Positions 1-64,000 of a stretch of DNA of 64,000 bases are shown here, piece after piece. Numbering within the stretch: position 1 is the stretch's first letter; each line of letters opens with the position of its first letter. Origin of the DNA: Phenylobacterium sp. Lineage in GTDB: Bacteria > Pseudomonadota > Alphaproteobacteria > Caulobacterales > Caulobacteraceae. The translations under genes were made by a program, and so were the position numbers. The DNA is taken from NCBI RefSeq assembly GCF_016124325.1, contig NZ_WGNY01000003.1, positions 78,428 through 142,427 of the forward strand, read 5' to 3'. The notes under the pieces were generated by a model that saw only the letters and a list, made by a program, of their open reading frames with translations, was not told the origin of the DNA and searched no databases.

Positions 1-66
1 AGCCGAATTTGAAGGCCGCCGCGCGGGCCCACCGGGGGCGGTTAGTCGCCGAACGGTGATCTCAAG

Positions 67-570
67 TCAAGCTTGGGCGAGGAAGGCGGCGATCTCGCGG
101 TCGTTCCGCAGGTGGAAGAGGCGGGCGTGCGCGCCGTGTTCGGCCAGCGCCGCCTCGACCTCGGGCCTGACCCTACGGTCGAAGGTCCAGATGTAGCGGT
201 AGAAGGCGAAGTCGATCTTTTCGCGACAGCCCTCCGCCATGTCGGGGCGGCCGCCGTCGCGATAGGTCACCGCCCGCCAGATCGCGCGGCACAGGCACAG
301 CGTCCGGGGCTGGTCGATCCAGACGATGGTGTCGGACATGGGCATCCGAAGGTGGAAGGTCGAGGGGAACTGGCCGTCGCAGATCCAGGCCGGGGCCTGC
401 AGCGCCGCCATCACCCGCGTCCGGTAGTCGTCGCGGTCGCTCTCGACCCAGCCCGGCTTCCAGAAGAGGACGTCGAGGTGGATGACGGGCAGGCCCAGCT
501 TGTCGCCCAGGCGGCGCGCCAGGGTCGACTTGCCGCCGCCCGAGTTCCCGATGATCAGCACCCGGCGCAT
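67..570 (-). CDS. P-loop adenylate kinase-like / topology-modulation (FlaR-like) ATPase
   Basis: ORF with Walker A 'IIGNSGGGKSTLARRLGDKLGLPVIHLDVLFWKPGW'; the ORF-track extension upstream of MRRVLIIG is probably not translated. Confidence 0.75.
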   Translation of the reverse strand: MRRVLIIGNSGGGKSTLARRLGDKLGLPVIHLDVLFWKPGWVESDRDDYRTRVMAALQAPAWICDGQFPSTFHLRMPMSDTIVWIDQPRTLCLCRAIWRAVTYRDGGRPDMAEGCREKIDFAFYRYIWTFDRRVRPEVEAALAEHGAHARLFHLRNDREIAAFLAQA

Positions 571-695
571 GACGCCCTCGCGGCCCTTCGGTACAATGCG
601 ATAGGCGAAGCCGCGCCGCGGGATCAACAGCTCACGGGCCTGGGATCGGTCTCCGAGCTGTGCGCGGCGCCCACGCCGGAGACTTGACGCGAACA

Positions 696-717
696 CATAT
701 AAAGATATCTTTATATG
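696..717. promoter_or_regulatory. Perfect 22-bp palindrome CATATAAAGATATCTTTATATG, candidate operator of the ArsR/SahR-like regulator
   Basis: Self-complementary over 22 bp; ends 2 bp before the ATG at 720; TTGACG upstream at 684-689. Confidence 0.7.
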
Positions 718-719
718 CG

Positions 720-1691
720 ATGAAGCTCTCCGCCAAACAGGCTGTGGACGTGCTGCGCGCGGCGGGCGAGCCGACGCGCCTGCGCATCCTTGCGCTGCTG
801 GAGCGCGAGGAGCTGGCGGTGCTGGAAATCTGCCGCGTGCTCGACCAGAGCCAGCCCCGGGTGTCGCGGCACCTGAAGCTGCTGGCCGAGGCGGGGCTGG
901 TCGAGCGTTTTCCGGACGGCGCGTGGGTCTTCTACCGCCTGACCGGCGAGGGCCGCGCTCACGAGGTGATCGGCGAGGTGCTGGCCCGGCTCAATCCGGA
1001 CGATCCCGTGCTGGCGCGCGACCGGCGCAAGATCGACGATGTGCAGGCCGAGCGCGCGGCGGCGGCCCAGGCCTATTTCGCCGACAACGCCGCCCAATGG
1101 GACCGCATCCGCTCGCTCTATGTGTCGGACACGTCCGTCGAGGCCGAGATCCTGCGCGCGACGGGCGGCGGCCACGTGCGGCGGCTGGTGGACCTGGGTT
1201 CGGGCACCGGCCGGATGCTGATGCTGCTCGCGCCCCACGCCGACCACGCGCTGGGCCTCGACCTGTCGCAGCAGATGCTGAACATCGCCCGCCGCAACAC
1301 GGCCGAGGCCGGGCTCTCCAACGTGGAACTGCGCCACGGCGACATCTTCGACACGCGCCTGCCCGAGGGCGGCGCCGACCTGGTTGTCGTTCACCAGGTG
1401 CTGCACTACCTGAGCGATCCAGCGGCGGCGGTGCGCGAGGCGGCGCGGATCACGGCGCCGGGCGGCCGGCTGGTCATCGTCGACTTCGCGCCCCACCAGC
1501 ACGAATTCCTGCGCGAGCAGCACCAGCACCGACGGTTAGGGTTTTCCGACGAAGAGATGAACCGCTGGCTGGCCGAGGCCGAGCTGCCGCAGGTGGCGCA
1601 GATGGACCTGCCGCCGACCCGGGCCGATGGCCTGACCGTGAAGATCTGGGCCGCCCGGCGCGCGCCCACGCAACTGAGGAGCGCCGCATGA
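720..1691 (+). CDS. ArsR-family HTH regulator fused to a SAM-dependent methyltransferase domain (SahR-like)
   Basis: N-terminal wHTH 'PTRLRILALLEREELAVLEICRVLDQSQPRVSRHLKLL', C-terminal 'VDLGSGTGRMLMLL' motif I; lies directly upstream of metF/metH. Confidence 0.85.
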   Translation: MKLSAKQAVDVLRAAGEPTRLRILALLEREELAVLEICRVLDQSQPRVSRHLKLLAEAGLVERFPDGAWVFYRLTGEGRAHEVIGEVLARLNPDDPVLARDRRKIDDVQAERAAAAQAYFADNAAQWDRIRSLYVSDTSVEAEILRATGGGHVRRLVDLGSGTGRMLMLLAPHADHALGLDLSQQMLNIARRNTAEAGLSNVELRHGDIFDTRLPEGGADLVVVHQVLHYLSDPAAAVREAARITAPGGRLVIVDFAPHQHEFLREQHQHRRLGFSDEEMNRWLAEAELPQVAQMDLPPTRADGLTVKIWAARRAPTQLRSAA

Positions 1692-2641
1692 CGCCGCAAC
1701 GCAGAAGCACCGACGGGCCGGGCGCGGCCCTCGGCCCCGTCGCGCGCGCCGGCATCGGCGGCCGCCCGCGCCCCAGCGTGTCGTTCGAGTTCTCGCCGCC
1801 AAAGGGGCCGAAGTCCGAGGAGAGCCTGTGGGAGGCGATCCGGCGGCTGGAGCCGCTGAACCCGACGTTCGTCTCGGTCACCTACGGGGCCGGCGGCTCG
1901 ACCCGCGAGCGCACGCATCGCACCGTGGTGCGGATGCTGAAGGAAACGACGCTGAAGCCCGCCGCGCACCTGACCTGCGTCGAGGCCAGCCGCGCCGAGG
2001 TGGACGAGGTGGTGCGCGACTACTGGGCGGCGGGCATCCGCCACATCGTGGCGTTGCGCGGCGATCCGCCGGGCTCGCTGGGCGGCGTCTACGTGCCACC
2101 CGCCGACGGCTACGCCAACGCCACCGAGCTGACCGCCGGCATCAAGGCGATCGCCCCGTTCGACATCAGCGTGGGTCTTTATCCCCAGATCCATCCCGAA
2201 AGCCCGTCGGTGGACCATGACATCGAGGTGCTGAAGGCGAAGATCGACGCCGGGGCGACCCGTGCGATCACCAACTTCTTCTTCGACATCGAGGGCTACC
2301 TGCGCTTCATCGAGCGCATCCGGAAGGCCGGCGTGACCATCCCGATCCTGCCGGGGATCATGCCGGTGTCGAGCTATGCCGGCCTGGCCAACATGTCCCA
2401 GCGGATCGGCGTCACCCTGCCGGGCTGGCTCGCCAATCTGTTCGACGGTCTCGACGAGGACCCGGAGACCCGCAAGCTGGTCGCCGCCTCCGTCGCCGCG
2501 GAGATGTGCGCCCGGCTGCAGGAGGAAGGCTTCTCCGACTTCCACTTCTACACCCTGAACCGCGCCGATCTGGTGTACGCGATCTGCCGCGTGCTGGGCG
2601 TGCGCGAGACGCCGACCGAACCCAAGGAAGCCGCGGCATGA
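1688..2641 (+). CDS. metF: Methylenetetrahydrofolate reductase
   Basis: 'SFEFSPPKGPKSEESLWEAIRRLEPLNPTFVSVTYGAGGSTRERT...VALRGDPPG'; ATGA overlap with upstream gene. Confidence 0.93.
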   Translation: MTPQRRSTDGPGAALGPVARAGIGGRPRPSVSFEFSPPKGPKSEESLWEAIRRLEPLNPTFVSVTYGAGGSTRERTHRTVVRMLKETTLKPAAHLTCVEASRAEVDEVVRDYWAAGIRHIVALRGDPPGSLGGVYVPPADGYANATELTAGIKAIAPFDISVGLYPQIHPESPSVDHDIEVLKAKIDAGATRAITNFFFDIEGYLRFIERIRKAGVTIPILPGIMPVSSYAGLANMSQRIGVTLPGWLANLFDGLDEDPETRKLVAASVAAEMCARLQEEGFSDFHFYTLNRADLVYAICRVLGVRETPTEPKEAAA

Positions 2642-3711
2642 ACCGGCCAAGCTCGAGACAGGAACGCATCGCGGCGCTGAAGGCCGCGGCCAGGGAGCGC
2701 GTGCTGATCCTGGACGGCTCGTGGGGCGTGATGATCCAGAAGCGCGGCCTGGACGAGGCGGACTATCGCGGCGACCGGTTCGGCGACGCGCCCGGCCAGC
2801 TCAAGGGCGACAACGACCTGCTGTGCATCACCCGGCCCGACATCGTGGCCGACCTGCACGACCAGTACTACGCCGCCGGCGCCGACATCTCGGAGACCAA
2901 CACCTTCTCGGCCACCTCGATCGGCCAGGCCGAGTACGGGCTGCAGGCCGCCGTGCGCGACATCAACCTGGATGGCGCGCGCATCGCCCGCGAGGTCGCC
3001 GACCGCTGGACGGCGAAGGAGCCGGGCAAGCCGCGGTTCGTGGCCGGCTCGATCGGCCCGCTGCCGGTGATGCTGTCGATGAGCTCGGACGTGAACGATC
3101 CGGGCGCGCGCAAGGTGACGTTCGATCAGGTCTACGAGGCCTATTCCGAACAGGTCCGCGCGCTGCACGAGGGCGGGGTCGACCTGTTCCTCGTGGAGAC
3201 GATCACCGACACGCTGAACTGCAAGGCTGCGATCAAGGCGATCCTCGACCTTGAGGACGAGGGCTACGAGCCGTTGCCGATCTGGATCTCCGGCACCATC
3301 ACCGACCGCTCGGGGCGCACGCTGTCGGGGCAGACGGTGGAGGCGTTCTGGAACTCGGTGCGCCACGCCAAGCCGTTCGCGGTGGGCCTCAACTGCGCCC
3401 TGGGCGCCGAGCTGATGCGCCCGCACATCGCCGAGCTGGCCCGGGTCGCCGACACCCTGGTCTCGGCCTATCCGAACGCCGGCCTGCCCAACGCCATGGG
3501 CGAGTACGACGAGACGCCGGACCAGACGGGCCACCAACTCCATGAATGGGCCGAGCATGGCCTGGTCAACATCCTGGGCGGCTGCTGCGGCACCACGCCG
3601 GACCACATCCGCCACGTGGCCGAGGCGGTGAAGGGCCTGAAGCCGCGGCCGATCCCCGAACGGCCCACCGCCATGCGGCTGGCCGGCCTGGAACCGTTCG
3701 AGCTCGCCTGA
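2638..3711 (+). CDS. metH: Methionine synthase, homocysteine S-methyltransferase (N-terminal) half
   Basis: '[26 protein letters not shown]', '[16 protein letters not shown]', '[15 protein letters not shown]' zinc-site motif. Confidence 0.92.
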
Positions 3712-4174
3712 TGAAAGCGCCAGACTGGTACGACGCCTGGTGCGAGGAGGCGTTCGCCGACTTCTCCGCCAAGCAGAACCGGAACGCCGAAGCGTTCCGC
3801 CTCGAGTCGTGGCTCCGCTACGACTATGACACCCAGGCCCGCACCCTGACCTTCTCCGACGAGCAGGGGCCGCGTGTCGTGGCCGACATCCAGGTGGTGG
3901 GCCGAACCGGCGCGGTCGGATGGCTCTGGGGGTGGGGCGACCCCGCCTGGCCGCCGGCGAGCGTCGAGGCCATGGGCCGGGTCCGCGACTTCGGCGCCGA
4001 GAACGGAGTGGAAGAGCTGACCACCGACTTCCTGAAGAGCGACGACCTCGAAGGGGCGGGCTGGATGCTCACCGCCATCGCCGCCCGCATTCTGGAGGCC
4101 GAAGGCGGCTACCGCGCCCAGAGCGCGAACGGCGCCGTCTATTTCCTGCTGCAGTCGATCAAGTTCGTGAGCTG

Positions 4175-4175
<1 letters not shown>
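3711..4175 (+). CDS. Small protein of unknown function between the two metH halves (DUF6882-like?)
   Basis: 154-aa ORF with TGATG overlaps at both ends; '[25 protein letters not shown]'. Confidence 0.8.
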
Positions 4176-6826
<2,651 letters not shown>

Positions 6827-6948
6827 TTCCCGTCATGGCCCGGCTCGGGAGGCCTGCCCTCGGGCGGGCCGCGCAGCGGCGCGTCCCGGGGGGCCACCCG
6901 GACACGCCGGCGATCGTGAGTGGCCGGGGCCGCGCCGCCGCCGGCCCG

Positions 6949-7050
6949 TGGGGAACCACGAAAGACGCGAAAGGGGCGTGAGGGCGCTGGCGTCGGCGCG
7001 AGCGGAGGCGCCGTCTTTTGAACCACGGATTTCACGGAAGGGCGCGGAGG
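6949..7050. repeat. Degenerate copy of an intergenic 'GGAACCACGAAAGACGCGAAAGG' type repeat
   Basis: gtggggaaccacgaaagacgcgaaagg and ttgaaccacggatttcacggaagg resemble the arms of the repeat at 44663-44753. Confidence 0.5.
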
Positions 7051-7062
7051 GCGGGTGGGCGC

Positions 7063-8103
7063 CTACGCCGCCTCGAAGGCCTGGACGAGGAAGTCGACGG
7101 TCGGCTGATCCCGCAGTTTGCAGACGATGTTCTGGTTTGCGAACGCGCCCTTGAACCACTTGGCCTGATTGGGCTCGACGGTCTTCACCCAATCGACCCC
7201 GACCACGTACTCGGCCATGGTCGGATCGTCGGCATTCAGCTTGATGTTCGGCTGCTCGAGGGGTTGCTCGAAGAGCGGCCCCTCTGGCGTGACAAACTCG
7301 GAGGCGATCGTCTTCGGCGTGGTGACGACCCCGTAGCCGATAAAGCCTGAGCCCTTGTGATAGGCGAAGATCTTGTCGCCGGCGCTGAGCTGGTCGAGCC
7401 GCTTGGTGTAGAAGTCGCCGCCGCACGCGCCGACGAAGCCGTAGCGCCGCATGTCTTCCCACGACCGATCGTCGCCAAGACCTGCATTGACGAAATAGTA
7501 GCCTGACCAGGGAGCGCGGACTTTGCGTTCGGAACGCTCCTCAACCTCGGCCTGATCGAGGAGGAAATCCGTGGTCAGCCATTCCTGTCCGTCGGCTTCG
7601 AAGACGTTGAAGAACGCCGTGTTGATGCCGACGCCATGCTCTTCCGAGAGGTATTCGACAATCCGCCGGGAAGCCGGGTCGAGCTCGCTGGCGACGATCA
7701 GCATGGAATGGGCGCTGTTCAGGCGCTCCGGAATCCGTTCGCCGAAGTGCTCCTCGAAGCGCGTGGCGAGGCGTCTCTGGGCGTAACGCTCGGCGATCTC
7801 GTAGATGTTCGGCGTCGTGAGCGCCCTCACCCAAGACGCGTAGTCGAGCACCTGGGCCACGATCTCGCGTGGCGTCCGGTCTTTCTTCAACTCGATTATG
7901 ACGACGCCGCCCAAGCGATCGAGCGCAAGCAGGTCGATGTAGCCTCCGTGCCCGGTGTGGACCTGGCGGCCGATGACAATGGCGTCGAGACCGAGCAGCG
8001 CGGGATTCTCCGCGACCCATTCCTCGATCAGGCTCTCGCGCGACAGGGCCTTGGGTTGCGCCCGCACCAGGCGGCCCTGCTGGACCTTGAACAGATTGCT
8101 CAC
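7063..8103 (-). CDS. NucS/DUF91 (RecB-like PD-(D/E)XK) nuclease with C-terminal EVE/PUA-like domain
   Basis: 'GYIDLLALDRLGGVVIIELKKDRTPREIVAQVLDY' (D-X13-ELK plus QxxxY); C-terminal 'RSWEDMRRYGFVGACGGDFYTKRLDQLSAGDKIFAYHKGSGFIGYGVV'; GTG start. Confidence 0.8.
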   Translation of the reverse strand: MSNLFKVQQGRLVRAQPKALSRESLIEEWVAENPALLGLDAIVIGRQVHTGHGGYIDLLALDRLGGVVIIELKKDRTPREIVAQVLDYASWVRALTTPNIYEIAERYAQRRLATRFEEHFGERIPERLNSAHSMLIVASELDPASRRIVEYLSEEHGVGINTAFFNVFEADGQEWLTTDFLLDQAEVEERSERKVRAPWSGYYFVNAGLGDDRSWEDMRRYGFVGACGGDFYTKRLDQLSAGDKIFAYHKGSGFIGYGVVTTPKTIASEFVTPEGPLFEQPLEQPNIKLNADDPTMAEYVVGVDWVKTVEPNQAKWFKGAFANQNIVCKLRDQPTVDFLVQAFEAA

Positions 8104-8201
8104 GCACTCCCCCTCGAACAGCGAAGTTACCTAAGCGCGAGCTTCGAAGCGGAGCAATCCCGCGTTGGTCTCCGAACTGCGCGCGTCGCGCGCGTTAGGA
8201 T

Positions 8202-11162
8202 CTACCGGCCATTCGCGGCGCGCTCCTGATTCAAGGCGAACAGCCGCTCTAGGATTTCGTCGTCCGACAGGTCGGCTGGCCAGCCGTAGGCGGCGGCCAC
8301 GGCGGCGTCGAGCGCCTCGTGCGCCAGGGCCAGCCAGTGCGGCCGTTCGTTGTAGAGGTTGGTCAGGGTGCGGGCTTTCAACAGCTTCGCCGCCGCCTCG
8401 TCCTTGGGCAGGATGCGGTCGGGATAGCCGGGCACAACCTCAGGGACGCGCACCGTCAAGTCCGGCGGGTTCAGCCACGCCTCGCGCAGGTCGTTCAGCT
8501 TGCGCGCCGCCTCGGCGATGGCTGGCGCGCGCGGGTCGGCGGCGTAGTTCGCTGCGGGGATGTTGGGCGTGAGTCCGTCGGGGAAGGGGAAGGTCGCGAG
8601 GCAGCTTTCAGCATTGTAGGTCGGATCATTGCCGATCCCGTGCCATGAGCAGGTCGCTAGGGACCAGACTTCGTGTAGTCGCGAACTTAAAATTCCAAAG
8701 ACAATGTCGTCGTCTCGGGCAATGGCGACAAGTCGACTATCCGGGACAACGGCTCCGGGCAACCATACGAAGAAGCGGTGTTTTGCGACCCGGGGTGTAG
8801 CGATGAAGCGCTTGAGCCCATTCAGTGAACGCCACATCCCAGGCCGCGCCTCAGCGTGAATCCACCACCGAAGCCGATGATTGTCACGGCGCAGGCCCTC
8901 CCTTTGCGGAAGGACGTGTTCCTTCACATGAGCGAACGGCGCCTCGTAGAGCGCCGCCTGCTCCAAGGGGCAGTCAATTGGGAAGAAGATGATCCAACGG
9001 TCGTCCCATCGTCCGGTCAGATGAGAGCCATTGCGCCATTGCCGCAACACATCGCTATTCGGTCGCCCGTTCGGATTCAGTGGCAGGCCTAGCCATGTTC
9101 TCGCAGTTTCACCTTCAACATCAAACGAACCGCCCTTCTGAGTGCCTATGAAGCCGACTCCGGTGTTCTCGCCAAGGGCAGCCGACTTCGTCACGTCGAC
9201 AGTCGTACTTGTGAGATTTGAGTTGATGTGCTCCACCGGCTGACCGTTCAATCGTCTTTCGATAAAATTGGCTCCGAAACCAATCATCGAGACCCGGACG
9301 TCGGCCCCCTCAACTGCCCAAGGTTCATCTGCCCAGGCCTCCTCCAGCGCCTTGGCATCACAAATCGGGTCCAAGACACGGCGGCTCGCGCCGTCGCGGA
9401 TCGAGTTCGTCGTCACCAGCCCGACGCGCGTTGTCTGTCCGGCTTGTGCCTGCCGCCACCCCTTCTCGACCCAGTAGGCTACGAGGTCGGCCTCGGCCGG
9501 CACGCGCCCGTGATAGGCCGCGAACAGCCGCTCCACGGCCTCGTCCCCCAGGTTCTCGCGCATACGCTTCCCGCCAAGGAACGGCGGATTGCCGATGATC
9601 ACATCGACTGCCGGCCACTCGGCCTCCGTCCCGTCCGGGTTCAGCAAGGCGTCGCGGTTCTCGATCTGGTCGAGATTTGACAGCACCGGGTCGGGCGGCG
9701 GCGTGGCGGCCTTCTTCAGCACCCATTGCAGATAGCCGATCCACAAGGTCAGCCGCGCCAGTTCGGCGGCGTAGCGTTCGACCTCGATGCCCCGCACCGC
9801 CTCCAGCCCGACGCGCGGCAGGAAGCCGGTCACGCCCAGGCGCTCGGCGTCGACGATGGCCCGCTGTTCGAGGTCCATCAGTTCGTGCAGGGCCACATAG
9901 AGGAAGTTGCCCGAGCCGCAGGCCGGGTCGAGGACGCGGAAGGCGGCCAGACGCTCCAGCCAGGCCTCGACGGCGTCGCGCGCCTCCCGCCGCGCCGTTG
10001 TGCGCCGCCGGTCGATGGCGGCGATCTGCTTGCGGCGCTTCGCCTCCGCCTCCTGCGCCGCTCGCGGATCGGCGCGCATCTGATCGCCAGCCGCCTCCAG
10101 CAAGGCCTTGCGTTCGGCCTCTGCCGCTTCGGCCTTGCCGATCGCCGCCCGGGTCGTCTCCAGCACGGCGGCCCACTCCGCCTCCAGCGGTCGCACGATC
10201 ACCGGCTCAACGATTTTCAGGATCTTCTCGCGGTCGGTATAGTGGGCGCCCAGCGCCTTGCGCTCGCGCCGAGCGCTCAACGCCTGTTCGAACAGAGTGC
10301 CGAACACCGACGGGTCCATCTGGGACCAGTCGTGCTCGTCGGCTGTGCGGGCGATCAGCTCCAGGTCGATGCGCTCCAGCGGCAGCACATCGGACCCATC
10401 GAACAAGCCGCCGTTGAACCACCGGATGAATTCGGCGCCGAAGAAGGTGTCGCCCTGCGCCGCCATCTTGGCGAACAGCTCGGAAAGCTGCGCGCGCGCC
10501 GCCTTGGGTCGCGACTGGGTGGCCTTCATCAGCCGCGTGAACAGCCGATCCTTCAGGAGGTCGGCGTCCTCCGCGAACATGCAGAAGACGAGCTGGTTGA
10601 GGAAGTGGGCCACCGCCCGCGGCTCGTGCCCGCGGTCCTGCAGGCGGCGAGACAGTTCACCGAAGCGTTCAGCCGCCTTGGCCGTCAGTTCCTGGGGCGT
10701 GAGGCGGGGCTTGAGTTCGTCCGATCCGTCGAACACCGCGCGCAGGATGTGGCGCTTCGCGGGGTCGAGCAGGTCATTGAGCCCCAACTCGTAGGTGCGC
10801 GCGACGGTATTCGTCCAGTTGGTGTGGACGACGATCCGCTCCATGTCGGACACCACCAGATAGGGCGGGTTCTCCAAGTCGCGCGAGTAGGAGGTGACTT
10901 GGCGCAGCGCTGCGTTCAGGTCCTTGTGCCGGCCTTTGTACTCCCAGGCGAAACAGCCCTTGCGCCAGACGTCGGCCCAGCCCTCGCCGCCGCCGACCTT
11001 CTCGGCGCCGCGTTCGAAGCAATAGCGCTCGCCGCGTGGGTCTTCCTCGGCTGGGGTCGGCACACCGAGCACGTGGCAAAGGTCGATGAAATGCTCCTGC
11101 GAGCCCTGCCGTTCACGCAGCTCGCTATCGCGCCACTTTGCGATGAAGTCCGCTGCGTCCAT
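8202..11162 (-). CDS. Single-chain MmeI-like (Type IIL/IIG) restriction endonuclease-DNA N6-adenine methyltransferase
   Basis: N-terminal nuclease motif D64-X9-E74-Y-K76 ('DVWRKGCFAWEYKG'), MTase motif I 'DPACGSGNFLY', motif IV 'NPPF', TRD-like C-terminal third. Confidence 0.85.
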   Translation of the reverse strand: MDAADFIAKWRDSELRERQGSQEHFIDLCHVLGVPTPAEEDPRGERYCFERGAEKVGGGEGWADVWRKGCFAWEYKGRHKDLNAALRQVTSYSRDLENPPYLVVSDMERIVVHTNWTNTVARTYELGLNDLLDPAKRHILRAVFDGSDELKPRLTPQELTAKAAERFGELSRRLQDRGHEPRAVAHFLNQLVFCMFAEDADLLKDRLFTRLMKATQSRPKAARAQLSELFAKMAAQGDTFFGAEFIRWFNGGLFDGSDVLPLERIDLELIARTADEHDWSQMDPSVFGTLFEQALSARRERKALGAHYTDREKILKIVEPVIVRPLEAEWAAVLETTRAAIGKAEAAEAERKALLEAAGDQMRADPRAAQEAEAKRRKQIAAIDRRRTTARREARDAVEAWLERLAAFRVLDPACGSGNFLYVALHELMDLEQRAIVDAERLGVTGFLPRVGLEAVRGIEVERYAAELARLTLWIGYLQWVLKKAATPPPDPVLSNLDQIENRDALLNPDGTEAEWPAVDVIIGNPPFLGGKRMRENLGDEAVERLFAAYHGRVPAEADLVAYWVEKGWRQAQAGQTTRVGLVTTNSIRDGASRRVLDPICDAKALEEAWADEPWAVEGADVRVSMIGFGANFIERRLNGQPVEHINSNLTSTTVDVTKSAALGENTGVGFIGTQKGGSFDVEGETARTWLGLPLNPNGRPNSDVLRQWRNGSHLTGRWDDRWIIFFPIDCPLEQAALYEAPFAHVKEHVLPQREGLRRDNHRLRWWIHAEARPGMWRSLNGLKRFIATPRVAKHRFFVWLPGAVVPDSRLVAIARDDDIVFGILSSRLHEVWSLATCSWHGIGNDPTYNAESCLATFPFPDGLTPNIPAANYAADPRAPAIAEAARKLNDLREAWLNPPDLTVRVPEVVPGYPDRILPKDEAAAKLLKARTLTNLYNERPHWLALAHEALDAAVAAAYGWPADLSDDEILERLFALNQERAANGR

Positions 11163-11250
11163 CTCGCCCCGACTCTTTGGGCCAGCTTAGCGGAGACCGG
11201 CGGCCAAGCCATCGCCGAGGTGGCCGGTTGTGACGAGCGCCGCGCCTGAG

Positions 11251-11330
11251 GCCTGCCCTCTCCACCATCGGCTCTTCGGCCTGCGGCCTCGGCCGATGGT
11301 CCCCCTCTCCCGCTCGCGCGGGAGAGGAAG
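11251..11330. repeat. Dispersed palindromic repeat, copy A (GCCTGCCCyCTCCACCA...TGGTCCCCCTC + hairpin)
   Basis: ccaccatcggctc...gccgatggtcccc stem followed by ctctcccgctcgcgcgggagag stem; second copy at 11497-11563. Confidence 0.75.
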
Positions 11331-11441
11331 GGGCTCTTCGGCCTGCCGCAGGCTACTCCCGCCGCAGCGGGCCAAGTGACCGCTCCCGGCGTATTGCGGC
11401 GGTCGGCCTGTGTGACCACCCCGCCCCCGGCGCGCATGGGT

Positions 11442-11469
11442 CCCGGTTTTCGGCTTTGCCGAAACCGGG
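11442..11469. repeat. Intergenic hairpin CCCGGTTTTCGGC-TTT-GCCGAAACCGGG
   Basis: Near-perfect inverted repeat followed by atgac. Confidence 0.6.
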
Positions 11470-11496
11470 ATGACAGTTGAGGGGGCGCGGATGGGG

Positions 11497-11563
11497 CCTG
11501 CCCCCTCCACCACGCGCTCTGCGGCGCGTGGTCCCCCTCCCGCCGCCTGCGGCGGGGGAGGCG
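11497..11563. repeat. Dispersed palindromic repeat, copy B
   Basis: gcctgccccctccaccacgcgctctgcggcgcgtggtccccctcccgccgcctgcggcggggga; same layout as copy A. Confidence 0.75.
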
Positions 11564-11676
11564 AATGTTCCCGATTTGTTCTTGATTTTCGGGGTCGGTT
11601 GGGGTAGGCTGAGCGTCGGGTTCCCGCGGGCGGCGGGGGCGGTTTCGGGACATGGGCAGGTTAGGGCAGGGCAGGC

Positions 11677-12585
11677 ATGGCGGACGCGGGGTTTCCGGCG
11701 CGGCCCGGTGCGGCGGCGCCGGGGCGGAGCGTCTATTCGGAGGATGTGGGGGCGGCGATCTGCGCGCGGGTGGCGGCGGGCGAGGGCTTGCGGGCGATCT
11801 GCGCCGACGTGCGCCTGCCGCACCGCACGACGGTGAGGAACTGGGCCAAGGCGCATCCGGACTTCGCCGTGGCGTTGGCCCAGGCCCAGGCGACGGCGCG
11901 GGCGGCGCGGGTGCGGGACGACGACGCGGCGGCGGCCGAGCGGGCGGCGCGGCGCGGGACGATGCGGTGTGGGACGGTGCGGCGTGGGTCCGCGCGGGGC
12001 GGGCGGCCCAGCGCCTATACGCCCGAGATGGGGGCGGCGGTCTGCGCGCGGCTGGAGGCCGGCGAGAGCCTGACCGCCATCGGCGCGGACCCGGCGATGC
12101 CCGCGTACGGGACGGTGCTGAAATGGGTGCGGCTGAACCCCGGGTTCCGGGCCATGTACGCCGCCGCCCGCGCCGTGCAGGGCGACGTGCTGATCGACGA
12201 GGCGTGCGACGTGGCGGCCCAGGCGACGCGCGAGAGCGTGCCGCTGTCGCGGCTGAGGTTCGACGTGATCCGCTGGCGCGCGGCCCTGCTGGCGCCGAAG
12301 AAGTACGCCGACGTCGGCGCGGCGGCGGCGGGGCCGGTGGTGTTCTTCGCCATGCGCTTCGAGCGCGGGCCGAACGGGACCGTGCTGTGCGCGCCGCCGC
12401 GCAATGCGCGCGAGGCGCAGGCGTGGGTGGCGGCGACCGGCGAGCCCTATGCGGCCGGGATCGGCCCCACCGGCGAGATCCGCCCGCCGCTGACCGGCGC
12501 CGAGGACTGGATGGCGCAGGGGGCGGCCGAGGGGGCGGCGGAGGACGCGGCGGCGGACGCGGCGCTGCTCAGAACGCCGCGCTGA
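11677..12585 (+). CDS. Terminase-small-subunit-like / HTH protein with internally duplicated domain
   Basis: Two copies of 'Y[ST]..[VM]GAA[IV]CAR.[AE]AGE.L.AI.AD...P..TV..W...[HN]P.F'; second continues 'GDVLIDEACDVA'. Confidence 0.65.
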   Translation: MADAGFPARPGAAAPGRSVYSEDVGAAICARVAAGEGLRAICADVRLPHRTTVRNWAKAHPDFAVALAQAQATARAARVRDDDAAAAERAARRGTMRCGTVRRGSARGGRPSAYTPEMGAAVCARLEAGESLTAIGADPAMPAYGTVLKWVRLNPGFRAMYAAARAVQGDVLIDEACDVAAQATRESVPLSRLRFDVIRWRAALLAPKKYADVGAAAAGPVVFFAMRFERGPNGTVLCAPPRNAREAQAWVAATGEPYAAGIGPTGEIRPPLTGAEDWMAQGAAEGAAEDAAADAALLRTPR

Positions 12586-15013
12586 GCCGCACGCCCACCG
12601 TGCGGGGCCGCTGGGGCGTCAGCTGGCGCACGGAGCCGAAGCTGAACGGGTTGCCGTAGGCGAAGGTGTCGCTGGAGTCGTCGAGGGGGTTCGAGACATA
12701 GGCCGCAAGCCGCCAGGTCTGGTTCGAAAGCTCGGCCGAGAGGCGGGCCCGCAGGTAGTGGCCCATGGGCGGCGAGGCGGTGGAATCGAAGCTCAGCACC
12801 GAGCGGCCGACATAGCTGCCCTCGCCGATCAGCCGCAGGGTCAGGGCCGAGCCGATGGGGCGCCGATAGACGACGAGCAAGCCGCCGGACGTCTTGGGCG
12901 CGCCCGGCAGTTCGGGCGTGACCGGCTGGTCGAAGTCGGGGTTCGGGTGGCGCACCTTGGAGTCGGTGAGGAGGCCGTTCAGCCGCAGCGACAGCCCGAA
13001 CGGCAGGTCGTAACCCACCTCGCCCTCCAGCCCGAGGATCCGGGCGTCGCCGACGTTGGCGGTGTAGGCGAGGCCCGACGGGCGGTAGCGATCGCTCTGG
13101 ATGTTGGACCAGTCGTCGTAATAGGCCGCGACGCGCACCGAGAGGCGATTGTCGAGGCGCCTGAACTTGGCGCCCAGCTCGTAGTTGCGCAGCCGATCGG
13201 GGGCGAAATCGACGCGGGTCGAGCGGATCGGTTGGAACCCGGAGGTGTTGAGGCCGCCGGGCCGGAAGCCCTCGCTGACCAGGGCGTAGACCAGGTCGCC
13301 GTTGGCGAATTCGCGCTGCAGCGTGATCTTCGGCGAGAACCCCTTGGAGTTGCGCCGGCCATCGAACGTCCGCGGCCCGAACGGCGAGCTGATGGTCAGG
13401 TCGGCGGTGGTGTGCACGCGGCTTTCAAAGGCCCGGCCGCCCACGGTCACGGTCCAGCCGTCGCCCAGCTGGTAGGAGCCCTCGCCGTAGAGCGCATATT
13501 CGAACAGGCGGTTCTTGCGGTTCTCGTCGTAGGCCGTGGCGCTCGAGCCCGGCGCGAGGAAGTCGAGGGTCGAGGGCGACTTCTCCAGGGATCGCGCGCC
13601 GTAAACGCCGAGCAGCCATTGGAACGGGCCGGCGCCGGCCGAACGGACCACGACGTCCTCCACCAGCAGGTTGATCCGCGCCTTCTCGAAATAGACGCCG
13701 AGGTCGGTCGCGATGGCGGGGAAGTTCAGGCCGGCGTCGGTGCCCTCGTACTGGCTCGAGAAGACGTGATGCACGTAGCTGGTCGACGAGGTCACCGCGC
13801 CCCAGGAGAACTCGCCGGTGAGCGTCGCGCCGGCGTAGGAGAAGTCGTTGTTGTGCGTCTCCTGCACGCGGTTGCGGCGGTCGTCGGGGGCGCCGCCGGT
13901 TCCCCCGGACGCGCCGGCCTCGGCGGCTATGGCCAGCGACCTCGGCGACGAGGTCATGGCGGCCGTGACGTACTGGGTGTCGTCGGAGCGCAGGTGCTGG
14001 CTGGCGGCGAGCGTGTCCAGGCTCCAGTGCGAGTCGAACCGCACGCGGACGGCCAGCCGTCCGCCGCTGCGCCGGGTCTGGTCCACGTTGGTGATGCGCA
14101 GGTTCACGTCGTCGAGGTAGCCGCCCTGCACCTCGTCGTAGGCCACGAGCCGCACGCCCAGGTGGTCCTTGATGACCGGCACGCTGAGATAGCCGTCGAG
14201 CGCCCGGCTGGTGCTGCCGCCGCGGGTGGTGGCGAGGCTCGCGCTCGCGCCCATCTCCGGCTGCTGCAGGTCGGGCTTGCGCGTGACGATGCGGTAAACG
14301 CCGCCGATCGAGCCCGAGCCGTAGAGCGCGCCCTGGGGCCCCCGCAGGGCCTCCAGCCGGTCCACGTCGACCAGGCGCAGGTCGGGGTCGGGCGCGTTGT
14401 AGTTGATCGGGGCGTCGTCGAGGTAGGTCGAGACGGTCGAGCGGGTCCGCCCCGTGAAGGCGCCGTCCGAGACCCCGCGCACGAGCAGCTTGTTGCGGCC
14501 GGGCCCCAGGTTGGTGGTCAGCATGCCGGCCAGCTGTCCCACGGCGCCGCTGACGTCGGTCGCGCCGGTCGCCTCGATCTGGTCCCGTGGCAGCACGCTG
14601 GCGCCGGCCGGCAGGCGCTCGAGCGCCACGGGTCGCTTGGTCGCGGTGATCACCACCTCGGAGACCAGCGGCGGCGGCTGTTCGGCCGGCGCTTCGGGTT
14701 CGTCGCGCAAGCGGGGCCGCAGACGGGTGATGCGGACCGTGCCGGCGTCAACGACGCGGTAGTCGCAGGGCGCGCCCGCGAGCAGGCGGTCCAGCGCCTC
14801 CTTCAATGTGAACCGGCCCGACAGTTCGACCTGCCCGCCCGGCCCGCAGGCGGCGGTGCCGAGGATCGAGACATTGGCCTGCAGGGCCAGGTCGATCAGG
14901 GCCTCGGCGTAGGAGCGTTGCGGGATGTGGACGCGCAGGCGCGGATCGGCCGCTTCGGCGCGCCCGGCCACGCAGGCGAGGGCGACGCCGCCCACCACCG
15001 TCTGCAGAGACAA
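12569..15013 (-). CDS. TonB-dependent receptor with N-terminal secretin/TonB short domain
   Basis: 'LRVHIPQRSYAEALIDLALQANVSILG' STN domain, plug 'LEALRGPQGALYGSGSIGGVYRIVTRKP', terminal aromatic F; start uncertain (TTG proposed). Confidence 0.85.
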   Translation of the reverse strand: MSLQTVVGGVALACVAGRAEAADPRLRVHIPQRSYAEALIDLALQANVSILGTAACGPGGQVELSGRFTLKEALDRLLAGAPCDYRVVDAGTVRITRLRPRLRDEPEAPAEQPPPLVSEVVITATKRPVALERLPAGASVLPRDQIEATGATDVSGAVGQLAGMLTTNLGPGRNKLLVRGVSDGAFTGRTRSTVSTYLDDAPINYNAPDPDLRLVDVDRLEALRGPQGALYGSGSIGGVYRIVTRKPDLQQPEMGASASLATTRGGSTSRALDGYLSVPVIKDHLGVRLVAYDEVQGGYLDDVNLRITNVDQTRRSGGRLAVRVRFDSHWSLDTLAASQHLRSDDTQYVTAAMTSSPRSLAIAAEAGASGGTGGAPDDRRNRVQETHNNDFSYAGATLTGEFSWGAVTSSTSYVHHVFSSQYEGTDAGLNFPAIATDLGVYFEKARINLLVEDVVVRSAGAGPFQWLLGVYGARSLEKSPSTLDFLAPGSSATAYDENRKNRLFEYALYGEGSYQLGDGWTVTVGGRAFESRVHTTADLTISSPFGPRTFDGRRNSKGFSPKITLQREFANGDLVYALVSEGFRPGGLNTSGFQPIRSTRVDFAPDRLRNYELGAKFRRLDNRLSVRVAAYYDDWSNIQSDRYRPSGLAYTANVGDARILGLEGEVGYDLPFGLSLRLNGLLTDSKVRHPNPDFDQPVTPELPGAPKTSGGLLVVYRRPIGSALTLRLIGEGSYVGRSVLSFDSTASPPMGHYLRARLSAELSNQTWRLAAYVSNPLDDSSDTFAYGNPFSFGSVRQLTPQRPRTVGVRLSAAF

Positions 15014-15150
15014 GCGCGACCGTCGAATGGCTCCACGCGCCCCGGGGTTGTCGGCCCGCCGCAGGATTGCGTCCGAGGGCCACGGCCAAGCCGGAAAGTA
15101 CCGCGCCCACGGAAACCGGCAAGGCCGGGCGCGCCGCCACGGTCCAAGCC

Positions 15151-16494
15151 CTAGCGGCGCGCCTGCGGCCGGGGTCCTGTCGGCGCCGAGCGGCGTCGCG
15201 CGGCGAGGTGAGCCGCGACCCGGGCGCAGAAATCCGCCGCCAGGAAGAAGGTCAGGACGACGATCAGATAGCGATAGCGCTGGACCGGCTGGACGAGGGC
15301 GTAGGGAAGGGACGGGATGATCAGCACGCAGGCCAGATAGAGTCCCGGCCCCGTCGGCGCCTGGAGGATACGCCAGGCGATGGCCGCGAAAGCGGCCAGG
15401 GTGGTGGCCCAGACGAACGCCTGACGGGGCAAGACCAGCGGCGCGTCGTTGCCGAAGATGCGGTACGACCACGTGGGCGGCAGCCAGAATTCGACGAGGT
15501 GCCGCACGGCGATGCGGACCGTCTCGGCCGGATGGGCCCGCTCCCAGGCGGACGTCTGCGCGGCGAGCTCGTCCATGTAGGCCATCTCGCCGACGCGCTC
15601 GACCTCGAGCCGCCCCGGCGCGGCGGGATTGTCGGAGTAGGGATGGATGGCGCGGGCGCGGGCGCGGAAGACCGCGGCGGGATCGTCCGGGGCGACGGCC
15701 GCCGGATGGAAGCCGAGGGCGTGCTCCAGCGGGAAGTTGCCGCGCGCCAGGATGAGCCGGCCGAACTGGCGCTCGTTCCGCAGGCCCCACGGGGCGATGA
15801 AGATCGCCAGGCCCACGGCCATCACCAGGGTCACGCCGGCCCAGCGGCGCACCGGGACGCGCTTCAGGGTCAGCACGCCCAGCGCGCCATAGGCGCCCAG
15901 GGCGGCGGGCGGATTGATCAGCGCGAGCAGGCCGACCAGGACCGCCGACAGGAGATAGTCGCGCGCGCCAAGGGGTTCGTTCCGGCCGTCGAGCCGCAGG
16001 ACCACGAGGAGGCTGGCGGCCAGGAGCGCCGCCGCCACGCCGCCCTCGAAGAGACGCATGCTCACCGTCTCCCACTTGAAATTCATCGGCAGGAGCAGCG
16101 CCGCCGCGAGCGCCGCGAAGCGCCATTCGATGGGCGCGCCCAGGCGGCGGAATGCGAGGTAGAGCGCCAGCAGCGTGGAGCACAGGACGGCGAGGGAGAA
16201 GGCGGTGAGGATCATCTCCGACGTCAGGGACCCCAGGCCGAAGGCGCGATAGACCGTGCCGGCGATCGCGGGGAGGACGGGATTGACCAGCGACGTCGGG
16301 CCCTGTCCGCGGAAGAAGCCGTCGCAGATGCCGCCGGTGCGGGCGAAGCAGTCCGCGGCCTGATAGGTCTCGCAGATCATCGGGCCCAGGCGCCCGTGCT
16401 GGCTCACCCAGACCACCCGCGCCACGAGGCCCACGAGCAGCAGGAGGACGAACGCCGCGCGCTCGTGGCGCTCCAGGAAGCTCCGGAGACTCAT
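15151..16494 (-). CDS. Polytopic membrane protein, glycosyltransferase-39-like
   Basis: Multiple hydrophobic helices; 'MSLRSFLERHERAAFVLLLLVGLVARVVWVSQHG...'. Confidence 0.65.
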   Translation of the reverse strand: MSLRSFLERHERAAFVLLLLVGLVARVVWVSQHGRLGPMICETYQAADCFARTGGICDGFFRGQGPTSLVNPVLPAIAGTVYRAFGLGSLTSEMILTAFSLAVLCSTLLALYLAFRRLGAPIEWRFAALAAALLLPMNFKWETVSMRLFEGGVAAALLAASLLVVLRLDGRNEPLGARDYLLSAVLVGLLALINPPAALGAYGALGVLTLKRVPVRRWAGVTLVMAVGLAIFIAPWGLRNERQFGRLILARGNFPLEHALGFHPAAVAPDDPAAVFRARARAIHPYSDNPAAPGRLEVERVGEMAYMDELAAQTSAWERAHPAETVRIAVRHLVEFWLPPTWSYRIFGNDAPLVLPRQAFVWATTLAAFAAIAWRILQAPTGPGLYLACVLIIPSLPYALVQPVQRYRYLIVVLTFFLAADFCARVAAHLAARRRSAPTGPRPQARR

Positions 16495-16526
16495 GGCCTC
16501 GCCGCCCACAGACGAGCCCTCATCCC

Positions 16527-16748
16527 TTACGTGCGCCGTGGCGGGTCGAAGCCGTCGGGGACGAAGCCGCGGAGGAGGGCTTCGACGGCGACGGTGACGG
16601 GGCCGGAGAGGGGGCGCTTGCCGGCTTCCATCTCCAGGATGCGGCTGGCGCCGTGGTTCTCGTTGAAGCGCAGGGCGCGGGCCAGGTCGGCCGGCGACCA
16701 CCCCATGGCCTCGCGCGCCTGGCGGAGATGATCCGCGGTCTCGATCAC
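16527..16748 (-). CDS. Small XRE-like HTH DNA-binding protein
   Basis: 'MIETADHLRQAREAMGWSPADLARALRFNENHGASRILEMEAGKRPLSGPVTVAVEALL', GTG start. Confidence 0.7.
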   Translation of the reverse strand: MIETADHLRQAREAMGWSPADLARALRFNENHGASRILEMEAGKRPLSGPVTVAVEALLRGFVPDGFDPPRRT

Positions 16749-16997
16749 GGGTCGGTCTCCTTGCGGTGTCGGTTCGTCGCGGGCGGGCCGCCGCCAGCCG
16801 GGCTTCGGTAGCCGGGGCGGGCGTCGGGCGCAACGGGGGCGTGGGCGATACCGCGAGCGCCCCGTCCGCCACGCTTGGCGTGGCCAGCCTCGCCCATGAC
16901 GTGGGGGAGTGGCGCCGCTCGCCTCTCGCGCGAGTCTTGTGTACGGCTGAGATTTGTTAACTAATGTATCGCGGGACGAGATATCGGGGGTTTCCAA

Positions 16998-17684
16998 ATG
17001 GGCAAGGTCTTCGTGGCGGCGCTGGCCGCCGCGGCCGCAACCGCGTTCGCCGCGGCGCCGGGGTACGCAGCCGTATTCGACGATTTCAACCGGCCCGACG
17101 CGGCCGACCTGGGGTCGAACTGGACGCAGGTCGCCGACAGCTCGTTCATCAGCGGGAACCAGGCCGGCGGCGGCATCCAGGCGCTGGCGACCTACAACGG
17201 GACCGAGGGCGCGACCAGCGTGTCGATGGACGTCGCGCTGACGGCCAACGGATTTGGCTATGTGGGCGGGGTGCTCGGCTGGGGTTCGGCGTTCAACTAT
17301 TTCGTGAAGGTGCAGGGGCGTGACGGGGCGTTCCTCAACTACGCGTTCTACACCGGCAACAACGGCGACGGGGACTACTTCACCCTGAAGGAAGGGTTCT
17401 CCACCGGGCGCATCACGGTGACCGTGGCCGGTTCGGTCGTCACGCTCGACATCGTCCCGGACGCCGGCGCGGCCCAGAGCTATTCGCACGACTACGGGAC
17501 CGCGTTCTCCGGCGGCTTGGCCGGCCTCGCCCTCTATCAAGGCGGCCGGGCCGACAACTTCGGCACCGACGGGGCTGTGGGCGGGGGCGGCGTGCCCGAG
17601 CCCGCGACCTGGGCGCTGCTGGTCCTGGGCTTCGGCGCGGCCGGCGCCACGATGCGCCGCCGCCGGGCGGCCCTCGCGGCCTAG
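16998..17684 (+). CDS. PEPxxWA-CTERM sorting-domain secreted protein
   Basis: N-terminal signal peptide; C-terminus 'VPEPATWALLVLGFGAAGATMRRRRAA'. Confidence 0.88.
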   Translation: MGKVFVAALAAAAATAFAAAPGYAAVFDDFNRPDAADLGSNWTQVADSSFISGNQAGGGIQALATYNGTEGATSVSMDVALTANGFGYVGGVLGWGSAFNYFVKVQGRDGAFLNYAFYTGNNGDGDYFTLKEGFSTGRITVTVAGSVVTLDIVPDAGAAQSYSHDYGTAFSGGLAGLALYQGGRADNFGTDGAVGGGGVPEPATWALLVLGFGAAGATMRRRRAALAA

Positions 17685-17692
17685 GGGCGCCC

Positions 17693-17812
17693 GAGAGGCC
17701 TTCCCACCCACGATGAGGCATCGTGAGTGGACCAGAAGGCCTCCAAACTCAAAGACGCGAGCACCTTGATCCCGATTGGCCTGATTCAAGCCGACAGGGA
17801 CGCGCTCTAGCG
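17693..17812. repeat. Composite palindromic intergenic element, copy 1
   Basis: gaggccttcccacccacgatgaggcatcgtgagtggaccagaaggcctc hairpin plus degenerate gagcac...gcgctc second hairpin; homologous to 30246-30370. Confidence 0.8.
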
Positions 17813-18364
17813 CGACTCCCACCAGTCGATCTGGTTCTCGAGGTCGAGGGTGCGGGCGGCGACGTGCCGGGACGCGCACAGGGTGACGGAGAAGCCGTGG
17901 ATGCTGCCGCCCACGCTGAGCTTCCCGCGCATCTCGCAATCCGCCTTGGACCAGTCGCGCCAGAGCTGTTCCTGTTCGGAGAAGCGCGCGGCGATCGACG
18001 CTTTTCCGCTGTCGGCGGGGGCCTGCGCCCACCGGGCCATCAGGGCGTCCGCACGGGCCATGACCCGGTCGTAGCGGGCGCGCCAGGCCTGAGCCGAATA
18101 GTCGCCGCAGACGTTCAGGTCGTACTGGCTCTGGTTGCTCCCATTGTCGCGCAGGCAGGCATCGAGTGCGACGCGGAAGCAAGCCATCTTCTTCGAAGGC
18201 GTGTCGTACGGCGGGGCCACGCAGGCCTGGATCAGCCGCGCCGCCGTGGCCTCGCCGGTGGTCTCGGTCCAGTCGGCGGGCGTGGTCTGCTGGACCTCGG
18301 CGGCGAAGGCGGCGGGCGGGACGGCGGCGAGCACGACGCCGCCGGCGAGGATCGGGAGACGCAT
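17807..18364 (-). CDS. Secreted DUF1311/LprI-like lysozyme-inhibitor-type protein
   Basis: Signal peptide; 'ACFRVALDACLRDN...EQEQLWRDWSKADCEMRGKLSVGGSIHGFSVTLCASRHVAARTLDLE'. Confidence 0.65.
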   Translation of the reverse strand: MRLPILAGGVVLAAVPPAAFAAEVQQTTPADWTETTGEATAARLIQACVAPPYDTPSKKMACFRVALDACLRDNGSNQSQYDLNVCGDYSAQAWRARYDRVMARADALMARWAQAPADSGKASIAARFSEQEQLWRDWSKADCEMRGKLSVGGSIHGFSVTLCASRHVAARTLDLENQIDWWESR

Positions 18365-18542
18365 GGCGCCAGCCTAGCAGAGAACGGGCGCGGACCGGCC
18401 GGGGACCAGCGTCACGCATCTGACATCGGGGCGTCGCGGGGCCGTCGGCGAAGCGTCGCGGGCCCGTCAAGGCGAAGCGCTACGCCACGCCGTCGCGCGT
18501 GAGCCGCCAGCACGGGGGCCTCCCGCGGCGGGGATAGGACAT

Positions 18543-20852
18543 ATGAAATCGAGACTGTTCGCCAGCGCGGCCCTGGCGGCCGCCGCCAGCGCCCTGGCGG
18601 GCGCGGCCCACGCGGCCGAGGCCGCCGCTACCGCCGACGCCGCGTCGGTGCAGGAACTGGTGGTCTACGGCCGCGGCGAGGCGCGCCAGGTGCAGACCAT
18701 CACCCAGCAGGAGATCCAATCCGTCGCGCCGGGCTCGAGCCCGATCAAGATGGTCGAGAAGCTGCCGGGCGTGAACTTCCAGTCGGCCGACGCCTTCGGC
18801 GCCTACGAGTGGTCGACCCGCATCTCGATCCGCGGGTTCAACCAGAACCAGCTGGGCTTCACCCTGGACGGCGTGCCGCTGGGCGACATGAGCTATGGCA
18901 ACTTCAACGGCCTGCACATCAGCCGCGCCATCATCTCGGAAGACCTGGAGCGGGTGGACCTGGCGCAGGGCTCGGGCTCGCTGGAGACGGCCTCGACCTC
19001 GAACCTGGGCGGCACGCTGAAGTTCTTCTCGCGCGATCCGTCGCACGAGGCGGGCGCCACCGTGGCCGGCACCTACGGCAGCGACAGCACGCACCGGATC
19101 TACGTGCGCGCCGAGACCGGCGACCTGCCGTTCGGCGGCCGCGCCTACGCCAGCTTCGTCGACCAGAAGGCCGACAAGTGGAAGGGCGTGGGCGAGCAGA
19201 AGCAGCGCCAGTGGGACTTCAAGGTCGTCCAGCCGCTGGGCGACTTCACCCTGACCGGCTTCTACGACGGCTCGCGCCGGCGCGAGAACGACTATCAGGA
19301 CATGTCGAAGGGAATGATCGCGCGCCTGGGCTACGACTGGGACAACATCTCGGGCGACTACGCCCTGGCGGTGCGGGTCGCCGACATCGCCCACAACCGC
19401 GGCGACACGGGCGCGCCGCCGACCAACCCCGCGGCCGGGACGGTCTATCCGGCGCCGTTCCAGACCGTCGACGACGCCTATTTCAACGCCGCCGGCCTGC
19501 GCGACGACGACCTCTTCGCGCTGACGCTGGAAGGCCCGGTGCTGGAGCAGGTGAGCATCAAGGCGACGGCCTACCACCACAAGAACGACGGCCAGGGGGT
19601 GTGGTTCTCGCCCTACGTGCCCTCGCCCAACGCCTATACGGCGGGCGCCACGAGCGACAACGCGCCGCTCTCGGTGCGCACGACCGAGTACACGATCGAC
19701 CGCGACGGGGCTTTCGGCGTGGCGACGGTGGACCTGGGCGCGCACCAACTGCGCTTCGCCGGCTGGTACGAGAACAACGACTTCGACCAGGCGCGGCGGT
19801 TCTACGGCCTCGACCGGGCGGCCAACAACCGCGACAGCCTGAAGTTCATGCGCAACCCGTTCGCGACCCAGTGGGCGTACACGTTCCGCACCGAGACGCT
19901 GCAGGGCTCGATCGAGGACCAGTGGACGGTCAACGACGCCCTGAAGGTGAACTTCGGCTTCAAGGCGGTGCGGGTGATCAACGACTCGCACACGGTGACC
20001 GGCGCGCCGGTGATCGAAGGCAAGATCGAGTCGAAGGACACCTTCCTGCCGCAGGTGGGCGCGACGTGGCGCATCGGCGACCAGGAGCTGTTCGCCACCT
20101 ACACCGAGAACATGCGGGCGTTCGGCGCGGCGCACACGGGCATCTCGCCCTTCGCCACGACCCAGGCCGGCTTCAACGCCATCCGCGGGACGCTGAAGCC
20201 CGAGACCTCGAAGACCGGCGAGGTGGGCTGGCGCTTCCGCCAGGGCCCGGTGCAGGGCGTGGTCGCGGCCTATTACGTCAAGTTCGACGACCGGCTGATC
20301 GGCACCTCGGCGGGCGCGGGGATCGTGGGCAATCCGACGATCCTGGCCAACGCCGGCGGGGTGACCTCGAAGGGCTTCGAGGCGGCGGCGACCTGGACCA
20401 TCTCGGACGAGTGGTCGCTGTTCGGCTCGTACGCCTACAACGACTCCCAGTATGACGACGACGTGCTGGATTCGACCGGCGCGGTGGCCCAGGCGATCTC
20501 GGGCAAGACCGTGGTGGACACGCCCAAGCACCTGCTGAACGCCCAGGTGAACTACCGCCACGACGGCTGGTTCGCCAATCTGTCGGCGCACTACACGGCC
20601 AAGCGCTTCTACACCTTCACCAACGACCAGAGCGTGCCGTCGTACACGGTGGTGGACGCCACGGTGGGCTACCGCTTCGACGGCGAGGGCTGGACCAAGG
20701 GCCTGGAGATCCAGGTCAACGCCACGAACCTGCTCGACAAGAACTTCGTGTCGACGGTGGGCTCGAACGGCTTCGGCTATTCGGGCGACAACCAGACCCT
20801 GCTGCCGGGCGCGCCCCGGCAGGTGTTCGCCACGATCCGCAAGTCGTTCTGA
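18543..20852 (+). CDS. TonB-dependent receptor
   Basis: Signal peptide, TonB box/plug, 'AQGSGSLETASTSNLGGTLKFFS', C-terminal 'GAPRQVFATIRKSF'. Confidence 0.9.
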   Translation: MKSRLFASAALAAAASALAGAAHAAEAAATADAASVQELVVYGRGEARQVQTITQQEIQSVAPGSSPIKMVEKLPGVNFQSADAFGAYEWSTRISIRGFNQNQLGFTLDGVPLGDMSYGNFNGLHISRAIISEDLERVDLAQGSGSLETASTSNLGGTLKFFSRDPSHEAGATVAGTYGSDSTHRIYVRAETGDLPFGGRAYASFVDQKADKWKGVGEQKQRQWDFKVVQPLGDFTLTGFYDGSRRRENDYQDMSKGMIARLGYDWDNISGDYALAVRVADIAHNRGDTGAPPTNPAAGTVYPAPFQTVDDAYFNAAGLRDDDLFALTLEGPVLEQVSIKATAYHHKNDGQGVWFSPYVPSPNAYTAGATSDNAPLSVRTTEYTIDRDGAFGVATVDLGAHQLRFAGWYENNDFDQARRFYGLDRAANNRDSLKFMRNPFATQWAYTFRTETLQGSIEDQWTVNDALKVNFGFKAVRVINDSHTVTGAPVIEGKIESKDTFLPQVGATWRIGDQELFATYTENMRAFGAAHTGISPFATTQAGFNAIRGTLKPETSKTGEVGWRFRQGPVQGVVAAYYVKFDDRLIGTSAGAGIVGNPTILANAGGVTSKGFEAAATWTISDEWSLFGSYAYNDSQYDDDVLDSTGAVAQAISGKTVVDTPKHLLNAQVNYRHDGWFANLSAHYTAKRFYTFTNDQSVPSYTVVDATVGYRFDGEGWTKGLEIQVNATNLLDKNFVSTVGSNGFGYSGDNQTLLPGAPRQVFATIRKSF

Positions 20853-20901
20853 GCCGACAGCGGGGTTGCGCGCCGGGGCCCGGCGTGGCGCAGTGCCTTC
20901 G

Positions 20902-20940
20902 GAGCCCTTCCCGTTCAAATGGAACGAACGGGAAGGGCTC
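20902..20940 (+). promoter_or_regulatory. Perfect 15-bp-stem hairpin abutting the Shine-Dalgarno of the next gene
   Basis: GAGCCCTTCCCGTTC-AAATGGAAC-GAACGGGAAGGGCTC immediately followed by AGGAGG. Confidence 0.8.
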
Positions 20941-20953
20941 AGGAGGACCGCCC

Positions 20954-21868
20954 ATGCCGAGCCTTGCGCACTTCCCCGCCGACGCCCCCGCGGACGAGAT
21001 CATGGCGGTTCTCGACCGCGACGGGGCGCTGATCCTGGATGACGCGCTGAGCCCCGCGCAGGTCGACGCGCTGGTCGACGAGCTGCGCCCCTGGGTGATG
21101 GCGACGCCGACGGGCCGCGACAGCTTCACGGGCGAGCGCACGACGCGGACCGGGGCGCTGGTGGCGCGCTCGCCGCGCACCCGGCCGCTGGTGATGGACA
21201 AGCGGATCCTGGCCCTGTGCGAGGCCCTGCTGACGCCGAACTGCCACCGCTTCCAGCTGCACCTGGCGCAACTGATCCGGATCATGCCGGGCCAGGCGGC
21301 CCAGGCGATCCACCGCGACCGCTGGGCGTGGGGGCGGCAGATGCCGGGCATCGAGCCGCAGCTCAACACCATCTGGGCGCTGACCGACTTCACCGCGGCC
21401 AACGGGGCGACGCAGGTGATCCCGGGCTCGCAGACCTGGGACGACGACCGCAAGGCCGAACCGGCCGAGATCGCCCGCGCCGAGATGAGGAAGGGCTCGG
21501 TGCTGGTCTACACCGGCACGGTGTTCCACTCCGGCGGCGCCAACGACAGCGACATGGACCGCTGGGGCCTCAACATCACCTACTCGCTGGGATGGCTGCG
21601 GCAGGAGGAGAACATGTACCTGTCGTGCCCGCCGCAGGCGGCGCGCGAGCTGGAGCCCGAGCTGGCGGCGCTGGTGGGCTATGCCATGAGCAACTACGCG
21701 CTGGGCTATTTCACGCCGCCGCTGGCGCCCGGCGAGGGGCCCGAGACCGTGCCGCCGGAATGGGCGCTGGGCGGCGCCGGGGCCGACGCCGAAGGCAGCC
21801 TGGGCGGCGCCGAGCTGCTGGCGACGGTGATCGAGCGGGCGCGCAAGACCACCAAGCCGGTGGCGTGA
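20954..21868 (+). CDS. Phytanoyl-CoA dioxygenase (PhyH) family protein
   Basis: 'QAIHRDRWAW...GATQVIPGSQTWDDDRK...VFHSGGANDSDMDRWGLNITYSLGW' Fe/2OG dioxygenase motifs. Confidence 0.85.
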   Translation: MPSLAHFPADAPADEIMAVLDRDGALILDDALSPAQVDALVDELRPWVMATPTGRDSFTGERTTRTGALVARSPRTRPLVMDKRILALCEALLTPNCHRFQLHLAQLIRIMPGQAAQAIHRDRWAWGRQMPGIEPQLNTIWALTDFTAANGATQVIPGSQTWDDDRKAEPAEIARAEMRKGSVLVYTGTVFHSGGANDSDMDRWGLNITYSLGWLRQEENMYLSCPPQAARELEPELAALVGYAMSNYALGYFTPPLAPGEGPETVPPEWALGGAGADAEGSLGGAELLATVIERARKTTKPVA

Positions 21869-21884
21869 GGCCGCGGGAGGCGCG

Positions 21885-22643
21885 CTATCGAAGGCGCTCG
21901 CCGAACGCCGGGCGACGACGCAGCGACGCGCCGGCGGCGGCGAAGCCCAGGATCATCAGCGACCACGCGGCGGGTTCGGGCACGGTCGAGACGGGGTCGC
22001 CCCCGTCGGACGGCGTGTCGGGCGTGTCGGTCAAGGTGTAGGCGCGGGTGAGCGTGACGCCGCCGACCGCGTCGCCGAAGTCGGTCTGGAACAGCCCGCT
22101 GTAGTGGCCGATGAAGAAGGACGCGTCGAAGCGTCCGAAGGTGTCGGCGGCCGTCAGGTCCAGCGGCGTGTCGAGCGTGGCCGGCAGCAGGTTGGAATTC
22201 ACGAAGGCGTCGAGCTGGAACACCGGCGCGCCGTCGATGTGGTTCGAGGCGATCTCGACCTTCTGCTCCAGGCTGTGCTCCAGCGTGGAGAGGCGCGAAA
22301 ACGCCTGGGCCGGCGCGGACGGGCTGAAATCGATGGTGATCCCGTCGATCGTCACCGAGGCGGCCACGAACGGCGAGAGCCCGGCCGAGGTGGTGAGGCT
22401 GTCGCCCAGGCCGGGGATCGTGAACCGATTGATCGCGTCGTCGAACGACATCCGGATCTCGATCGCGCGCCCGTCGAGGGACGACCCGCCGCCGAAGAGA
22501 CCGGCGGAATCGAGCCCGAAGGCGACATAGCCCTCGTAGACGTTCGTGAAGACGGTGGCGGACGAGGAGGCCGGAACCGCGACCAGCGCCATCGCCGCCG
22601 CGCAGGCCGCCAGCGGGCGCTTCAATTCCAACTTGAACTGCAC
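21885..22643 (-). CDS. PEPxxWA-CTERM sorting-domain secreted protein
   Basis: C-terminus 'VPEPAAWSLMILGFAAAGASLRRRPA'; signal peptide. Confidence 0.87.
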   Translation of the reverse strand: MQFKLELKRPLAACAAAMALVAVPASSSATVFTNVYEGYVAFGLDSAGLFGGGSSLDGRAIEIRMSFDDAINRFTIPGLGDSLTTSAGLSPFVAASVTIDGITIDFSPSAPAQAFSRLSTLEHSLEQKVEIASNHIDGAPVFQLDAFVNSNLLPATLDTPLDLTAADTFGRFDASFFIGHYSGLFQTDFGDAVGGVTLTRAYTLTDTPDTPSDGGDPVSTVPEPAAWSLMILGFAAAGASLRRRPAFGERLR

Positions 22644-22888
22644 TGCGGGCCTCCGTCCCCACTTGCGCGCCCGCGGATCCGGCTTCCGGCCCGAGGCGGC
22701 TGACCACTCGGAGGGACGCTAGGCGCACACCGCCGCGGGCGCTCATGCAGAAAACGCATCGCTTCGATGCGCCGCGTGGGCGGGCGTACGCAGGGCGGTC
22801 GAGCCGGTGGCCTAAGCGGAGCGGGCCGAAGCGTTCGCTTGCGGGCGGGGAGGGCGTGACGGCCTTCGACCCAATGCGGACTCGCCCC

Positions 22889-23019
22889 CGTCATCCCGGG
22901 CGGAGCGCGGCGGAGACCCGGGACCCAGCCGCTCAGACCGTGAAGCTGCTCCGCGTCGAGCGCGAGGCTGCTGGGTCCCGGATCTTCGGGCGCTACGCGC
23001 CCTACGTCCGGGATGACGG
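22889..23019. repeat. Large imperfect inverted repeat (CGTCATCCCGG...CCGGGATGACG)
   Basis: cgtcatcccggg...acccgggacccagc pairs with gctgggtcccgg...tccgggatgacg. Confidence 0.75.
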
Positions 23020-23110
23020 ATTTTGGGGGGCGTGCGGCTCGGCCTGCGCCGCCCCTCTCCCAACCCTCTCCCCTCTCGCTGCGCGGGGGGAGAGGAGGTG
23101 GGCGAAGGCC

Positions 23111-23548
23111 TCAGACCACCGTCAGGCGGACGTCGACGCCGCCGCGGGTGGCGTTGGAGTAGGGGCAGACCTCGTGGGCCTTGGCCACCAGGGCTTCGGC
23201 GTCGGCGCGGGCGAGGCCGGGGAGCGAGACCTCCAGCTCGATGTCGAGGCCGAAGCCGCCGGCCGCGCGGGGACCGATGCCGACGTGGGCGGTGACCGTG
23301 GTGTCCGCCGGGACCTTGGGGCCGCCCTGGCTGGCGACGAACTTCATGGCGCCGATGAAGCAGGCGGCGTAGCCGGCCGCGAAGAGCTGTTCGGGATTGT
23401 TCCCCGGGCCGCCGCCGCCGCCCAGCTCCTTGGGCGTGGCCAGGCTGACCGCCAGGGAGCCGTCGAGGGTTTCGCTGCGGCCGTCGCGGCCGCCGGTGGC
23501 GCGGGCGGCGGTCTTGTAGAGGACGTTCACGGGGGAGATGGCGTTCAT
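23111..23548 (-). CDS. ohr: Organic hydroperoxide resistance protein (OsmC/Ohr)
   Basis: '[22 protein letters not shown]', '[21 protein letters not shown]' catalytic cysteines. Confidence 0.92.
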
Positions 23549-23579
23549 GGTCGAGGCTCCGTTCGGTTGAGTGTGAGCG

Positions 23580-23601
23580 ATTAAATCGTGCACGATTTAA
23601 T
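23580..23601. promoter_or_regulatory. Perfect 22-bp palindrome ATTAAATCGTGCACGATTTAAT, candidate OhrR operator 1
   Basis: Located between divergent ohr and ohrR. Confidence 0.8.
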
Positions 23602-23640
23602 TGGGCGGCGGGCGCGCGAGTGTCAATAGCTTGCGATCAT

Positions 23641-23652
23641 ATCGTGCACGAT
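23641..23652. promoter_or_regulatory. ATCGTGCACGAT core, candidate OhrR operator 2
   Basis: Same core as operator 1, 56 bp away centre-to-centre, just upstream of ohrR. Confidence 0.75.
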
Positions 23653-23665
23653 TTATATTGAGGCC

Positions 23666-24145
23666 ATGCCGAAACGCTCCGACACGCCCTCCACGCCCGG
23701 CGTCCCGCTGCGCCTGGACGACTTCCTGTGCTTTTCCGTCTACCGGGCGAACCACACCTTCAACCGGCTGTACCGGCCGCTGCTGGAGCGGCTGGGCCTG
23801 ACCTATCCGCAGTACCTGGCGATGGTGGCGCTGTGGGAGGTCGACGACGTGACGGTGGGCGAGCTGGGCGCGCGGCTGGGGCTGGAATCGAGCACGCTCA
23901 CGCCGCTGCTGAAACGGCTGGAGGCCCAGGGGCTGGTGGCGCGGGCGCGGGACCCGAACGACGAGCGGCAGGTGCGGCTGCGGCTGACCCAGGCGGGCCG
24001 CGCCCTGGAGGCGCCGGCCTGCGCCGTGCCGGCGGAAATGCTGGCGGGCGCGGACCTGAGCCTGGAGGACCTGTCGCGCATCAAGGGCGAGATCGACCGG
24101 CTGAAGACGGCGCTCGAGCGCGCGGAGACCGCGGCGGCGGGCTGA
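23666..24145 (+). CDS. ohrR: MarR-family organic-peroxide sensor OhrR
   Basis: 'LDDFLCFSVYRANHTFNRLYRPLLERLGLTYPQYLAMVALWE' with N-terminal sensing Cys; divergent to ohr. Confidence 0.88.
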   Translation: MPKRSDTPSTPGVPLRLDDFLCFSVYRANHTFNRLYRPLLERLGLTYPQYLAMVALWEVDDVTVGELGARLGLESSTLTPLLKRLEAQGLVARARDPNDERQVRLRLTQAGRALEAPACAVPAEMLAGADLSLEDLSRIKGEIDRLKTALERAETAAAG

Positions 24146-24233
24146 CGCGTCCCGGTCGTACCCGTGCGTCGGCCGCGCGGCGTGCTATGCTCCCCGAAAA
24201 ATAAGACAGGGTTGGAAACAGGAGGCCGCAGAC

Positions 24234-25334
24234 ATGCGCCGCGCTCTCATCCTCTTACTCGGCGCCGCGATCGCCGCCGCCACGCTGGGCCCCGCCGCCC
24301 AGGCCGCGCCGGCCGGGGCGGACTCGTCCGTTCCGCCGCCGGGCTGGAAGCGGCCGCACAACGCCTGGGGCCAGCCCGACCTGTCGGGCAACTGGACCAA
24401 CGCCACCATGACGCCGCTGACCCGCAACAAGCGGCTGAGCGACAAGACCACGCTCTCGAAGGACGAGGCCCAGGAGCTGGAGACGGCCTGGACCACGGCC
24501 CTGGCCAACGCCAACAAGCCGACCGACCCCAATTCGGACGGCGAGGATTTCCAGAAGGACCCGGCCTACAAGAAGCTCCTGGAGTTCCGGCCCGACTTCG
24601 GCGCGGCCGGCGGCGACGTGGGCGGCTACAACGTCTTCTGGATCGATCCGGGCACCCATATCCTGGAGATCAACGGCGAGTACCGGACCTCGATCCTGAC
24701 CACGCCGAACGGCCAGTTCCCGCCGCGCAAGAAGACCGCGCCGCCGATGGACTACAGCCGGTACCGCCCGGACTACACGAGCTACGAGACCCTTTCGCTG
24801 GGCGAGCGCTGCATCATGGGCTTCGGCCGCAACGCCGGCCCGCCGATGATCACCAACGGCTACTACAACAACGGCTACAAGATCATCCAGACGCCGGACC
24901 AGGTGGTGATCGAGGTGGAGCTGATCCACGACGCGCGGATCATCCGGCTGAACAGCAAGCACCGGACCGACGGCGTGCGGCCGTGGATGGGCGATTCCAT
25001 CGGCTGGTACGACGGCGACACCCTGGTGGTGGAGACCACGAACCTGCCCGAGGCGCAGGATTTCATGGGGTCGTGGAAGAACCTGAAGGTCACCGAGTGG
25101 TTCACCCGCCTGTCGCCCACGCGGATCCTCTACCGGTTCCAGGTGGAGGACCCGGACACCTGGGACCAGCCGTGGGGCGGGGAATACACCTTCGCGCCCT
25201 ACGGGCAGATCTACGAATACGCCTGCCACGAGGGCAACTACGCCCTGCCCGGCATCCTGGCCGGGGCGCGGGAAGAGGAGAAGAAGGCCGCCGCGGAAGC
25301 CGCGGGCGGGGCGGCGAAGCCGGGCGGCCAGTGA
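24234..25334 (+). CDS. Conserved secreted protein of unknown function
   Basis: Signal peptide; 'RPHNAWGQPDLSGNWTN...YEYACHEGNYALPGILAGAREEE'. Confidence 0.8.
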   Translation: MRRALILLLGAAIAAATLGPAAQAAPAGADSSVPPPGWKRPHNAWGQPDLSGNWTNATMTPLTRNKRLSDKTTLSKDEAQELETAWTTALANANKPTDPNSDGEDFQKDPAYKKLLEFRPDFGAAGGDVGGYNVFWIDPGTHILEINGEYRTSILTTPNGQFPPRKKTAPPMDYSRYRPDYTSYETLSLGERCIMGFGRNAGPPMITNGYYNNGYKIIQTPDQVVIEVELIHDARIIRLNSKHRTDGVRPWMGDSIGWYDGDTLVVETTNLPEAQDFMGSWKNLKVTEWFTRLSPTRILYRFQVEDPDTWDQPWGGEYTFAPYGQIYEYACHEGNYALPGILAGAREEEKKAAAEAAGGAAKPGGQ

Positions 25335-25338
25335 GGCC

Positions 25339-25737
25339 TCAGCCCGGCCGCACCAGCGCCGTGCCGGCGTCGGTCTCCGGGAAGGCCGCGCCGGGCCGGA
25401 AGAGCACGATGGGGCGCACTTCGTAGACGGCGCCGGGGTTGGCGACCTGGAGCTCCGCGGCGCGGGCGACGGCCGCCTCGAAGGTCTCGCAGTCGATGAC
25501 GTAGAAGCCGAGAAGCGCCTCCTTGGTCTCGGCGAAGGGGCCGTCGACGACGAGCCCCCCGGCGCGCACCGTGGCGGCCAGGCTGGTGGCGCCGAGCCGG
25601 GCGGCAGGGCCCAGGACGCGCGCTTCTGTCCAGGCGCCGTGGACCCGCTGAAGGCCCTCCATCAGGCCCGCGTCATCGTCCTCGGAGAGGTCCTGGATGA
25701 TCTGTTCTTCGTGGTAGGCGAGCAGGGCGTAGAGCAT
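25339..25737 (-). CDS. YCII/DGPF-domain protein
   Basis: 'VVDGPFAETKEALLGFYVIDCETFEAAVARAAEL'. Confidence 0.85.
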   Translation of the reverse strand: MLYALLAYHEEQIIQDLSEDDDAGLMEGLQRVHGAWTEARVLGPAARLGATSLAATVRAGGLVVDGPFAETKEALLGFYVIDCETFEAAVARAAELQVANPGAVYEVRPIVLFRPGAAFPETDAGTALVRPG

Positions 25738-25826
25738 CGGGAGTCCTTCGCACGCACAGACTGTGCGCGCCTAGGACGTACGACACCGGCCCATGCCGAC
25801 AAGTCGCGTGGATCGCTCGAGGCCGG

Positions 25827-26126
25827 CTAGTTGCTGGGCGGGGCGCGGGCGTCGCGCTGGATCTGATCGGTGTACTGCCGCGCCTCGGCCTGGCGGCGGT
25901 AGAACTCGTCGCGATCCATGCATCGCTTGGTGGGGATGCGGGAGCCCGAGACCGGGTCGTTGAAGCAGACCTTCTTGGTCTTCGGCTGGTCCTTGCCCTC
26001 GACGATGCCGAACGTCAGCCCTTCCTCCGCCTCGGCGGCGGCGGCGGGTTGCGGGGCAGTTCCGGGCGTCTGGGCCGCGGGCGGGTCGGTTCCTGCCATG
26101 GCGATGGCGATCAGCAGTGAGATCAT
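25827..26126 (-). CDS. Small secreted protein of unknown function
   Basis: 99-aa ORF with hydrophobic N-terminus; 'KVCFNDPVSGSRIPTKRCMDRDEFYRRQAEAR'. Confidence 0.65.
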   Translation of the reverse strand: MISLLIAIAMAGTDPPAAQTPGTAPQPAAAAEAEEGLTFGIVEGKDQPKTKKVCFNDPVSGSRIPTKRCMDRDEFYRRQAEARQYTDQIQRDARAPPSN

Positions 26127-26399
26127 CGCCGACGCTCTCCTTCCGCTATCGGAATGGTCCCGACGTGCGGGACACTTCGGGCATAATGACCGCCGATCGC
26201 CGAACCGCCAACCCCACAAGGCACACGCGACAGGCGAATCTTGCGGGCCTGCTTAGGTTGCGAGCGGGGCCATGTGCGAAAATGCATAAGATCGATGCCA
26301 AATCGCTGATCGGCGCGCCGGGCGGGCGCTGTTATCTCCTGGCGTCGAGAGAGGCGGGCCCGATTCCCGGGCCGCCGCGAAGCCGAGGAGCCGAAACCG

Positions 26400-26513
26400 A
26401 TGTCCGCCGCCGCGCTGAGGCGCATGATCGACCGGATCGCCCCCCTGTGCCTGACGACGCTGATGTTCGGGCTGGTGGCGACGTTCGCCGCGGTGGGACT
26501 GGTCGGCGTCTGA
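26400..26513 (+). CDS. 37-aa single-transmembrane small protein
   Basis: MSAAALRRMIDRIAPLCLTTLMFGLVATFAAVGLVGV; GAGGAG RBS upstream and rho-independent terminator 31 bp downstream; not in the ORF track. Confidence 0.6.
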   Translation: MSAAALRRMIDRIAPLCLTTLMFGLVATFAAVGLVGV

Positions 26514-26544
26514 GCGCCAGCGACCCCATCTCGCCGATAGGACG

Positions 26545-26567
26545 AAGGGCCCTCGCGGCCCTTTTTT
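26545..26567 (+). terminator. Rho-independent terminator
   Basis: AAGGGCC-CTCGC-GGCCCTT followed by TTTT. Confidence 0.88.
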
Positions 26568-27104
26568 GTTGGCTGCTCTCGTTCGCTGGCGGCGACCGTT
26601 CCCGCCCTGGGCGAAAAATTCGGCACGATCCCTGCATCCGGACGTTCCAACGGCCCGTAACTGCTCAGCTTGGAACAGTCGGGCGAAACGTCGGACACAG
26701 GTTCAAGCCATGCGGGACGCGACGAACGTGCAGAACGGGGCTGGCACGGTTGAGGCGAATTTCCGGCCATCGGGCGCAGCCGGGCCGGAGCGCTTGCGTG
26801 CGGCTGCGCGGCAAGGTTGCGCCCTCGCAATCCCGAGTTTGCGCAAGATTACGCCCCGAGAGGCGGCGATTCTCCTAACAGGTGTTCAGCGTTGCGGTTT
26901 TGCGACGCCGCCGGCCATTGTGCAGCCTGAAGCCGGCGCCGCGTCCCCCCGAGCGGCGCGCACCCACGGCGCCAGGAGCAGGATCATGCTGGCGAGGAGA
27001 GATCATCTCGCCAAGACGGGCGGGGTCGAGACGGGCCGTAGCGGCGCCGCCCTGACGGGGCAAAGCGTCGCGGTCGCCAAGGTCTTAACGACTCCTCGAC
27101 GGAA

Positions 27105-28544
27105 ATGTGGCACCTTGACCGGAAGCGGTGGCTCCGGGGGGGCGCTGCGTGGTTCGACGCGTCGAGTTCATCGTTTGAAGGTTTCCACGTCCACTTCGGC
27201 CCGGCCGACCCGCGAGCGGGCGGTGCGCGCATGACCGCCGGCGCTTTCGACAGCCGCCAGCGCGGGGGCCTGCTCGCGTGGCTCTGGCCGGCTCCGCTGG
27301 CGCGGGAAGAGCGCCGCGGCGTGGCCTGGCTGGCCAGCCTGCTGGGCTGGCTGTGGCCTGACCGTCTCCAGATCGAGAGCTTCGGCGCCCGCCATGGCGT
27401 GTCGCGCCTGTTCGGCCGGCTGTGGCCGCAAGCCGCCGACCAGCGCATGGCGCGCTGGTGGCGGATGAGCTGGCTCTGGGCCTGGCTGTGGCCGGGCCGG
27501 GTGATGGGTCCGAACGGCGAGATCTGCCCGCTGATGCCCTGGCACCGGGCCCTGCGGCCCGAGTTCTGCCCGGGCGAGCCCTGGCACCGCCGGGCGCTGC
27601 GCCATAGCGGCGCGGCGGTGATGATGATGTCGGCGACCGCGATCGCCGCGCCCACCTTCATGGAAGGCGTCAGCCCCCTCGACGGCGGCCGGATCAGCCT
27701 GTTCCGCAGCGGCGGCGCCACGGGCGACCAGGGCGGCGGCGCGACCGGCGGCTCGACCTCGGACGGCGGCGGCCAGACCGGCGGCGGCGATCAGGGCGAT
27801 GGCGGCGGCGCGGGCGGCGACGGCGGTGGCGCTGGCGGCGCGGGCGGCGGCTCGGCCGGGTCCACTGGCACGCAGGTGGCCGACAACTCCAATTTCACCG
27901 ACATCGGCGGCGACAGCGGCTTCCAAGGCGTGAGCGGCGTCGGCGGCGGCGCGGGCGGCGGTTCTGGCGATGGCTCGGGCTCTGGCGATGGTTCCGGCGA
28001 CGGCTCCGGTGGCGACGGCGGCGGCGATGGCGGCTCCAACCCGCCGGGCACGACCTTCCTCGACCCGCCCGCGCCTGATCCCGGCACGGACCTCGGCGGC
28101 GACGACGGTGGCAACTTCTTCCTTGGCGGCCTCGGCGGCGGCGGCGGCGGTGGTTCGGGCGGCGGTGGAACCGGCGGCTCGGGCGGCGGCGGCACGGGTG
28201 GCGGCGACCCCACCGGCGGCGATCCGCTGAATCCCACGCCCCCGACCGACGAGCCGACGCTTCCGGGCGACAAGCCCACCTTCCCGACCCTGCCCGGCGG
28301 CAACGGCGGCGGCGCGACGGGCGGCGGCGGCACGGGTGGCGGCGGTACGGGCGGCGGTACGACGCCCCCGTCCAACGAGGTCACGCCTGGCGGCGGCGGC
28401 GGCGGCGGTGGTGGCGGCTCGAACTCGACCACGCCCACCGGCAGCGTGCCTGAGCCGGGGACCTGGGCGCTGATGATCGTGGGCTTCGGCTTCGCCGGCT
28501 ACGTTCTGCGCCGGCGCCGTATCAGCGCCCGCATCAGCCTCTAA
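27105..28544 (+). CDS. PEPxxWA-CTERM protein with LWP-repeat N-terminus and long Gly-rich region (alternative start 27231)
   Basis: C-terminus 'SVPEPGTWALMIVGFGFAGYVLRRRR'; Gly/Asp/Ser-rich centre; four LWP motifs near the N-terminus. Confidence 0.85.
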   Translation: MWHLDRKRWLRGGAAWFDASSSSFEGFHVHFGPADPRAGGARMTAGAFDSRQRGGLLAWLWPAPLAREERRGVAWLASLLGWLWPDRLQIESFGARHGVSRLFGRLWPQAADQRMARWWRMSWLWAWLWPGRVMGPNGEICPLMPWHRALRPEFCPGEPWHRRALRHSGAAVMMMSATAIAAPTFMEGVSPLDGGRISLFRSGGATGDQGGGATGGSTSDGGGQTGGGDQGDGGGAGGDGGGAGGAGGGSAGSTGTQVADNSNFTDIGGDSGFQGVSGVGGGAGGGSGDGSGSGDGSGDGSGGDGGGDGGSNPPGTTFLDPPAPDPGTDLGGDDGGNFFLGGLGGGGGGGSGGGGTGGSGGGGTGGGDPTGGDPLNPTPPTDEPTLPGDKPTFPTLPGGNGGGATGGGGTGGGGTGGGTTPPSNEVTPGGGGGGGGGGSNSTTPTGSVPEPGTWALMIVGFGFAGYVLRRRRISARISL

Positions 28545-28559
28545 GCCCCAAGACGCGCT

Positions 28560-29384
28560 CTAGTAGGGATCGCGCCAGCGCGCCGGCGGCCACGTCCGTG
28601 GCTGCGGCGCCCAGCGGTCCTGCTCCTCGTCGTCGAACTGGCGTTCGTAGGCTTGGCGGCGGGATTCCTCATAGGCCTGGCGGCGGGCCGCCTCGTAGGC
28701 CTGGGCGTCCGCCTCGGCGACGGCCCGGCGGTCGCGCTCGGCCGCGGCCTCGGCCTGGCGGCGCTGGGCCTCCGCCTGCTGGCGCTGGGCGTCGGCCTGT
28801 TGGCGCTGAGCCTCCGCGGCGGCGGCCTGGGCCTGTACGGCGGCGAGCTGGGCCTCGTTGAGCGCACGGGCGCGCGCCTCGGTCTCGGCGCGATCGCGCC
28901 GGGCCGCCTCGGCGGCCTGCCGCTCGCGATGCCGCGAGGCGGCCTGCGCCCCGCAGACCCGCAGGTCGGCCAGGCCCTGATCCGAGCCGGCCAGCGACAC
29001 CGACCGCGGCTCGTCGGCCAGCCAGGCGATGTCCAGCGTTCCGCCCCGGCGCAGGGCCGCCTCGGTCTCCTCGGACAGCACGAGTTCGCCCGAGCCGTCG
29101 TCGCCGCGCAGCATGAGGTTGGAGAAGCGCGCCTTGTCGATGCGGACCGGCAGGAAGGCGCGGGCCGGCAGACCGTCCTTGGAGAACCTGAGACTGACCA
29201 GCTCGCCGTCGGACAGCACCGTCAGGGGCGTGACGCCTCCGGACCGGCCGCGAAGCTCGAGCTCGGCGCGGCAGCCCGCCTCGGCGGGGGTGACGATCCA
29301 GGCGGGGGCGGGCGGGCGCGCCACGGCGGCGGACCCTGGAAGGAGCGCGACAGCAACCGCGCCCCCGATGATCGCTCTGATCAC
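28560..29384 (-). CDS. Secreted protein with C-terminal Ala/Gln/Arg-rich coiled-coil
   Basis: Signal peptide; 'AEAQRQQADAQRQQAEAQRRQAEAAAERDRR' and 'RRQAYEESRRQAYERQ' repeats. Confidence 0.75.
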   Translation of the reverse strand: MIRAIIGGAVAVALLPGSAAVARPPAPAWIVTPAEAGCRAELELRGRSGGVTPLTVLSDGELVSLRFSKDGLPARAFLPVRIDKARFSNLMLRGDDGSGELVLSEETEAALRRGGTLDIAWLADEPRSVSLAGSDQGLADLRVCGAQAASRHRERQAAEAARRDRAETEARARALNEAQLAAVQAQAAAAEAQRQQADAQRQQAEAQRRQAEAAAERDRRAVAEADAQAYEAARRQAYEESRRQAYERQFDDEEQDRWAPQPRTWPPARWRDPY

Positions 29385-29498
29385 GGCGGCTCCTGACTGA
29401 CACGCGGGCGCGAGAATACGACCGTTGCTCGCAAGCCGCTAGGGCCGCCGCGGCGCCTCGGATACGGTCCGCGGCTTCGGACTTTCGAGGAGACGCAC

Positions 29499-30248
29499 AT
29501 GGCCCAAAGGGCATGGATTTCGATCGCCGCCGCCGCCGCCGCGGCCGTGGCCACAACGGCCTGGGCGGCGGTTCCGCCCAACATCGCCGCGGCCCTGGCC
29601 GACAAGGGCCGGCCGGCCGAGGAGGCCGCGCGGGACGCCGCGCGCAAGCCGGGCGAGCTGCTGGAATGGGCCGGGCTGAAGCCCGGCGACAAGGCCGTCG
29701 ACCTGGTCATGGGCGGCGGCTACTTCACGCGCATCATGGCGGTGGCGGTGGGGCCGAAGGGCCACGTCTGGTCGTACCAGCCGAGCGAGTTCATCCAGTT
29801 CTCGGCCAAGTACGGCGAGAGCCTGAAGGCGGTGAGCGCGGCCTACGACAATGTCACGCCGGACGACCAGTCGCTGGCCGGCCTGGACCTGCCGGCGGGC
29901 ATGGACTTCGTGATGACGGTCCAGAACTACCACGACTTCCACCTCAAGCCGTTCCCGGCGGACACGGCCGCGAAGGTCAACGCGGCGGTCTACAAGGCCC
30001 TGAAGCCGGGCGGGGTCTATGTGATCGTCGACCACGCGGCCGAGTCGGGCGCCGCCGACGCGCCGGACGCCCTGCACCGGATCGACCCGGCGGCGGTCAA
30101 GCAGGAGGTCGAGGCGGCCGGCTTCAAGCTGGTGGGCGAGAGCCCGCTGCTGCGCAATCCCGACGACCCCCACACGGCCAGCGTCTTCGACGCTTCGATC
30201 CGCGGCAAGAGCGACCAGTTCGCGCTGAAGTTCCGCAAGCCCGGCTAG
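29499..30248 (+). CDS. Predicted exported class I methyltransferase (COG4798-like)
   Basis: Signal peptide; 'LKPGDKAVDLVMGGGYFTRIMAVAVGPKGHVWSYQPSEF', 'ALKPGGVYVIVDHAAESG'. Confidence 0.82.
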   Translation: MAQRAWISIAAAAAAAVATTAWAAVPPNIAAALADKGRPAEEAARDAARKPGELLEWAGLKPGDKAVDLVMGGGYFTRIMAVAVGPKGHVWSYQPSEFIQFSAKYGESLKAVSAAYDNVTPDDQSLAGLDLPAGMDFVMTVQNYHDFHLKPFPADTAAKVNAAVYKALKPGGVYVIVDHAAESGAADAPDALHRIDPAAVKQEVEAAGFKLVGESPLLRNPDDPHTASVFDASIRGKSDQFALKFRKPG

Positions 30249-30370
30249 AGGCCTTCCCACTCACGATGAGGCATCGTGAGCGGACGAGAGGGCCTCTAGA
30301 CTCGAAGACGCGAGCACGTTGATCCCGGTTGGCTTGATTGAAGCCAACCGGGACGTGCTCCAGGGCGCGC
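30246..30370. repeat. Composite palindromic intergenic element, copy 2 (two hairpins)
   Basis: aggccttcccactcacgatgaggcatcgtgagcggacgagagggcct and GAGCACGTtgatCCCGGTTGGCTTgattgAAGCCAACCGGGACGTGCTC. Confidence 0.85.
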
Positions 30371-30468
30371 CGGCCGCCGGCTTCGACGCTGCGGCATGTT
30401 GTCCGTAGGGGCGGCATGTCGGGCGTTGTTTACCGACCATTTTCCGTACCGCGTTTCATCGTGATGCG

Positions 30469-32577
<2,109 letters not shown>

Positions 32578-32580
<3 letters not shown>

Positions 32581-32698
32581 AGCCCGTCAGGGTGAAGTGG
32601 GAACCGGTTCACCCGCCCGGACGGGCTCTACACTCTTGAAGATCGAGCCTTCTTGTCCGGATCAAGTGATTCCACTTGATCCGCGAAGGCTCTAGCGC
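32578..32698. repeat. Intergenic element with two hairpins between convergent genes
   Basis: TAGAGCCCGTC...GACGGGCTCTA and GGATCAAGTG-ATTC-CACTTGATCC, ending CTCTAGCGCG. Confidence 0.8.
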
Positions 32699-34905
32699 GC
32701 GCCGCCCAGCTTCCGCTCGAAGAACTCCAGCGCCGTCACCGAGCGGTGCTTGCGGTCGTTGGGCGTCCAGCCGCCGCGGTGGCGCAGGCCCGGATAGGTC
32801 ATCATCTCGAACGGCGTGGCGGCCGCCTGGAGGGCGAAGAGCACGCGCGTGGTGTGGTCGAAGGTGACGTTGTCGTCGGCCATGCCGTGCATGATCAGCA
32901 GCGAGCCGGCGTGCAGCCGGGGCAGGCGCGGAAGGACATCGCTCCTGGCGTAGCCCTCGGCGTTGTCGGCCGGCGCGCCCATGAAGCGCTCGGTGTAGTG
33001 GGTGTCGTAGAGCTTCCAGTCGGTGACGGGCGCCCCGGCGACCCCGGCGGCGAAGGGGGTGTCGGGCGCGGTCAGCAGCAGCAGGGTCATGTAGCCGCCG
33101 TTCGACCAGCCGGTGACGCCGATCCGGCCGGCGTCGACGTAGGGCAGGCCGGCGAGATACTTGGCGCCCGCGATCTGGTCGTCGACCTCGAGCTGGCCCA
33201 TGCGGCGGTCGATCGCGGTCTTGAAGGCGACCGAGCGGTGCGGCGTGCCGCGGTTGTCGAGGCTGAAGAGGATGAAGCCCGCGTTGAGCAGCATCTGGTC
33301 CTCGGGGCTGGCCCAGGTCCGGGTGACGAGGCTGGCGGCGGGGCCGCCGTAGACCTTCACGATGACGGGGTATTTCTTCGCGGGATCGAAGCCGGGCGGC
33401 GTACGCATCGACCACCACAGGGTCTCGCCGTCGGCGGCCTTGATCGTCCCGAACGTCGGCTCGCGCAGGCGATCGACATAGGGCCAGAAGGGATGGCCGG
33501 GCTGCAGCGCGTTCTCCTCGATCCAGCGCACGCGGGTCCCGTCGGCGCGGTAGAGGGCGGTCTGCGGCGGGGTCTTCGGATCGTCGTAGGTTCCGGCGAA
33601 GGCGCCGCCCTTGTCGGCCACGGTGACGGTCCAGTGGCCACCCGCCGAGGTGATCGGCTGGGGCTCGCCGGGCCTGGCGTAGGAGACCGCGTAGATGCGC
33701 CGCTCGGTCGGATTGTCCCTGTAGGCCGAGAAGACGACGCGATGGGCCGCCTCGTCGACGCCCTCGACGGCGTCCACCGGCCAGTCGCCGCGGGTGACCT
33801 GGCGGACCAGCTTTCCGTCGCCGGCGTAGAGATAGATGTGGCGGTAGCCCGAGCGCTCGGACGACCACAGGAAGGTCCCGTCGGCGAGGGGCCGGAAGTC
33901 GTCGGTGAGGTCGACCCAGTGCGGGCTGGTCTCGGTGAGGATCACCTTGCCCTGGCCCGTGGCGGGATCGACCGCCAGCAGGTCGAGCCGGCGCTGGTCG
34001 CGCGCCTCGCGCTGGACGTAGAGCACCTTGCCGTCCTTCGACCAGTCGACGCGGGCCAGGTAGATGTCGGGGTTGTCGCCGAGGTCGACCTTCACGCGCG
34101 GGCCGCCGTCCAGGGGCTGGACGTAGAGGTCGACGCGGGCGTTCGGGCGGCCGGGCCGGGGATAGCGCTCGGGCACGACCTTGGCCCCGTTGGCGCCCAC
34201 CTCGGGGCGCGGCACCACGTCGACGCCGGTCTGGTCGACGAAGGTGAGCGCGACGGCCCTGTCGTCGGGGCTCCACCAGTAGCCGGTGTGGCGGTCCATC
34301 TCTTCCTGGGCGATGAACTCGGCGGTGGCCCAGCTCTTCAGATCGTTCCCGCCCTCGGTGATCGCGCGCTCGGCGCCGCCGGCCACGGGCAGGACGTAGA
34401 GATTGTCGGCGCGGACGTAGGAGACGAAGCCGCCCTTGGGCGAGACCTTGGCGTCGATCTCGTCCTCCGGCGTGTGGGTGAGCTGGCGGGCCTTGCCGGC
34501 GGCCACGTCGTAGAGCCAGAGGTCGCCCTCGACGGGCGCCAGGATCAGCTTGCCCTGCCTGTCCCAGGAATAGTCGACGACGCCGGAGGTGGCCACGCCG
34601 GCCCGCTCGCGCCGCGCCTTCTCGGCCTCGGAAAGCTCGTGGTCGTCGGGGGCGAGCTTCTTGCCGTCCAGCAGCATCCGCGGCTCGCCGCCGGCCACGT
34701 CGGCGATCCAGAGATCGGAGATGGTCAGGTCGTCGGCGCGGGTCTTGATGTAGGTGACCGCCTTGCCGTCGGGCGACAGCGCCACGCCGCGGGCGCGCGG
34801 CCCGGAGATGTCGGGGCTCTCGAAGATGCGGGCGACGGGAAGCTGTTCGGCCATGGCGGGGACGGCGGCGAGGAGGGCCGCGAGCGCGGCGACGGCGAGT
34901 TTCAT
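32692..34905 (-). CDS. Dipeptidyl-peptidase IV family (S9B) serine peptidase
   Basis: 'GVTGWSNGGYMTLLLLTA' nucleophile elbow, DPP4 beta-propeller, C-terminal His region 'LRHRGGWTPNDRKHRSVTALEFFERKL'. Confidence 0.92.
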   Translation of the reverse strand: MKLAVAALAALLAAVPAMAEQLPVARIFESPDISGPRARGVALSPDGKAVTYIKTRADDLTISDLWIADVAGGEPRMLLDGKKLAPDDHELSEAEKARRERAGVATSGVVDYSWDRQGKLILAPVEGDLWLYDVAAGKARQLTHTPEDEIDAKVSPKGGFVSYVRADNLYVLPVAGGAERAITEGGNDLKSWATAEFIAQEEMDRHTGYWWSPDDRAVALTFVDQTGVDVVPRPEVGANGAKVVPERYPRPGRPNARVDLYVQPLDGGPRVKVDLGDNPDIYLARVDWSKDGKVLYVQREARDQRRLDLLAVDPATGQGKVILTETSPHWVDLTDDFRPLADGTFLWSSERSGYRHIYLYAGDGKLVRQVTRGDWPVDAVEGVDEAAHRVVFSAYRDNPTERRIYAVSYARPGEPQPITSAGGHWTVTVADKGGAFAGTYDDPKTPPQTALYRADGTRVRWIEENALQPGHPFWPYVDRLREPTFGTIKAADGETLWWSMRTPPGFDPAKKYPVIVKVYGGPAASLVTRTWASPEDQMLLNAGFILFSLDNRGTPHRSVAFKTAIDRRMGQLEVDDQIAGAKYLAGLPYVDAGRIGVTGWSNGGYMTLLLLTAPDTPFAAGVAGAPVTDWKLYDTHYTERFMGAPADNAEGYARSDVLPRLPRLHAGSLLIMHGMADDNVTFDHTTRVLFALQAAATPFEMMTYPGLRHRGGWTPNDRKHRSVTALEFFERKLGGAR

Positions 34906-34976
34906 GGCGCGGTTGAACAGCTTCGCGCGGCGCTTGGCAACTTGCGCGTCGGCGGCGGCCGTGCGAGTGGCGGGCC

Positions 34977-35228
34977 ATGAGCGAGAAGACTTCCGACACC
35001 CTGCCCGACCGGCTCAGCGTCGACCCGAACAGCCCCTACTACGACGCCGACGTCCTGGCGCGGAACGTGGGCGTGCGCTTCAAGGGCCAGGACAAGACCA
35101 ACGTCGAGGAATACTGCGTCAGCGAAGGCTGGGTGCGGCTGTCGGTCGGCGCCAGCAAGGACCGCCACGGCAATCCCCTGACCATGAAGCTGAGCGGCCC
35201 GGTGGAGCCCTACTTCCGGGAAGGCTAG
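34977..35228 (+). CDS. DUF3297 family protein
   Basis: 'LPDRLSVDPNSPYYDADVLARNVGVRFKGQDKTNVEEYCVSEGWVRLSVG'. Confidence 0.85.
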   Translation: MSEKTSDTLPDRLSVDPNSPYYDADVLARNVGVRFKGQDKTNVEEYCVSEGWVRLSVGASKDRHGNPLTMKLSGPVEPYFREG

Positions 35229-36505
35229 TCCTCCTCCGCCTTCGGCAGAGGCTCGATGCGCAGCTGGGTGAGGCGCGCGCCCTTGCGGGCCTCGACGCGG
35301 AAGCGGTGGTTCAGGAAGGTGTAGGTCTGCCCGACCTCCGGGATCGCCTGGGCCTCGTGGATCAGCAGGCCCGCGACGGTCACCGCCTCCTCGTCGGGCA
35401 GGTCCCAGTTGAGCGCCCGGTTCAGCTCGCGGATGGTGACCGAACCGTCCACCAGGACGGAGCCGTCGGGCTGGGGCTTCACGCCGCGGACGGCGACGTC
35501 GTGCTCGTCCTCGATCTCGCCCACGATCTCCTCGAGGATGTCCTCCAGGGTGACGAGGCCCTGCAGCGCGCCGTACTCGTCGACCACCAGGGCGAAGTGG
35601 TTCTGGGCCTTGAGGAACGCGGCGAGCTGGTCCTTGAGGCTGGTGGTCTCGGGGACGAACCACGGCTCGCGCAGGATGGCGGGGATGTCGAGCGTGTCGA
35701 TCCGGCAGTCGGCCTCGGCGAGCGCGGCCAGCAGGTCCTTCACGTGCAGGACGCCGACGACGTTCTCGGCCTCGTCGCGGTAGATCGGGATGCGCGAATG
35801 CTGGCTCTCCAGCACCGCGGTCAGGAACTCGCGGGGCGGCAGGTCGCCGTCGACCGTATGGATCGAGCGGCGGTGGACCATCACCTCGGAGACGTCCATC
35901 TCGCCCAGGTCGAGGACACCGCCCAGCATGTAGCGGTCGCGGGTCTCCACCAGGCCCTCGGAGTGGTGGTACTCGACCGCGCCGCGGATCTCCTCGTGGG
36001 CGGCCAGGACGTCGGTCTCCATGCCGAGCCGGACGCCGAAGATCCGCAGGGTGCGGCGCACGATCCACTGGATCGTGAAGATGACCGGGCCGAAGACGCG
36101 CACCACCAGCAGGGTGGGCGCCGAGAGGAACCGCGCCACGTCGTCGGACCGCAGGATGGCCAGCGTCTTGGGCAGCACCTCGGCGAACACCAGGACCAGC
36201 ACGGTCATGAGCGCGGTGGCGCTCGCCACGCCCCAGGCGCCGGGGATCGAGCGGGTCAGCACCTGGGTGGTGAGAGCCGAGGCCAGGATGTTGATCAGGT
36301 TGTTGCCCAGCAGGACCGCGCCGATCATCGTCTCCTGGTCGGAGAGCAGCTTGTTGACGCGCCGCGCGGCGTGATCGCCCTCGCGCTCCAGCTGGTGCAT
36401 GCGCGCGCGGCTGGCCCCGGTCAGCGCGGTCTCGGCGGCCGAGAACAGCGCCGACAGCAGCAGCAGGCCGCAGACGATCGGGGCGAGGGCCAGCAGGGCG
36501 GCCAC
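35225..36505 (-). CDS. CorC/HlyC-family CNNM + CBS-pair protein
   Basis: 'LSALFSAAETALTGASRARMHQLEREGDHAARRVNKLL...', CBS region, CorC_HlyC C-terminal domain; GTG start overlapping aroB stop. Confidence 0.9.
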   Translation of the reverse strand: MAALLALAPIVCGLLLLSALFSAAETALTGASRARMHQLEREGDHAARRVNKLLSDQETMIGAVLLGNNLINILASALTTQVLTRSIPGAWGVASATALMTVLVLVFAEVLPKTLAILRSDDVARFLSAPTLLVVRVFGPVIFTIQWIVRRTLRIFGVRLGMETDVLAAHEEIRGAVEYHHSEGLVETRDRYMLGGVLDLGEMDVSEVMVHRRSIHTVDGDLPPREFLTAVLESQHSRIPIYRDEAENVVGVLHVKDLLAALAEADCRIDTLDIPAILREPWFVPETTSLKDQLAAFLKAQNHFALVVDEYGALQGLVTLEDILEEIVGEIEDEHDVAVRGVKPQPDGSVLVDGSVTIRELNRALNWDLPDEEAVTVAGLLIHEAQAIPEVGQTYTFLNHRFRVEARKGARLTQLRIEPLPKAEED

Positions 36506-37614
36506 TAGCGGGCGCCTTCGCGGAGCAGGAAGTCGCGCACGGCGGCCGGGTCGACGTCGCGCGCGACGAAGGCCTCGCCCAGGGCGCGGGCCAGGATGAA
36601 GGTGAGCCGCCCGCCCTCGGCCTTCTTGTCCTGGGCCATGTGCGCGAGCAGCCGGCCGGCGTCGAAGGGATGGCCGGGGACCTCGTCGAGGCGCACCGGC
36701 AGGCCGGCGGCGGCGATGGCGCGGGTGGCGCGCTCGGCGTCCTGGCCGCTGGCGAGCCCCTGGGCGGCCGAGAAGCGGAAGGCCAGCGCCATGCCGCAGG
36801 CCACGGCCTCGCCGTGCAGCAGGGCCTCGCCGTAGCCGGTCTCGGCCTCCAGCGCGTGGGCGAAGGTGTGGCCGAGGTTGAGGAGCGCGCGGCGGCCCCG
36901 TTCGCGCTCGTCCTCGGCGACGATCTCGGCCTTCATCTCCACCGAGCGGGCGACGGCGCGGGCCAGGGCCTCGGGCTCGCGGGCCAGGACGCCGGCGACA
37001 TTGGCCTCCAGCCATTCGAAGAAGGCGAGGTCGCCCAGGAGGCCGTACTTGATCACCTCGGCGTAGCCGGCGCGCATCTCGCGGACGGGCAGGGTGGCCA
37101 GCGCCGACAGGTCGGCCAGCACCAGCCGCGGCTGGTGGAAGGCGCCGACGAGGTTCTTGCCGCGGGGCGTGTCGATCGCGGTCTTGCCGCCCACCGAGGA
37201 GTCCACCTGGGCCAGCAGGGTGGTGGGAATCTGCACGAAGTCGATGCCGCGCTTGTAGACGGCGGCGGCGAAGCCCGCGAGGTCGCCCACCACGCCGCCG
37301 CCGAAGGCGGTGACGAGGTCGCCGCGGTCCAGTTCCAGCGCCAGCAGGCGGTCGGAGACGTCGGCCAGGCCCTCGAAGCTCTTGGTCTGTTCGCCCGGCG
37401 CCACCACGACGGGCAGCGCCTCGATCCCGGCCTCGGCCAGGGCGGCGGTGAGCCGCGCGCCGTGCAGGGCCCAGACGGTCTCGTCGCTGACCACGGCGGT
37501 GCGGCCGCGCGACTGGAAAGGCGCGATCAGGCGGCCGGCGGCGTCGAGCAGCCCTTCGCCGACTACGACATCGTAAGCCCTTTCGCCGAGGCCCACCGGC
37601 ACGGTGCGGTTCAT
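36505..37614 (-). CDS. aroB: 3-dehydroquinate synthase
   Basis: '[58 protein letters not shown]'. Confidence 0.96.
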
Positions 37615-38159
37615 TCGGCGGGCTCGCCCAGATGCGCCTGCAGGGCGCGGATGATCTGGCCCACCGCCACCTGGTGGGCGGTGTCGCCGGTCTCGACCGT
37701 CACGTCGGCCTCGGCGTAGGCGGGATAGCGCGCCGCGGCCTGGGCGCGCAGGACCTCCATCGGATCCTTGCCGGCCAGCAGCGGGCGGTTGTCCTTGCGC
37801 CCGACGCGGCGGGCCAGCACGTGCAGGTCGGTCTTCAGCCACACCGACACCGCCTTCTGCTTGATGAGCGCGCGGGTCTCCGGGCTCTGGAAGGCGCCGC
37901 CCCCGGTGGCCATCACGTGCGGCGGGCCCTCCAGCAGGCGCGAAATCACCCGCCGCTCGCCGTCGCGGAAGGCGGGCTCGCCCAGTTCGGCGAAAATCTC
38001 GGGAATGGTGCGGCCGGCGGCGGCCTCCACCTCGGTGTCGGCGTCGCGGAAGGGCAGCCCCAGGGCGTTGGCCAGCCGGCGTCCTACGCTCGACTTGCCG
38101 ACGCCCATGAGGCCCACAAGCACGATGGTGCGGCGTCGGAGCGGGTCGTAGCGGTCCAT
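37611..38159 (-). CDS. aroK: Shikimate kinase
   Basis: '[34 protein letters not shown]', '[14 protein letters not shown]'. Confidence 0.95.
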
Positions 38160-38222
38160 GAATGCAAATGGCTTTAGCACGAGCCCCCGGCCTCGCGCCA
38201 ACGCGCGACGCTGCGCTAAGAT

Positions 38223-39434
38223 ATGCGGATGCTTCGCACGGTCCTGAACACAGCCCTGCTCGCCGCCGCCGTGGCCATCACCGGGGCGCCCGCCCGGGCG
38301 CAGGTGGAGGTCACCCAGCTCTCGGCGCCCGACGCGTTCTCCACGCCCGGCCGGATGACCGGCCTGCCCGACGACCTGTGGCGCGGAACGCCCATCGAGA
38401 CCGCGCGCAAGGTCCTGCCGCTGCTGGCCGAGAAGCCGCTGTCTCCGGCCGCCGCGGCGCTGGCCCGGCGGGTGCTGGCCACGGGCGCGAAGGGGCCCAC
38501 GGGCTCGGAGGGGGACGAAGGGCTCGCCGGGGCGCGGGCGAGCGCCCTTATCGGGCTGGGCGACGTGATCGCGGCCGCCAAGATCCTCGACCGCACCGCC
38601 GCGCTGGATCGCAGCTCCGACCTGTCGCGGGCGGCGGCCGAGGCGGCGCTGCTGACCGGCGACACGGCGCGGGCCTGTTCGGTGGCCGACAGTCTGTCGG
38701 AGGGGCGTGGCGAGGCCTATTGGCTGCGGCTGCGGGCCTACTGCCAGGATCTCGCCGGCCAGGCGGGGCAGGCGCAGCTCACCTTCGATCTCGCCCAGTC
38801 GCAGGCGCGCGATGCGACCTACGGGCGGCTGATGGGCGCCAAGCTGGCCGGCGTGGCCGGGACCGGCGCGGCCTCGCTGCGCAACGGCCTGGACCTGGCG
38901 CTTTCGCGCGACCTGGGCCTCGACATCGCCGCGGCCAAGCCCGCGCCGGCGGTGGCCGCGGCGCTTTCCGGGGCGGAGCCGCCCGAGCCGGACTATGACG
39001 TCTCGGCCATCGACCCCGACATCGGCGGGCTGGCGAGCCTGCTGCGGCTGGGCATGCCGCCGCCCACCGGGGTCTCGGCGCTGGTGGCCGCGGCGGGGGA
39101 TGCCGACACCAAGGCCCGCGCACGGCTGCAAGCGGCGGCGCTGCTGGTGGCGGCGCTCTCGGCCGACCTGCCGCCGGAGGACCGCGCGCGGATCGCCGGC
39201 TTCGCCACGCCCGAGGGCAAGGCCCCGGCCGGCCGCAACCTGGCGCTGGTGGAGGCGGCCGCCGGCAAGCGGGCCGGGGAGGCGGCGCTGCTGGCGCTGT
39301 GGACCTGCGCCGAGGCGGGTGAGGGCGGGCCGGCGCTGGGCGACCGTGTGCGCATCGTCCACGCGCTGGCCGCGGCGGGGCTGATGGCCGACGCGCGGAC
39401 CTTCGCGCTCGAGGGGCTGGCGGGCCTGAAATGA
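38223..39434 (+). CDS. Secreted conserved hypothetical protein
   Basis: Signal peptide '[27 protein letters not shown]'; Ala-rich helical repeats; 3' end overlaps xerD. Confidence 0.82.
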
Positions 39435-40360
39435 CCGACGGGGCAGGCGGGCGCGGCGGCGAGTGGGCCGAGGCCTTCCTGGAGATGATGGCCGTCGAGC
39501 GGGCGGCGGCGCGCAACACCCTGACGGCCTATACGCGCGACCTGGACGACGCGCGCGGCTTCCTGGCCGGCCGGGGCCGCGACCTGTCGGATGCGGCGGC
39601 CGAGGATGTGGAGGCCTATTTCGCCGACCTGGGCGCGCGGGGGCTGGCGCCGGCGACGGCGGCGCGGCGGCGTGCGGCGGTGCGGCAGTTCTACCGCTTC
39701 GTGCTGGGCGAGGGCTGGCGGGCCGACGACCCCTCGCGCCGGGTGGAGGCCCCGAAGAAGGGCCGGCCGCTGCCCAAGATCCTGTCGCGCGAGGAGATGG
39801 ACCGGCTGATCGCGGCGGCCGGCGCGCGGGACGGGGCGCAGGGCCTGCGGTTCGGCTGCATGGTCGAGCTGGCCTATGCCTCGGGCCTGCGGATCAGCGA
39901 GCTCACCGCCCTGCCGCTGTCGGCGCTGGCGCGCGACCCGGCCTATCTGATCGTCAAGGGCAAGGGCGGCAAGGAGCGGCTGGCGCCGCTGAACGACGCC
40001 GCCCGCGCGGCGGTGAAGGCCTATCTGGAGGCGCGGCCGAAGTTCCTGCCGAAGGGCCAGAAGGCCAATCCGTGGCTGTTCCCCTCGCGCGGCAAGGAGG
40101 GGCGCCTGACCCCCCGGCGCTTCGCCCAGGTGCTGGACGAGGCCGCCGCCGACGCCGGGATCGACCCGGCCCGGGTGAGCCCGCACGTGCTGCGCCACGC
40201 CTTCGCGACCCACCTGCTGGAGGGCGGCGCCGACCTGCGCGTGGTGCAGAAGCTGCTGGGCCACGCCGACATCGCCACCACCCAGATCTACACCCACGTG
40301 GCCTCGGACCGCCTGGCCCAGGTGGTGGCCACCAAGCACCCGCTAGCCAAGAAGCGGTAG
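39431..40360 (+). CDS. xerD: Tyrosine recombinase XerD-like
   Basis: 'ASGLRISELTAL', 'SPHVLRHAFATHLLEGGADLRVVQKLLGHADIATTQIYTHV'. Confidence 0.93.
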   Translation: MTDGAGGRGGEWAEAFLEMMAVERAAARNTLTAYTRDLDDARGFLAGRGRDLSDAAAEDVEAYFADLGARGLAPATAARRRAAVRQFYRFVLGEGWRADDPSRRVEAPKKGRPLPKILSREEMDRLIAAAGARDGAQGLRFGCMVELAYASGLRISELTALPLSALARDPAYLIVKGKGGKERLAPLNDAARAAVKAYLEARPKFLPKGQKANPWLFPSRGKEGRLTPRRFAQVLDEAAADAGIDPARVSPHVLRHAFATHLLEGGADLRVVQKLLGHADIATTQIYTHVASDRLAQVVATKHPLAKKR

Positions 40361-40445
40361 GCGGCGGCGGGAGGTCGCCGGACGCCGAAAAATTTCTTCG
40401 CCGACGCTCTTGAACGGGCTGTTCCGGACTCTAATTCAACTCGCG

Positions 40446-40531
40446 CTGGACGCCTTGCAGGTCCAGGTCAGGGGGCTCGGGCTTCCCGACGCTCCCGGTT
40501 CAACTTGCTCTTTCGAGGAGGTGGACACATG
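40446..40531 (+). promoter_or_regulatory. Candidate ROSE-like RNA thermometer 5'UTR
   Basis: Three successive hairpins; last is CUUGCU-CUUUCG-AGGAG, pairing the SD with UUGCU and bulging one G. Confidence 0.55.
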
Positions 40532-41011
40532 CGAGCCGACTACGACTTCTCCCCGCTCTACCGATCGCTGATCGGCGCCGACCATATGGCCAGCCTGATC
40601 GACAGCGCCCTTCAGGGGGTCGGGGCGCGGGAATATCCCCCATACGACGTCGAGAAGACCGCCGAGGACGGGTATCGCATCACCATGTCGGTGGCGGGAT
40701 TCCGCGCCGACGAACTGGAGGTGATGGCGCATCCGAACCTGCTCGTCGTGCGCGGCGAGCGGGCCCGGCCGCAGCCGGAGGGCGCTGTCCTGCACCAGGG
40801 CCTGGCGCTGCGTCCGTTCGAGCAGCGCTTCGAACTGGCCGACCACGTGGTGGTCACCGGCGCCCGGTTCGCCGACGGGCTGCTGACCATCGATCTGGTC
40901 CGCGAGCTGCCGGCGGCGCTCAAGCCGCGGCGGATCGAGATCAACACGCCGCGCGTCACGCCGTTGAAGCGGCTCATCGAGGGCAAGCGAAAGGCTTCCA
41001 AGGCCGCGTGA
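40529..41011 (+). CDS. Small heat-shock protein (Hsp20/IbpA-like)
   Basis: 'YPPYDVEKTAEDGYRITMSVAGFRADELEVMAHPNLLVVRGER...LHQGLALRPFEQRFELADHV'. Confidence 0.92.
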   Translation: MRADYDFSPLYRSLIGADHMASLIDSALQGVGAREYPPYDVEKTAEDGYRITMSVAGFRADELEVMAHPNLLVVRGERARPQPEGAVLHQGLALRPFEQRFELADHVVVTGARFADGLLTIDLVRELPAALKPRRIEINTPRVTPLKRLIEGKRKASKAA

Positions 41012-41084
41012 CCTGTCCGGCGAGGCCCGGCCCGGGCCTCGCCCCCCTTCAGCAAGCAAAGGACGAACTTCGGAGAGGACCGCC

Positions 41085-41381
41085 ATGTTGCTGGCCACGA
41101 CAGAGCAACAGATCAACACCATCGGCCTTCGCGCGGCCCGGGAGCGCTGGCTGCGTCCCGGCGTCGGTTTCCTGCGACCCAGCGATGTCCTGAAGGATCC
41201 GGATCTTACGACCGAGGATCGGCGGGCGGTGCTGGCGTCGTGGCTCTCCGACGCCTCGGCGGTGCAGGATCAGCCGCACATGCGGTGGCTTCTCGGCACG
41301 CCGGAGCCCGTAGCGGTCGCGGAGGTGCGCGAGGCGCTCGCGCAACTCGACCGGCGCGCGGTCGGGGGAGGCGCGGCATGA
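41085..41381 (+). CDS. Small conserved hypothetical protein
   Basis: 98-aa ORF, RBS 'ggagagg', ATGA overlap with next gene. Confidence 0.75.
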   Translation: MLLATTEQQINTIGLRAARERWLRPGVGFLRPSDVLKDPDLTTEDRRAVLASWLSDASAVQDQPHMRWLLGTPEPVAVAEVREALAQLDRRAVGGGAA

Positions 41382-41629
41382 CGACCCTGACCGTTCGGCC
41401 GGTCGCCTCCGGCTGGGCCGTCACCGTCGCGGGCGTCGCCAACGAGATGATGTTCCGCTCGGGCGCCGCGGCGGAGGCCGCCGCCCGCCGCCTCGCCGAG
41501 CGGCTGGCGGCGAAGGGCGAGCCCTCGAAGCTGGTGATCCGACTGCGCGACGGGTCGGTCGCGGGCCGGTTCCTGTTTCCGCCCAGGGCGCCGAAGCCGG
41601 CGGCCCCGCGCTGGCGCGAGGCCGCCTGA
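41378..41629 (+). CDS. Small DUF2188-like protein
   Basis: 'VRPVASGWAVTVAGVANEMMFRSGAAAEAAARRLAERLAAKGEPSKLVIRLRDGSVAGRFLF'. Confidence 0.7.
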   Translation: MTTLTVRPVASGWAVTVAGVANEMMFRSGAAAEAAARRLAERLAAKGEPSKLVIRLRDGSVAGRFLFPPRAPKPAAPRWREAA

Positions 41630-41654
41630 CGCCCGGCGCTCGCCCTGGCCGGCC

Positions 41655-42425
41655 CTAGCCGGTGATCCGGAAGCGGCCCTCGTCGTCGGGGCAGACCCGG
41701 ACGTAGCGGATTTCGCGCCCGTAGGGGTCGACCGGCGAGGCGGCCATGCGGCAGCCGTGGCGGTGGTACCAGCGCCGGTCGTGGTTGCTGGCGTAACGCG
41801 TGCGCCCCTCGCGGTACGGGACGGTCTCGTCGTAGGTGAAATAGGGCCCGCTGCGGTCGCACTTGTACTTGTCGCGCTGGTGGCCGATGGCCGCGCCGAG
41901 GCCAGCGCCCACCACGCCGCCCAGCACCGAGCCCTCGGTCTTGGCGCCGTGGCCGGCCACGTTGGAGCCCACGATCGCGCCGGCGAGGGCGCCGATCACC
42001 CCGCCCGCGACGGCCGAGTTGTTGCTGTTGCAGGCCTCCATGGCCGAGGCGTCGTGGCCGTAGCGGTCGGCGTAGCGCAGGTCGTAGCCGCCCCAGCGGC
42101 GCTCGTCCCAGACGGGCTTGGGATAGTAGCGGGCATAGGCGCCCGCGCCGTAGCGGCGGTCGTAGCGGACGCGGGCCTGATCCCAGGCGCGCAGGCGCAC
42201 GTCGTAGGCGCGGCGTGCGGCCTCGTAGTCCGCGCGGTTGGCGTTGTAGTCGGCGCGGCGGGCGTCGTAGGCGTCGCGGCGCGCGTCATAGCGGTCGCGG
42301 GCCGCTTCGTACTGCGCCAGGTCGTGGCGGTACTCCGGCGTGGGTCGATATTGCTGGGCGGCGGCCGGCAGCGCGCTGGCCAGGGCCAGGGCCGAGACCG
42401 CCGAGATCGTGAGGGTGTTCTTCAT
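41655..42425 (-). CDS. Glycine-zipper 2TM-domain secreted protein with Tyr-heptad N-terminal region
   Basis: 'NSAVAGGVIGALAGAIVGSNVAGHGAKTEGSVLGGVVGAGLGAAIGHQ'; signal peptide. Confidence 0.85.
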   Translation of the reverse strand: MKNTLTISAVSALALASALPAAAQQYRPTPEYRHDLAQYEAARDRYDARRDAYDARRADYNANRADYEAARRAYDVRLRAWDQARVRYDRRYGAGAYARYYPKPVWDERRWGGYDLRYADRYGHDASAMEACNSNNSAVAGGVIGALAGAIVGSNVAGHGAKTEGSVLGGVVGAGLGAAIGHQRDKYKCDRSGPYFTYDETVPYREGRTRYASNHDRRWYHRHGCRMAASPVDPYGREIRYVRVCPDDEGRFRITG

Positions 42426-42629
42426 CTCGCGGCTCCTCTGTCTCGCGCCGGGCGTGGTGGCGCCGCGGCGCAGGTGAGCCGTGAAAACGGCGCAGCCGCG
42501 GGTGCGGTTGCATCCGTGCGGAAGCGGGATCGGGGCTGCGCGCTTGTGACCCGGACCGTTCGCGCCTAGTTTCCGCGCCTTCAGTTTCGGCCGCGCCGGG
42601 GGGCGGCGGCGCAGCAGACGGACCATCGG

Positions 42630-43592
42630 ATGGCCCCGCACTACCTCGAGTTCGAGCGCCCCATCGCCGATCTCGAAGCCAAGATCGAAGAGCTCTCGAA
42701 GCTGTCGGGGACCGCCGGTTCCGGCGTGCTGGACAGCGAGATCGAAACACTCCGCGACCGCGCGCAGACCCTGCGGCGCGAGGCGTACGCGAACCTGGAC
42801 GCGTGGCAGAAGACCCAGGTGTCGCGCCATCCCGACCGGCCGCACTTCGTCGACTACGTCGGCGCCCTGATCGACGAGTTCCAGGAGCTGCGCGGCGACC
42901 GCAAGTTCGCCGACGACCAGGCGATCATGGGCGGCATCGGCCGGTTCCGCGGCATGCCCGTGGTGGTGATGGGCCACGAGAAGGGCCGCGACACCGCCAC
43001 CCGCGTGAAGCACAACTTCGGCTATGCGCGCCCCGAGGGCTACCGCAAGGCGGTGCGCCTGTTCGAGCTGGCCGAGCGGTTCAACCTGCCGGTCATCAGC
43101 TTCGTGGACACCCCGGCGGCCTATCCGGGCAAGGAGTCGGAGGAGCGCGGCGTGGCCGAGGCGATCGCCCGCTCCACCGAAAAGGCGCTGATGCTGGAGG
43201 TGCCGATGGTGGCCGTGGTCACCGGCGAAGGCGGCTCGGGCGGGGCGCTGGGCATCGCCTGCGGCAACCGCGTGCTGATCCTGGAGCACGCCATCTATTC
43301 GGTGATCCCGCCGGAGAGCGCCAACGCCATCCTGTGGCGCGGCTCGCGCACGGCCGAGTTCGCGGCCAAGGCGCAGAAGATCACCGCCCAGGACCTGCTG
43401 AAGCTGAAGATCGTCGACGGCATCATCCCGGAGCCGACGGGCGGCGCGCATGCCGATCCGGAAGCGGCCATGACGACCGTGGGCGATGCGGTGGAACGGG
43501 AGCTGAAGGCGCTGGAGGGCCATTCGGCCGCCGCGCTCAAGGCCGCCCGCGCCGAGCGCTTCTACGCCATCGGCCGCAGCGGGCTGTCCTGA
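42630..43592 (+). CDS. accA: Acetyl-CoA carboxylase carboxyltransferase subunit alpha
   Basis: 'LEFERPIADLEAKIEEL', 'PGKESEERGVAEAIARS', 'GEGGSGGALGIACGN'. Confidence 0.96.
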   Translation: MAPHYLEFERPIADLEAKIEELSKLSGTAGSGVLDSEIETLRDRAQTLRREAYANLDAWQKTQVSRHPDRPHFVDYVGALIDEFQELRGDRKFADDQAIMGGIGRFRGMPVVVMGHEKGRDTATRVKHNFGYARPEGYRKAVRLFELAERFNLPVISFVDTPAAYPGKESEERGVAEAIARSTEKALMLEVPMVAVVTGEGGSGGALGIACGNRVLILEHAIYSVIPPESANAILWRGSRTAEFAAKAQKITAQDLLKLKIVDGIIPEPTGGAHADPEAAMTTVGDAVERELKALEGHSAAALKAARAERFYAIGRSGLS

Positions 43593-43622
43593 CCCGCACC
43601 TCCCCCGCGTAGCGGCAGGCGA

Positions 43623-44630
43623 TCAGGCCACGGCCTTCAGGGCCTCGCCGATCTCCTCGACGGCCGCCTCGGTGGTGGCCCACGAGCACATGAAGCGCAC
43701 CGAGCCGTCGAGGAAGCGGTAGACGAACCAGCCCTGGGCGTGGAGCGCCTTGAGCCGCGGCTCGTCCATTTCCACGAACACGCCGTTGGCGTCGACCGGA
43801 TGGCGGATCGGGAAGGGCATGAGGCCGGCCAGCTTCCTCGCCATGGCGTTGGCGTGGGCGGCGTGGCGCATCGCGGCGCCGTCCTCCAGCATGCCGATGA
43901 AGGGCGCGGCGTAGAAGCGGCCCTTGGACGGGAGCTGGCCGCCCTGCTTCAGCCGCGCGTCGAACCGGCGGGCGAGCGCGCGGTCGAAGACCACCACCGC
44001 TTCGGTAGGTGGCATGCCCACCTTGGCGCCGCCGACCACGAGGATGTCGACGCCCAGCCCCTTGATCGCCTTGAGGTCGAAGCCGGCGGCGGCGGCGTTG
44101 AACAGGCGCGCGCCGTCGAGGTGGACGCCATAGCCCTTGGCCTTCACCGGGGCGGTGAGGGCGCCGAGCTCGTCGGCGGCGTAGACGGCGCCGTATTCGG
44201 TGGCGTTGGTGACCGAGAGGGCCGCCACCGGCTGGCGGTGGGAGAGGTCGGGGGCGGCGAGGGGCGCGGCGAGCGCGGCCGGGTCGATCTTGCCCGAGGC
44301 GCCGGGCAGGCCGGTGAGCCCCAGGCCGTGGCCGAAGAAGCCCGGCGCGCCGGTCTCGTCAGTGCAGATGTGGGCGTGCTCGTGGGCCAGCACCGACTCG
44401 TAGGGCTGGCACAGCGCCGCCAGGGCCACGGAGTTGGCCGCCGTGCCCGACGGCACGAACCGCACCTCGGCGTCGGCGTCGAGCAGGGCGCGCACGAGGT
44501 CGGCGGCCCGGCGGCTGACCTTGTCCGAACCGTAGCCGGGGGTGAACTCGGTGTTGGCGGCGACGAGCGCGGCCATGGCCTCCGGCGTGGCGGGGGCGGC
44601 GTTGTCGGAGGCGAAATCGAAGCGGGCCAT
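43623..44630 (-). CDS. ltaE: Low-specificity L-threonine aldolase
   Basis: 'FASDNAAPATPEAMAALVAAN...HICTDETGAPGFFGHGLGLTGLPG...GVHLDGARLFNAA'. Confidence 0.9.
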   Translation of the reverse strand: MARFDFASDNAAPATPEAMAALVAANTEFTPGYGSDKVSRRAADLVRALLDADAEVRFVPSGTAANSVALAALCQPYESVLAHEHAHICTDETGAPGFFGHGLGLTGLPGASGKIDPAALAAPLAAPDLSHRQPVAALSVTNATEYGAVYAADELGALTAPVKAKGYGVHLDGARLFNAAAAGFDLKAIKGLGVDILVVGGAKVGMPPTEAVVVFDRALARRFDARLKQGGQLPSKGRFYAAPFIGMLEDGAAMRHAAHANAMARKLAGLMPFPIRHPVDANGVFVEMDEPRLKALHAQGWFVYRFLDGSVRFMCSWATTEAAVEEIGEALKAVA

Positions 44631-44662
44631 GGCGAGGTGTCTTGGCGCGTCGGCGCGGCGTT

Positions 44663-44753
44663 GGGAACCACGAAACACACGAAAGGACACGAAAGACAGC
44701 GCCTCCGCTGGCGCGGAGGCCTGGGGCGTCCTTTCGTGTCTTTCGTGGTCCCT
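44663..44753. repeat. Inverted repeat GGGAACCACGAAACACACGAAAGGACACGAAAGAC...GTCCTTTCGTGTCTTTCGTGGTCCC
   Basis: Long near-perfect inverted arms around GCCTCCGC-tggc-GCGGAGGC. Confidence 0.85.
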
Positions 44754-45903
44754 ACCCGGCCTCGCGGCCCCAGGCGCGGACCTCCTCGACGTACAGCTCG
44801 GGCTCCTCCATGGCGGCGAAGTGGCCGCCGCGGGGCATCTCGGTCCAGCGGACGATGTTGTAGGCGCGCTCGGCGAAGCTGCGCGGCGGGGCGGAGTAGA
44901 GCGGCTCGCCCGGGAAGTTGGCGAAGCTGGTCGGCGTCTCGACCCGCTCGCCCTTCTCGAAGGCCAGGCCGCCTTCCTCGATGAGGCCGCGGTAGTACCA
45001 GGCGCCCGTCGTGAAGCTGCCGGTCATCACGTAGAGCATGATGTTGGTGAGCAGGCGGTCCTTCGGATAGGCCTCGTCCATCGACTTCGCGCTCAGGTCG
45101 GACCAGTCGTGGAAGCGCTCGGCGATCCAGGCCGCCTGGCCCACGGGATTGCCCGCACCCATCCAGGCGATGGACTGCGGCTTGGAGACCTGCAGGCGGA
45201 AGTAGGCGCCCATCATCTCCATGGCCCCAGCCTGGCGCGCGGCCCAGGCCAGCTCGGCCTCGCCCTGCGGGCCGTCCGGCGCGCGGAAGCCCAGCATGTT
45301 GAGGTGGATGGCCCGTGCGTGGACCGGGAAGTCGCGGCCGAGCCACGAGGTGACCATGGCGCCCCAGTCGCCGCCCTGGGCGAGGTAGGTCTTGTAGCCC
45401 AGGGTTTCGGTCATGAGCTGATTGAACAGGCGCGCGGTGCTGCGCTGGCCGATCGGCCGCGTGGGCTTCGAGGAGAAGCCGAAGCCGGGCAGGGACGGGA
45501 TCACGAGGTCGAAGGCGTCGGCCGGATCGCCGCCGAAGCGCGAGGGGAAGGCCAGCGGCTCGATGGCGCGCCAGAACTCGTAGTGCGAGCCCGGCCAGCC
45601 GTGGGTGACCAGCAGGGGCCGCTTGCCGCCCGCCTCGCCGACCACGTGCAGGAAGTGCAGGTCGAAATCCTCGACGCGGGCGGTGAACTGCGGGAAGCGG
45701 TTGAGGTCGTCCACCGCCGCGCGCCAGTCGTAGGCGCCGGTCCAGTGCTCGCAGAGCCCCTTCAGCCAGGCGCCGTCGCAGCCATAGGCCCAGCCGTCCG
45801 GGACTTCGGGCATGGGCGGCCACGGATAGGCGCGCACCCGGTCGAGCACGGCCTCGACCTCTGCCTCGCTCCAGCGGACCTCGAAGGGTTTGGGTTTGGT
45901 CAT
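44752..45903 (-). CDS. Epoxide hydrolase (alpha/beta-hydrolase, EPHX1-like)
   Basis: 'LLVTHGWPGSHYEFW', 'AQGGDWGAMVTSWLG', 'MPRGGHFAAMEEPE'. Confidence 0.92.
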   Translation of the reverse strand: MTKPKPFEVRWSEAEVEAVLDRVRAYPWPPMPEVPDGWAYGCDGAWLKGLCEHWTGAYDWRAAVDDLNRFPQFTARVEDFDLHFLHVVGEAGGKRPLLVTHGWPGSHYEFWRAIEPLAFPSRFGGDPADAFDLVIPSLPGFGFSSKPTRPIGQRSTARLFNQLMTETLGYKTYLAQGGDWGAMVTSWLGRDFPVHARAIHLNMLGFRAPDGPQGEAELAWAARQAGAMEMMGAYFRLQVSKPQSIAWMGAGNPVGQAAWIAERFHDWSDLSAKSMDEAYPKDRLLTNIMLYVMTGSFTTGAWYYRGLIEEGGLAFEKGERVETPTSFANFPGEPLYSAPPRSFAERAYNIVRWTEMPRGGHFAAMEEPELYVEEVRAWGREAG

Positions 45904-45953
45904 CGGCGCGCCTCCCGTTTGGCGGGAACCTCGCCCGACTGCCGCGGGGGCCG

Positions 45954-46553
45954 TCAAGCGCCTGCGCGCAGACCCTTGGCCAGGGTGGCGTTGAGCGCCT
46001 GCTGCAACGTGCGCGCGGCGCCGGGCGGGATCATCCCGGCCAGCTCCAGCACCACCGCGCCGTGGACGGCGGCCCAGAACATCATGCCGATCTGCTCGGG
46101 ATCGCCCTTCATCAGGCCGGCGGCGACGGCGTCCTCGACATAGCCCGTCATGGTGCCGTGGGCGCGCTGGCCGGCGGCGGCGAGCTCGGGATACTGCTCC
46201 TGGTTCGGCTGGTGCAGGTCGAACATCAGCTTGTAGGCGTGGGGATGCTCCAGAGCGAAGGCGACATAGGCCTCGCCCACCGCGTGACCCTTGCCCCGCG
46301 CGTCGGCCTGGGCGTCGCGGGCGGCCTCCAGGGCGTCGGCGAAGCGGTTGAAGGCGTTGGCGCGCACCGCGGCCAGGATGTCTTCCTTGTCCTCGAAGTA
46401 GCGGTAGGGCGTCATGGGCGAGACGCCCAGGGCCGAGGCCAGCTGGCGCATGGTGACCGCGTCGGGGCCGCGCTCGGCGAACAGCCGCTCCGCGGCGGCG
46501 CACAAGCGCTCGCGGAAGTCGGCGACGTCGGTGTCGGTGAGGACGCGAGGCAT
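45954..46553 (-). CDS. TetR/AcrR-family transcriptional regulator
   Basis: 'RLFAERGPDAVTMRQLASALGVSPMTPYRYFEDKEDILAAV'. Confidence 0.92.
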   Translation of the reverse strand: MPRVLTDTDVADFRERLCAAAERLFAERGPDAVTMRQLASALGVSPMTPYRYFEDKEDILAAVRANAFNRFADALEAARDAQADARGKGHAVGEAYVAFALEHPHAYKLMFDLHQPNQEQYPELAAAGQRAHGTMTGYVEDAVAAGLMKGDPEQIGMMFWAAVHGAVVLELAGMIPPGAARTLQQALNATLAKGLRAGA

Positions 46554-46650
46554 CTGATTCGGGAGGCTAGAAGAAATTGCTTGCCAAGGGCTAACGCTTA
46601 CTCAATAAATTTACAACGTAAGGCAGCCGGATGACAAGGGAGGATCGGCG

Positions 46651-48042
46651 ATGGATGGCGACGCACGCATCAATCCGTATCTCGTGGGCAACTTCGCGCC
46701 GGTCCGCTCGGAGGACGACTTCGAGCTGAAGGTGAAGGGAGAGGTCCCCGCCGCCCTGCGCGGCGCGCTCTACCGCAATGGCCCGAACCCGCAGTTCGAG
46801 CCGCGCGACCCGAACCATCACTGGTTCGCCGGCGACGGCATGATCCACGGCTTCTATCTGGACGGCGGCAAGGTCCACTACCGCAACCGCTACGTCCGCA
46901 CGCCGAAGTGGGAGCTGGAGCACGAGCACGGCCGCGCGCTGTTCGGGAGCTTCGGCAACCCGATGACCACCGACCCGCTGGCCGTGGGCAACGAAGGCGG
47001 CGTGGCCAACACCAACATCGTCTGGCACGCCGGGCGCCTCTTGGCGCTGGAGGAGGGCCACCATCCCTTCGAGCTGGACCCGAAGACGCTGGAATCGCGC
47101 GGCTACGTGCGGCCCTACGGCGGCCGGGTGACGGCGCACCCGAAGCTCGACCCCAAGACCGGCGAGATGGTCTGGTTCGCCTATGGCGTCGGCGACATGC
47201 CGCTGTCGGCGGGCATGAGCTACGGCGTCACCGACGCGACCGGCGAGGTGGTGCGTCGCCAGGACTTCCAGGCGCCGTATTCGTCGATGGTCCACGACTT
47301 CATGGTCACCGAGAACCACGCCCTGTTCCCGATCCTGCCCCTGACCGGCAGCATCGAGCGGGCGATGAGCGGCAAGCCGGCGTTCGCGTGGGAGCCGGAA
47401 AAGGGTTCGTACGTGGGGGTCATGCGCCGGGACGCCGACGTCTCGACCATCCGCTGGTTCAACACCGAGGCCTGCTACGTCTTCCACCCGCTGAACGCGT
47501 GGGAGGAAGGCGACAAGATCTACTGCGACGTGATGCGCTACGACGTCGCCCCGCTGTTCCCCAAGGCGGACGGCTCGCGGGGCGACAAGGCCGCCGCGCG
47601 GCTGGTGCGCTGGACCTTCGACCTGGCCGGCGCCTCGGACGCCATCAAGGAAGAGCCGCTGGACGACCTGGACGGCGAATTCCCGCGCGTCGACCCGCGC
47701 GCCGAGACGCGCAAGCACCGGCACGGCTGGTACGCGGCCGACACCACCAGCGCCGCCACGGTGCGGATGAACGCCATCGCCCACATGGACTTCAAGTCGG
47801 GCAAGCGGACGGTCTACGAACTGCCCGGCGGCGACGGGACGTCGGAGCCGGTGTTCGCGCCGCGCGAGGGCGGGACGGAGGAAGGCGACGGCTGGCTGAC
47901 CGCGGTGGTCTATCGCGGCGCCGAGGACCGTTCGGACCTGCTGGTGTTCGATGCGCTGGACATCGCCAAGGGCCCGATCGCCACGGCCGAGGTCCCGCGC
48001 CGGGTGCCGTTCGGCTTCCACGGCAACTGGGCGGCGTTCTGA
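46651..48042 (+). CDS. Carotenoid oxygenase family protein
   Basis: 'LRGALYRNGPNPQFEPRDPNHHWFAGDGMIHGFYLDGGKVHYRNRYVRT', 'SMVHDFMVTENHALFPILPL'. Confidence 0.93.
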   Translation: MDGDARINPYLVGNFAPVRSEDDFELKVKGEVPAALRGALYRNGPNPQFEPRDPNHHWFAGDGMIHGFYLDGGKVHYRNRYVRTPKWELEHEHGRALFGSFGNPMTTDPLAVGNEGGVANTNIVWHAGRLLALEEGHHPFELDPKTLESRGYVRPYGGRVTAHPKLDPKTGEMVWFAYGVGDMPLSAGMSYGVTDATGEVVRRQDFQAPYSSMVHDFMVTENHALFPILPLTGSIERAMSGKPAFAWEPEKGSYVGVMRRDADVSTIRWFNTEACYVFHPLNAWEEGDKIYCDVMRYDVAPLFPKADGSRGDKAAARLVRWTFDLAGASDAIKEEPLDDLDGEFPRVDPRAETRKHRHGWYAADTTSAATVRMNAIAHMDFKSGKRTVYELPGGDGTSEPVFAPREGGTEEGDGWLTAVVYRGAEDRSDLLVFDALDIAKGPIATAEVPRRVPFGFHGNWAAF

Positions 48043-48047
48043 TCGCC

Positions 48048-49094
48048 ATGACCGGCTGGGACCTCCTCGTCGACCGGACCGACCTTCGGCGGACGCAACT
48101 CGCGCCCATGGACCCCGAGGCGCCGCTGGCCGACGGGGAGGCCCTGCTGGAAATCGAGAGCTTCGCGCTCACCGCCAACAACGTCACCTACGGCGCGGTC
48201 GGCGAGCAGATCGGCTACTGGAAGTTCTTTCCCGCGCCGGAGGGGATGGGCCGCATCCCCGTGTGGGGCTTCGCCCGCGTGGTCCGATCGAAGGCGGCCG
48301 ACGCGCCGGAGGGGCTGCGGCTGTTCGGCTACTGGCCGATGTCGAGCCACACGGTGGCGCGGTTCGAGAAGCGGCCGTCGGGCTACGTCGAGGTCTCGGC
48401 CCACCGCGCCGAGCTGCCGCCCACCTACAACGCCTACCAGGTCGCCGAGCCGGCGGCCGACGACGACTGGCGCTCGCTGCTGCGGCCGCTGCTCATGACC
48501 AGCTTCCTGCTGGACGACCAGATCGCCGAGGCGGCGCCGGCGACGCTGGTGCTCTCCAGCGCGTCGAGCAAGACGGCGATGGGCCTGGCGTGGCTGGCGC
48601 GCAGACGTGGCGTGCGGGTGATCGGCCTGACCTCGCCCGGACACGTGGACGGCCTGAAGGGCTTCGGCCTCTACGACGAGGTCGTCGACTATGACCACAT
48701 CGCCGGGCTGAAGGCGGCCGGGCCGGCCGTCTATGTGGATTTCGCCGGCCGGTCTTCGGTGACGCGCGATGTCCACGAAGCCTTGGGCGACGTGCTGACG
48801 CAGAGCATCGTCGTGGGCGTCACGCACTGGGACGCGCGGGGCGGCGAACCGCCAAAGACCGGTCCGCAGCCGGCGTTCTTCTTCGCGCCGGACCGCATCC
48901 GCCAGCGGATGAAGGACTGGGGGCCGGGCGCGCTGGAGGCCCGCTTCGCGGAGGCCCTGCGCGCGTTCGTGGCGGCCAATCCCTGGCTGAAGCTGAAGCA
49001 TCACGCGGGCGCCGGGGCGTTGCAGGCGCTCTATGGCGAGGTGGTCGCCGGCCGGGTCAGCCCCGACGAAGGCCACATCGTCCGCCCAGCCTGA
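48048..49094 (+). CDS. DUF2855 family protein
   Basis: 'ALTANNVTYGAVGEQIGYWKFFPAPEGMGRIPVWGFARVV', 'LVLSSASSKTAMGLAWLARRRGVRVIGLTSPGHV'; 5 bp after the upstream gene. Confidence 0.85.
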   Translation: MTGWDLLVDRTDLRRTQLAPMDPEAPLADGEALLEIESFALTANNVTYGAVGEQIGYWKFFPAPEGMGRIPVWGFARVVRSKAADAPEGLRLFGYWPMSSHTVARFEKRPSGYVEVSAHRAELPPTYNAYQVAEPAADDDWRSLLRPLLMTSFLLDDQIAEAAPATLVLSSASSKTAMGLAWLARRRGVRVIGLTSPGHVDGLKGFGLYDEVVDYDHIAGLKAAGPAVYVDFAGRSSVTRDVHEALGDVLTQSIVVGVTHWDARGGEPPKTGPQPAFFFAPDRIRQRMKDWGPGALEARFAEALRAFVAANPWLKLKHHAGAGALQALYGEVVAGRVSPDEGHIVRPA

Positions 49095-49098
49095 GGGC

Positions 49099-50331
49099 TC
49101 AGGCGGCGCCGGGCGTCAGCGACGGGCGGGCGTTCAGCGACTCGCGGTCGAAGCCGGCCACCTTCTTGTAGCCGTCGGCCACGGCCTCCAGCTCGGTGCG
49201 GGGGATGACCTCGGCCACGTCGGCGAAGCCGCCGGGGGCGCGGTCCTCGGCCATCTGCATCACCCGCTCGGGCCCCTCGCCGCGATTGGCCAGGACGAGG
49301 CGGCTGGTGGCCGGTCGGCGCTCGGCCTCGTAGGCGGCGAGCGCGGCGTCAATGTCGGGCTGGGTCGCTGCGTGGAACGCCAGGGTGCGGGCGTCGAGGA
49401 TCGCCTGCGAGGCGCCGTTCGAGCCGATCGGATACATGGCGTGGGCGGCGTCGCCCAGCAGGGTGACGCGCCCGAAGGTCCAGCGCTCGACCGGGTCGCG
49501 ATCGACCATCGGGTATTCGAAGACGCGATCCGCCGCGGCGATCACCTGGGGTACGTGCAGCCAGCCGAAGTCCCAGTCGGCGAAGCGGGGCGCGAAGTCG
49601 GCGAGGCGGCCGGGCCGGTTCCAGTCCTCGCGCCGCCAATCGGTCCCGTCCGGGAAGCGCAGTTCGGCGATCCAGTTCACGAGGGAGCGGCCCGGCGGCG
49701 CGGCCGGGTCGATCGGATAGCAGACGAACTTCTGCTGGGCGTGGCCGGCCATGACCATGGTCGCCCCGCCGAGATAGGCGTCGGCCTCGGTGACGCCGCG
49801 CCAGAGCACGCGCCGGTTCCAGATCGGCGGGCCCTCGTCGGGATAGTGCTGGGCGCGGATGGCGGAATGGACGCCGTCGGCGGCGACGACGAGGTCGGCG
49901 CGGGCCGTCTCGCCCGAGCGGAAGATCGCCGTGTCGCCCTCGGCGGCGACGGCCTCGGCGCCCAGCCGCACCGCTCCGGGCCCGAGACGTTCGCGCACGG
50001 CGTCGAGCAGCAGCATCTGCAGGGTTCCGCGGTGGATCGAATACTGCGGCCAGCGGTAGCCGGCGGCGAGGCCGCGCGGCTCGCGCCAGATCTCCTGGCC
50101 GTGGCGGTTGGCGTAGACCAGGGCCTCGGTGGCCACGCCCACGCGGGCGAGGCGATCGGCCAGGCCCAGCTCGGTCAGCTCGCGCACCGCATGGGGCAGG
50201 AGGTTGATGCCGACGCCCAGGGGCCGCAGGTCGCGCACGGCCTCGAAAACCTCGACCTCCACGCCTACGGCATGGAGGCTGAGCGCCGCGGTGAGGCCCC
50301 CGATTCCCGCTCCGACGACGATCGCGCGCAT
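49099..50331 (-). CDS. FAD-dependent aromatic-ring-hydroxylase-type monooxygenase
   Basis: 'MRAIVVGAGIGGLTAALSLHAVGVEVEVFEA', 'GRVTLLGDAAHAMYPIGSNGASQAILDARTLA'. Confidence 0.92.
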   Translation of the reverse strand: MRAIVVGAGIGGLTAALSLHAVGVEVEVFEAVRDLRPLGVGINLLPHAVRELTELGLADRLARVGVATEALVYANRHGQEIWREPRGLAAGYRWPQYSIHRGTLQMLLLDAVRERLGPGAVRLGAEAVAAEGDTAIFRSGETARADLVVAADGVHSAIRAQHYPDEGPPIWNRRVLWRGVTEADAYLGGATMVMAGHAQQKFVCYPIDPAAPPGRSLVNWIAELRFPDGTDWRREDWNRPGRLADFAPRFADWDFGWLHVPQVIAAADRVFEYPMVDRDPVERWTFGRVTLLGDAAHAMYPIGSNGASQAILDARTLAFHAATQPDIDAALAAYEAERRPATSRLVLANRGEGPERVMQMAEDRAPGGFADVAEVIPRTELEAVADGYKKVAGFDRESLNARPSLTPGAA

Positions 50332-50473
50332 GGCCCGATGCGAGCCGCGCGGCCGGGCCAAGTCAAGGGCTCCTCGCGGCGGCCAAATGTGTGCTGGGTG
50401 ACAATTCCCGAGTCCCACACCACCTAGTCAATCCGCCTGATCCAGCGCATGGCTGGGCCGGGGAGGACGCGTC

Positions 50474-52348
50474 ATGAGGAAACTGCTCTGGGCCGCCGCG
50501 GCGGCGTTCGCCATCGCCGCGCCGGCGCGGGCCGCGGGGCCGGACTTCGCCGACCGCCAGGACTTCGACTTCGCCAGCCGCGGCTTCGTGGCCACGCGCG
50601 ACGACCCCAAGATCCGCGCCGCCGACGGCCGGGTGGTGTGGGACCTGTCGGCCTGGGGATTCCTGGAGGCGCCCGCGCCCAAGACGGTGAACCCCAGCCT
50701 GTGGCGCCAGTCGCAGCTGCTGGCCAAGAACGGCCTCTTCAAGGTGACCGACGGGGTGTGGCAGGTGCGCGGCTTCGACCTCGCCAACGCCACCTTCATC
50801 GCCGGCAAGACCGGCTGGATCGTCATCGACCCGCTGACCTCGGCCGAGACCGCCAAGGCCGCGCTCGACCTGGCCAACGCCAAGCTGGGCGCGCGGCCCG
50901 TCGTGGCGCTGATCTACACCCACAGCCATATCGACCACTTCGGCGGCGCCAAGGGCATGGTGGCCCAGGCCGACGTCGACGCCGGCAAGGTGGCGGTGAT
51001 CGCGCCGAAGGGCTTCCTGGAGCACGCGATCAGCGAGAACATCATCGCCGGCCCGGCCATGAGCCGCCGCGCGGCCTATCAGTTCGGCATCGGCATGCCG
51101 GCCGGCCCCGAGGGGCCGCTGAATTCCGGGATCGGCATGGCGGTCTCCACCGGGACCCAGACGCTGATCCCGCCCACGGTCGAGATCGACCACACCGGCC
51201 AGGAGATGACGGTCGACGGGGTGCGGCTGCAGTTCCAGTACACGCCCGACACCGAGGCGCCGGCGGAGATGAACATCTACCTGCCGGACCTGAAGTTGCT
51301 GGACATGGCCGAGAACGCCAACGCCACGATGCACAACATCCTGACGCCCCGCGGGGCGCTGGTGCGCGACGCCAAGGCCTGGGCCGACGACCTGACCGAG
51401 TCGATCCGCCTCTACGCCGACAAGACCGACGTGATGATGACCAGCCACGCCTGGCCGCGCTTCGGCCGGGCGGCCATCGGCGACTTCCTCGAGAAGCACC
51501 GCGACGCCTACAAGTACCTCCACGACCAGACGGTGCGACTGATGAACGAGGGGCTGCAGCCGGCCGAGATCGCCAACCGGCTGCGCCTGCCCGAGGTGCT
51601 GGACGACGAGTGGTACAACCGCGGCTACTACGGGACGCTGAGCTTCAATTCGCGGGCGGTCTATCAGCGCTACATGGGCTGGTATGACGCCAACCCCGTC
51701 CACCTGGCCCCGCTGGAGCCGGCCGACGAGGCGGCGCGCTACGTGGCGCTGGCGGGCGGCCCGGCCAAGGTGCTGGCGGCGGCCCAGGCGGCCTACGACA
51801 AGGGCGACGACCGCTGGGCGGGCGAACTGGCGAACAAGCTGGTCTACGCCGACGCCAAGGACACCGCCGCGCGCGAGCTGCTGGCCAAGGTCTACGACCG
51901 GCAGGCCGCCGGCGCCGAGAGCGCCATCGGCCGCAACATGTACCTCACCGGCGCCCAGGAGCTGCGCCAGGGCGTGGCGCCGCCGCGCGTGCAGACCGCC
52001 TCGCTGGACCTGATCCGCAGCACCTCGACGTCCGAGCTGCTCGACCTGCTGTCGGTGCGGCTGGATCCGGCGAAGGCCAAGGACGGGCAGGTGAGTGTCG
52101 ACCTCGTCTTCCCCGACCGCAGCGAGCGCTACCGCGTGACCGTGAAGCACGACGTGCTGACCTGGGAGGCCGATCCGAAGGGAACGGCGGACGGGACTTT
52201 CACCATGCCCCGGGCGCAGTTCCTGCTGGTGGCGCTGGCGGGCGGCGACGCCTCGAAGGTGAAGGGCGAGGGCGACGCGGGCGCGCTGGCGCGGCTGCTG
52301 AGCTGGATGACCCCGCCGACGCCGGGCTTCCCGATCGTGACGCGGTAG
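50474..52348 (+). CDS. Alkyl/aryl-sulfatase, metallo-beta-lactamase fold (SdsA-like)
   Basis: 'YTHSHIDHFGGAKGM', 'PDTEAPAEMNIYLPDLKLLDMAENANATMHNILTPRGALVRD', C-terminal SCP2-like domain; signal peptide. Confidence 0.93.
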   Translation: MRKLLWAAAAAFAIAAPARAAGPDFADRQDFDFASRGFVATRDDPKIRAADGRVVWDLSAWGFLEAPAPKTVNPSLWRQSQLLAKNGLFKVTDGVWQVRGFDLANATFIAGKTGWIVIDPLTSAETAKAALDLANAKLGARPVVALIYTHSHIDHFGGAKGMVAQADVDAGKVAVIAPKGFLEHAISENIIAGPAMSRRAAYQFGIGMPAGPEGPLNSGIGMAVSTGTQTLIPPTVEIDHTGQEMTVDGVRLQFQYTPDTEAPAEMNIYLPDLKLLDMAENANATMHNILTPRGALVRDAKAWADDLTESIRLYADKTDVMMTSHAWPRFGRAAIGDFLEKHRDAYKYLHDQTVRLMNEGLQPAEIANRLRLPEVLDDEWYNRGYYGTLSFNSRAVYQRYMGWYDANPVHLAPLEPADEAARYVALAGGPAKVLAAAQAAYDKGDDRWAGELANKLVYADAKDTAARELLAKVYDRQAAGAESAIGRNMYLTGAQELRQGVAPPRVQTASLDLIRSTSTSELLDLLSVRLDPAKAKDGQVSVDLVFPDRSERYRVTVKHDVLTWEADPKGTADGTFTMPRAQFLLVALAGGDASKVKGEGDAGALARLLSWMTPPTPGFPIVTR

Positions 52349-52396
52349 GGCTAGGCCACGAGAACTGCCCGGTCCGCCGTGGCCGTCGATGCCCCG

Positions 52397-52975
52397 CTAC
52401 CCGATCCGTCCAAGGTACTCTGTGAGGCCGATGGTTTCGCAACACTGACGAAAGGCCTCAATCTGCGTGGCGTCCTGCGTGACAACCGTATTGAACGGCA
52501 TCCAATCAACGCCGATTAGCAACTGCGCCCCGTCGTTGGCGGTGAAGATGAGGCCGACAGCAACCTCACAAGCCGCGCTTGCCGCGTCTGGCTCCTGACC
52601 TGGAGGCGCCGCCGATTGGACGTTTGGCGCTGCGCCGAACGCGTCCTGAACGTCGGCGTCCTCGATGATGAACTCGGTCCGCCTCAGGACGCCAACTGTC
52701 CATTGTGCGAACGGCCACGGGTCGAAGCGACGGGGCGGCTGAGGCGCCTGCGCGGCGAGGGCCGACAATGTCGGGACCGCCAGCGAAAAGACCTCGAACT
52801 TGAACTCGAGGTCACGCTGCTGGACGTAGATCGGATAGGAGTTTCCATCGGCGTCCCGCAGCCAATGGGGGCCAAATCTGTCACCTATGGCCAAGCCAGA
52901 TAGGCGACTTCGCAACGCTTCGAAGGTGGCGGGCGCAGCATCGATTTCAAACGGCGGGTAGCGGCGCATGATCAT
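52397..52975 (-). CDS. Hypothetical protein
   Basis: 192-aa ORF, no recognisable domain. Confidence 0.6.
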   Translation of the reverse strand: MIMRRYPPFEIDAAPATFEALRSRLSGLAIGDRFGPHWLRDADGNSYPIYVQQRDLEFKFEVFSLAVPTLSALAAQAPQPPRRFDPWPFAQWTVGVLRRTEFIIEDADVQDAFGAAPNVQSAAPPGQEPDAASAACEVAVGLIFTANDGAQLLIGVDWMPFNTVVTQDATQIEAFRQCCETIGLTEYLGRIG

Positions 52976-53131
52976 CCTGCTGGCGTATTGATGAGGTCCG
53001 ACCGTAGTGCGCTACGACAGGTCCGCAACGGGTCGAAGGCGGTCTCAAGCCCCGTGTCCTCCCGGCCAAGCCTTGCGCGAGCAAGGCGCCGAGCCGGGAC
53101 CCAGCCACGCTGCGTCGAAGCCGCATCTCTC

Positions 53132-53194
53132 TCGCAGCGTCGGCGTTTGAGCGGCTGGGTCCCGGGTCTTCGCTGCGCTGCGCCCGGGATGACG
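53132..53194. repeat. 63-bp dispersed repeat, copy 1
   Basis: tcgcagcgtcggcgtttgagcggctgggtcccgggtcttcgctgcgctgcgcccgggatgacg. Confidence 0.9.
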
Positions 53195-53327
53195 TTGAAA
53201 TATCCGGCCGCATGGGTCGAATGCAGTTGTCGCGTTCCGACCTAGCAGTGGTTCCGGCGCGCGGTCGCAACCATTGCGGCGGCTTCCCATGCAACCTAGC
53301 CTTCGCCAGCGCTGCTAGAGAGGCGGC

Positions 53328-54101
53328 ATGAAGCTGACACTGCTCCTGATCGGCTTGGCCGGCGTCATCCTCTATGGCGCGGTCCTGGCGCTGACCTTTG
53401 CGTCGCCGATCCATGTCGAGCGTGCGGCGCGCGGCTTCATCCAGAGCCAGATCGAGCGGCAAATCGGAAGCGAACTTCGGGCCATTCGGGCTGAAGCGCG
53501 GCAACCCCGGGCTGGCCGCTTCGCCGAGGCCCTGGCGGAGCGGCATAGCGAGGAGATCGCTGCGCTGCAGGCGCGATTGGCCGCGGATGCGAGCGGGCGG
53601 ATCGCGGACGTGGTGGCCCGCATGCAGGATCTCGACTGCGCGTGTCGGGAACGGCTGCGGCAGGGCTTAGACGCTGCGGTCGGACTTCGAATTTCGGCGC
53701 TGGAACGCGCCGAACCGCAGCTGCGCCGGATCATCGAAGGCAAGTATGGCGAGATCACAGCCGGCCTGCTGCGCGACCTGCGGATCTTCGCGAGCGCCAA
53801 CCTTCTGGCGTTCCTGCTGCTGGTGGCGCTCTCGCTCCTGAAGCCGGATCGGCTGCGCCAGCTCTTCGTCCCCGGCTTGCTCCTCGCCGCTGCGGCGGTA
53901 GTGGCCAGCGGCCTGTATCTGTTTGGTCAGAACTGGTTCTTCACGCTGCTGTACGCGGACTATGTAGGTTGGACTTATGGAGTCTGGCTGCTGCTGATAT
54001 TCGGTCTCCTTGCCGATATCGCCCTGTTCAGAGCTAGGGTCACGACGCGCGTCGTGGACTCCGTGCTCTACGCGCTGGGACAGTCCGCGGTTCCCTGCTG
54101 A
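53328..54101 (+). CDS. Membrane protein of unknown function
   Basis: N-terminal TM segment, coiled-coil region, cluster of TM segments at the C-terminus. Confidence 0.75.
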   Translation: MKLTLLLIGLAGVILYGAVLALTFASPIHVERAARGFIQSQIERQIGSELRAIRAEARQPRAGRFAEALAERHSEEIAALQARLAADASGRIADVVARMQDLDCACRERLRQGLDAAVGLRISALERAEPQLRRIIEGKYGEITAGLLRDLRIFASANLLAFLLLVALSLLKPDRLRQLFVPGLLLAAAAVVASGLYLFGQNWFFTLLYADYVGWTYGVWLLLIFGLLADIALFRARVTTRVVDSVLYALGQSAVPC

Positions 54102-54121
54102 TCGCGTGAAGCGTCGCCCAT

Positions 54122-54184
54122 TCGCAGCGTCGGCGTTTGAGCGGCTGGGTCCCGGGTCTTCGCTGCGCTTCGCCCGGGATGACG
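54122..54184. repeat. 63-bp dispersed repeat, copy 2
   Basis: Identical to 53132-53194 except one G/T difference; direct orientation. Confidence 0.9.
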
Positions 54185-54418
54185 CTGGGGTGCGGGCCAC
54201 CTCGCGCATACTGGACCGTGACAACGGCCCTGCGGTCGGCTAGGGCAGAGGCGTCATGAGCCGCCCGACGCTGGCATCGCCGAAAGTATTCGCCGCTCCC
54301 CCCGCGGGGCGATGCGAGGCTGCGCGCGGCTAGATCCGCTCGTGACGTCGATCCCCCCGCAAGCCTTGCGGATGGATCGGCCAGTGTGCTCCGTCCGCGC
54401 CAGATGGAGACCTCCGCT

Positions 54419-55612
54419 ATGACCGCCTGGGAAGACCGCTTCAGCGACCGGATGGGCCGCGTGCGCGCCTCCGAGATCCGCGAGCTGCTCAAGCTGCTGG
54501 ACCAGCCCGACATCCTGTCGTTCGCCGGCGGCATCCCCGACCCGTCGCTGTTCCCGGTGGAGGAGATGGCGGCGGCCTACGCTGAGGCCCTGGCGACCAG
54601 CGGCGAGCAGGCGCTGCAGTATTCGGTGACCGAGGGGATCGAGCCGCTGCGCGTGTGGATCGCCGAGCGGATGGCCCGCGCCGGCGCGCCGTGCGAGCCG
54701 GCCAACATCCTGATCACCGCCGGCTCGCAGCAGGCGCTGGACCTGCTGGGCAAGCTGTTCCTCAGCCCCGGCGACAAGGTGCTGGTGGAGCGGCCCACCT
54801 ACATGGGCGCGCTGGGCGCGTTCAACGCCTATGAGCCGGCCTACGCGGCGCTGGACCTGTCGGGCCGCGACGCCGAGGGCGCGCGCTTCGCCTATGTGGT
54901 GCCCGACTTCGCCAATCCGACCGGGCGCACCATGACGCGCGCCGAGCGCGAAACGCTGCTGGACCTGGCCGAGGCGCACGGCTTCGCGATCATCGAGGAC
55001 GGCGCCTACCGCGACCTGCGCTTCGCCGGCGAGGACGAGCCCTCGATCATCGGCTTGGACGCTGCGCGGTCGGGCGGGATCGAGGCGGGGCGGACGATCT
55101 TCTGCGGCACCTTCTCCAAGACGGTCTCGCCGGCCCTGCGGCTGGGCTGGGTGTGCGCGCCGCGGGCGGTGATCGAGAAGCTCACCCTGCTGAAGCAGGG
55201 TGCCGACCTGCACGCCTCGACGATCAACCAGATGGCGGCCTGGAAGGTGGTCTCCGAAGGTCACGAGCAGCGGCTGGGCATGCTGCGCGCCCGGTATCGC
55301 GAGCATTCCGAGGCCATGCAGACGGCGCTGTCGCGGCACATGCCGCTGGGCGTGCGCTGGACCACGCCGCAGGGCGGGATGTTCGTGTGGCTGGAGCTGC
55401 CCCAGGGCATGGACGGCGCGCGGCTGCTGGAGGCGGCGCTGGCCGAGGAGCGCGTGGCGTTCGTGCCGGGCGCGCCGTTCCACGCCACCGATGCGGCGGC
55501 CAACACCATCCGGCTGAGCTACTCCCTGCCGTCGCCCGACGACATCGACGAGGGCGTGCGGCGGCTGGCCCGGGTGATCGACAGCCGGATGGCCCACGCG
55601 CGGGTGGGATAG
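54419..55612 (+). CDS. PLP-dependent class I/II aminotransferase (2-aminoadipate transaminase-like)
   Basis: 'ILSFAGGIPDPSLFPVEEMAAAY', 'ITAGSQQALDLLGKLFLSPGD', 'GTFSKTVSPALRLGWV'; alternative starts 54386/54404. Confidence 0.9.
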   Translation: MTAWEDRFSDRMGRVRASEIRELLKLLDQPDILSFAGGIPDPSLFPVEEMAAAYAEALATSGEQALQYSVTEGIEPLRVWIAERMARAGAPCEPANILITAGSQQALDLLGKLFLSPGDKVLVERPTYMGALGAFNAYEPAYAALDLSGRDAEGARFAYVVPDFANPTGRTMTRAERETLLDLAEAHGFAIIEDGAYRDLRFAGEDEPSIIGLDAARSGGIEAGRTIFCGTFSKTVSPALRLGWVCAPRAVIEKLTLLKQGADLHASTINQMAAWKVVSEGHEQRLGMLRARYREHSEAMQTALSRHMPLGVRWTTPQGGMFVWLELPQGMDGARLLEAALAEERVAFVPGAPFHATDAAANTIRLSYSLPSPDDIDEGVRRLARVIDSRMAHARVG

Positions 55613-55679
55613 GCGGCCGGGACGGCTTGCCCCCGCCCCGCCCCGGACCCAATCTGCCGGTCCGCGGGAGGGGACGCGC

Positions 55680-56342
55680 ATGCTTCGAACGATGATGGCC
55701 GCAGTGCTGGGCCTGGGGCTGGTCGCGGCGGCGCCGCAGCTCGCGCCGGACCGGGTGCGGACGGTGGGAAATATCGCCGTGGCCGCCGCCGCCCTGGACG
55801 GTCGGGACGCCCTGAAGGTGACCGACCTCGGCCCGCCGTTCGGCCAGACCGACAAGCTGGTGGTCATTCCCGGCACCGACTTCGGGGACGGGGAGATCGA
55901 GGCCTGGGTGGCCGGCGCGCCCGCCGCGGAGGGCGCCTCGGCCGGGGCGCGCGGCTTCGTGGGGCTGATGTTCCGGCTGTCGGCGGATGGCCGCACGGGC
56001 GAGGGCTTCTACATCCGGCCCACCAACGGACGGGCCGAGGACCAGGAGCGGCGCAACCACGCGGTCCAGTACATCTCGGCGCCCGACTGGCCGTGGGAGC
56101 GGCTGCGCCGGGAGACGCCGTCGCGATACGAGAGCTACGCCGACATGGAGCCCGGCCACTGGGTGCGGATGCGCATCGTGGTGAAGGGCGACAAGGCGCG
56201 GCTGTTCCTGGGCGACGCGCCGCAGCCGGCGCTGATCGTCAACGACCTGAAAGGCGGCGCGGACCGCCGCGGCGCCGTGGCGCTGTGGATCGGCCCCGGC
56301 ACGGTGGCGCATTTCTCCGGCCTGACGATCCGGACCGAGTAG
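55680..56342 (+). CDS. Secreted LamG/DUF1080-like domain protein
   Basis: Signal peptide; 'FGDGEIEAWVAGAP', 'GFVGLMFRLSADGRTGEGFYIRPTNGRAEDQERRNHAVQYISAPDWPW', 'GAVALWIGPGTVAHFSGLTI'. Confidence 0.72.
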   Translation: MLRTMMAAVLGLGLVAAAPQLAPDRVRTVGNIAVAAAALDGRDALKVTDLGPPFGQTDKLVVIPGTDFGDGEIEAWVAGAPAAEGASAGARGFVGLMFRLSADGRTGEGFYIRPTNGRAEDQERRNHAVQYISAPDWPWERLRRETPSRYESYADMEPGHWVRMRIVVKGDKARLFLGDAPQPALIVNDLKGGADRRGAVALWIGPGTVAHFSGLTIRTE

Positions 56343-56386
56343 GGCGCAGACTGGCGGCGGGCGCCGACTTGGCCCATTGACGGCGC

Positions 56387-58015
56387 ATGGCCGAGGCGAC
56401 GACGCGGATCGAGGGCGAGTTCGACTACATCGTGGTCGGCGCGGGCTCGGCCGGCTGCGTGCTGGCCAACCGGCTCTCGGCCGATCCGAAGGCCCGCGTG
56501 CTGGTGCTGGAGGCGGGCGGCCGGGACGACTGGATCTGGTTCCACATCCCGGTCGGCTACCTCTTCGCCATCGGCAATCCGCGCTCGGACTGGATGTTCG
56601 AGACCGAGGCCGAGCCGGGCCTGAACGGGCGCAAGCTGAAATATCCGCGCGGCAAGGTGATCGGCGGCTCGTCGGCGATCAACGCCATGATCTCCATGCG
56701 CGGCCAGGCGGCCGACTACGACCACTGGCGCCAGCTGGGCCTGACCGGCTGGGGCTGGGACGACGTGGCGCCGGTGTTCCGGGCGCTGGACGACCACTTC
56801 CTCGGCGAGACCGAGCACCACGGCGCCGGCGGCGAGTGGCGGGTGGAGGCGCCGCGCGTGCGCTGGGCGGTGCTGGACGCCATCGCCCGGGCCGCCGTGG
56901 AGATGGGCGTGCCGGCCACCGCCGACTTCAACACCGGCGACAACGAGGGCGTGGGAGTGTTCCACGTGAACCAGAAGCGGGGGCTGCGCTGGTCGGCGGC
57001 CAAGGCGTTCCTGACGCCCGCCCTGTCGCGGCCCAACCTGCGGCTGGAGACCGGGGTGCTGGTGGAGAAGGTGGTGTTCGAGGCCGGCCGCGCCACGGCC
57101 GTGCGCTTCCGGCGCGGCGGCCAGGTCTTCGAGGCGCGGGCGCGGGGCGAGGTGATCCTCTCGGCCGGGTCGGTGGGCTCGACCCAGATCCTGCAGCTGT
57201 CGGGCGTGGGGCCGGGCGACTGGTTGGCCGAGGCCGGGGCGCCGGTCGTGGTCGACCGCCAGGGCGTGGGGCGCAACCTGCAGGACCATCTGCAGCAGCG
57301 GGCGATCTACAGGGTGCGCGGCGTGCCGACGCTGAACGGGCGCTATCACAACCTGATCACGCGCGGGCTGATGGGGGCGGAGTACGCGCTGTTCCGCACC
57401 GGGCCGCTGACCATGGCCCCGTCGCAGCTGGGCATCTTCACGCGCTCATCGCCCGAGCATGAGCGGCCCAACATCCAGTTCCACGTCCAGCCGCTGTCGC
57501 TCGACAGGTTCGGCGATCCGCTGCACCGGTTCGCGGCGGTGACGGTGGCGCCCTGCAACCTGCGGCCCACCTCGCGCGGGACGATCCGGCTGCGTTCGGC
57601 CGACCCGGCCGCGGCGCCCGTCATCGCGCCGAACTACCTGGCGACGGACGCGGATCGCCGGGTGGCGGCCGACGCCATCGGCGTGACCCGGCGGCTGATG
57701 GGCCAGCCGGCGCTCAAGCCCTATTCGCCCGAGGAGTATCTGCCGGGGCCGGCCGTGGGCGACGATCCGGACTCGCTGGCCCGGGCGGCCGGCGACATCG
57801 GCACGACGATCTTCCACCCCGTGGGCGTGACGAAGATGGGCCTGGCGAGCGACCCGCTGGCGGTGGTGGACGCGCGGCTGCGGGTGATGGGCGTGGAGGC
57901 CCTGCGGGTGATCGACGCCTCGGTGATGCCGACCATCACCTCCGGCAACACCAATACGCCCACCATCATGATCGCCGAGAAGGGTGCGCGGATGGTGCTG
58001 GAGGACGGGCGGTAG
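56387..58015 (+). CDS. GMC-family oxidoreductase (choline dehydrogenase-like)
   Basis: 'DYIVVGAGSAGCVLANRLS', 'PRGKVIGGSSAINAMISMRG', 'VIDASVMPTITSGNTNTPTIMIAEKGA'. Confidence 0.95.
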   Translation: MAEATTRIEGEFDYIVVGAGSAGCVLANRLSADPKARVLVLEAGGRDDWIWFHIPVGYLFAIGNPRSDWMFETEAEPGLNGRKLKYPRGKVIGGSSAINAMISMRGQAADYDHWRQLGLTGWGWDDVAPVFRALDDHFLGETEHHGAGGEWRVEAPRVRWAVLDAIARAAVEMGVPATADFNTGDNEGVGVFHVNQKRGLRWSAAKAFLTPALSRPNLRLETGVLVEKVVFEAGRATAVRFRRGGQVFEARARGEVILSAGSVGSTQILQLSGVGPGDWLAEAGAPVVVDRQGVGRNLQDHLQQRAIYRVRGVPTLNGRYHNLITRGLMGAEYALFRTGPLTMAPSQLGIFTRSSPEHERPNIQFHVQPLSLDRFGDPLHRFAAVTVAPCNLRPTSRGTIRLRSADPAAAPVIAPNYLATDADRRVAADAIGVTRRLMGQPALKPYSPEEYLPGPAVGDDPDSLARAAGDIGTTIFHPVGVTKMGLASDPLAVVDARLRVMGVEALRVIDASVMPTITSGNTNTPTIMIAEKGARMVLEDGR

Positions 58016-58023
58016 GGGAAATC

Positions 58024-58148
58024 GTCATCCCAGGCCTTGTGCCTGGGATCCCTCTGTCGGTCGCAGCGAGTCCGCCGATGGGGCGCAGGGCAGGTCGCAG
58101 GCTCAACGCCCGCGGCGGGAGGGATCCTCGCCACAAGGGCGAGGATGA
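58024..58148. repeat. Inverted repeat (GTCATCCCAGGC...GAGGATGAC) between convergent genes
   Basis: gtcatcccaggccttgtgcctgggatccctc ... gagggatcctcgccacaagggcgaggatgac. Confidence 0.75.
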
Positions 58149-58158
58149 CGCCGACAAA

Positions 58159-60915
<2,757 letters not shown>

Positions 60916-61198
60916 GTCAGGGTGTCCGTCCGGCGGCGATAGGGCCCTTCGCCGCCTCGAAAAAACGCGCTTTTAGGGGCGTGGGTGACTTAAGGACTGC
61001 CCCCGTCCAAGTCAACGCAAGGTCCCCCGTCGCGGGACGCCTCGCCCCGCAAGCCGCCCTTAGAGGCGAGTAGCGTGGCAAGATTGTGAAGACCCGGCTT
61101 CGACCGGGGCGCCGCAACGCTTCGGCTCGGGACAGACCGCAACCCGACGACGAGACGCCGACCTGTCGGCTCGCCTCCGGGTTGACGCGACACACGGC

Positions 61199-61909
61199 AT
61201 GGCTTCCAAGACCGGCATGGCCTCCAAGACCCGCATGGCCGAGCTGGTGAAGGCGTTCGAGGTCAAGGCCGCGCTCGCCGACCTCGATGCGCACCCCGAA
61301 CTGCTGCGCGTGCGCGACGAGCAGGGCCGCACCTGGCTGCACCTGACCGCCGCCCAGCCGGTCGAGGGCGACGCCGCCAAGGCCGACGCCAGCGTCGCCC
61401 TGGCCGACGGGCTGATCGACCGCGGCCTCGACCCGAACGACGCGGCCTTCACCGAAGGGCCTAACGGCGAGTGGCGCGCGACGCCCCTCTGGTACGCCAT
61501 CTCCCGTGGCCGCAACCTGACCCTGGCGCGGTTCCTCCTCCAGCGCGGCTGCGATCCCGACCACTGCATGTTCGCCGCGGCCTGGAACCGCGACGTGGAG
61601 GCGATCCGGCTGCTGCGCCGCCACGGCGCGCCCCTGCGCAGCGACGTCTTCGTGGAGGCTGTCGGCTGGAGCCGGTTCGAGGCGGCCGAGGAGTTCCTGC
61701 GCCAGGGCGCCAATCCCAACGCCATCGGCAAGGACGGGCGCACGGCCTTGCACATGATGCTGGACAAGGGCAGCGCGCCCGAACACCTGGCGATGGTGAT
61801 CGGCTTCGGCGCCCGCGGCGACATTCCCGGGCCGGACGGGCGCACCGCGGTCGACATCCTGCGCCGCAAAAGGGATCCGGCGTACCGGGCGCTCGCGAAC
61901 CGCTTCTAG
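61199..61909 (+). CDS. Ankyrin-repeat protein
   Basis: 'GATPLW..AISRGRNLTLARFLLQRGCDPDH...EEFLRQGANPNAIGKDGRTALHMMLDKG'-type ankyrin units. Confidence 0.83.
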   Translation: MASKTGMASKTRMAELVKAFEVKAALADLDAHPELLRVRDEQGRTWLHLTAAQPVEGDAAKADASVALADGLIDRGLDPNDAAFTEGPNGEWRATPLWYAISRGRNLTLARFLLQRGCDPDHCMFAAAWNRDVEAIRLLRRHGAPLRSDVFVEAVGWSRFEAAEEFLRQGANPNAIGKDGRTALHMMLDKGSAPEHLAMVIGFGARGDIPGPDGRTAVDILRRKRDPAYRALANRF

Positions 61910-61972
61910 AGGCCTTCCCACTCACGACGAGGCGTCGTGCGTGGACAAGAAGGCCTCTGAACTCAACGTGCT
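61905..61972. repeat. Composite palindromic intergenic element, copy 3 (truncated)
   Basis: ctagaggccttcccactcacgacgaggcgtcgtgcgtggacaagaaggcctctgaactcaacgtgctct. Confidence 0.8.
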
Positions 61973-62833
61973 CTGACGCCGAGGGGCCGACGACAGTGTC
62001 CCGCGCGTGGCGACGATCACCGCGACGGCCGCCGCCGCATAGGCGAGGGCGGCGTACATGGCGCCGGCCGGGTTGAGGTCGCTGAAGCGGTTGAAGGCCC
62101 AGTGCATCAGGATCGCAGGGATCACCGCGCCGCGCGCATTGATCGTCACCCACGACATCAAGACCGTCGCCGACACCATGGCGACGCAGAACCAGCCGAG
62201 CGGCAGGCTCGACTGCGGCATGCCGGAGAACAGGAACGCCGGCAGGTGCCAGACGGTCCAGATCGCGCCGAGCAGGAGGGCGGCCGTCGTCGGATTGAAG
62301 CGATCCAGCATCCGCGGCAGGGCGAACCCGCGCCAGCCCGGGTCCTCCCCGATCGGCCCCGGGTCCAGCACCAGCATGACCAGGCCCGCGGCGACGAACT
62401 GCGGCCAGTGCGCGACCTCGAACACCGGCGGGGGCGGGGTGTGCGTGACCAGGGCCTGGACGAAGCGCGCGCCGAGCGCCAGCGCCGCCACGCCCAGGGT
62501 GGCGATGGCGTACCAGCGCAGGCCGAAGCGCCAGCGGAAGATCCGGCCCAACAGCTCGCGCAGGCCGGCGCGCCCCGCGTAGCGGGCGGTGATGGCGAGC
62601 GTCAGCAGGGTCGGGGACCACACGGTGACGAAGATCAGTGGGTTCCACAGCGTCACGGGCCCGAACAGCCTCGTCATCGGTTCGCCAAGCGCCGCGTAGA
62701 GGAGGCCGACCCCCCAGGCCCACGCGAAGACGAGGAGGTAGAACAGGCCAAGGCCGTCGCGCCGACGCGGGGCGCTCAGGCTTGGGGGTGCGGCGCGCGT
62801 GGGCTGAGGTGAGGAGAGGTCGCGGTTGGACAT
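61922..62833 (-). CDS. CPBP-family intramembrane metalloprotease
   Basis: 'GPIGEDPGWRGFALPRML', 'WHLPAFLF', 'VIPAILMHWAFNRF'; multiple TM segments. Confidence 0.88.
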   Translation of the reverse strand: MSNRDLSSPQPTRAAPPSLSAPRRRDGLGLFYLLVFAWAWGVGLLYAALGEPMTRLFGPVTLWNPLIFVTVWSPTLLTLAITARYAGRAGLRELLGRIFRWRFGLRWYAIATLGVAALALGARFVQALVTHTPPPPVFEVAHWPQFVAAGLVMLVLDPGPIGEDPGWRGFALPRMLDRFNPTTAALLLGAIWTVWHLPAFLFSGMPQSSLPLGWFCVAMVSATVLMSWVTINARGAVIPAILMHWAFNRFSDLNPAGAMYAALAYAAAAVAVIVATRGTLSSAPRRQSTLSSEAFLSTHDASS

Positions 62834-62923
62834 CGGGTCTTCCTTCCGGTTGCGGAAGGCCAGGAGCCCGATGCGCGTCGTCGTCGTCTCGGCGAGTCCG
62901 GAAAAGGCTGGTCGAATTCGAAC

Positions 62924-63985
62924 TCAGTCAGGATCGGCCGGGATCTGCGGGCCCAGCGCCTGACGCCGCCACGCCGTCGGCGTCGAGCCGGTCACGGCCC
63001 GGAAGGCGCGGTTGAACGGGCTGAGCGAGCCGAAGCCCAGGTCGAAGGCGATGGCGGCGACGGTGATGTCGGCCTCGGTGGGATCGGAAAGGCGCGCCTG
63101 GGCGGCGCGGATCCGGTAGCCGTTCACGAAGTCGGCGAAGTTGCGGCGTCCCAGACGCACATTGATCAGCCGCCGCAGGCGGTGCTCCGGCGCGCCCAGT
63201 TCGGCGGCGAGTTCGCCGATGCTCAGGCGCTCGCGCCGCCAGCCGCCGGTCTCCATGAACTTGTCGAGCCGGTTCAGCAGCGCCCGCTCGGCAAGCGCGA
63301 TGCGCGGGTCCTCTGCGCCGCGCGGCCGGGCCCGCTGCGCGAACAGCGACGCCCGCGCCTGGAGCAGCACGCCGCCGAGCGCGAGCCCAAGGGCCGCGAC
63401 CGCCGCGGCCCCCAGGTTTTGACGGACCGCCAGGGCGGCCCAGGCGCCGTGCTCGCCCAGCAGGCCGGCCGCACCCGCGATCCCCTGCGCCGCCGCGAAC
63501 AGGGCCATCAGCCCCAGAACCAGGGCGCGGGAGCGGCGGCGGGCGTCCACGAGGTCGTCCCGCCAGTTGCGGACGATCAGATAGACCGCGTGCAGGCCAA
63601 GGAGGGCGGCGACGGCGTTGAAGCCGGCCCACAGCTGCGGGATCATCTCAGGCGGCGCGAACGGGATCGCCAACCCGGCGGCCGCGAGCAGGGCCATAGG
63701 CAGCGCCACCAGCCCGTCGAACGGCCGATCGTCGAAGACACAGGCCACGAAAGCCCAGAACGCCCCCGCGGCCGGGAAGGCCAGCAGACGCAGGATGTAG
63801 GGCCGCCCGAACGCCTCCCAGACCGGTTCAGACTCCGTCGAGACCCAGGCGGCCGCGCACAGGCAGGCCAGGACGGTCGCGAGCCTGGCGGACCGGTCCA
63901 GCCCGGTCCGGCCGACGCCCAGCGCGGTCACGCCCAGAGCGCCGATCGCCAGGCCCGACCAGAAGATCGCGAGCGTGTCGTGCAT
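62924..63985 (-). CDS. AraC-family regulator with N-terminal multi-TM domain
   Basis: C-terminal 'IRAAQARLSDPTEADITVAAIAFDLGFGSLSPFNRAFRAVTGSTPTAWRRQ'; seven hydrophobic segments at N-terminus. Confidence 0.88.
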   Translation of the reverse strand: MHDTLAIFWSGLAIGALGVTALGVGRTGLDRSARLATVLACLCAAAWVSTESEPVWEAFGRPYILRLLAFPAAGAFWAFVACVFDDRPFDGLVALPMALLAAAGLAIPFAPPEMIPQLWAGFNAVAALLGLHAVYLIVRNWRDDLVDARRRSRALVLGLMALFAAAQGIAGAAGLLGEHGAWAALAVRQNLGAAAVAALGLALGGVLLQARASLFAQRARPRGAEDPRIALAERALLNRLDKFMETGGWRRERLSIGELAAELGAPEHRLRRLINVRLGRRNFADFVNGYRIRAAQARLSDPTEADITVAAIAFDLGFGSLSPFNRAFRAVTGSTPTAWRRQALGPQIPADPD

Positions 63986-64000
63986 CGGCCTCCCCGCCCA

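Follow-up and report, generated by a model that had tools for sequence, protein, structure and literature searches.

The question raised by this locus is what a block of tandem tryptophan-rich repeats does in front of the export signal of a surface protein. PEP-CTERM proteins are usually pictured with an unadorned signal peptide at the N-terminus and a single sorting signal at the C-terminus. The gene considered here lies on the forward strand of a 64,000-nucleotide stretch of the contig NZ_WGNY01000003.1 of Phenylobacterium sp., a bacterium of soil and water, this stretch being referred to as the window, and encodes a 437-residue precursor (ATG at 27231 to TAA at 28544). As set out below, its N-terminal ~139 residues may form an extended export leader of a PEP-CTERM surface protein, a reading to which we give a probability of about 0.5.

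Start codon and translation of the repeats

An earlier note on this DNA began the protein at ATG 27105, 42 codons upstream of ATG 27231. A start equivalent to ATG 27231 is found in all 19 orthologues (16 ATG, 3 GTG), preceded in most by a G-rich Shine-Dalgarno-like run, and in each of the other 18 orthologues the open frame ends 11-44 codons further upstream. Thus, 27231 is taken as the start and 27105 is ruled out. With this correction, the four LWP motifs that had been numbered 60, 83, 106 and 128 fall at residues 18, 41, 64 and 86.

The repeats themselves are translated, as shown by a frame free of stop codons across them in 19/19 orthologues, by the pattern of codon variation, with position 3 the most variable in every section of the alignment, and by the conservation of their W/W/P residues. 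This makes highly improbable the late start, at or after about residue 165 in the earlier numbering, that was to have refuted the repeat domain, with the repeats untranslated and translation beginning near the hydrophobic segment; M102 does lie ~24 codons ahead of the hydrophobic core in the window, but it is a start codon in only one of the 19 orthologues.

An in-frame GTG-ATG at 27501-27506 (codons 91-92, in GRVMGP) is a possible second start. Were initiation to occur here as well, a signal peptide of ~48 residues without the repeats would be made, and the two forms would coexist. A start codon is present at position 91 or 92 in 16 of the 19 orthologues, but it is absent from the other three, and the surrounding residues are conserved as protein (GPDGEIC), so that the codon is explained without a second start. 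Moreover, a short form could not replace the long one, since the upstream units are conserved as protein. Dual initiation is therefore considered improbable.

Repeat units, export signal and sorting tail

Four LWP motifs, spaced by 23, 23 and 22 residues, are present in the forward frame of the window as described. Composition-preserving shuffling of the first 125 residues of the window protein yielded four LWP in 1 of 100,000 trials, and the W.WP counts of three orthologues (L005, L006 and L012), which have four or five each, were reached in 0 of 100,000, indicating that the repetition is beyond chance. While the repetition is thus real, the conserved unit is not LWP but W-h-W-P, in a copy number of 2-5. 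There are five copies in three species, four in most and two in L019; a strict pattern gives three in the window protein and in L020. In the alignment of the 19 orthologues, the units are mostly spaced by 22-25 residues, and the W/W/P columns average 96% identity versus 59% for the linkers.

In core 1 (WLWP, residues 17-20, 27279-27290), W17, W19 and P20 are invariant in 19/19 sequences, while in core 2 (WLWP, residues 40-43, 27348-27359) W42 is invariant and W40 and P43 are 95% conserved. Core 3 (RLWP, residues 63-66, 27417-27428) is atypical in the window protein, which has R at the first position where 17/19 sequences carry W; the orthologues read W-h-W-P, with columns 89-95% identical. Core 4 (WLWP, residues 85-88, 27483-27494) sits inside a tryptophan cluster, WWRMSWLWAWLWP, with W87 and P88 invariant. 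The pN/pS ratio is 0.65 across the repeat block and falls to 0.25-0.36 over unit 4 and its following loop, with the leader minimum of 0.25 over residues 81-92, although these ratios are rough because synonymous sites are near saturation.

The conserved loop (residues 89-120, 27495-27590, pN/pS 0.36) reads GRVMGPNGEIC...PWH...C in the window protein, with cysteines at 99 and 113, and GPDGEIC...PWHPA..PE.C in its orthologues. C99 is invariant and C113 is present in 17/19. A zinc-finger reading of C99/H105/C113/H118 was dropped, as the fourth ligand is often Y, R or T in the alignment as judged by eye.

The export signal (residues 126-139, 27606-27647) was assigned from pattern and hydropathy and comprises a hydrophobic core with a predicted cut after AIA and before AP. 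Across the 19 orthologues MM, A137, A139 and P141 are invariant, and every sequence carries a signal-peptidase-type A-x-A/[AS]P (the slash marking the cut), with AIA/AP or a close variant ending the core; in the L016 orthologue, where a further MM occurs earlier in the sequence, this region reads SATAIAAP. The late hydrophobic segment that had been noticed is thus found at residues 126-144, and the orthologue alignment places the repeats N-terminal to it. It is a short segment of weak hydrophobicity (Kyte-Doolittle 19-residue mean 1.27-1.87), and outside it no stretch of the leader exceeds a mean of 1.3. In eight leaders for which it was calculated, the net charge ranges from +2 to +8. Wimley-White interfacial sums for the 8-residue repeat cores range from about -2 to about -8 kcal/mol, and on the octanol scale the unit-4 tryptophan cluster, at -9.7 kcal/mol over 19 residues, is strongly hydrophobic and the best-scoring stretch of the entire N-terminus.

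The mature body (27648-28442) would begin APTFMEG..GGR[LI]NLF and continues as Gly-rich low-complexity sequence, with 40% Gly and neither Trp nor Cys; across the orthologues it is Trp-free and almost Cys-free. Nearly all Cys, and all Trp except that of the sorting tail, are confined to the ~140-residue leader. The tail (28443-28520) matches the PEPxxWA-CTERM models NF035944, at residues 406-429 (E 1.8e-12; 46.9 bits against a curated cut-off of 35), and PF07589 (E 1e-7; 32.2 against 20.7), in keeping with the family assignment first made by eye.

The usual PEP-CTERM layout has the signal peptide directly at the N-terminus; here the hydrophobic core lies ~125 residues past the start. In a survey of 74 PEPxxWA proteins of the same genome, a count that includes two short fragments rather than whole proteins and from which a paralogue with a PEPSAWIV tail escaped, in 73 a hydrophobic stretch lies no more than 25 residues from a start codon. 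Only the window protein lacks a start codon near its signal, and it alone has W.WP. The window contains two more PEPxxWA-CTERM genes, at 16998-17684 (+) and 21885-22592 (-), whose signal peptides are ordinary.

Distribution, locus and exosortase

Protein searches across 101 Phenylobacterium species found 18 further orthologues, giving 19/101 species in total, Phenylobacterium kunshanense BUT-10 among them. The orthologue is single-copy, and leader identity is 49-63%. Every orthologue that shares the Gly-rich/PEP-CTERM body also retains the repeats, and no repeat-less orthologue was found. When 390 Caulobacteraceae genomes from 22 genera were searched with a profile, matches came from Phenylobacterium, with no significant match in the 21 other genera, nor was there a significant match in a sample of 385 alphaproteobacterial genomes. 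Weak matches in other genera (E 0.001-0.01) were short pieces only and were taken as chance, and an early weak match, L002, was an unrelated frame resembling a glycosidase. A DNA pattern for W.WP pairs matched 99/101 genomes of the genus and was swamped by chance matches. Sequence searches of Pfam, NCBIfam, PHROGs and the PDB gave no match to any part of the leader, in agreement with the view that it has no named family. The leader is thus real, conserved, lineage-restricted and uncatalogued in these four resources.

A paralogue in the same genome (L051:1366-2406, G000:C53) has a single LAWLWP unit (LAWLWPSAIADEVFG), a signal of the same type and a PEP-CTERM tail reading PEPSAWIV. The profile match by which it was found (E 1.6e-4) spans no more than the signal, and where the paralogue itself starts is uncertain, as an ATG lies just before that signal.

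The gene stands alone, being monocistronic and convergent with the next gene, with a long non-coding region upstream. Downstream synteny is conserved at most loci and the upstream genes differ between species; no partner gene or operon was found at the orthologue loci, where the neighbours are unrelated. Repeat partners near exosortase genes, as had been proposed, are not supported, since the exosortase of this genome (PF09721, G000:C3:141282-142043, E 2.4e-56) is on another contig. PF09721 was detected in 16/19 genomes with the protein versus 21/82 without it (Fisher p 3.5e-6, ignoring shared ancestry). In the other three (those of L017, L018 and L019: G098, G004 and G084), neither profile nor protein search found a PF09721 exosortase, despite 15-60 PEPxxWA sites, which reflects either assembly gaps or an unrecognised exosortase.

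A conserved 70-base block of upstream DNA, GGCAAAGCGTCGCG...TTAACGAC...GGCACCT... (27059-27128, forward strand), lies ~100-170 bases before the start. It aligns nearly gap-free in most orthologues, is degenerate in L018 and L019, and occurs once in its own genome by pattern search. A sigma-54 motif precedes many proteobacterial PEP-CTERM genes (Haft 2006; PMC1569441). In the block, GG-N10-GC (-24/-12) spacing was not seen by eye. The block is probably a promoter with a regulator or operator site. A search of Rfam gave no credible match.

A possible docking leader and its alternatives

In its sorting tail, in the exosortase of its genome, and in being monocistronic with a long non-coding upstream region, the gene resembles the PEP-CTERM/exosortase system as described (PMC1569441). 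N-terminal signal peptides have been reported in nearly all PEP-CTERM proteins, whereas that of the window protein is ~125 residues in, behind the Trp repeats (PMC1569441). A leader motif on a C-terminally sorted surface protein has a precedent in the YSIRK/GXXS motif of S. aureus SpA, which directs precursors to the septum (PMC5962339). There too, a motif before the hydrophobic core is combined with a C-terminal sorting signal, that of LPXTG proteins; however, YSIRK is one short Gram-positive motif, while here 2-5 W-h-W-P units extend over ~75-100 residues. The long signal peptides of type V autotransporters (ESPR/NtraC) likewise place a positive N-domain ahead of an ordinary signal core on a Gram-negative export substrate; in the examples considered they are ~52-55 residues long and lack tandem Trp-Pro repeats, and the substrate is an autotransporter rather than a PEP-CTERM protein (PMC2805444). 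Among the Pfam and NCBIfam models, none of YSIRK type matched at E<=1, and neither ESPR nor an autotransporter domain matched, the PEP-CTERM models being the only ones to do so. The leader appears to work most like a long export leader; none of the sequence features that define the known leader families is present in it, and it is probably unrelated to YSIRK or ESPR.

A part in controlling export or sorting at the membrane interface, as put forward in the earlier note, is plausible. It is suggested that each W-h-W-P unit would form a short hydrophobic half-helix, stopped by its proline, that lies in the cytoplasmic leaflet of the inner membrane and places its Trp residues at the interface. Acting together, several such units would keep the precursor on the membrane, or at one selected site, until it is passed to Sec. 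The hydrophobic core would then enter SecYEG and signal peptidase would cut at A-x-A/AP, leaving the leader inside while the body is exported; exosortase would subsequently process the PEP-CTERM tail and hand the body on to the surface or the matrix. In this way the leader could set the place or timing of export and yet be absent from the mature protein. Translation, conservation, the place before the export signal and the sorting tail are shown by the sequence, and we infer the membrane docking, the cleavage after AIA, the retention of the leader inside and the effect on place or timing.

This removable docking leader, with the mechanism in full, is held at about even odds. It is favoured by the start shared in 19/19 orthologues, by the 96% versus 59% column identities and by a unit that is kept while its copies vary from 2 to 5. 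The net positive charge is as expected for a segment kept inside, and the interfacial values of the cores and the A-x-A/[AS]P of every orthologue also argue for it, as do the lone exception among 74 PEPxxWA proteins, the one-unit paralogue and the YSIRK/GXXS precedent. AlphaFold gives no confident fold or domain (pLDDT 50, pTM 0.24), which weakens the model and leaves the half-helix picture to rest on sequence. The octanol-strong unit-4 cluster might insert, complicating the topology; a cleaved signal peptide of 139 residues would be very long; and three genomes have the protein and no recognisable exosortase.

The chief rival is that the protein is not cleaved at all, but is a type II membrane protein with the hydrophobic segment as its signal anchor, the Trp repeats as a permanent cytoplasmic sensing or binding domain and the Gly-rich body reporting from the outside. 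An N-terminus of domain length, whose conserved two-Cys loop (C-x13-C) is under the leader's strongest constraint (pN/pS 0.25-0.36), would seem too much for a targeting tag. Such a protein is nevertheless doubtful given the shortness and weak hydrophobicity of the segment, the cleavage-site pattern in all orthologues, the lack of a partner gene that travels along and the lack of a domain in the AlphaFold model. Much less likely still, the leader could itself be the product, a cleaved cationic Trp/Pro-rich peptide active on membranes like some antimicrobial peptides. Its Trp-Pro-rich, net positive composition presumably resembles that of indolicidin-type peptides, but a leader that precedes a Sec signal is retained within the cell, and there is no adjacent immunity or processing gene; this reading is very unlikely, if somewhat less so than untranslated repeats.

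Returning to the docking leader, one may tentatively go further and ask whether it represents a new Gram-negative class, in which a tandem W-h-W-P tag on the cytoplasmic side steers a PEP-CTERM precursor to a particular place, such as a cell pole or the plane of division, or else slows its export, the number of copies setting the strength. This extension is possible rather than likely. We know of no other N-terminal routing element for the exosortase pathway. Here, one conserved substrate of about 80 in the same cell bears a large extra leader, and the natural versions with 2, 3, 4 and 5 units, together with the one-unit paralogue, make the routing of exosortase substrates before export directly testable.
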